Shown one piece after another: positions 1 through 30,501 of a stretch of DNA of 30,501 nucleotides. The stretch's first letter is position 1; the number at the start of each line of letters is the position of its first letter. The position numbers were made by a program, and so were the translations under genes. This DNA comes from a virus: IMG/VR virus record IMGVR_UViG_3300050118_000016, positions 1 through 30,501 of that record. The stretch is one strand, 5' to 3'. Under the pieces are notes generated by a model that saw only the letters and a list, made by a program, of their open reading frames with translations, had not been told where the DNA came from and did no database searches.

Positions 1-403
1 GGGTATCTGCATCCCACGTGTCCATCGTTTCGAATGGAATATGGAAGGTGGCGGCGACGACGGCGCGGCAGGATTCGAGATAGTTCGATCTGATCCAGTT
101 GCGCTTCTCGACCAGCTTTTGAACTACCGCGTCAATGTCCCCTGAGAAGGGATTATTGCGGAGCTGGTGGAGAGCGACGTTGGTGGCCATGCCGGCGGTG
201 ACGGACCGCGGGTGCGGGCCGGCCACCACCACCTTCTCGTAGACCTCCATGTACAGAGACATGGGAGAGAGCGTGGTGAGTTCCAGATGCCCGTACTTCT
301 CGGTGACGTCCTTGAACTCTTTCCAGTTTAGAGCACGCCAAAGCACCGAGGTCCCCTGAGGGTCTCCGATGCTTGGCCAGGTGGCTTTGAAGAGGACGGC
401 CAT
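1..403 (-). CDS. Tail assembly chaperone-like protein (T4 gp26/gp51-like), C-terminus cut by window edge
   Basis: The reading frame opens at the ATG at 403 and runs open through base 1, giving 134 residues, so the gene is truncated by the window. The visible part is a mixed helical protein: residues around 19-26 read LWRALNWKEF, and the last visible stretch is IPFETMDTWDAD. That arrangement, an N-terminal 'R-x-L-x-x-K-E-F' strip followed by a predicted helical region and an 'x-E-x-x-D-x-W-D' segment, recalls the small tail assembly chaperone/baseplate hub chaperone proteins encoded just before the tape measure in many myoviruses. This is an impression from pattern, not a search. It starts 9 bases after the stop of the preceding gene, without a clear ribosome binding site, so it is probably translationally coupled. 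I expect the tape measure protein beyond base 1. Confidence 0.55.
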   Translation of the reverse strand, partial: MAVLFKATWPSIGDPQGTSVLWRALNWKEFKDVTEKYGHLELTTLSPMSLYMEVYEKVVVAGPHPRSVTAGMATNVALHQLRNNPFSGDIDAVVQKLVEKRNWIRSNYLESCRAVVAATFHIPFETMDTWDADT

Positions 404-412
404 GGGCGCCGC

Positions 413-904
413 TTACAGCTCGACTGAGCAGGTCTGGAAGTCTTGCGGATCCGCGTAGTCACTGAGCGTCTCGATCAGCGTCCAGATGGAGGACGGAAGA
501 CCGGCGGTCCCCGTGCGCAAGCCAATGGAGGTGAGCTTTCCGTCCCGTGTCGAACTGGTCCAGAGTGTACAAAGGACAGCAGCTTCGAGTTTGATCTCGA
601 GTTCCGCGTTGGTGGAGTTCTGCGGGATGTTCTTCTGGATGCCGGCGAACTCAAGGCCGCCGATCGCGCGCACGATGTAGAAGCGCACGTTATCCAAGCT
701 GAAGGCACGTAGCCTGTTGCCCGGTGCGCTCTGCTTCCACGCATCGATCTGGGCTTCGCTCGGGCCGTTCAATTCTGCGATCTTCGCGTACATCGCTTCT
801 TTGCGCTGGGCCGCGTAATCGACCACTACCGCTTCAGCCGATGGCAGCTCGGCTTCGGCTGCTGCGTTGACTTCCTGTGTAGCGTGATGCGGGTGAGTAT
901 TCAT
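413..904 (-). CDS. Putative tail assembly chaperone, 163 residues
   Basis: I start this gene at the ATG at 904 because GAGAGGG lies four bases upstream. The frame is also open from a GTG at 988, but that site has its purine tract almost touching the start codon, and the added 28 residues look like random translation. The mature part has an acidic, Ala-rich N-terminus, then a segment with W-K, F-S-L-D-N-V-R-F-Y-I-V-R-A-I, later E-x-x-V-L-C-T-L-W and a C-terminal AGLPSSIWTLIETLSDYADP. That layout resembles the first of the two small proteins that chaperone tape measure folding in myoviruses. It lies directly after the tube genes and before a second chaperone-like gene. No slippery sequence is apparent near its stop, so the two seem to be separate genes rather than a frameshift pair. 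The function is inferred from position and pattern. Confidence 0.6.
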   Translation of the reverse strand: MNTHPHHATQEVNAAAEAELPSAEAVVVDYAAQRKEAMYAKIAELNGPSEAQIDAWKQSAPGNRLRAFSLDNVRFYIVRAIGGLEFAGIQKNIPQNSTNAELEIKLEAAVLCTLWTSSTRDGKLTSIGLRTGTAGLPSSIWTLIETLSDYADPQDFQTCSVEL

Positions 905-938
905 GAATCCCTCTCGGTATTGCGGTTGAAGTAAACGA

Positions 939-971
939 CGGAGCACCGATCCCGGTAGAAGCAGTGCTCCG
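939..971 (-). promoter_or_regulatory. Hairpin upstream of the chaperone start
   Basis: Bases 939-946 (cggagcac) and 964-971 (gtgctccg) form a perfect 8-bp inverted repeat with a 17-base loop. It sits between the alternative GTG start at 988 and the favoured ATG at 904. There is no T-run after it on the minus strand, so it is not a typical intrinsic terminator. It may mark mRNA processing or limit translation of the downstream gene. Function is unproven. Confidence 0.4.
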
Positions 972-994
972 CCTAGATCTCGGATCACCCCCTC

Positions 995-1054
995 CTACCA
1001 TGTTTCTTTGTTGGGACAGACAAAAGGACGATCAACAGTATCGACACGAAGCAT
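995..1054 (-). CDS. Candidate 19-residue small ORF with a strong ribosome binding site
   Basis: In the gap between the third tube-like gene and the chaperone, an ATG at 1054 is preceded by AAAGGGGG at good spacing (TTGGC between) and opens a 19-codon frame ending in TAG at 995. The peptide begins MLRVDTVDRPF and contains one cysteine. Its stop overlaps the next purine-rich tract (AGGAGGGGG). The strong start signal is the only real evidence; the peptide has no recognisable family and may be a leader peptide that couples translation to the downstream gene, or chance. Confidence 0.3.
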   Translation of the reverse strand: MLRVDTVDRPFVCPNKETW

Positions 1055-1076
1055 GCCAACCCCCTTTCTGTGCGTA

Positions 1077-2402
1077 TTACGACACGTCCCTCGCAATAAA
1101 CGAGTATGTGTCGAGCAAAGTCTTTCCGTCATGGGCGAAGGAGAAGTCATTCGCTCCAAGGAAGCAGTTCTTCAGGGTCTTGGTGACGGTACGTCCGGCA
1201 CCTTCCAGCTTCACGACGATGTCAAACGGAATGTCGAGGTAGATCGCGTTCCTGTGCTTGAGTGTTCTTGAACCCAGGCTCTGTCCGGAGGCATCGAGGA
1301 CGCCGCTGGCCTTGACCGAGTTGATGTAGGCTGCTGCCTGCGGTGATATAGCTGCGTAGGAGACGAGTTGCGCGTCCATTGCGGGTGTAGCCGCCACGCC
1401 TAGTTCCAGAAGGCGATTGCGCGCCGAGATGACGTTGTTGATCTGCGTCTGGAGCGCTGTGGGAACTCCTCCCAGGCTGGTGTTGAGCGACGCGGCCACC
1501 TTGGAGTTGATCTTCTTGTTGAACTCCTGGAGAAGGATGTACATGTACCCTTCTGAGATGAAGTTTACGGCGAGCTGTCCTTGTACCAAACTGCGGCCGC
1601 GGCCGACGGCATCGAACTTGTTCGACCGGTACCCGTACACCGGGATCCGGTTCTGCGACCCGGTCCACTGGCAGAGATTCAGCTCATCGACGAACTGGTT
1701 GCCGATGTACATTCTGGCCTGTGCGGCCTGGAAGTACTTCCCATCGACGGAGTTCGGATAGATGTATTCGTAGGAGGGCGGCGCCGGCGGCGCAGCGGTG
1801 GCGGCAGAGGACGTGTTCACGGTCGAGCCGAGTGCTGCCGCTGGAGAGGCTGAGACGGCGGCTGCTGCCACCGTAGACTTGGTCAGTGCCAGGAGGAAGG
1901 AAGAGGCCAGGCTGGCCGGAAGCACAACCTGCTGGGTCAGGGTATTGAAGCCTGGGTTGGTGACCGTGATGGTATAGGTGCCTGGCGCGTATGTGTTGAC
2001 CGAGAGGGCGGAACCGTCGGCGAAGACACTCAGGGTCTCGATTGCGCCGCCGGCAGCCGGCTGGATTGTCAAAACAGAGCCGGCAGATGTTGGCGCCGGT
2101 GGGTTGGCGTTTGTCTGGTCTGAGTTTGGCGTCACGGTAAATGAGAGTGTGGCGCTTGGAGTTGGTACCGGAGCGAGCCCGATAGCGCGGGCGCCAGTGA
2201 CCGCATCATCCTCGATCACATACCCAGCCGCGGAGATTGTTACGTTTGTGGTTCCATCCGGGACCGTTACGCCTGATGCAGTCGACACTAGGGTGGTTAC
2301 CGAGACTCCGCCGCCGGCCGGTCCTGCAACTGCATACACAACCGCCCCGGTGATAGGAGAACCCGTGATCGCGTCGATAATCTGGATCTGGAAGGCTGCC
2401 AT
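1077..2402 (-). CDS. Tail-tube-like virion protein with N-terminal Ig-like domains, 441 residues
   Basis: The N-terminal ~180 residues look like two tandem beta-sandwich domains of the carboxypeptidase-regulatory/PEGA kind: residues 9-24 read IDAITGSPITGAVVYA, and a second unit contains GTYTITVTNPGFNTLTQ. An Ala/Ser/Pro linker (about 185-220) follows. The remaining part resembles phage tail tube-type jellyroll proteins: GNQFVDELN, then PVYGYRSNKFDAVGRGRSLV, and a C-terminus with IPFDIVVKLEG, a cysteine-containing KNCFLGANDFSF and DTYSFIARDV. It shares this layout with the two genes just before it. The ATG lies 3 bases after the stop of the upstream gene with no visible ribosome binding site, so translation is probably coupled. 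It may be a decorated tube, tail-tip or baseplate component. Family assignment is by pattern only. Confidence 0.55.
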   Translation of the reverse strand: MAAFQIQIIDAITGSPITGAVVYAVAGPAGGGVSVTTLVSTASGVTVPDGTTNVTISAAGYVIEDDAVTGARAIGLAPVPTPSATLSFTVTPNSDQTNANPPAPTSAGSVLTIQPAAGGAIETLSVFADGSALSVNTYAPGTYTITVTNPGFNTLTQQVVLPASLASSFLLALTKSTVAAAAVSASPAAALGSTVNTSSAATAAPPAPPSYEYIYPNSVDGKYFQAAQARMYIGNQFVDELNLCQWTGSQNRIPVYGYRSNKFDAVGRGRSLVQGQLAVNFISEGYMYILLQEFNKKINSKVAASLNTSLGGVPTALQTQINNVISARNRLLELGVAATPAMDAQLVSYAAISPQAAAYINSVKASGVLDASGQSLGSRTLKHRNAIYLDIPFDIVVKLEGAGRTVTKTLKNCFLGANDFSFAHDGKTLLDTYSFIARDVS

Positions 2403-2405
2403 AGT

Positions 2406-3380
2406 TTATTGGTACGAGACCAGCGGAATCAAAGTGGAGGGCACAGGAGATTGCATGAGATCGATCGGAGATGTTTCCCGGAGAGTCGACCCCGTGGAAG
2501 AAGCTGAGGGGACGTTCTGGAGCGACTGGATGGTCGTCGGCAGCAGCGGTGTAAAGTCGGCTGCCACGTAGCTGATGGTGCGCTCTGTGTAGGCGTCATT
2601 CTCCGAGTAGACCGTTCCATCGGTGATCATGTCGACGCCAAGGAGCCGGCGGGTGCTGGCAAAGCCAGCCTCGTTGGTGAGCAGCATTGTGATGTTGAAG
2701 GGTGGGATCTGGTCGACCTTGACGATGTTGCTGTCCTTGGACTTGTCCCGCAGTGCGAAGGCCGCCAGGAACTCGAAGAGGGCATCCTTGCCCAGTTCGG
2801 TGAGCACCATCGTGCCGGCGATCGTACGGCCGCCGCGGGAGTATCCCTTGGCGCCGATGTACCCACAGGCGCGCGCCGGATCTTTGACTCTGTGAACCGA
2901 GATGGTGAGAGTAGAGGCCTCGATCAGTTGCTTGGCCCAGCGGGTCGGCCCGAGAGGATCTGCCACCTCGATCATCAGTCGGATGTCAGACCCGGTGAAT
3001 AGGGTGATGTCGCCTGGCAGTTGCGTCCTGGTCAACGAGGATGGGGTGGAATTGAAGGTAATCGGAGTCAGAGCAGACGTGAGTGTGGTCGGATCGGTGA
3101 CCGCAGTGGCCGGCGGAGACTGGCGCACGATGGGAGCTGGCGGTGCCACGCGCACGATAGGGGCGGCAGCCTGGGTTGCCGCCACGTCGGTCATGCCCAT
3201 GTCTATCATGTTTACATCAGCAGGGTCAGGACCTTCCTCGATTGGATTGAGGATCGGCACTGTAGGCGATGGATCTGCGGCAATGCCTCCAGTCAGTATC
3301 GACGTCGACACAGCACTATTGGGGCTGCTGGAGAGCAGCCCGCCGGTGAGCGTGGATGTAGAGGTGCTGGGGATAGACAT
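2406..3380 (-). CDS. Tail-tube-like virion protein with Pro/Thr-rich N-terminus, 324 residues
   Basis: The first ~125 residues are a low-complexity Ser/Thr/Pro-rich region. The folded part starts at about residue 126 with LFTGSDIRLMI and continues with YSRGGRTIAGTMVLTEL, then DQIPPFNITMLLTNEAG and a C-terminal DAYTERTISYVAADF. These blocks match, in order, the FSGSDIRAVI, FSRNKRGIAGTI, DQILPFDITLAGTNEQG and ATFVARF blocks of the neighbouring 229-residue protein, so the two are paralogs by eye. The start codon at 3380 has only a weak GTGGA upstream, and a terminator-like hairpin lies just before it, which may reduce its expression relative to the main tube protein. It could be a minor tube, tail completion or baseplate-proximal tube protein. 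Confidence 0.6.
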   Translation of the reverse strand: MSIPSTSTSTLTGGLLSSSPNSAVSTSILTGGIAADPSPTVPILNPIEEGPDPADVNMIDMGMTDVAATQAAAPIVRVAPPAPIVRQSPPATAVTDPTTLTSALTPITFNSTPSSLTRTQLPGDITLFTGSDIRLMIEVADPLGPTRWAKQLIEASTLTISVHRVKDPARACGYIGAKGYSRGGRTIAGTMVLTELGKDALFEFLAAFALRDKSKDSNIVKVDQIPPFNITMLLTNEAGFASTRRLLGVDMITDGTVYSENDAYTERTISYVAADFTPLLPTTIQSLQNVPSASSTGSTLRETSPIDLMQSPVPSTLIPLVSYQ

Positions 3381-3393
3381 GAAGGGTCCACTG

Positions 3394-3457
3394 CCTGAAA
3401 AGAAGGCCGCCTATAGCATGTAGCTCGAGAGGGTTCGAACCAAAGCTATACGCGGCC
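3394..3457 (-). terminator. Terminator-like hairpin between two tube genes
   Basis: Bases 3405-3417 (ggccgcctatagc) and 3445-3457 (gctatacgcggcc) form a 13-bp inverted repeat with one mismatch and a 27-base loop. Read on the minus strand it is followed at once by TTCTTTTC. That combination is an intrinsic-terminator arrangement, although the loop is long. It would end or attenuate transcription after the 229-residue tube gene. The inner GGTTCGAACC is palindromic and resembles a tRNA T-loop, but no tRNA can be folded here. Confidence 0.55.
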
Positions 3458-3486
3458 GTCGGCTATCATGTGGGAGGGTCTGGTCC

Positions 3487-4176
3487 TTAGTTGCCGCCAC
3501 CCAGAGTGTTCGGGAACGCGGTCTGGACAGCTGCCCACGGCTCAACGAAGCGGGCCACGAACGTCGCCTGCATCTCGGTTACCGCGTCATCGATCGAGAC
3601 GCCGGAACCTTCATTGAGAATTTCCACTCCGAAGATCTTCATGGTCGTCGCAGATCCCTGCTCGTTGGTGCCGGCCAGGGTGATGTCGAACGGGAGGATC
3701 TGATCCGAGTACCAGGCCTGGGCCAGTTGCTTGTAGCCCGAGGTGGACGTCAGAGGAGTGTCGAGTTGGTTGATCGTCGCGCCAGAGGGGATACCGTTGG
3801 CGCGTACCAGCGTGTTGTTGAAGATCGCCGTCTGCGAGGCAAACGTGTTCGCTCCAACCTGGAACTGAGGACGGACATCGTCGGTGTTCGCAACGAACGT
3901 CCCGCCCATAGCGTAGATCAGGTTCAGCAGCGCGTGGCGGTCAAAGTTCACCCATATGATGGTGCCGGCAATGCCTCGCTTGTTGCGCGAGAATGCCCGC
4001 ACGTCAGCCGATCCCATCGTGTAGATCGGAGCCTTCTCACGGGTCACGCTGTACGAGACAGCCTGCATCTCGGCGAACGAACGGTTGCCGATCACGGCCC
4101 GGATGTCCGAACCAGAAAACGAGTTATAGGCGCGGGTGGACTCGCTCTGCAAGTTACCGCCAACTGTGTTCGGCAT
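3487..4176 (-). CDS. Putative major tail tube protein, 229 residues
   Basis: This is the first of three consecutive tube-like genes and directly follows the tail sheath, the usual place of the major tube gene in contractile-tailed phages. The protein opens with an N-terminal arm, then FSGSDIRAVIGNRSF, a block AFSRNKRGIAGTIIWVNF, later DQILPFDITLAGTNEQG and a C-terminal EMQATFVARFVEPW. The blocks repeat in the next two genes. Its size is in the usual range for tube proteins. The start at 4176 has AGGAG eight bases upstream, the best initiation signal of the three, consistent with high expression. A terminator-like hairpin follows the gene. The fold assignment (jellyroll tube subunit) is inference from pattern and position. 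Confidence 0.7.
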   Translation of the reverse strand: MPNTVGGNLQSESTRAYNSFSGSDIRAVIGNRSFAEMQAVSYSVTREKAPIYTMGSADVRAFSRNKRGIAGTIIWVNFDRHALLNLIYAMGGTFVANTDDVRPQFQVGANTFASQTAIFNNTLVRANGIPSGATINQLDTPLTSTSGYKQLAQAWYSDQILPFDITLAGTNEQGSATTMKIFGVEILNEGSGVSIDDAVTEMQATFVARFVEPWAAVQTAFPNTLGGGN

Positions 4177-4230
4177 TGAGAAACTCCTGTGAGTGCTGTG
4201 TTCTGCAAGGATCTGAAATGGGGTAGAGGG

Positions 4231-4291
4231 GACTGCCAGAACGCCGGGTTAGGCCGTCAAGGCAGTCTGTAGCTCATCTAGCCTCGATGAG
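4231..4291 (-). promoter_or_regulatory. Two hairpins between sheath and tube genes
   Basis: The 120-base gap between sheath and tube contains two inverted repeats. One is ctcatc/gatgag (4273-4278 with 4286-4291, 7-base loop). The other is gactgcc/ggcagtc (4231-4237 with 4261-4267), which encloses a further paired segment with one bulge. Neither is followed by a T-run on the minus strand. They may be RNA processing or stability elements that separate expression of the sheath and tube. No promoter motif of the kind seen elsewhere in the window is present. Confidence 0.4.
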
Positions 4292-4296
4292 TCGGG

Positions 4297-6330
4297 TTAG
4301 CTGGCCACGCTGGCTGTGATCCCGATCGAGAAGTTCAGGATGCGCAGCTGTCCGGGAGCGCTGAACAGGACGTTCACCGCCGCCTGGCCGATCCGGGCGT
4401 CCGCCGCCGTGGTGGTTACCACGAACTGGCAGGATGAGATGTAGCCGCGGGTCTGGAGGACCGACGCGTCCGCATCGAGTGCTGTGGTCAGCGCCGTCGC
4501 CTGAAGACCGTTCAACGCGCCAGTACCCAGGAAGGTCTTACCCCGTGTGAAGGCGATGTTGGAGATCATGAAGCGCAGATTGACGTTGTAGAGCGTGAAC
4601 CAGTCGCTGGTGGCCAGCGCCGCGGTGTTGTCGTGGATCAGGGTCGCAACCGTCTCGTCGCCGCGCAGGCCGTTGACCTTGGCGAAGCTCAGAGCGTTCA
4701 TCTGGGCGAAGTTCGGTGTCCAGATGGGGGTCGTTCCCAGAAGCGTCTTGTAGGTCAGAGCCTGGGTCTGATCGAGCGTTGCCGCTTCTCCGGCCACTAC
4801 GCCGGCCAGGTTGCCGATGTAGGCAGCGCTGTACGCGTTGCCCAACTGGGCCTGATCGTAGACCACGTGCAGGAACTGGCCGATGTCGATCGGGTTGCCG
4901 TTGATGTCGGTGTTCGCGCCGCCATCGTACTCGTTGGCGTCGTTCTCGAAGAAGCCGGGGAGACGGTAACCAGAAGAGAAGTCAGCCGTCAGAGGGTTCA
5001 GCTTCGAGGATGTGGTGCCAACCAGGTACGGGATCCCGGACAGGCCGTAACCGAACGCAGTCGGGTTGCCAGTGATCGGGCTGTACTGAGGCAGCGCGCC
5101 AACCCACTTACGGGTGGACAGAAGGTCGTACCGGTTGGCCGTGTTTCCGTTGTAGAAGCCAGGGCCTTGGGTTCCGATGAATGCGACGCACCCACCGAGT
5201 TCCTCTTGCTGTGCCGCGGCGAACCGCGCCAGCAGATAGCCGAAGTTGACCTCATGGTAGCCAGCCGCCAGACGGGCCGCCGGGCTGCCGAATACTGTCA
5301 CACCGGCCCAGGTGTAGGTATTGTTCCCGTAGATGTCGGTGGTCGTCTGGAGCCAGTCGAGAGCCGTGTTGGGGTTCGTCGCCGGGTTGTTGCCCGCGGT
5401 CGTCGCATCCCCTGCCACGTAGAACGCCACGTTGGGGGTGTCGATCAGAACGTTCGGGCAGTACACCTGGGAGACCTGAGTTGTGCTCAGGAGATCCAGT
5501 GCCTCGGCCAGTGCCACGTATGTCTGCTTCGCGGTCATGCCGGTGCCATCGACCGCTGCAACCAGGGTCGGTGCTGTGAGAGCCAGCTGCGGCGTCACTG
5601 CGGCCGCCTGGACCAGGGTCAGGGCATTGGCAGGTGAAGGAGTGCTGGGGTAGACGGCCTCGAAGGTCACCAGACCGGAGACGGTGGTAGCGCCGAGGAC
5701 GTTGTTCCAGGTCGGCTCTGCCGCGCCGCCGGCGCCGGTCGTCGCCGTGACCTTGTAGTTGAATCCGGTGTAGGTCGCAGGCTTGACCTGGGCTCCAACC
5801 GCATAAGCGAAGGTGTCCTGAAACGCGCTGCCGAGTTCGACGCAGAGGTTCTGGCCTGCAACCGCGGATCCGCTGACAAGGCTGTCGCCGCTGTCTTCGG
5901 ACACGTTGTCGTACGGATCGTCCGCGTACACCAGGTTGCCATTCAGCCACAGGTAGATCGCGCCGTTCGAGTACCAGATCTTGTAGATCGAACCTGCATT
6001 GGCCTGACGCTGACCGGCGGTCACGACGAAGCCTACATCGTCGGTGTCCAGTCCGATGTTCGACAGGATTGCGGGGGACGTTCCGAGACGCCACACCAGC
6101 ACGTTGTCAGAGGTCAAGAGAACTTCGGAGATCGCCTGCACGATTGTGCCGGCAATGCCGTACAGCGCCGAGCTCACCGAAGGATTGGTGACCTGCACTG
6201 CGCTTCCCACCGGGCCAGTAGCCGAGGTGCCAATGACCAGGGTCGCCTTGTCGGCGAACGTTACAGCAGCATTGAGACCACCATCGAGCCATGCAACGTT
6301 CGAACCTGGCAAATTTGGGTTACTGGGCAT
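4297..6330 (-). CDS. Tail sheath protein, 677 residues
   Basis: The protein begins with PGSNVAWLDGG followed by FADKATLVIGTSATGPVG, the strand/loop typical of the sheath N-terminus, where a short arm precedes the 'IGTSxxGP' turn. The C-terminal ~120 residues (from LRFMISNIAFTRGKTFLGTG to VLFSAPGQLRILNFSIGI) match the conserved C-terminal sheath domain that ends in a beta strand used for inter-subunit handshakes. The length is typical of large myovirus sheaths with inserted surface domains, here roughly residues 100-350. The ATG at 6330 has AGGAG six bases upstream. It is followed by the tube genes, as in other contractile phages. The protein forms the contractile outer tail tube. Confidence 0.88.
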   Translation of the reverse strand: MPSNPNLPGSNVAWLDGGLNAAVTFADKATLVIGTSATGPVGSAVQVTNPSVSSALYGIAGTIVQAISEVLLTSDNVLVWRLGTSPAILSNIGLDTDDVGFVVTAGQRQANAGSIYKIWYSNGAIYLWLNGNLVYADDPYDNVSEDSGDSLVSGSAVAGQNLCVELGSAFQDTFAYAVGAQVKPATYTGFNYKVTATTGAGGAAEPTWNNVLGATTVSGLVTFEAVYPSTPSPANALTLVQAAAVTPQLALTAPTLVAAVDGTGMTAKQTYVALAEALDLLSTTQVSQVYCPNVLIDTPNVAFYVAGDATTAGNNPATNPNTALDWLQTTTDIYGNNTYTWAGVTVFGSPAARLAAGYHEVNFGYLLARFAAAQQEELGGCVAFIGTQGPGFYNGNTANRYDLLSTRKWVGALPQYSPITGNPTAFGYGLSGIPYLVGTTSSKLNPLTADFSSGYRLPGFFENDANEYDGGANTDINGNPIDIGQFLHVVYDQAQLGNAYSAAYIGNLAGVVAGEAATLDQTQALTYKTLLGTTPIWTPNFAQMNALSFAKVNGLRGDETVATLIHDNTAALATSDWFTLYNVNLRFMISNIAFTRGKTFLGTGALNGLQATALTTALDADASVLQTRGYISSCQFVVTTTAADARIGQAAVNVLFSAPGQLRILNFSIGITASVAS

Positions 6331-6353
6331 GTTCTTCTCCTGAAAGCGGCAAA

Positions 6354-7019
6354 CTAATTGGTAGCTGGGATCGAAATCGAAGTGGTGCTAGACCCGTGTT
6401 TGAGTCCGACATTGAAGCTGAACGTCTCGAGGGTCTTCGACTCTAGGTTGAAGATGTTCTGCGTGACGATGCGAAACTGAACGCGGCGGGTGTAGAGGTC
6501 TTGGTTCTGTGTCTTCTCGATGGTGTCTTCGAGTCGACCCTGGTAAACCAGGTAGTTGACACCGCGCGCCATGAAGAACTTGTTGTGCGCGTAGAACAAG
6601 ACCAGGGAGACGAACCACTGCATGACGTCTGTGGCCCTGGCGTTGGACTGGCTGAAAATCGTGAACTGAACTACCGCTTCTTCTTTCCAGAGGTAGTTCT
6701 CGTTGATGTATCCGGCTTCCCGTTCCGAGGGGAGTTGCTCTGCAAGCCGCAGGCCGTTGAACGGTGTGTACGCGCTGTTGCTTTCCGAGGCGCGCTGCGA
6801 GCGGACTACGTGGAATCCGATGAAGTCGAAGGGCTTGCCTACTTCGGCCAGCCGTTCCTTGGGCCATTCCTCGACGTAGAGCGGTCGAACCGCCTCGTCG
6901 ATCTGGAACCGATCCAGATAGTCCTTCTGTGCATCACCAACTGCTCGAAAAAACCCCTCTACATTGACCGCGGGCTTAGACGAGCGCAACTGCGGTGAAG
7001 GGTGGGGGGCATCGCTCAT
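6354..7019 (-). CDS. Putative tail terminator/tail completion protein, 221 residues
   Basis: The gene lies just upstream of the sheath, where tail terminator or neck genes usually sit. The C-terminal half has the alternation expected of tail terminator folds: VVQFTIFSQSNARATDVMQWF (strand, then a long helix), a hydrophobic FYAHNKFFMARGVNYLVYQG, and closing strands RRVQFRIVTQNIFNLES. The 'strand-SQSNA-helix' element is common to terminator-type proteins. I did not confirm homology. The start at 7019 lies only 17 bases from the TATACTAA element and has no recognisable ribosome binding site, so its mRNA may be nearly leaderless. It is the first gene of the sheath-tube transcription unit. Confidence 0.5.
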   Translation of the reverse strand: MSDAPHPSPQLRSSKPAVNVEGFFRAVGDAQKDYLDRFQIDEAVRPLYVEEWPKERLAEVGKPFDFIGFHVVRSQRASESNSAYTPFNGLRLAEQLPSEREAGYINENYLWKEEAVVQFTIFSQSNARATDVMQWFVSLVLFYAHNKFFMARGVNYLVYQGRLEDTIEKTQNQDLYTRRVQFRIVTQNIFNLESKTLETFSFNVGLKHGSSTTSISIPATN

Positions 7020-7036
7020 TACTTGTCAGGGATTGT

Positions 7037-7046
7037 TTAGTATAGG
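7037..7046 (-). promoter_or_regulatory. CCTATACTAA motif, candidate late promoter of the tail unit
   Basis: On the minus strand this reads CCTATACTAA, the exact 10-base core found at three other places in the window. The longer 18-base string at 7031-7048 is identical to 19446-19463. It lies in the 61-base gap between the head-tail adaptor and the tail-terminator-like gene and points toward the latter. TATACT resembles a -10 box, but there is no convincing -35, which fits a phage-modified or phage-encoded sigma factor. A start site 6-8 bases downstream would leave a leader of only about 10 bases. Confidence 0.6.
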
Positions 7047-7080
7047 AAGACTGGCGGAAGTGACTCGAAATAGTCCGAGG

Positions 7081-7638
7081 TTAGAGATCTTCCTTCTCCA
7101 TGTTGAGTTCCACGAACTCAACTTTGCCCATTTCGCCGAAGCGGGGCACGACGTTGATGATCTTGAACTGCTCGGTGACGATCTGGGGAAAGACCTGTTC
7201 TCCCTCACCATCTACCTTGAGAAGCAAGAGCTTGTCGTATCGCTTCTGGGTCTTGAATGTGTACCGCTCGTAGTCGAGGAAGAGTCTGTAGGAGCAGAAT
7301 GCCGTGGCCTTCGATGCATCGGATTGGCCCCAGCGATCCAGAGGATATTGGCCTCCGCCGAACACCCCAGCCTTGTACATGGGAGTGACACCATCCGTGA
7401 CGAACATCATGTCCGTCTCTTCGGTGAACTCGTAACCCTCTCCCTTGCAGTAGGAGCAATAGCTGATCGGTCCGCCGGTAACGCCGTCCCAGCAGGCACA
7501 GTGGCAGTTGCTCAGTCGGCGCAGGATCACGGGGCGTCCTATTCGGACTACCCCGACGTCCCCATAAATGAGACGTTCAAACTCATTGCGGCCGTCGATG
7601 TTCGACAGGACCGGGAAGAACTCATCCATGTAGCTCAT
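7081..7638 (-). CDS. Cysteine-rich head-tail adaptor/neck protein, 185 residues
   Basis: A cysteine cluster near the N-terminus (C45, C47, C49, then C61 and C64 in CSYCKGEGY) looks like a zinc ribbon. A 'C-x-x-C-x-G-x-G-Y' element preceded by a 'C-x-x-C-W-D' segment is seen in small neck or head-completion proteins of several myovirus groups. The rest is beta-rich, with YRLFLDYERYTF and a C-terminal strand region ending in VEFVELNMEKEDL. The gene sits between the structural protein at 7653-8549 and the tail-terminator-like gene, the expected place for connector components. GGAGA lies four bases before the ATG at 7638. Whether it is the adaptor, stopper or another neck part cannot be told here. 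Confidence 0.6.
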   Translation of the reverse strand: MSYMDEFFPVLSNIDGRNEFERLIYGDVGVVRIGRPVILRRLSNCHCACWDGVTGGPISYCSYCKGEGYEFTEETDMMFVTDGVTPMYKAGVFGGGQYPLDRWGQSDASKATAFCSYRLFLDYERYTFKTQKRYDKLLLLKVDGEGEQVFPQIVTEQFKIINVVPRFGEMGKVEFVELNMEKEDL

Positions 7639-7652
7639 AGGATCTCCGCGAA

Positions 7653-8549
7653 CTAGGCGCCAGGCTCATCGTCCGGAGCTGGAACTGTTGCCACGTTGAG
7701 GGAAGCTCCCGGGTTGAGACTGGAGTTGAAGTTGTCCGGCGAATCAGGCGAAATGGTTCCTGGTGCGATGCCTCCGCCGCCGTCTACCCAGCCACCGCCG
7801 CCACCGCTGCCGCCAAACATCAGGTTGGGCCGGCGCGGACCCTGGGCCGCGAGTAGATTGCCCATGAACACTGCGCTGATGATGGGGCTCACGAAGTACT
7901 TCATGGTCTTGCCGCGGCCGCCAGTCACAGAAGGGATCTCGGCTGTGGTGGCATTTGATCCCATTCCTGTGGTCAGCCAGGTCCGTCCCGGCGCGCGCTC
8001 GTCGTCGAAGACGCCCTTGGCCGCCATACCGAAGGCGGCGCGGCCGCCTGGGATGACGTTGCCGCCAGACTCCAAGACAACCTGGTAGTCCTTGAGGCTC
8101 TGCTTGAGATCGTTCAGCTTGGCGGAGAAACCTGTTCCTTGTTCGCCGCGCTGCTTGGTCACAGAGAAGTTGGCCAGAACGTGGCCGCCGGTGTACCCAA
8201 CCATGCCGGAGATGCTCACCAGCAGGCTGTACACGGTGTTGCCGATCGTCCAGAAGTTACGCGCAGGATAGAAGCGGTTGCCTCTGACTGAGCCGGGCAT
8301 GGGAAGGAGTTCCTGCTTCTGATCCGCTTCCTTCGACGACTGGTAGATCTGAGCCGCCACCGTCGTGTCCTTCATCTTGACCATGTACGGGCCGCCCTCA
8401 AGGCGGACCTGCGCGATCGAGGCATAGAACGGAGCCAGGTCGGCGATGACTTCGATCGACAAGTTCCTGTCGAGGAATGCGCCAGTCGTGAGAGTCAGTC
8501 CTTGCGGAAGGGTCACACGCACAACCAGGTTCGTCATCGAAGTTGCCAT
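7653..8549 (-). CDS. Virion structural protein of the neck region, 298 residues, unrecognised
   Basis: I do not recognise this family. The first ~60 residues look like beta strands (LVVRVTLPQGLTLT, LSIEVIADLAPFY). A hydrophobic segment around residues 100-125 (NTVYSLLVSISGMVGYTGG) could be membrane-interacting or buried. The region after residue 215 is Gly/Pro-rich and disordered, with a run of glycines (GGSGGGGGWVDGGGG). It is packed 4 bases after the stop of the upstream gene and lacks a clear ribosome binding site, so it is probably coupled. Its place between small beta proteins and the head-tail adaptor points to a virion role. Confidence 0.5.
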   Translation of the reverse strand: MATSMTNLVVRVTLPQGLTLTTGAFLDRNLSIEVIADLAPFYASIAQVRLEGGPYMVKMKDTTVAAQIYQSSKEADQKQELLPMPGSVRGNRFYPARNFWTIGNTVYSLLVSISGMVGYTGGHVLANFSVTKQRGEQGTGFSAKLNDLKQSLKDYQVVLESGGNVIPGGRAAFGMAAKGVFDDERAPGRTWLTTGMGSNATTAEIPSVTGGRGKTMKYFVSPIISAVFMGNLLAAQGPRRPNLMFGGSGGGGGWVDGGGGIAPGTISPDSPDNFNSSLNPGASLNVATVPAPDDEPGA

Positions 8550-8553
8550 GTCG

Positions 8554-9075
8554 TTATACCGTGTAGTTCGAGGAGAGGACCAGCGTGGTCAGGCTGTTGA
8601 TGAGAACGATCGTGTAGACGCCGGACACCACGTAGATCGATGTCTTCCAGCTGCCATCCGTATTTAGACCGGTCTGTCCTTTTGCATAGGCAGATCCTCG
8701 ATTGCCATTCGTCCAATCGCTGGTCAGGTAGATGTAGAGCACGTACGTCTGAGGATTGAGGGTCCCAGCCGGCAGACCAGTCACGGTCTGGGTGAGGCAG
8801 GCCACTCCTGTGAGTGGCTCGATTACCGTGGTGAAGGTGGCGCGCAGGGCAGAGACTGGCTCAAAGATGTCGAGGTAGTCTGTGCCGGCGGCGGTGGGTG
8901 TGTAGCTGGCGGAGTAGAGTCCTCCGGTGAGGTCCGTAATGGTCAGGACGTCGGTGCAGGCCACGTTGTTGCGGAGGAACACGATGGTGAAAGAAGCCTT
9001 GGTGAGACCGGTGACGCCGGTTCCACCTGACTGAATTCTGAAGTAAACGTACCGGAGAGCAGCCACCTGCGACAT
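8554..9075 (-). CDS. Small beta-sandwich virion protein, 173 residues
   Basis: The sequence is almost entirely beta-strand-like. The N-terminal ~80 residues contain FTIVFLRNNVACTDVLTITDL, then GGLYSASYTPTAAGTDYLDIF, a pattern that recurs in phage Ig-like or BppU-like adaptors in the form 'x-G-x-Y-x-x-x-Y-T-P-x-x-x-G-x-Y-x'. The C-terminal part has repeated strands (TYVLYIYLTSDWTNGNRG) and a conserved-looking GSWKTSIYVVSGVYTIVLIN. AGGAG precedes the ATG at 9075 by eight bases. It may decorate head, tail or neck. No specific function can be assigned. Confidence 0.5.
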   Translation of the reverse strand: MSQVAALRYVYFRIQSGGTGVTGLTKASFTIVFLRNNVACTDVLTITDLTGGLYSASYTPTAAGTDYLDIFEPVSALRATFTTVIEPLTGVACLTQTVTGLPAGTLNPQTYVLYIYLTSDWTNGNRGSAYAKGQTGLNTDGSWKTSIYVVSGVYTIVLINSLTTLVLSSNYTV

Positions 9076-9086
9076 TGGAGGATCTC

Positions 9087-9362
9087 CTACTTCCGGATGA
9101 TCAGAGTTACGACCGCGCTACCTCCGACCGCCATGCCGACCACATACCAGCGCCAGGCTTTCAACTTCCCAACTGCAATCTCAAGAACCCGCACTCTACC
9201 TGGATTACCGTTACCCATCAGTGAATGGTTGTCGGTCTCAAGACTCGAGATACGGCCTTCCTGATCGCGGGCAGTCTTATTGACGTCGTCCCTTAGTCCA
9301 TTCACTTCTCCCCTGAGCCCGCGCAGTTCAGAGAGTATGACGTCTTGAATCGTGTCTGCCAT
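9087..9362 (-). CDS. XhlA-like coiled-coil protein with C-terminal membrane segment, 91 residues
   Basis: Residues ~8-58 form a charged, heptad-like helix (LSELRGLRGEVNGLRDDV) and residues ~70-88 one hydrophobic segment (WYVVGMAVGGSAVVTLII) followed by R-K. This is the layout of XhlA/hemolysin-type accessory lysis proteins: cytoplasmic coiled coil, then a single membrane anchor at the C-terminus. Size matches that family. The nearby holin-like gene and lysozyme support a lysis role, though several other genes lie between. It is the first gene after the promoter-like motif at 9432-9441. The membrane topology is an inference. A virion or superinfection role is an alternative. Confidence 0.5.
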   Translation of the reverse strand: MADTIQDVILSELRGLRGEVNGLRDDVNKTARDQEGRISSLETDNHSLMGNGNPGRVRVLEIAVGKLKAWRWYVVGMAVGGSAVVTLIIRK

Positions 9363-9431
9363 GTGACTTTCTACCCCTCGGATTGATTGAGATCGGTTGC
9401 AGACGCACGCGTCCTGTCTCGTCAGAATTGA

Positions 9432-9441
9432 TTAGTATAGG
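9432..9441 (-). promoter_or_regulatory. CCTATACTAA motif, candidate promoter before the XhlA-like gene
   Basis: The minus strand carries CCTATACTAA in the 100-base gap between the genes ending at 9463 and starting at 9362. Flanks differ more from the other copies than those do from each other (CCC before, TCAAT after), but the 10-base core is identical. It would produce a leader of about 60 bases, with GAGGGG upstream of the ATG. The unit it starts would include the XhlA-like gene and connector genes. Confidence 0.55.
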
Positions 9442-9462
9442 GTTCTCGTCGAGGATCGACCG

Positions 9463-10101
9463 CTACACCTGTCGGTACGCAGTCGTCGCATTCTCGAAGA
9501 CCTGGAAAGTCGCCAGGAGTGTTCCATTTACGCGAAAGATGCTCATGACGTTGGGTGTCTTAGTCTTGTCGATCGACCAGGTGCCAAGCGAGTAGTCGCG
9601 CACGTCGGTGATCAGTGGAACGAGTGTCGAGACCACGGTGTTGCTCGCAGGGTCCGCCGGAAGTGCAGTGACTTTCGTGAGGATCCCTTGGATGGTCGCA
9701 TTGGTCGCTGGGTTGATCCCTGCAATGTCCGTCTGATGCGCCACGGTCGCATCCTTTGCCACGGTCGCGTCCTTTGCGCCGGTTGCATCCAGGGCGACAG
9801 CGGCGGTGATGCGCACATCACCGACATGCACTTTCTCGAGGAACAGGCCGGCCACCGTGAGACTGGATGCCACGTAACTGACGATGGCGATGTAGTCGTC
9901 TTCCGCGGCGGTCGTTGGTGCCATCCAGCGATAGAGGTACAGCCCCTCGGATCCAGGAACAAGAGGCATCGCCTGGCTGGTGACCACCGGTGTCAGAGTC
10001 GAAGCAGCGAAGATGGTGATCAGCGGTGCGGTTGTCACCGTTCCAGCAGTAGCCGGCACGGTGCATGAAAAGGTGTAGGTGTCGCCTTGATAGATCCGCA
10101 T
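9463..10101 (-). CDS. BppU-like beta protein with repeat linker, 212 residues
   Basis: The N-terminal ~95 residues look like a beta sandwich (MRIYQGDTYTFSCTV, then GLYLYRWMAPTTAAEDDYIAIV). The start 'IYQGDTY' and the 'D-Y-x-A-x-V' end are typical of BppU-like N-terminal domains in phage baseplates and tail fibres. A short linker repeats the unit AKDATV (about residues 105-121) and leads to a helical segment. The C-terminus (YSLGTWSIDKTKTPNVMSIFRVNGTLL) again matches a small beta element seen at the end of such proteins. It probably is an adaptor or fibre-like virion protein. GGAG lies six bases before the ATG at 10101. It could trimerise through the linker. Specific function is unknown. Confidence 0.5.
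   Translation of the reverse strand: MRIYQGDTYTFSCTVPATAGTVTTAPLITIFAASTLTPVVTSQAMPLVPGSEGLYLYRWMAPTTAAEDDYIAIVSYVASSLTVAGLFLEKVHVGDVRITAAVALDATGAKDATVAKDATVAHQTDIAGINPATNATIQGILTKVTALPADPASNTVVSTLVPLITDVRDYSLGTWSIDKTKTPNVMSIFRVNGTLLATFQVFENATTAYRQV
9741..9794 (-). repeat. 18-base tandem repeat encoding the AKDATV linker
   Basis: Bases 9741-9758 and 9759-9776 are 18-base units differing at one position, and 9777-9794 is a degenerate third unit. On the minus strand each unit encodes six residues of the AKDATV linker of the beta protein above. Such in-frame repeats can change copy number without breaking the protein. Confidence 0.7.
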
Positions 10102-10113
10102 CGTTGTCTCCAG

Positions 10114-10542
10114 TTACTTGAAAAGTGATTGTATTTTCGGGAACCCAGTGCGGGTCATGAAGTCGATGCTTCCGTCGATGGCTGCCCACTCTCCGCCAGT
10201 GATGAATGCCTGCTTCAGTGGGTTGTCCCGTTTATGCAGAGATGCCGCCGTATAGCCTTCGATCATTCCGGAGGCTCCGCCGATCATCGTGCTCACCAGG
10301 GCGCTGCGTAGAGGACTTCCACCCCTGATTCCAGGAGCAAATACACCAAGCGCTGTCTCTGTGACGATGTCGGTAGCGGCCCATTCTCCCGCGGTGCGTA
10401 GAGCACTCAGGAAAGGATGCTCATCACCCCGGTCAACCGCTTTGTGGTACCCGATCAAGGCACCAAGGACAGCGCCTTCTGTTGCGGCGATACCGACATC
10501 CTTGTACAGGGTGCCGACAGGTCGTCCGAAAAAGGTTGCCAT
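10114..10542 (-). CDS. Small glycine/alanine-rich hydrophobic protein, 142 residues
   Basis: No recognised family. Residues ~17-35 (GIAATEGAVLGALIGY) and ~80-96 (RSALVSTMIGGASGMIEGY) have GxxxG-like spacing compatible with membrane helices. A repeated phrase, T-A-G-E-W-A-A-T-D and T-G-G-E-W-A-A-I-D (around 50 and 117), suggests an internal duplication. The N-terminus MATFFGRPVGTLY is like the 'F-S-x-P-x-G' N-terminus of the two glycine-zipper paralogs at 27.3-28.1 kb, so it may be a remote relative. It starts 3 bases after the previous stop and is probably coupled. It lies among lysis-type genes. Confidence 0.5.
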   Translation of the reverse strand: MATFFGRPVGTLYKDVGIAATEGAVLGALIGYHKAVDRGDEHPFLSALRTAGEWAATDIVTETALGVFAPGIRGGSPLRSALVSTMIGGASGMIEGYTAASLHKRDNPLKQAFITGGEWAAIDGSIDFMTRTGFPKIQSLFK

Positions 10543-10545
10543 TGG

Positions 10546-10902
10546 TTAGGCCTTAGGGGCAGCAGGATCCGCAACAGGATCAGCAACCGGCGGTGCGGTA
10601 GGCACGGTAGGTGCTGGCGGCAGGACTCCAGCTGTAATCGCGGAGTTGATTGTTGTCTGCAACGGGCTTCTCGTGAAGAGGCCGATCACAGATACGGTGG
10701 CGCCGTAGCCGAAGGTGTGTAACAGGCGGGTGCGGCCGGCCGGCGTAAACAGGTCAGCTTCGTGTCCAGCGCTCATCAGGACCTGGCCAGTGGAGGCCGC
10801 GGCGCCTGAGATCACGGCGACAACGACTGTCTTGACGTAGGTCTTCGCCCGGCCGAGATCGGCTCTGAGCGAAGGGAGCAAAGAAGTTATGGTGGGATTC
10901 AT
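10546..10902 (-). CDS. Putative holin, 118 residues
   Basis: I start at the ATG at 10902, which has GGAAAGG eight bases upstream. An upstream in-frame ATG at 10950 lacks a comparable signal. The N-terminus is amphipathic (LLPSLRADLGRAKTYVK), then comes a hydrophobic segment at about 19-44 (TVVVAVISGAAASTGQVLM), a short polar loop and a second hydrophobic segment near 57-73 (FGYGATVSVIGLFTRSPL). The tail is Pro/Ala/Val-rich. Two short membrane helices with a small size match holins, and the phrase 'x-F-x-R-S-P-L' after the second helix is, from memory, common in such proteins. Lysozyme and coiled-coil genes lie just upstream. Holin is the best reading, but not proven. Confidence 0.5.
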   Translation of the reverse strand: MNPTITSLLPSLRADLGRAKTYVKTVVVAVISGAAASTGQVLMSAGHEADLFTPAGRTRLLHTFGYGATVSVIGLFTRSPLQTTINSAITAGVLPPAPTVPTAPPVADPVADPAAPKA

Positions 10903-10987
10903 CGGTGGAACCTTTCCAGGCGAGTGGAAATACGGAGGCACTCGACGCATGCTAGATCTAAGCCATGCGCCAAGCCCTTCGTTTGGT

Positions 10988-11470
10988 TTAGGCAGCTGCG
11001 GTGGTGGGTGCTGGTGCAGCCGATGCCTTGATTGCCGCCGCTGCGGTCGCGACCGCCGCGCCGAGCACGCCGACTTCGGCCACAGCCTTGGTTACGGCCG
11101 CGACGGTGGTCGGGTTGGAAACCTTGACGGCAGTGAGAACGCCGGTCAGGTTGGTGGCCACATCAGCAAATGCGCTGGCCGCTGTGGGGGTCGGGCCCAG
11201 ATCGGTTACCAGCGCGCTGGCCACGGCGAGGTCGGTCTTCGCCTTGATGATCAGCGGGGTGATGTCCGCAGCCAGTTGGGTTTCTCCCAGCGCGTCGAGT
11301 GCGATTGTCAGAGCCGGACCGACGTAGGTCAGGGTCGTGTCGATCACCTTCTCGATGGTAGGTGCCTTGCCCTCGATGACGGTGACTTCCTTCTCGAGCC
11401 AAGCAGCGGTGGACTTCTCGTCAGCAATGATCTTCTTTGCGACGTTTTCTACAGCGGTAATCAGGGACAT
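10988..11470 (-). CDS. Alanine-rich helical protein, 160 residues, unrecognised
   Basis: The protein is nearly all helix-forming and rich in Ala, Thr and Val. The N-terminal 40 residues are charged (ENVAKKIIADEKSTAAWLEKEV), the middle holds IEKVIDTTLTYVGPALTIALDAL and the C-terminus is an Ala-rich hydrophobic segment with AAVATAAAAIKASAAPAP. No signal peptide or clear membrane topology. The ATG at 11470 has GGAG seven bases upstream. It lies between the holin-like gene and the anchored coiled-coil gene, so a role in lysis or membrane interaction is possible from position only. Confidence 0.45.
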   Translation of the reverse strand: MSLITAVENVAKKIIADEKSTAAWLEKEVTVIEGKAPTIEKVIDTTLTYVGPALTIALDALGETQLAADITPLIIKAKTDLAVASALVTDLGPTPTAASAFADVATNLTGVLTAVKVSNPTTVAAVTKAVAEVGVLGAAVATAAAAIKASAAPAPTTAAA

Positions 11471-11581
11471 GGTGAATCTCCGGTAGTGCAGGGTTAGGCT
11501 CGTAGAAAGAGCGTGATTTCGTTCTGAATTCGTTCGTCTGAGTGGAGTATGTGTGTCGGTGCCACGCCTACCAAAGGGTTG

Positions 11582-12340
11582 CTAGTTGGAAGGCGGGTGA
11601 AGGTAGTAGCGGATCTCCGCGCCGTGCGCGCCGAGCCCGATCGCTTCCTCGATGTAGTTCAGGACCATCCGCTTCTTCGAGGGATGAAGCGTCTTGTGAA
11701 CGCCGCCCTGGATGTCAGTGAGGGTCTTGTCGATGGTGTCTGTCCCGGTCGCTACGTGAGCGGTCGTGTCATCCACATGCTTCAAAGTCCCCAGCACGTA
11801 CGGACTTACCAGCAGATCGTGGAAGTTGATGGCGTCCGTATTGATCGAGTTGAGAGAGACCTGAAGCTGGCGAATGGCCGGCGTGCTGGCCTTTGTCAGT
11901 GCATCCATGTCGCGCGTGGTGTGCTGGCTGGTGTCCTTGACTGCCGACCCGACATCCTTGGTCGTCGTATCCAGAGCAGTGAGGAAGGTGTTCACGTGAG
12001 TCAGGGTGCTGAGACTCTCGGTCGAGAACTTGTCCCAGAAGGCGTCTTCCTTCTCGGTAACCCTAGCTGTATCGCCAAGGATGATGTCCAGGTGGATCAG
12101 GTTCGCGTTCAGATCCTGGATCGTCCCTTTGACCTGGCCCTGGATGGAATCGATCGCATTATTGGCCTTCTGCGTTGTCTCGTGAACGTCCGCTGTGATA
12201 CTCACCAGGCTCGCAGTCAGCTGCTTGCCGACGTGGACTTCCTCATACGTGAAGACGCTGGCGGCCACCATGATGGCCAGGAGCGCGCCGGTGAGCGCGC
12301 CACGCCACGCGATACTGATATAATCGAGAGCTTTGGACAT
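11582..12340 (-). CDS. Membrane-anchored coiled-coil protein, 252 residues
   Basis: One membrane segment at about residues 13-31 (GALTGALLAIMVAASVFTY) is followed by a ~200-residue Thr/Asp/Ser-rich helical region with repeated heptad-like phrases (VSITADVHETTQKANNAID, DTTTKDVGSAVKDTSQHTT) and a basic C-terminus (HPSKKRMVLNYIEEAIGL). With the N-terminal anchor inside-out, the coiled coil would lie in the periplasm, as in inner-membrane spanins, although it is longer than most. The overall layout also matches methyl-accepting-like or tethering proteins of unknown function. It follows the lysozyme gene by 11 bases. AAAGG precedes the ATG at 12340. A spanin-like role is the most interesting option, but it lacks a visible outer-membrane partner. 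Confidence 0.5.
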   Translation of the reverse strand: MSKALDYISIAWRGALTGALLAIMVAASVFTYEEVHVGKQLTASLVSITADVHETTQKANNAIDSIQGQVKGTIQDLNANLIHLDIILGDTARVTEKEDAFWDKFSTESLSTLTHVNTFLTALDTTTKDVGSAVKDTSQHTTRDMDALTKASTPAIRQLQVSLNSINTDAINFHDLLVSPYVLGTLKHVDDTTAHVATGTDTIDKTLTDIQGGVHKTLHPSKKRMVLNYIEEAIGLGAHGAEIRYYLHPPSN

Positions 12341-12351
12341 GGGAACCTTTG

Positions 12352-12825
12352 CTATACGGGCTTCTGGAAGAGGGTGACTTCGTGCTCACGCCTGTCGGTA
12401 AGGTCCTTGCTGACCTTGCCGCCGGCTTCGTTGTACTTGGCGAACTCTGCCGGCAGGGCGGACTTCTTGCCGGCGTTCAGGAGTTGTAGGAGGGTAGAAC
12501 GTTGGAACGTCCCCGATCCCTCGTTGAAGGTGAAGTCCACCAGGGCATCGAATTCGTTCTGGTTCAGAACCACCGTCACGTGGAAGTTGACGGTGTGCTC
12601 GGCGTACCCCAGGTCATGCTGGAGGAGAGCCAGCTCTTGGGCAGCCGTACAGCCATGCACGTATGGTGCTTCGGTCGCGGCGCCGGAGATCGGACCCATG
12701 TGGACCAGGTGCCCGGTTCCCACCGTGCAGTTATGCGCCACATCGTTGTAGAGGTGATAGATCGTTCCCTCTTCGGAACGGACGAGGGCGAGACCGTTAG
12801 GTCCGGTCTTGAGATTATTGACCAT
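12352..12825 (-). CDS. Endolysin, T4-type lysozyme (glycoside hydrolase family 24), 157 residues
   Basis: The catalytic triad of T4-type lysozymes is visible: E19, D28 and T34 in the context SEEGTIYHLYND and CTVGTGH. The spacing E-9-D-6-T and the following G-x-G-H match T4 lysozyme (E11, D20, T26). The C-terminal half has the conserved FDALVDFTFNEGSGTF, corresponding to the helix with 'F-x-x-N-x-G' in this family, and closes with RREHEVTLF. No signal peptide, so it needs a holin to reach the peptidoglycan, where it cleaves between N-acetylmuramic acid and N-acetylglucosamine. AAGGAG precedes the ATG at 12825 by six bases. It lies between a structural gene and membrane proteins likely to help lysis. 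Confidence 0.92.
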   Translation of the reverse strand: MVNNLKTGPNGLALVRSEEGTIYHLYNDVAHNCTVGTGHLVHMGPISGAATEAPYVHGCTAAQELALLQHDLGYAEHTVNFHVTVVLNQNEFDALVDFTFNEGSGTFQRSTLLQLLNAGKKSALPAEFAKYNEAGGKVSKDLTDRREHEVTLFQKPV

Positions 12826-12835
12826 TAGGGTCTCC

Positions 12836-13507
12836 TTAGAAGGTGAGAGAAATCGTCATGGTTTGGCCTGAGACCGTAACGGCCTTGGTCAAGATCGGCG
12901 GGACGGTCACGTCGAGATCCTGGAGGAAGGCTTCGAGATCCACCTGGACGTCGCTCGTGTCGAACGATGCCGGGTTGATGTTGGCTGGGAACTCGATGAT
13001 GATCTGGTGCAGGTCGTTGTTGATCGACGACCGCGGCGAGATCCGGAGGTCTTCCTTGCGGATCCGGCCGACCTGGCCGGGACCGGGTTGCTGCGGCGGC
13101 GGGGTGGTCAGGTTGAGGACGCCGGTGGTGAACGACCAGGTGTAGTTGGCCGAGAGGGAGACTGGTGACGGCCCGGGTGTCTGGACCACCGTCGCGATCA
13201 GAACGGTGTACTTGACGTTCGGCCGCATGGGCCGAGCCGGCGTGAATGTCGCGATGGTGGCGCCGGCGGTGTTGACGGCGAAGGTGAACGTCCCCTGGAC
13301 GTAGTCAGTGCCCGTGACGGGGGCTACAGGGCCGACCAGGCCGCCGGGTGGGACTCTGGGTGTCTCCGGCGGGGCGGAGAGTAAGAAGGAGCTCTCATCG
13401 AAGGTCGTGACATCGATCACCTGATCGAAGGTCACGATCACGGCACCCTGGAGGATGACGCCGGTGCTGTTGATGTCAGGCAGCACTGAGAGGATGTTCA
13501 AAGACAT
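12836..13507 (-). CDS. Big_5-type Ig-like domain protein, 223 residues
   Basis: The N-terminal half reads like the SbsA/Big_5 Ig-like domain: VLPDINSTGVILQGAVIVTFDQVID, later ATFTPARPMRPNVKYTVLIAT and NYTWSFTTG. In that family 'P-x-x-x-x-V-x-x-x-x-x-I-x-V-x-F-x-x-x-x-D' opens and 'W-x-F-x-T' closes the domain. A Pro/Gly linker (TPPPQQPGPGQ) follows, then a second region with LHQIIIEFPANINPASFDTSDVQVDL that could be a second, degenerate unit. Such domains often decorate capsids or fibres. AGGAG lies five bases before the ATG at 13507. It is 10 bases upstream of the endolysin, so it is expressed with the lysis genes though it is probably structural. Confidence 0.6.
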   Translation of the reverse strand: MSLNILSVLPDINSTGVILQGAVIVTFDQVIDVTTFDESSFLLSAPPETPRVPPGGLVGPVAPVTGTDYVQGTFTFAVNTAGATIATFTPARPMRPNVKYTVLIATVVQTPGPSPVSLSANYTWSFTTGVLNLTTPPPQQPGPGQVGRIRKEDLRISPRSSINNDLHQIIIEFPANINPASFDTSDVQVDLEAFLQDLDVTVPPILTKAVTVSGQTMTISLTF

Positions 13508-13519
13508 TGGATCTCCTGG

Positions 13520-14152
13520 TTACTTGCGACGGAGTAGGAAGTCCCAGACGTCCGAGGCAACGAGCTTGATGGCCTTCACCAGAAGCGAGAACGAGGTCTC
13601 ACGCTTGGTGTTAGCGATGTACTTGGAGGGCACGATGTCGCTGACCTGGATCCCGCCGACAAACTCAACGTCCTGGTTTCCAGTGCTGGCATATTTACCG
13701 TCGATGCGCCCCTTGCTCTGGAGTTCCGCGATCATGGCCGCTTCCTCTTCCGGGCTGCCTGGAACGGCAATGAAGAGGGGTCTCGGTGTGCCGGCTGGTG
13801 TGATCTCGTCAGTACGACCCACACCGATGAAGACCCTGCGCAGGTTGGGGTCGTTGATCTCGGTGATTGGCGACATGTCGCCACCGTCGAGCTTGATCCC
13901 TTTTCCCTGTTTGTCTGTCACGTCGATCAGGTTGCCGTTGAGGACGGCATTGCGGATGGCAGACTGGTCGGCATCCGGCTGGACCGTGGCGAATAGCCGC
14001 TTCGGGCCGAGGTAGAACTTGTAGGTCTGGAACACCTTGATCTTGTTGAGGTTCAGTGCCAGGCAGCGGCCGACGTAGGACTTGAGCACTATCTCTTCGC
14101 CAGGAAAGGCTCCGCCGGCGTCAGGCATGAAAATCAGGTTGGTCTGGGACAT
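13520..14152 (-). CDS. Uncharacterised 210-residue protein downstream of the major capsid gene
   Basis: I do not recognise this family. The protein is mixed alpha/beta and soluble. It contains a segment of strands (IKVFQTYKFYLGPKRLFATV), an acidic region (GSPEEEAAMIAELQSKG) and a basic C-terminus (DVWDFLLRRK). It has no Cys. The ATG at 14152 has GAGGA upstream. A strong terminator separates it from the capsid gene, so it and the following genes may depend on read-through or on a promoter in the gap (a CCCTACTATTT stretch at about 14196-14206 is a weak candidate). Position suggests a head or accessory virion function. Confidence 0.45.
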   Translation of the reverse strand: MSQTNLIFMPDAGGAFPGEEIVLKSYVGRCLALNLNKIKVFQTYKFYLGPKRLFATVQPDADQSAIRNAVLNGNLIDVTDKQGKGIKLDGGDMSPITEINDPNLRRVFIGVGRTDEITPAGTPRPLFIAVPGSPEEEAAMIAELQSKGRIDGKYASTGNQDVEFVGGIQVSDIVPSKYIANTKRETSFSLLVKAIKLVASDVWDFLLRRK

Positions 14153-14220
14153 GGGTAGGTTCCTCAGATCCCATACTGACAGTCAGGCGGCGGGTGCCAA
14201 ATAGTAGGGAGCTGGTAGAC

Positions 14221-14250
14221 AAAAGCCCCACCCTTGCGGGCAGGGCTCTT
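14221..14250 (-). terminator. Intrinsic terminator after the major capsid gene
   Basis: On the minus strand AGCCCTGCCC pairs with GGGTGGGGCT around a GCAA tetraloop (10 pairs, two of them G-U), followed by TTTTGTC. Stem at 14224-14247, T-run at 14221-14223 and beyond. It sits 24 bases after the stop of the capsid gene, and is the clearest terminator in the window. It would let capsid be made at higher level than the genes below. Confidence 0.9.
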
Positions 14251-14273
14251 GCAGTTCGTTACCGGAGACCGTC

Positions 14274-15608
14274 TTAGCTGACGAAGCCGACGGTGTTGAG
14301 GTCGTAGGCGTCGGAGTTGACGTCGAACGGTGTGGTGCCGACGAGACCAGACGGAGCCTGGAAGTTGGCGTTGTCGGGACCGATGCTGATGACGGGGCGC
14401 GCAGGCGTGGACATCTCGTTCTGGCGGACCTTGACGTTGCGAGCGATGGCGATTGCCTGACCTTCGTTCAAGATACCGAACCCGTAGCTCTCTTCGATCC
14501 CGAGGTTCTGGATCGAGTACTGCGGTTCGTCCCAGCTCTTCACGTGGGGCTTTTCGTCCACGATCAGGGCGCCGAGGTTCCGCGAGTTGAACATGATGAT
14601 GTCAGTCACCTTGGTTGCCACGTTGAAGTTCATGAACGGGCTGACCAGGATGCGGAGACCACCGAAGTTGGCGTAGCCGGGGAGCTTGAAGGTGGATGTC
14701 GCGTTCTGCGGCAGCGACTGGGGTCCGGTGATCTGACCCTGAGTCTGGCCGAGACCAGCGCCGAGGCCGTTGTTGTTGTACTGACCCTCGTACGCCTGAG
14801 CGTGCGCGTTGCCACCGTACTGGCCGAAGAAGGAACCGCCGCCGGCCTGGACCGCGAACTCACGCATGACCGGGTCACGCATGAACATCATCCAGGTGAG
14901 AGGGTGGACCAGCATGGTGTCGGCCTGGAAACCCTGCATGAGCAGCTGGGCGTACATCGTGAAGACGTCGTCGGCGGTGAAGGAGCCGTTGTAGCGACCC
15001 TGCACGTCGCGGCCGGTGGTTGCACCCATCATCGGGACCGTGCCGTTGTAGCCGGTCGTACGCGCCGCCACGTTGTTGTCGAACACAACGGTGCCGAGTG
15101 CGGTGATGAAGGAGAAGATGTACTCTTCCTTGTGGCGAGCCAGGGCGTTGCCGGCCAGGCGCAGCCACATCTGCATCCACGGGTAGGTGGAGTTCTCGAT
15201 GAACCGCTCCGTGATACGGAGCTGGAGACCGTGACGCTTGACCTGCACGCCGTACGTCTGTCCGCCACCGATGTTGATGTTGAAGATCGGGAGGGACATG
15301 CCTTCGCCGACTTCGCGGGCGGTCAGAATATCGAACGCCGGGAAGACCGTGTGCATGCCAGGCGTGTACTCGATCTCGGTCAGAAGGCTGGTGCCGATGA
15401 GCATGGGCTCAACGCCTTCTTGCACGATCTGAGTCAGAACCTTGGGGATCAGGAACGCAGCCTGAGGAATGTCCAGCGCGTCCCGCATGGCCATCTTGCC
15501 GCCAGTGTTGGGGTCATATCCGTTGCAAAGGAAGACCGACTGCAAGCGGGCATAGTCCTGCTTCGTAACCTTGTCCTGCATGTTTAGTGTTGCTGGCTTG
15601 CTCGGCAT
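14274..15608 (-). CDS. Major capsid protein (HK97-fold type), 444 residues
   Basis: The order of genes (terminase, portal, protease/scaffold, this gene) and the sequence both point to the major capsid protein. It has a charged N-terminal arm, a region FPAFDILTAREVGEGMSLP with the following GVQVKRHGLQLRITERFIENS that looks like the E-loop and start of the spine helix, a long helix (MQMWLRLAGNALARHKEEYIFSFI), the phrase MQGFQADTMLVHPLTWMMFMRDP typical of the P-domain in this group, and an A-domain-like end with FGGLRILVSPFM. A Gly/Gln/Asn-rich loop (QYGGNAHAQAYEG) is probably surface exposed. AGGAGGG precedes the ATG at 15608, the strongest ribosome binding site in the window, and an intrinsic terminator follows. 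Confidence 0.85.
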   Translation of the reverse strand: MPSKPATLNMQDKVTKQDYARLQSVFLCNGYDPNTGGKMAMRDALDIPQAAFLIPKVLTQIVQEGVEPMLIGTSLLTEIEYTPGMHTVFPAFDILTAREVGEGMSLPIFNINIGGGQTYGVQVKRHGLQLRITERFIENSTYPWMQMWLRLAGNALARHKEEYIFSFITALGTVVFDNNVAARTTGYNGTVPMMGATTGRDVQGRYNGSFTADDVFTMYAQLLMQGFQADTMLVHPLTWMMFMRDPVMREFAVQAGGGSFFGQYGGNAHAQAYEGQYNNNGLGAGLGQTQGQITGPQSLPQNATSTFKLPGYANFGGLRILVSPFMNFNVATKVTDIIMFNSRNLGALIVDEKPHVKSWDEPQYSIQNLGIEESYGFGILNEGQAIAIARNVKVRQNEMSTPARPVISIGPDNANFQAPSGLVGTTPFDVNSDAYDLNTVGFVS

Positions 15609-15686
15609 GACTTACCCTCCTGGGGCATGGTTCTGGGATAGTGCGAAGTCGTGGTAAAGGTCGGCGTGCGAGAGAGGTGGCATCGA

Positions 15687-15716
15687 CCGCGGCAGAGCTC
15701 GGGGGAGTTGCCGCGG
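15687..15716 (-). promoter_or_regulatory. GC-rich hairpin upstream of the capsid gene
   Basis: In the 131-base gap before the capsid gene's neighbour ends, ccgcggca (15687-15694) pairs perfectly with tgccgcgg (15709-15716) around a 14-base loop. No T-run follows on the minus strand. It lies 79 bases upstream of the capsid ATG and may be an RNA processing or stabilising element for the abundant capsid mRNA. Confidence 0.45.
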
Positions 15717-15739
15717 GATGCTGGAGGTTCAGGCCGTGA

Positions 15740-17170
15740 TTACCGGCAGTTGACGTGCATGATGACGTAGGTCGACAGCGCGGGATTGCCGGTCAGTGCC
15801 GTGATGTTCTGCTTCACCGCCAACTGGAACAGGCCATTGGTGCCGAGCGAGATCGCGAAGTCGAGACCCTTCGTGGCCGAGCCACCCATTTGGAAGGTGA
15901 CCGGGTTCGGATCCATACGGGGTCCGACGAACTCGGTTGCGCGGTCGAACTGCGTACGCACACGGTCTGCGTAGTCGCGGATCGGGTACATCAGCTCCAC
16001 CCCGAGCACCTTGCCGACGATGTCGTCTGCATGGTTGACGTTGGGGTTGTACGGAGCGTAGTTGCCGGCGTCCGTGCCGTTGCCGGCGTTCGACGGAACG
16101 ATCGAGCAGCCGAGGAAGAAGGTTCCAGGTGCGTTGCCCATCGCGCCGGTGAAGTGGACGAAGGAGCGGCTGAAGTCCGTCTGGGTGTAACCGACCACGC
16201 CGTTGGCCGCGGCCAGGGTGGCCAGGGTGTTCGGCGTCGCGCCGATCCACGGCACGCGCAGGACGAAGTGGGTCTTGATCGCGCCACCCATGCTGTGCAT
16301 GTAGTTGGTGACCTGCATCAGGTCGGGGCGCTGGGTCAGCATCAGGTACGAGATTCCGCCCACGTTGCTCAGGATCTGGATCCCGCCGAGGTAGGTGAAG
16401 AAGTTCGTGACCGCGAAGCCGAGGGCGCGAGCCGTTCCGCCAGGGATCAGCGTGCAAGCTGCTGCGAAGGTGAGGTCAGGTGCAGCCACCGTGATCACAG
16501 TGCCGTTGGGCAGGGTGATGCGGTCGCCGACTGCGCCGTCCGCCGGAGCCGCGAGCACAACGTACTCGCCAGCTGCCTGGACTGCAATCCCAGTCTGGGG
16601 GTTCGTCACCGAACCCACGTCATACTGGGTGTAGGCGATGACCGAGTACTCTCCGCCGAGGGCGGACACGCCGGTCACGGTGCCAACGGTCGGCACGGCT
16701 TCGGGCTCGTTCGCGTCCACAACATCGAAGGATGCCGAGACGCCGGGAGTCACCGCGGTGAGAACCTGGGGGCCGTTGAGGGGCAGGAAGGGGGCGATGA
16801 AGCCGGTGAAGTTCACCGTCTCGCCTACCTTCCAGGCATGAACTGCCAGGACGGTTGCCACATCCGATGCAACTGCGACGCCGGTGACGTTCTTGGTCGC
16901 GCCGTTCGGCTGGAGGCCGCAGAAGTAGCCGGCCGGAATCAGGGCGCCGGATTGATCCACGCCGCAGATCTGGCCTTCGCTGATGACCACACCGGCAGCG
17001 ATGGGGTGCGACTCGTCGCGGCGTCGGATCGGCAGCCATGGCGCGGGGTACGAGATCGGCAGAAACGGGATCAGTGCGTCGGACGCATCCGGGGAAGGTG
17101 TGGTCGTTGCCAGACGGTCTGCACCGAGGAAGGTTCCACGGAAATTGCCGTACATATCTACTGAAGGCAT
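15740..17170 (-). CDS. Virion protein between protease/scaffold and capsid genes, 476 residues
   Basis: Not recognised as a known family. The N-terminus (MPSVDMYGNFRGTFLG) is short and polar. Residues ~70-270 are beta-rich with several 'V-T-G-V' turns (VGETVNFTGFI, TVGTVTGVSALGGEYSVIA), looking like one or two inserted beta domains. The C-terminal third contains KVLGVELMYPIRDYADRVRTQFDRATEFVGPRM and ends in strands (LFQLAVKQNITAL, STYVIMHVNC). A gene of this size between scaffold and capsid is often a head decoration, vertex or minor capsid protein. It has AGGAG eight bases upstream of the ATG at 17170. The alternative is a second shell-forming protein. Confidence 0.55.
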   Translation of the reverse strand: MPSVDMYGNFRGTFLGADRLATTTPSPDASDALIPFLPISYPAPWLPIRRRDESHPIAAGVVISEGQICGVDQSGALIPAGYFCGLQPNGATKNVTGVAVASDVATVLAVHAWKVGETVNFTGFIAPFLPLNGPQVLTAVTPGVSASFDVVDANEPEAVPTVGTVTGVSALGGEYSVIAYTQYDVGSVTNPQTGIAVQAAGEYVVLAAPADGAVGDRITLPNGTVITVAAPDLTFAAACTLIPGGTARALGFAVTNFFTYLGGIQILSNVGGISYLMLTQRPDLMQVTNYMHSMGGAIKTHFVLRVPWIGATPNTLATLAAANGVVGYTQTDFSRSFVHFTGAMGNAPGTFFLGCSIVPSNAGNGTDAGNYAPYNPNVNHADDIVGKVLGVELMYPIRDYADRVRTQFDRATEFVGPRMDPNPVTFQMGGSATKGLDFAISLGTNGLFQLAVKQNITALTGNPALSTYVIMHVNCR

Positions 17171-17221
17171 GGGGTGCGTCTCCTGATATAGCTGTTTTTG
17201 TTAGTGGTGCTGCGTCTGGAA

Positions 17222-19192
17222 TTACTCGGAAGCGGCGAGGAACCGGCGGCGAGCTTCTGCTTCCTGGGCTTCTCTGCGAGTCATCGGGATGGCCGCTGGC
17301 TCTACTTCGGCAGGCGTCTCGGTTGCATCGGTCTGGGTGACAACCGCCGAGGGGGCGCCTGCTGCCAGAACCACTGCATCGGACACTGCAAGACCGGGGG
17401 TGACTGCGGCAGCCTTGGGAGCTGCGGCCGGCTTGGCCCACTGGAGCTCGTCGAGGATCTCATCGCGCATATCCAAGAGGCTGACCAGGTCGCGGCCTGA
17501 GCGCTTCTGGATCTCTTCAGAGATCTGATCCTTGTTGAGTCCGACGTAACCCTTACCGCCAGTGAGGACCTTGTGCATCACGATCATGGTTGCCAGGGCA
17601 TCCTTCGCCTTGTGCGTAACCTTGATCTTGGCTGTCTCTTCTGCGGTGACCTTGGCGGTGAGGACCGCCTCTGAATCGGCGAATCCGTTGACGGCTGCGG
17701 TCAGTTCATCGTGCTCGGCCCTCGGGATGGCGACCATGTCGGTGTCCTGGGTGATTGCACCCATGTAGGACTCGAACTCCTCACGGTCGTACCAGGAGCT
17801 GCACATCGCGCTGAGCGCGTAGCGCAGGTAGCGCTTGTGGTTGTCTTCCAGGCCCAGGTAGAGCGCCTCGAGGTCGGCCACTGTCTTGCGGACCGGCTCG
17901 TTCGCATCCTTGAGGTTCTCAGCGGCGAAGATCTTGGTCACAGCATCGGACATGACTACGGTGGAGGCGGGCTCGGCGGCGGCGGCGGCGGGTACTGCCG
18001 TTGCGTCTGCTTCCGGAGCGGCGGCGGCGGCGGCCGCGGCATCACGTACTTCTGTGGCTGCCAGTTCGGCGTTGACCTTGTCCTTCTCGGCGGGTGTCAC
18101 TGTCTCGACTACTGCGGTAGCGTCAGCGGCAGGAGCGGAAGCATCGACAGCGGCTGCTACTGGTGCAGCTGTTCCCCAACCATTGGCCTTGATCTTGGCG
18201 CGGATGGACGACAGAAGCTTCTTCCCACCCTTGATCTCTTCCGGGGACTCGCCCTTGAACTCGGTGAGGTCTTTGCGGATCGCCAGAGCGCGATCTTCAA
18301 CTACTCCCGCGCGCATTTCATCGGCAATTACCTTCAGGTCAAGCTTCATGATGTGGTCCCCAAGCATTTCGATATCGGAACTGAACAGCGCATCGGTGAG
18401 GATGATGCCGGCTGACTCAGCACGTTGGTTCTGGTCTTGTCGGGACAAGCCCAGAAAGAAGGTTCGGTTGACGCTGTCCGTGAGCTTTTCAATGCTCAGG
18501 GTCGTCGCAAAGGGATCGGCGGGACTGTTCACGAAAGAGACTTCGTTGAAGTCCATCGAACCGGAGATGACGTAGGCGGCTTTGCCCTTGTACTTGCGTC
18601 CCAGTTCGTGGTCGCATCGATCGTCGACTGCCCAATCCTGGTGGCACACAGAGCAGATTGCGGAGTCGGTGGCAAAACCTACAGAGACAGTCAGGAACTC
18701 TTTGCGGTTGACCTTGGCGATCGCATCCGGCTCGGTGACCTTCAGTCCCAACTCAATCAGGCCAAGGCCCTTGTAGTCGGGGATGTCTGACATGTTGTCC
18801 ACTACCCAGTCGACCGTTTCCAGCATCGACATCCGCTTCTTAGCGTCAGAGCAGTAGAAGACCGAGTCATTCAGAATCGGATACTCATCCCGGTAGAGGT
18901 AGGAGAGATCCCGGTACTTGGCGGTTAGAACTCGCCCGAGTGGATCGCTTTCCTCATCGTGATGCGCCAGGACCGGACGGGGGTAGTCAAGATTGTCGGT
19001 CCAGGTCGAGGTGCCCTTCATCATCATGTCGGGGCGGTAAAACCGCGAGTTCCCGTTGATGATTCCGGCGTGTGTGGCGGCAACGCGAACCAGGAGACTG
19101 TTCCCACCCTGCTCATCGGTGCATTGGATCAATTTCGAGTCTGCGGTCCTGAGATCCAGTGTCAGGTAATCCCGCATGTAGATACGGGCCAT
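17222..19192 (-). CDS. Prohead protease fused to scaffold-like C-terminus, 656 residues
   Basis: Residues 1-235 resemble a prohead serine protease: NGNSRFYRPDMM (about 47-57), PVLAHHDEESDPLGRV with candidate catalytic H77 or H78, FLTVSVGF with candidate S170, and FNEVSFVNSPADPFA (215-229), the 'E-x-S-x-V-x-x-P-A' end signature of this fold. An inserted zinc-type cluster lies right after the Ser (C180, C183, C193, H195). Residues ~340-430 are an Ala/Val/Pro-rich linker, and the C-terminal part is helical and highly charged, as in scaffold/core proteins. A protease-scaffold fusion lets the protease enter the prohead and be removed by self-cleavage. The gene starts 2 bases after the stop of a 43-residue gene and precedes the capsid-region genes. 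Confidence 0.8.
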   Translation of the reverse strand: MARIYMRDYLTLDLRTADSKLIQCTDEQGGNSLLVRVAATHAGIINGNSRFYRPDMMMKGTSTWTDNLDYPRPVLAHHDEESDPLGRVLTAKYRDLSYLYRDEYPILNDSVFYCSDAKKRMSMLETVDWVVDNMSDIPDYKGLGLIELGLKVTEPDAIAKVNRKEFLTVSVGFATDSAICSVCHQDWAVDDRCDHELGRKYKGKAAYVISGSMDFNEVSFVNSPADPFATTLSIEKLTDSVNRTFFLGLSRQDQNQRAESAGIILTDALFSSDIEMLGDHIMKLDLKVIADEMRAGVVEDRALAIRKDLTEFKGESPEEIKGGKKLLSSIRAKIKANGWGTAAPVAAAVDASAPAADATAVVETVTPAEKDKVNAELAATEVRDAAAAAAAAPEADATAVPAAAAAEPASTVVMSDAVTKIFAAENLKDANEPVRKTVADLEALYLGLEDNHKRYLRYALSAMCSSWYDREEFESYMGAITQDTDMVAIPRAEHDELTAAVNGFADSEAVLTAKVTAEETAKIKVTHKAKDALATMIVMHKVLTGGKGYVGLNKDQISEEIQKRSGRDLVSLLDMRDEILDELQWAKPAAAPKAAAVTPGLAVSDAVVLAAGAPSAVVTQTDATETPAEVEPAAIPMTRREAQEAEARRRFLAASE

Positions 19193-19194
19193 GC

Positions 19195-19326
19195 TTACTG
19201 GACTGGAAGGTCTTTGCGTGAAGTCAAGGTCTTGATGCTATTCGGATCGGCTATCGCCTGATCCAACGGAACCCTCTGGACAAGAATTCCGCTCTTGATC
19301 ACCTTCAACGGCATCGGCTCGCTCAT
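19195..19326 (-). CDS. Small 43-residue gene overlapping the portal 3' end
   Basis: An ATG at 19326, with GGAGAG four bases upstream, opens a 43-codon frame that overlaps the last 89 bases of the portal gene in another frame and stops with TAA at 19195, two bases before the protease ATG. The peptide begins MSEPMPLKVIKSGILVQRV and is soluble and mixed charge. The good ribosome binding site and the exact fit before the next start support a real gene, perhaps a small prohead core or assembly peptide; several phages encode small core proteins between portal and protease. No family is recognised. Confidence 0.6.
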   Translation of the reverse strand: MSEPMPLKVIKSGILVQRVPLDQAIADPNSIKTLTSRKDLPVQ

Positions 19327-21391
19327 TGGTCTCTCCGTCTGCTTTGGGATCCAGAGCTACCGTCTGACCGACTAGGTCGAAGATGGTATCGAGATCTGTA
19401 GTCTGACCGACCTGGTGCTTTAGTTGGTCATGTTGTGCATTCGGAGATTGTTTAGTATAGGAACTCCCGGCCGGTTGAATGGCGTCCTTGAAGAATCGGT
19501 CGATAACTCGTGCAGAAAGTTCCGGCCACCGGGCAAGGTCGTCTGACATTTGAGCTGCTTCCAGGCTGTCGTGGAGGTTGGAGTACAGTCCGGATTCGGT
19601 GCGTGCGCTCTTAGCCTTCTTCGGCGAGTTGTTGGTTCCGTGCTGGTTTGTCGGTGTCGACTGGTTCTGCGATACCTTCTTTTTCGGCGCTGCCGTCTTC
19701 GTGACGGATGCGCGTCGGCCAGACTTGCCCTTCTTCCCGCCGCCCTTCTTCTTAGCTGGTCCCTTCGGAGTCGCCTTCGCTATCTTGATGGCGAGTGCAG
19801 CCTGCGTCTTAGCCAGTCCAACTACCTCACGAGCGTGATGCGTCTCGCCCTGCTGCTCTTCGGAGAGCGGGTTGCGCTTGATGGCGCCACGGAACTCATC
19901 GTGGGTCAGACCATTGTTGTTGTAGAGGTTGGTCGCGTGGTTTTCTTCCTTGACCTTGTTGTCCATGTCGATTTCCTGGAACTCAAGGGTCACGTCGGCA
20001 ATCGACTCCTGGATGCTGATGTCGAAGTTGGCCTCGGCGAAGAGATCCCGCAGGATCTCCATCGACAGTTGGCCGGTGAACACGTCCAGGTCGTACTTGA
20101 TGGAGTCCTTGAGCGCCTGGGACACGTTGTCAGCAGTGCTGCCGTTGGTCGTGTCGCCCTCACCCATGTCCATTGGGCTCACACCCAGGCCGGTGAAGAT
20201 ACGCTTCTTGTAGTGGCCCAACATTGGGATGGGATCGAGTGACTCACCTTCAGAGCCGACGATCTCGACGTCGACACGTTCGTCGGTGACCAGTACGCCC
20301 TCCTTGGGCATGGTCTCGATCAACTTACGAGTGTGATCAATCTCGCTGACACCTCCGGGCATGTATCCTGCCGGAGCTTCCTTCGTTCCGACCTTCACGT
20401 GGAAGAGAGGGAAGAGGAAGTTGATGAACAGGAGCTCGATGTTCTCTTCTAGCCGGCGGATGGCATAGATATCGTCGCGCACGGCTTGCAGCCGCGGCGT
20501 TCCGAAGATGTGGCTGGGCTTACGGTCCCAGGTCAGGTGGATGATGTCCTCGGGCTGGTAATCCTCCCAGGGCTTGATCGACCAGTTGTAGTACCGGCGC
20601 CACTTGATGATCTTGCCCTTCTCGACATACGGGAACAGCGAGTGAGGTGGGATCATCACGTAGGCTGCGATCGGTAGCCGGTTCCCGTTCTTCTCATTCT
20701 TGATGCCGCCGGAGGCGTCCTCCTGGCGGAGCTTCAGCAGGAAGCAGTTCGAGCACAACGACAAGGTCGTGAGAATCTCACGCATGAAGTTGGCCCAGGT
20801 CTTCTTCATCATGTAGGCGATCTGGTTCAGGCGCCGGTTGATGTACTTGACCTTGTTCTGGTTGTTGCCGGTGACGCGATACCCGTTGCGGAACATGAGA
20901 CTCAACCGCCGGCGGATAGCCTGCTGGACGTAGACTTCGACGTCGTAGAGGGTGAATGCCTCGAGCAACTCATACTCAGGGCGGATCGGTCCGAAGTGTG
21001 CGAAGTAGTTTCCGGACCAGTCGAGGTTCCTCTCCACCAGGGCCAGGGCTCCGCTCGGCCCGACCTTCAGTTTGGGCTGCTTCTTACCGTCTGTGACTTT
21101 CTCGGAGGTCTTTGCGTCCTCGGCGATGATCAGGTTGCTTAGTTCGACCCAGGTAGGCACGAGGGTTCCGACACGTGGCGGACCCAGTGTGAAGCTGCGA
21201 CCTTCCACTCCACGGCGCACCGCAAAATCTGACTTTACGTGGACATTGGCTCCGCCAGAGTCATACACAGGACGCGACGCTTTCGGATGGAGGACGTCCA
21301 CCAGTATCCGTTCAGTACGCGTCGTTGGGATGGCCAACTTGGAGCCGGCGGAAGGTGCAACCTCGATCTGTGTGGACTTCTTAGTTGCCAT
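19238..21391 (-). CDS. Portal protein, 717 residues, with basic C-terminal extension
   Basis: I start at the ATG at 21391 (MATKKSTQIEV), with GGAG five bases upstream. An open frame continues further upstream but overlaps the preceding gene. The body has typical portal signals: a long N-terminal region, YNWSIKPWEDYQPEDIIHL with HLTWDRKPSHIFGTPRLQAV (clip/wing region), FLFPLFHVKVG, and GLGVSPMDMGEGDTTNGSTADNV followed by a helix, as in portals of large myoviruses. From about residue 539 the protein is highly basic (GPAKKKGGGKKGKSGRR), then acidic near the end. The extension could contact DNA or scaffold. It is between a 518-residue gene and the protease, the classic order. A promoter-like motif lies inside its 3' part. 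Confidence 0.85.
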   Translation of the reverse strand: MATKKSTQIEVAPSAGSKLAIPTTRTERILVDVLHPKASRPVYDSGGANVHVKSDFAVRRGVEGRSFTLGPPRVGTLVPTWVELSNLIIAEDAKTSEKVTDGKKQPKLKVGPSGALALVERNLDWSGNYFAHFGPIRPEYELLEAFTLYDVEVYVQQAIRRRLSLMFRNGYRVTGNNQNKVKYINRRLNQIAYMMKKTWANFMREILTTLSLCSNCFLLKLRQEDASGGIKNEKNGNRLPIAAYVMIPPHSLFPYVEKGKIIKWRRYYNWSIKPWEDYQPEDIIHLTWDRKPSHIFGTPRLQAVRDDIYAIRRLEENIELLFINFLFPLFHVKVGTKEAPAGYMPGGVSEIDHTRKLIETMPKEGVLVTDERVDVEIVGSEGESLDPIPMLGHYKKRIFTGLGVSPMDMGEGDTTNGSTADNVSQALKDSIKYDLDVFTGQLSMEILRDLFAEANFDISIQESIADVTLEFQEIDMDNKVKEENHATNLYNNNGLTHDEFRGAIKRNPLSEEQQGETHHAREVVGLAKTQAALAIKIAKATPKGPAKKKGGGKKGKSGRRASVTKTAAPKKKVSQNQSTPTNQHGTNNSPKKAKSARTESGLYSNLHDSLEAAQMSDDLARWPELSARVIDRFFKDAIQPAGSSYTKQSPNAQHDQLKHQVGQTTDLDTIFDLVGQTVALDPKADGETNERADAVEGDQERNSCPEGSVGSGDSRSE
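19452..19461 (-). promoter_or_regulatory. CCTATACTAA motif inside the portal 3' end, candidate promoter
   Basis: The minus strand core CCTATACTAA is identical to the three intergenic copies, and the flanking 18-base string 19446-19463 is identical to 7031-7048. It is embedded in portal codons (read as SYTKQ), 126 bases upstream of the 43-residue gene and 260 bases upstream of the protease. It would start a head-assembly transcription unit ending at the terminator at 14221-14250. Confidence 0.55.
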
Positions 21392-21405
21392 TGGGACTCC
21401 GGTAG

Positions 21406-22962
21406 TTATGTGGCGAGGTTGCTGGTCGCAACCAGTCCAGCTCCGCCGTTGTTGAGGACGAGTTGGACATTTGGGGATATCGCAGGAAGCGAAGGTGGAG
21501 TTACGATCACGGCGCCATTGACGACAGCGAACGATGATCCACTTGGAGACTGGAACGAAGAGAGAACCTGGCTGATCGCCTGAAGGCTGGTCACTGCGGT
21601 GCTGCCGGATGGCCCGGCCTGAGTTGCGGTCATCAGCCCGGTGGCGATGCCAATCATCGATTGCAGGTTCCGTAGAGAGCACAGCGAGGTGAGCTGGGCT
21701 GTCTGGTCGTTGGTCCTGCGCGCCATGGTCCTACGCAGTGACTCTTGCAGCCGTGCATTCTTCGCGTTGATGGTGTTCGAAGCCATGTTCAGGTGGCTGA
21801 GAACTGAGTTCATGCCGCTGGAGACAGTCCCCAATGCGCTGGTCACTGCCGCGCTGATCTGGTTCCCGCTCACATTGCCGGTCGTTGACGGCACCACCGT
21901 TGATCCGGATGTCCCTGAGCAGGAGTTGCCTTGAACCATCCCGCGAAGACCGCCAGAGGTGATGTATCCAACTTGGCTGGCCAGGGCTTGTACTTGCCGG
22001 AGCTGTACCGCGGCGGCGCTGGTCGAATTCTGGAGTGGAGCGATTGCGAGTGAGACCAGCCGGTCCATCTGATTGGCCGCGCCGCTCACATCGGAGAGCA
22101 GGCTGATGAAGACGGAGTTCGTCATGTCATCCGCCAGATCCTGAAGCTGAACCCCATTTGACATCCCAGTCAGTGAGGTCAGACTCGACACCATCATGCC
22201 AAGTTCACCGGGCCCGGCCGAGAGGAAGAAGTTGGAAACTCCAACGATGTCGTTCTCGACATCGGTCGCGGTGGACAGCGATGTGAAGATCTGTGCATAG
22301 ACACCGGACTGAGCCTGCACGTAGTTGCTGACCAGAGAGCCCATGGCCGGCGAGATGTCGAGTCCATCATCCAGTGTGCTGGTCGTTCCCTGGACCGCTG
22401 GATAGTCGGCCAGTTGCTCCTGCATGTTGGCCTGAATCGCCTGGTCGCCCTTGAGTGACCTCAGCAGGATCGCCAGGTTGTTCTGGTAACCCAGCGAACC
22501 GATCATGGCCGCTTCGAAGGCCTTGGTCGCCGTCGTAATGTCGGCGATGTTCTGGGGAGAGGGTTCGATCTCCGCATCGTTCCCTATCGCGGACTGTAAC
22601 TGCATCAGTCCGATCTCAGCGTCCAGCATGTTCGAGTACATCTCGACCGAGATCCCTGTGGGGATCTCTCCGCCCGGGTAAAGGTTGCTCAGCGCGCTGG
22701 CGAGATTGGGATTCGATGCAGCCGTAAAGCTGAGTCCGGAGCCGGCAGTCTTGGCCAGGATGGCGGCCTGAAGATACGCCGAAGTGGCGCTCAGATTCGC
22801 CAGTTTGGCAATGAGCAAGCCGGCAACGGTGTTTGCCGGGTTGATCGGGCCGGCGGAGACGGGGCCAGAAGCAGTCTGCGGAGCGGCTACGGTAGAAATG
22901 CGCAGGGCCGATGGTATGGTCGGCGGCGGCGTGTACGTGAATTGAAGACTCTCAAAGGACAT
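21406..22962 (-). CDS. Uncharacterised helical virion protein, 518 residues, between terminase and portal genes
   Basis: No family recognised. The protein is mostly helical, low in charge, and rich in Ser, Ala, Gln and Asn. It contains phrases such as EMYSNMLDAEIGLMQLQSAI and LASQVGYITSGGLRGMVQG, a Ser/Thr/Gly-rich segment near residues 345-370 and a basic stretch LQESLRRTMARRT around 405. The C-terminus turns to beta/proline-rich (VVNGAVIVTPPSLPA). The ATG at 22962 follows the previous stop by 3 bases without a ribosome binding site, so translation is coupled. A position between large terminase and portal suggests a packaging, ejected or head protein, but nothing in the sequence confirms one. 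Confidence 0.55.
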   Translation of the reverse strand: MSFESLQFTYTPPPTIPSALRISTVAAPQTASGPVSAGPINPANTVAGLLIAKLANLSATSAYLQAAILAKTAGSGLSFTAASNPNLASALSNLYPGGEIPTGISVEMYSNMLDAEIGLMQLQSAIGNDAEIEPSPQNIADITTATKAFEAAMIGSLGYQNNLAILLRSLKGDQAIQANMQEQLADYPAVQGTTSTLDDGLDISPAMGSLVSNYVQAQSGVYAQIFTSLSTATDVENDIVGVSNFFLSAGPGELGMMVSSLTSLTGMSNGVQLQDLADDMTNSVFISLLSDVSGAANQMDRLVSLAIAPLQNSTSAAAVQLRQVQALASQVGYITSGGLRGMVQGNSCSGTSGSTVVPSTTGNVSGNQISAAVTSALGTVSSGMNSVLSHLNMASNTINAKNARLQESLRRTMARRTNDQTAQLTSLCSLRNLQSMIGIATGLMTATQAGPSGSTAVTSLQAISQVLSSFQSPSGSSFAVVNGAVIVTPPSLPAISPNVQLVLNNGGAGLVATSNLAT

Positions 22963-22965
22963 GAG

Positions 22966-23364
22966 TTAGGTCACCAACTGAGCGATGGCGGAGGTTCCAC
23001 CTTGAAGCGAGCTGGTCGGGATGGAGAATGTTGCTCCGAGGTTCCCGATGTTGGTTACCGCCGGGCCAACCGGGCCGAGGGTGGGGTCCGTGGTGAGCAG
23101 CTTGTTGGTCTCTGCGTTGAGCAGGATCATGGCCTTGATGCCGGCGTATGCTGTCGTCAACTGAGCTGGGTTGCCGGCGGTGTGTGTCGCAAACTGGATC
23201 TTGGCGTCCTTGATCCCATGGAAGTTCTGGCTGAGATCGGACAGCATGGAGTCGTGACCCAGAGACTGAAGATTGGGCCACTTGGTCAACTTCGAGATGA
23301 CGGACACGTTCAGAGGCGTATTGAACTGGTTGAAGTACCCTCCGAGATTTGAGAGAACGTCCAT
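22966..23364 (-). CDS. Small uncharacterised protein, 132 residues, after the terminase gene
   Basis: The protein has an N-terminal NLGGYFNQFNTPLNVSVISKL, a region KDAKIQFATHTAGNPAQLTTAYAGIKAMILL that should be a long helix and a low-complexity Gly/Pro/Thr-rich end. No recognised family. It begins 6 bases after the terminase stop, with AGGA four bases before the ATG at 23364, and ends 3 bases before the 518-residue gene, so the two are probably made together and may act together. Confidence 0.5.
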   Translation of the reverse strand: MDVLSNLGGYFNQFNTPLNVSVISKLTKWPNLQSLGHDSMLSDLSQNFHGIKDAKIQFATHTAGNPAQLTTAYAGIKAMILLNAETNKLLTTDPTLGPVGPAVTNIGNLGATFSIPTSSLQGGTSAIAQLVT

Positions 23365-23370
23365 AGAGTC

Positions 23371-25503
23371 CTAGAGGCCGCGGCGACCGCCGCCACGTGG
23401 ACTGACGAAGGACATCGGGCCATTTCTTCCAAGGTCGTACGACTGGCTACGCCCGGTCTTTTCCGTCCGGAACGTGGCAGTTCTTGATCCCCGGCTGAAT
23501 CCGCCACCGCCAGACCTCAGTCCAGAAGCAGCACCAGCATGTGTCTTGGCTGGGGCGACGAGGGCGCTATCGCGTCCTGCGAATACCGTGTTCCACTCGT
23601 CTTCCTTGTCAGGTTCGGATACACGGGAAGGTGTCGCGGTCTGCATCATGCGAGCGCGCGCGGCTGCGATCTTTCCTGCCAGCCCTGTTCCAAACGATGA
23701 CACAGTAGCGAGTTGTGCCAAACGGTGATGCGCGGCGGCGTCAAAGAACAGCCCCCATGCCAACTCAATGCCCAGCATGGAAAGGATCCAGGCGTCGAGG
23801 TCGTGGTCACCTTCGGTCTTGGCCTCATAACTCTGGGCCTGCCCGTTGGCGGAGTAGGTCTTGACCCTGAAGTCTCGCATCTGGGCCTCGAGCCGCTCAT
23901 CCTCACTCGAGAACACGACCTTGAGCTGCTCCATGGCGATCTGGCAGCCTTCCACCATGAATGGTTTCGTCTGCCGTTCCAGCTCGCTGTCCGCCAGGTA
24001 GGGGGAGTTCGGGTCGCGCTTGGGAACAAGCGCGTTTGTCTTGAGGTTCTCCTTGGAGCCGACGAACTTCGCGCGCAGGAGCTTGATGTCGTCCTCGCGG
24101 AACTCCAAAGGAGGGTTGACTCCCATCTTGCGCAGCAGTTCGTCCTGAGCGAAGCCGAACCCCTTGTCGCAGTAGATGTAGTCGCAGTGGAAGACGCGAT
24201 TCAGCAGCTTGATGTGAGTCAGGCTGATGGTGGTAGTCGAGGTTTCGGAGTCGATCGTCTCCTTATAGACACAGCGGCGGACCTTGGTCGTATGGTTGAA
24301 CTCGGTGATCCGGATGCGAGTCCCGGTCCCTTTTCCGTTCCAGTCGCAGCCGAGCACATATCCCATCGCTGGGTTGTAGGCGCAGTCGTTCCAGTTGATG
24401 GTCTTCACTTCCATCTCATCGGGGGTGTAGACCACCTGCGCGTAGTCGTAGTGCTTCTTCGCGTTGTCGACCGTCAGGCCCTTGAAGACGCCCTGTTCCA
24501 GGTCGCCAAAGAGCGCCATGTACTCGTGGTTGTAGCGATCCTCGGTCTTCGCTTCCTTGCGGAGCGTGGCTTCCTCTTCCGGTCCCCAGTTCAACTTCAT
24601 GGTCACCGGGATGTAGAACTCTTTGTATTCAGGCAGCTGCGTACACATCTGCCAGTACATCGAGCGGGCTCCGGTGGGAGTCGACGATCCATGGAACTCG
24701 GAGTACGCGAACCGGCGGAGAAGCGCCATGACCGCGTCGTAGTCGGCCTCAGCAAGGTAATCCTGTTCGTCGAGGCGCACGCGGTGCGGTGACTGACCTC
24801 GAATGGCTACGGCGCCGCGGCCGGCTTTCGATCCGGCGGTGAAGATGCTGATCGTCGCTCCGTTGTAGAGCTTGAACATGAAGTAAGGCGCCTGGATGGA
24901 TCGCTTCAGGGCGCCCTTCAACATCGGGGAGTTTTCGAACTGCTTATTGATCTCTTCGTACCAGAGTTGCGCCTGGGCCTTGGCTGGGCAGAGCACCAGG
25001 ATCTTGTAGTTTTTGTTGTTGTAGGCCTTGTGGAGTTCGGTTCCGATCGCCAGGGTGGTCTTGCCCATACCTCGACCCATGCGGTCGACCTGGTACTGGG
25101 CCGTGCATTTCAGGACTGGTCGTTGGAATGGTCTGGTCTCAGCAGAATAGGGATGGTAGTTTCCATCCTCATCTGAGATGACGATGTAGCTCTCCATCCA
25201 AGTCTCGACGTCGAGGAACTCGGCAGCCTCGAGCATGGACATGCCGGTGCCGTCGGCATACGCGGCGTAGTCGACCTCGTCGTGGATTCCTTGGCAGTTG
25301 GGTTGGAATGCCCGGTCTGGGTACTTCTTCTTGTAGGTCGCCTGGCATGCGACACAATCCGGGTTCTGAAGCCGGCGGTAGAGACCTGGACTGGCATCCT
25401 CCCCAGAAGGCAAGGTGTTGCGCGCGACCATCTTCGCGAAGAAGGGGTCCCGCTTCATGGCGTCGGCAGAGCGTAGCTCCGACAGGGGGACGAAGTTGGA
25501 CAT
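23371..25503 (-). CDS. terL: Terminase large subunit, 710 residues
   Basis: The ATPase has Walker A MGRGMGKTT (142-150) and Walker B VRLDEQD (242-248, D245/E246), with GSSTPTG near 272 as the likely coupling motif. The nuclease half has acidic residues in the expected order: GCDWNGKG (D387), IYCDKGFG (D446) and GDHDLDAWIL (566-570). Ahead of the ATPase is a Cys cluster (C50, C53, C70, then H74) that may bind zinc. The C-terminal ~100 residues are Ala/Ser/Gly/Arg-rich (GGGGFSRGSRT). It packages DNA into the prohead through the portal. No small terminase subunit is recognised nearby. The ATG at 25503 has a pyrimidine-rich upstream sequence without a Shine-Dalgarno signal, which is unusual for such a gene. 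Confidence 0.9.
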   Translation of the reverse strand: MSNFVPLSELRSADAMKRDPFFAKMVARNTLPSGEDASPGLYRRLQNPDCVACQATYKKKYPDRAFQPNCQGIHDEVDYAAYADGTGMSMLEAAEFLDVETWMESYIVISDEDGNYHPYSAETRPFQRPVLKCTAQYQVDRMGRGMGKTTLAIGTELHKAYNNKNYKILVLCPAKAQAQLWYEEINKQFENSPMLKGALKRSIQAPYFMFKLYNGATISIFTAGSKAGRGAVAIRGQSPHRVRLDEQDYLAEADYDAVMALLRRFAYSEFHGSSTPTGARSMYWQMCTQLPEYKEFYIPVTMKLNWGPEEEATLRKEAKTEDRYNHEYMALFGDLEQGVFKGLTVDNAKKHYDYAQVVYTPDEMEVKTINWNDCAYNPAMGYVLGCDWNGKGTGTRIRITEFNHTTKVRRCVYKETIDSETSTTTISLTHIKLLNRVFHCDYIYCDKGFGFAQDELLRKMGVNPPLEFREDDIKLLRAKFVGSKENLKTNALVPKRDPNSPYLADSELERQTKPFMVEGCQIAMEQLKVVFSSEDERLEAQMRDFRVKTYSANGQAQSYEAKTEGDHDLDAWILSMLGIELAWGLFFDAAAHHRLAQLATVSSFGTGLAGKIAAARARMMQTATPSRVSEPDKEDEWNTVFAGRDSALVAPAKTHAGAASGLRSGGGGFSRGSRTATFRTEKTGRSQSYDLGRNGPMSFVSPRGGGRRGL

Positions 25504-25530
25504 AGGTGGGGGGAAGTGCGGGGAGGCGGC

Positions 25531-25547
25531 GCGCGCGGGGCGCGCAC
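25531..25547 (-). promoter_or_regulatory. GC hairpin upstream of the terminase gene
   Basis: GCGCGC (25531-25536) and GCGCGC (25540-25545) can pair around a 3-base loop in the 49-base gap ahead of the terminase ATG. No T-run follows on the minus strand. With the missing Shine-Dalgarno signal it may modulate terminase translation. It could equally reflect the alternating GC runs common in this part of the window. Confidence 0.3.
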
Positions 25548-25552
25548 CTGGT

Positions 25553-26128
25553 TTAGTGGCCCTGGATAGTGACGGAGACGGTGGCGCCGCCGGTGATGTT
25601 CAAGACCTCGATCTGTATCGGTGCACCCATCAGAGCAATTCCGTCGACAGTCCCGCCAACGAATAGGCCGGTGCTGAAACGGTTGATCCCGGTGTACGAC
25701 TTGATCAGGACGTTTCCATTCACAGGGTCGACCTGGTAGATGTTCAGGGCGCAGGTATCGGTGAAGTCGCTGATGGCTACAGCGATGTCGATCCGGTTGA
25801 CACCCATATTGATCGTGGCCGAGGTGGTGTTTGCGGTGACGTTTGCGATCGGCTGAGACTTCGGGCTGGCATAAGTGACATCGAGGTCACTGACGTTGAA
25901 GCCAGGATTGAAACCGAAGGCCGGCGCGTCGCTGTCGAAGCGAAAGGGCTTCACGTTCGGTACGACCGGGAGCTGCGAAGGGAAGTCGAGATCCATCCAC
26001 GGGGATGTTGGGTTCTGTGGCGTCTCGACCTGGTAGGGCTCTTCAACCAGGGGAGTCTGGAGAACAAAGGACGGCGCCAGCAGGCGCGGAGCGGGATTGA
26101 TCGGGGTGGGTGGTGTGAGACCGGGCAT
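25553..26128 (-). CDS. Proline-rich, beta-rich protein, 191 residues, ahead of the terminase gene
   Basis: The first ~75 residues are Pro-rich and probably extended (PGLTPPTPINPAPRLLAPS). The rest is beta-strand-like: NVTANTTSATINMGVNRIDIAVAI, then CALNIYQVDPVNGNVLIKSYTG and a closing VSVTIQGH. It may be a small virion surface or adaptor protein. AGGAG lies seven bases before the ATG at 26128. No family is recognised. It is between the glycine-zipper genes and the terminase. Confidence 0.5.
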   Translation of the reverse strand: MPGLTPPTPINPAPRLLAPSFVLQTPLVEEPYQVETPQNPTSPWMDLDFPSQLPVVPNVKPFRFDSDAPAFGFNPGFNVSDLDVTYASPKSQPIANVTANTTSATINMGVNRIDIAVAISDFTDTCALNIYQVDPVNGNVLIKSYTGINRFSTGLFVGGTVDGIALMGAPIQIEVLNITGGATVSVTIQGH

Positions 26129-26149
26129 TGGGGTACTCCTGAATGGCTG

Positions 26150-26647
26150 TTATCGGTGATAAATCTCGGCCTCGCTGCCCAACCAACGGCGGGAAGCGAC
26201 CATAGTTCCGTTCATCTGTTGAATGGCGGCGTCGCGCGCGGCGCGCGCGGAGAGGGAATCCTCAAAGCGGCCTCCCATTTCCAGACGTCCAACACGACGT
26301 CCTACATCTGAGAGAGCTCTGAATCCTCTGCCGGCAAAGCTGTCGAACTGTGCGTTCGGATAGAATGCTGCCGCGGTGGCGACTACGCCGGCGGCGATCG
26401 GGCCCAGTCCTGGAATCATCATGAGTCCGGAGGTAAGTGCGGCCGCGGATACTGTCCTGGTGACCAGGGCTACTCCATGACCGGCAAGGGTGGGTAGCTT
26501 ATCGCCGCGCTTCTGGTTCTGAACGTCGTTGGCGGCGAAGGCCAGTCCAGCAAGTGAGCCGGCTGCGCCGATCGTAAGAGGAGCCCAGAACCCGAGGCGG
26601 CGCGCGCCGCGCGCGAAGACGCCGATATCCTCTGCTGGTGTGCTCAT
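26150..26647 (-). CDS. Small hydrophobic Gly/Ala-rich protein, 165 residues
   Basis: Two hydrophobic segments are visible: APLTIGAAGSLAGLAFAAN (about 22-40) and SAAALTSGLMMIPGLGPIAAGVVATAAAF (about 67-95), both with small-residue spacing (GxxxG-type) suggesting packed membrane helices. The C-terminal ~60 residues are basic and polar (RALSDVGRRVGRLEMGG, SARAARDAAIQQM). AGGA is about eight bases before the ATG at 26647. It belongs to the cluster of four such proteins here. Membrane action, for instance in DNA entry or host exclusion, or an internal virion role are possible. Confidence 0.5.
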   Translation of the reverse strand: MSTPAEDIGVFARGARRLGFWAPLTIGAAGSLAGLAFAANDVQNQKRGDKLPTLAGHGVALVTRTVSAAALTSGLMMIPGLGPIAAGVVATAAAFYPNAQFDSFAGRGFRALSDVGRRVGRLEMGGRFEDSLSARAARDAAIQQMNGTMVASRRWLGSEAEIYHR

Positions 26648-26661
26648 GGCTCATATCCTGT

Positions 26662-27321
26662 CTATCCGCGCCGTTTACGATGCAATCCCAGGACGACATC
26701 GCCGGTGGCATTCATCGAGGCCGATCTGCGGCGGACCGGCGCATCAGAGTATGTGGTCTCACCTGAGTCGCTGCTCGAGCTGTATGAAGAGGTGGCAGGA
26801 CTTCCTGCGAGAGCATGTGCACCCATCGCGACCGCCAGGGTTCCAAGAATGGCGACTCCGGCTACTCCCGCCTTCATTCCAGTTGCTCCAAACTTAGTGG
26901 CACTGATGGCCTTGTGTGCCTGCACGGCAGCCATGGTTACCCGGGCTGCTCCGCCGACTCCGGCTCCAATCGCGGCACCCTTAGCTGCCCCGGAGACTGA
27001 ATCATCCGAGGCGTAGGCTCCAATGCCGGCTCCGATGGCTGCGCCGCCGCCGACAAACATGCCAGTCTTGGTCGTCAGACCTTTCCCGAGTGTCTTCGTG
27101 CCATTGACGACAGCAAACTTGGCGGTAGGTTTGAACACGCCGGCCTTGTACATTCCAGCACCGGTGAGGGCGGCGGCCGTAGCAACACCAGCTCCAAACT
27201 GGCCAAGGGCCGATGTCTCACCTGGTTCTGCATCCTCGGGAGAGTGGCTGACACCAAAGTACGCGCCGCCGGCGGCGGCGGCGGCAAGCGCGCCGAAAGC
27301 TACTTTGTTTTGGAGGAGCAA
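26662..27321 (-). CDS. Glycine-zipper-type membrane protein, 219 residues, TTG start
   Basis: Several glycine-zipper stretches are clear: FGALAAAAAGGAYFGV (9-24), QFGAGVATAAALTGAGMYKAGVF, FVGGGAAIGAGIGAYAS and GAAKGAAIGAGVGGAARVTMAAV. Runs with Gly every fourth residue are the signature of glycine-zipper domains, which form tightly packed membrane helices or pores. The C-terminus is Ser-rich then basic (VLGLHRKRRG). I take a TTG at 27321 as the start, with AGGA six bases upstream. It is the largest of the four glycine-rich genes and probably acts with the others. Confidence 0.55.
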   Translation of the reverse strand: MLLQNKVAFGALAAAAAGGAYFGVSHSPEDAEPGETSALGQFGAGVATAAALTGAGMYKAGVFKPTAKFAVVNGTKTLGKGLTTKTGMFVGGGAAIGAGIGAYASDDSVSGAAKGAAIGAGVGGAARVTMAAVQAHKAISATKFGATGMKAGVAGVAILGTLAVAMGAHALAGSPATSSYSSSSDSGETTYSDAPVRRRSASMNATGDVVLGLHRKRRG

Positions 27322-27329
27322 CGTTGATC

Positions 27330-27731
27330 CTATCGGTGGAATCTGGACATCATGTTGCGCACCGCGTTGATGCCTCGTGTTACTCCTGAACCTGCGCGCG
27401 ATATGTCAGAGCTGAGGCCAGCAGAGATGTTTGGATTCATGGTGATACGTTTGGCTGCATCGCTGAGGACACTGCCTGCGGCTGCCACCCTTCGGCCCGC
27501 TTGACTCTCACCTCGGGCCCAGTTCGCTCCGGCCCGCAGTCCGCCCCACGCGCGCTTGGCGTTGCCGGCAAAGGCATGCGCGCCGCCGCCGACGACGGCA
27601 CCAGTAACGCCGCCGGCTACGGCGCCGGCAGTTCGATGGTCACGTCCGGCCAGGGCAGCGCCAGCTCCAGCGCCGACGCCAGCATAGGCACCGACTGCTG
27701 CACGTCCGAGAGGTTGACTGAAAATGCTCAT
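27330..27731 (-). CDS. Glycine-zipper small protein, paralog A, 133 residues
   Basis: The N-terminus reads MSIFSQPLGRAAVGAYAG, followed by AALAGRDHRTAGAVAGGVTGAVVGGGAH with Gly spaced as in a glycine zipper, then a basic helical region (AGNAKRAWGGLRAGANW) and a C-terminus ending in RNMMSRFHR. The protein upstream has the same layout and the same DHRTxGAV core, so the two arose by tandem duplication. AAGGAG precedes the ATG at 27731 by eight bases. Confidence 0.55.
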   Translation of the reverse strand: MSIFSQPLGRAAVGAYAGVGAGAGAALAGRDHRTAGAVAGGVTGAVVGGGAHAFAGNAKRAWGGLRAGANWARGESQAGRRVAAAGSVLSDAAKRITMNPNISAGLSSDISRAGSGVTRGINAVRNMMSRFHR

Positions 27732-27743
27732 ACTTAGGACTCC

Positions 27744-28139
27744 TTATCCTCTGCGGCGCATCATCCCGAAGATTGCGCCAAATCCATTCCGGATTTCGTC
27801 TGTAACGTTCGGGTTCGCAACCAGGTTGGATCCAGCACCCTTCAAAGCCTGAATGGTTCTTTCAACTTGTCCGCCAGATCCGCGGAACGTTTTTCCCGCT
27901 CTGGCCCACGGTATGGCCCGCTTCGCGCCGGCCACTGTATCCGCCAGGTTATGACCATAAGCGTGATATGCAGAGAGACCCATGCCAGCTACGTTGCCAA
28001 CGGTCGATCCGACTACAGCTCCAGAGGTGCGATGGTCTTTTCCGGCCATAGCCGCGCCGACGCCCGCACCAACAGCGGTGCCACCCCAGTTATAGAGCCC
28101 CATCCGTCCTTGTCCCATGGGTCTGCTGAACACGCTCAT
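27744..28139 (-). CDS. Glycine-zipper small protein, paralog B, 131 residues
   Basis: The N-terminus MSVFSRPMGQGRMGLYNWGG, a zipper (TAVGAGVGAAMAGKDHRTSGAV and GSTVGNVAGMG) and a basic helical C-terminus ending in GMMRRRG mirror the next gene downstream (paralog A). The core AGxDHRTxGAVxG is the most conserved part. AGGAG lies ten bases before the ATG at 28139, and a candidate promoter is 25 bases upstream, so this is probably the first gene of its transcription unit. A role in the membrane or in the virion interior is inference. Confidence 0.55.
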   Translation of the reverse strand: MSVFSRPMGQGRMGLYNWGGTAVGAGVGAAMAGKDHRTSGAVVGSTVGNVAGMGLSAYHAYGHNLADTVAGAKRAIPWARAGKTFRGSGGQVERTIQALKGAGSNLVANPNVTDEIRNGFGAIFGMMRRRG

Positions 28140-28163
28140 GCGCGAGACACTCCTAGAGGTTTC

Positions 28164-28173
28164 TTAGTATAGG
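28164..28173 (-). promoter_or_regulatory. CCTATACTAA motif, candidate promoter of the glycine-zipper/terminase unit
   Basis: The minus-strand core CCTATACTAA lies in the 43-base gap ahead of the ATG at 28139. With the flanking bases it shares 14 bases exactly with the site at 7037 (28164-28177). The short leader still contains AGGAG. It would start a unit running through the glycine-zipper genes, terminase and portal. Confidence 0.6.
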
Positions 28174-28182
28174 AAGATGGGG

Positions 28183-28383
28183 CTAGACGCTTGAATAACG
28201 ACGAGAACCACCGGCTCGGCCCTGGTTCAGGCCAGCTACGGCGGCATTACCTTCGCTCATTCGCTTGAGGATCTTGGCGGGATGGTCCAGAGAGGGAAAC
28301 TTGCGTCTGGGTTGTGGGTTCTGGCTTTCGTCAAAGTCAACTGCGCGTCCAAGCCTGATCGAATTGGTGGCGGAGAGGAGCAT
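28183..28383 (-). CDS. Small basic protein, 66 residues, unrecognised
   Basis: I start at the ATG at 28383, which follows the acetyltransferase stop by two bases (TAG then CC then ATG). The peptide is polar and basic: MLLSATNSIRLGRAVDFDES, then a Pro/Arg stretch and GLNQGRAGGSRRYSSV at the end. A longer open frame upstream overlaps the acetyltransferase gene and is Arg-rich, so it is likely a shadow. No family. Probably coupled to the preceding gene. Confidence 0.45.
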   Translation of the reverse strand: MLLSATNSIRLGRAVDFDESQNPQPRRKFPSLDHPAKILKRMSEGNAAVAGLNQGRAGGSRRYSSV

Positions 28384-28385
28384 GG

Positions 28386-28805
28386 CTAGAGGATGAACTC
28401 GGAGCAGATGTACTTGATCACCCGACCGACCTTCTCGTTGAATCCGAGGATGGCGGCGTTGCCGCCCTTGTGGTAGCCGATGATCTTCTTCAGCTCCCGC
28501 TCGCGGCCTTCTTCCACGAGCCGGTTCCACAGAATTCCGTAGTACCCGCGACCGCGGTATGACTTGAGCACGTATCCCATGTTGACGGTGAACGCGCCCT
28601 CGCCGGACTTGAAGAAGGAGAGAACGGCTACGACGGCCTTGCGTCGGTTGAGGACGTAGAAGGCTTCCTCGTCTCCGGACGCCGGACAGTCGCAGGCTTC
28701 GATATTCCCGGCCTGGCGCAAGCTCACATACGCATCAATCACGAAGGGAAGTACCGGCGTTCCCTGAATCTTCGGGACGTACGAGATCTTGACTGAGGGC
28801 GCCAT
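28386..28805 (-). CDS. GNAT-type N-acetyltransferase, 139 residues
   Basis: I start at the ATG at 28805 (MAPSVKISYVP), with AGGAG four bases upstream; longer frames begin inside the previous gene. The core has the GNAT acetyl-CoA loop: strand VNMGYVLKSYRGRGYYGILWNRLVEEG, where R-G-R-G fits the 'R/Q-x-x-G-x-G/A' pattern apart from Tyr in place of the last Gly/Ala. The region after it (KIIGYHKGGNAAILGFNEKVG) matches the typical 'N-x-x-A-x-x-x-Y/F-x-K-x-G' end. It would transfer an acetyl group from acetyl-CoA to an unknown target. It lies between a phosphoesterase and structural genes. Confidence 0.72.
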   Translation of the reverse strand: MAPSVKISYVPKIQGTPVLPFVIDAYVSLRQAGNIEACDCPASGDEEAFYVLNRRKAVVAVLSFFKSGEGAFTVNMGYVLKSYRGRGYYGILWNRLVEEGRERELKKIIGYHKGGNAAILGFNEKVGRVIKYICSEFIL

Positions 28806-28812
28806 GGTGCTC

Positions 28813-30435
28813 CTATGCGGCGGACTGGTTGTATCGGTTGGCTGGGATGCAGTCTGGCGCCGGCAGGCCGTCAACTGCGGGACAGAGGATGGTGTTCACG
28901 ACTCCATAGTCACGGTCGATGATGTAGCCGGAGAGCCCGGCCATCCCGAGAAAGCCGCTCTCCACATGCCAGCGATCTGGGCCGCTAAGAGCCGGCATCT
29001 GGTAGCGGGTCCCGCCGACCAGGTTCTCGGCTGCCAGGGAATGGAGGTGTCCTGTGAACCAGTACTTGTACATCGCTCCGCCGAAGTCGGCGCGCGCTTC
29101 GACCCCCATCGTGGCCATCAGGTTGATTGGCTTGATCAGGTGGCCGTGGGTCATGCCGAGCAGCGAGTTCCCGTACCGCACATATGACCGCATGCGGGCT
29201 GTCATCTGAACGGTCACATCGGCCGCGCTCGCGAACTGGATGTTCAGCATCTTCATCACCATGTAGGCGCTGAAGGTGTTATGGTTGCCGGCGGAGAGAA
29301 CGATCCGCACCGGGGAGATCGAGCGCAGGCGTTGGATCTCGCGCACCTGGATCTCGTAGAACTCGTCAATCATCTGCCGGCCAGTGGCATTGACGTCCAT
29401 CGGCGTTCCAGCAGAAGTTTCTGGCCGCGACCCGTCGACATGAAGATCGTCGTTGCCGACGACGTAGATGATCTCCTCCGGCCGGCCGAAGATCTGAATC
29501 TCAGACATCATGGCCTCGGTTGTGCGAGCCAGGCGGTTGTCGGCAACGGCACGGTCGAATACCTCTCCGGTTTCACCGATCCATCCCTGTTTTCCATAGT
29601 GCAGCTCGCCCGACGATGTCAGGGCGGCGAAGCGCCGCGTCGACCGCGGGATGAGGATCATCGGCGGCGGTTGAAGTAGTGGAGCGATCTCCGCGAGGCG
29701 TTCGATGATCGGCTCGACGATGAAATGCTCGAGGTTGCGGAACCGCTCAGCATCGCGCTGAGTGTCCTTCCAGTTGCGCTTGTTCATCTGCTGATCGAGT
29801 TGCGATCGGCGCATCTGGACAGCGTCTTCAACCAGCGTTGAAGTCTCTTTCGAGAGGATCTCTTCATCCGTGAACGCATCGGAATCGTGCGTCCATCCCA
29901 GGATGGTCTTGATCTCGTAGAAGTGATCCCTACGCATCTCGAAGGACCGTGCGATCTCATTGATCGTCGAAGCGTCTCCCATGCGGGAGTAAGCGCGCTT
30001 CATGGCGCGAATAGTGGATCCCTGAAGGACCTGTTTCTTGCTCGAGGTCCGCATAAAGAAGGTGTAGGTGTCGAGATCCCCGTTGTAGACATAGCGCTCG
30101 CCTTCATGCCACGTACCTGGTTGCTCCGGGCCTGGGTCTTCGAATGGTTCCTCGGCGGCCGCGGCGGGCGCGTCATCGATGGCAAACTCTGCGGCAACAT
30201 CGTCGTCGCTGAGGTCGTGATCGTCGGGAAGGGAATTCAGCACCTCGGCAACTCGAGGAGCTTCACTCTGAGCCACATTGGCTGCGCCCTGTCCCTGCAC
30301 GCCGCGGAGATGTCGGCGAACTGTTCCATGATAGACGCCGTATCTTGCGGCTACTTCCCGGATGCCGGCTGCCCGATCTTCAGCAGCTTCTACCTCTGCC
30401 AGCAGCAATTCGCGCGACGGAAGCTTTCCAGACAA
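28813..30435 (-). CDS. Metallophosphoesterase with N-terminal helix-turn-helix, 540 residues
   Basis: The C-terminal half (~265-510) has calcineurin-like phosphoesterase motifs in order: SGELHYGK (274-281, usual D-x-H read here as E-L-H), VVGNDDLHVDG (325-335), SAGNHN (381-386), THGH (429-432) and TGHLH (461-465). The N-terminus (about 22-45) reads like a helix-turn-helix (IREVAARYGVYHGTVRRHLRG); a second one may lie near 156-181. Residues 50-115 are acidic linker. Such HTH-phosphoesterase proteins occur in large phages; possible roles are nucleic acid processing or signal turnover. The start is a TTG at 30435 with a weak upstream signal; a CTG at 30462 in frame has GGAAAGG at seven bases and would add nine residues. 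Confidence 0.75.
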   Translation of the reverse strand: MSGKLPSRELLLAEVEAAEDRAAGIREVAARYGVYHGTVRRHLRGVQGQGAANVAQSEAPRVAEVLNSLPDDHDLSDDDVAAEFAIDDAPAAAAEEPFEDPGPEQPGTWHEGERYVYNGDLDTYTFFMRTSSKKQVLQGSTIRAMKRAYSRMGDASTINEIARSFEMRRDHFYEIKTILGWTHDSDAFTDEEILSKETSTLVEDAVQMRRSQLDQQMNKRNWKDTQRDAERFRNLEHFIVEPIIERLAEIAPLLQPPPMILIPRSTRRFAALTSSGELHYGKQGWIGETGEVFDRAVADNRLARTTEAMMSEIQIFGRPEEIIYVVGNDDLHVDGSRPETSAGTPMDVNATGRQMIDEFYEIQVREIQRLRSISPVRIVLSAGNHNTFSAYMVMKMLNIQFASAADVTVQMTARMRSYVRYGNSLLGMTHGHLIKPINLMATMGVEARADFGGAMYKYWFTGHLHSLAAENLVGGTRYQMPALSGPDRWHVESGFLGMAGLSGYIIDRDYGVVNTILCPAVDGLPAPDCIPANRYNQSAA

Positions 30436-30439
30436 GGGC

Positions 30440-30478
30440 TCAACAGGAAGAGCAGAACTCAGGAGATAACCTTTCCAT
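30440..30478 (-). other. 12-codon ORF overlapping the end of the upstream gene, possible leader
   Basis: The last bases of the window read in one frame as an open segment (LRPPEQ) that ends in TAA at 30478, presumably the 3' end of the upstream gene. TAATG overlap gives an ATG at 30478 for a 12-codon frame (MERLSPEF...) that ends at 30440, just before the TTG start of the phosphoesterase. It may couple translation of the two genes, or hide a frameshift. Too little sequence to decide. Confidence 0.3.
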
Positions 30479-30501
30479 TACTGTTCCGGAGGTCTGAGGC
30501 C

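Follow-up and report, generated by a model that had tools for sequence, protein, structure and literature searches.

The best reading of the four adjacent small genes at positions 26150–28139 of the window, i.e., the whole analyzed stretch of 30,501 nucleotides, is that they form the leading part of a late head-gene block conserved among 0305phi8-36-like large myoviruses, a placement made via homologs in Acinetobacter phage ME3. As far as the sequences indicate, this is a hitherto undescribed late gene block of a known phage lineage, with two diagnostic C-terminal tail peptides, carried by the proteins M and G. With a probability of about 0.45, we infer that its products are made late, associate with the head or portal and probably leave the particle together with the DNA to enter the cytoplasmic membrane. 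The terL-adjacent genes of this ancient large-phage lineage have until now been annotated as hypothetical. The two short peptides identify M and G across lineages that otherwise share little, including two cultured phages that have both; the protein pair is present throughout the group, and its role could be assigned from one cultured member.

Genomic Context and Lineage Placement

The main genes of the window, a 30.5 kb virus record, lie on the minus strand. No match was obtained when the window was compared with phages by megablast; its terminase, portal, prohead-protease-like and major capsid genes were found by blastp and tblastn to have homologs in Moorella phage MTATph1, Bacillus phage KLEB27-3 and ME3, with the order of terL, portal, prohead protease and major capsid protein conserved with respect to these three phages. 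The ME3 annotation gives 0305phi8-36 proteins as relatives, and the window was therefore assigned to this ancient large-myovirus lineage. A conserved virion gene order has been reported for the 0305phi8-36 lineage, and the accessible portion of that report contained no description of the tail-peptide block (PMC2147016).

In the window, the four genes are followed by a 191 aa gene (25553–26128) and then by the terminase large subunit gene terL (23371–25503; PHROGs phrog_2, E = 1.5e-18; 31% identity to the MTATph1 terminase), all on the minus strand, and the block continues into the portal, protease and capsid genes. The 191 aa gene is a feature of window-type lineages, with homologs at the G–terL interval in L003, L010-type, L012-type and L016. 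Immediately before the block lies a gene for a GNAT-family acetyltransferase (28386–28874, minus strand; Pfam PF00583, 24.5 bits for a cut-off of 20.7), a position whose content differs by lineage; in this farther upstream part, L003 and L012 have a protein without a Pfam match in which an HExxH motif was recognized by eye, and L016 has a gene with weak similarity to kinases (E = 0.014, under the cut-off). In several lineages the block is flanked by an exonuclease-like protein (28813–30435 in the window, minus strand; PHROGs phrog_704 DNA repair exonuclease, E = 4.6e-43), with homologs near the block in L013, L014, L016, L017, L020, L023, L024, L025 and L041. Opposite-strand ORFs between the exonuclease gene and the block were observed in the L010-type lineage (L035 4654–7673, L017 719–7314); they vary among relatives (Sel1-like repeats and others, by eye) and may mark a cargo spot.

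Gene Order before the Terminase

A tblastn search with the terminase identified one contig, L003, which has the gene order of the window and an M-like gene having the C-terminal peptide MNAxGDxVLGLH in common with the window M. A DNA pattern for the M tail found 18 stretches in IMG/VR, and a frame check showed that in the intact members this peptide ends a Gly/Ala-rich protein; the exceptions were the frame-disturbed copies of L024 and L025, and L009, whose contig stops there. In window-type lineages the gene after M has the G tail. A Bacillus-type G-tail pattern found 16 further stretches; in each of them the G-tail gene adjoins a terminase homolog or, if the locus stops short of one, lies downstream of the block's CPxxxxCP gene. 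Over 21 terL lineages (clusters at 80% identity, so that lineages are less than 80% alike), the G-tail gene adjoins terL or sits one or two genes upstream of it, a few of the loci having an incomplete upstream region. Similarly, in KLEB27-3 (gp006–gp009) and MTATph1 (CDS0251–0252) an M-tail gene stands directly upstream of a G-tail gene, followed by terL, as in the window; in MTATph1 this adjacency presumes a circular map, the record being cut at terL, and one 107-aa gene intervenes. The block genes of both phages are all annotated as hypothetical. Unlike the window, KLEB27-3 has a single zipper-like gene (gp007), plus an additional gene whose product has a GHHKM tail. The preliminary description had proposed looking for the same order before the terminase in related phages, where it is indeed present. 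A scan of genome contigs gave one true relative, L041 (an Acidobacteriaceae MAG contig, which is no proof of host); two other matches were found to be unrelated.

The Four Genes and the Tandem Pair

All four are real minus-strand ORFs, 8–14 nt apart, as had been described. The first gene, zipA (27744–28139, minus strand), encodes a 131 aa protein with a Gly/Ala-rich hairpin, an AGKDHRTSGAV turn and a C-terminal NPNV motif, and zipB (27330–27731, minus strand) a protein of 133 aa with a C-terminal NPNI motif. The earlier suggestion that these are tandem paralogs was borne out by 41% identity (E = 1.2e-13), an AG(K/R)DHRT(S/A)GAV core in both and a local score of 190, where shuffled sequences averaged 48 (z = 18). 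A zipB ortholog-like gene was found in L016 (4109–4552). They are followed by M (26662–27321, minus strand; 219 aa, TTG start) and G (26150–26647, minus strand; 165 aa). The Gly+Ala contents of zipA, zipB, M and G are 34%, 41%, 40% and 32%, respectively. Shuffle tests of M against the paralogs gave z values of 4.4 (zipA) and 2.3 (zipB), with other pairs near zero, and the match of the M zipper hairpin to zipA/zipB was weak (hhalign probability 40%); M and G share with the pair a hairpin style only, and not paralogy.

A possible fifth relative at 10114–10542 (142 aa) was discarded, with no relation to the G and paralog profiles or, by shuffling, to any of the four. This protein, encoded downstream of a lysozyme-like gene, has an apparent internal duplication around GEWAAxD (by eye). 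Relatives of zipA were detected neither by tblastn against phages nor by zipA patterns in viral contigs, and homology of zipA/zipB to the KLEB27-3-type zipper gene (gp007) was not demonstrated, the two being alike in position and composition only.

The claim that all four proteins have glycine-spaced hydrophobic helices holds in part. Membrane-grade segments are present in M (Kyte-Doolittle 1.5 and 1.9) and G (1.4 and 1.7, with an uncharged hydrophobic stretch of 37 residues; 28–51 in window-type orthologs), and neither zipA nor zipB has a 19-residue segment above 1.3. GxxxG counts are near the composition expectation (p = 0.34, 0.04, 0.27 and 0.75 for the four proteins in order). AlphaFold models of M and G are all-helical, with low confidence (pLDDT 48 and 47). 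Helix-rich, membrane-grade character is found in the window M and G, not in zipA and zipB, and is weak in the KLEB27-3-type proteins. The hydrophobic segments of the Bacillus-type (KLEB27-3-type) M and G orthologs are weaker, and the deeply conserved feature is therefore the C-terminal peptide rather than the zipper.

The C-Terminal Peptides of M and G

M consists of a helical, Gly/Ala-rich part, an acidic/serine linker and the C-terminal peptide MNATGDVVLGLHRKRRG (end, MNAxGDxVFGLHxxRhG), and its tail is matched in the 18 IMG/VR stretches, in MTATph1 CDS0251 and in KLEB27-3 gp008. The G tail is a conserved 40-residue C-terminal peptide, its last part being RRWLGSEAEIYHR (consensus end, RRxLGxEAxxxH), which occurs in window-type, KLEB27-3-type and ME3-like lineages. 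Both tails are kept in IMG/VR contigs, MTATph1 and KLEB27-3; ME3 has the G-type tail only. Homology was supported by hhalign for the G tail across three groups (E = 1.9e-9, 4e-14 and 1.4e-5) and for the M tail across two (E = 3.9e-9), and a profile search with all G sequences gave no usable conserved stretch. All groups keep the G tail and its position ahead of terL, two keep the M tail, and hydrophobicity is less conserved.

KLEB27-3 and MTATph1 each have a single copy of the full M tail and of the full G tail, both within the block, and the tails therefore look gene-specific; on the same grounds, a role as general packaging signals was rejected. As short basic C-terminal peptides past a flexible linker, they look like docking signals. 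Codon differences among close relatives are mostly synonymous for M (65 synonymous vs 29 nonsynonymous, 17 vs 8 and 19 vs 10) and G (21 vs 12 and 14 vs 3); these raw counts are consistent with moderate constraint on genes that are translated. In L024 (6462–7667) and L025 (4827–6032), M and G form one 401-aa frame, suggesting a frameshift. A second protein with a G-type tail (MRQRAVQEMGSSALNARQYLGKEAALFHQ; 258 aa) was observed in L090 (3924–4700; contig of L020), about 68 kb away from the block and with no terminase homolog in the 16 kb examined; its genome-search match includes one TAG.

The Promoter-Like Motif

The sequence CTATACTAA is located 24 nt upstream of the first block gene of the window, and a near-identical motif lies 23–24 nt upstream of the equivalent gene in L003, L008 and L016; it is absent from the L010 lineage. 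Scored as TCCTATACTAAG (28163–28174, minus strand), the motif occurs four times in the window if up to two mismatches are allowed, on the coding strand in every case, against 0.47 expected, and four were reached in 0 of 100 shuffles. The motif was taken from a window copy, so that this count tests the other copies only, whereas its positions in the other lineages do not depend on that choice. A scan for sigma-70-type promoters found none; the motif is of another type. Conservation at the same place in four lineages supports both the candidate late promoter of the preliminary description and its proposal of expression with the structural genes, and we infer that the motif acts as a late promoter. 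The CTATACTAA motif also occurs in the 3' end of the portal gene (window 19451–19462, L003 14058, L030 14910), about 240–310 nt before the protease gene in the three lineages, possibly as a conserved internal promoter.

The Variable Slot before G

In the window type, the slot before G holds the zipper genes and M, and in the KLEB27-3 type the GHHKM-tail gene, the zipper-like gene and M. In the ME3-like contigs L042, L043, L044, L046 and L052 (L049 partial), it holds a single protein of 1,200–1,400 aa with a staphylococcal-nuclease (SNase) domain above the Pfam cut-off, an N-terminal part that is DnaQ-type exonuclease-like in two (PHROGs phrog_192, E = 2e-4 to 6e-4) and has a DxET motif in others (by eye), and, in most, a GHHRM-like C-terminal end. 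In ME3 itself, an exonuclease-like protein of 529 aa takes this place. A relation between the GHHKM tail of KLEB27-3 gp006 and the GHHRM tail of the large nuclease proteins was weak (probability 26%) and was not retained.

Known Families and Comparable Systems

No family was reached at curated cut-offs by the four proteins in Pfam and NCBIfam, and PHROGs gave matches with chance-level E-values only; in these libraries, the earlier statement that no named module has this makeup stands. The proteins zipA and M resemble the glycine-zipper 2TM domains (PF05433, PF13441, PF13488) in their Gly-spaced hairpin and polar turn, but differ in that all matches are under the curated cut-offs (zipA, 22.0 bits for 24.2 with Rick_17kDa_Anti; M, 17 for 28.9). 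The glycine-zipper 2TM families are mostly envelope proteins and lipoproteins. A search of PDB sequences for known ejection proteins gave no significant match, a weak test because such proteins diverge widely.

The ejection proteins of T7-type phages are alpha-helical, the gp14 types having 2–5 predicted TM helices; in T7 gp16, infectivity depends on the last five residues, which are basic (PMC8954989). As in the T7/P22-type internal core, several helix-rich, partly membrane-grade, putative minor proteins are encoded here, and their basic tails suggest a loose parallel to the gp16 C-terminus (PMC8954989). Unlike that system, no sequence relation was detected, and the present phage is long-tailed and contractile, with a putative virion location for these proteins.

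Proposed Function and Alternatives

According to the preferred reading, M, G and the zipper paralogs would be minor components of the head interior or the portal vertex, with M and G docked on a head partner through their conserved peptides; on infection, the helical Gly/Ala-rich bodies would exit together with the DNA and enter the cytoplasmic membrane, aiding DNA passage. The head reading is based on gene order, tail conservation, the promoter-like motif and helix-rich, partly membrane-grade sequence, and membrane-active virion proteins, as first suggested, are possible. Counted against ejection are the low AlphaFold confidence, the weak hydrophobicity of the KLEB27-3-type proteins, the result of the PDB search and the 2,200–2,300 aa proteins of MTATph1 and ME3 with a strong hydrophobic segment, putative tape-measure proteins that could themselves do the membrane step. 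If ejection occurs, long-tailed phages of the 0305phi8-36-like lineage would have head-stored delivery proteins, like podoviruses.

It is conceivable, though rather unlikely, that the proteins are membrane-anchored procapsid assembly factors, with hairpins in the cytoplasmic membrane and tails recruiting portal or scaffold, making the membrane the site where heads start; such factors need not be present in the finished virion. The location of the block directly upstream of terL and the portal genes and the resemblance of the tails to docking peptides that terminate a flexible linker fit this explanation, but the weakly hydrophobic KLEB27-3-type orthologs oppose a membrane anchor in all lineages, and we know of no comparable small multi-gene assembly set in other phages. 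A parallel is offered by SPP1, whose procapsid precursors are formed at the membrane and require the portal protein (PMC13212656). Superinfection exclusion or lysis, to which small, Gly/Ala-rich, hydrophobic proteins might point, along with a chance-level PDB match of the zipper pair to the Gly-zipper exclusion protein TraT (E = 0.08), is very improbable: the block is deeply conserved beside terL across lineages, and a lysozyme-like gene and TM genes lie elsewhere (12352–12825 and neighbors). The exclusion factor of the preliminary description is likewise unlikely, since the block belongs to the conserved head-gene region.

Packaging-associated DNA processing, in which the block and the terminase would clear branched DNA at the portal, with the ME3-like nuclease form as the enzyme part and the small proteins as a tether, draws on the SNase domain and the weaker DnaQ-type match of the ME3-like pre-G gene and on the exonuclease-like gene flanking the block in the window lineage. 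It is improbable, however, as the small M-type and zipper proteins have no nuclease and the exonuclease neighbor is sometimes non-adjacent. Rather doubtful as well is a delivery slot before the M/G pair for alternative enzymes, namely the SNase-containing nuclease of ME3-like lineages, the HExxH-motif protein of L003 and L012, the weakly kinase-like gene of L016 and the GNAT acetyltransferase of the window. The head would store these enzymes, and the tail-peptide proteins would bring them into the cell; if true, this would constitute a virion-borne effector system in contractile-tailed phages. The upstream enzymes could be passengers, block-mediated delivery being a guess.

Possible Inserted Elements

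The terminase homolog of L047 (3126–8136) is in three pieces, perhaps through introns or inteins. An intein with a LAGLIDADG-like domain was observed inside the nuclease protein of L042 (3958–8193), and the CPxxxxCP gene of L043 (12226–14289) has an intein-like insertion (by eye).
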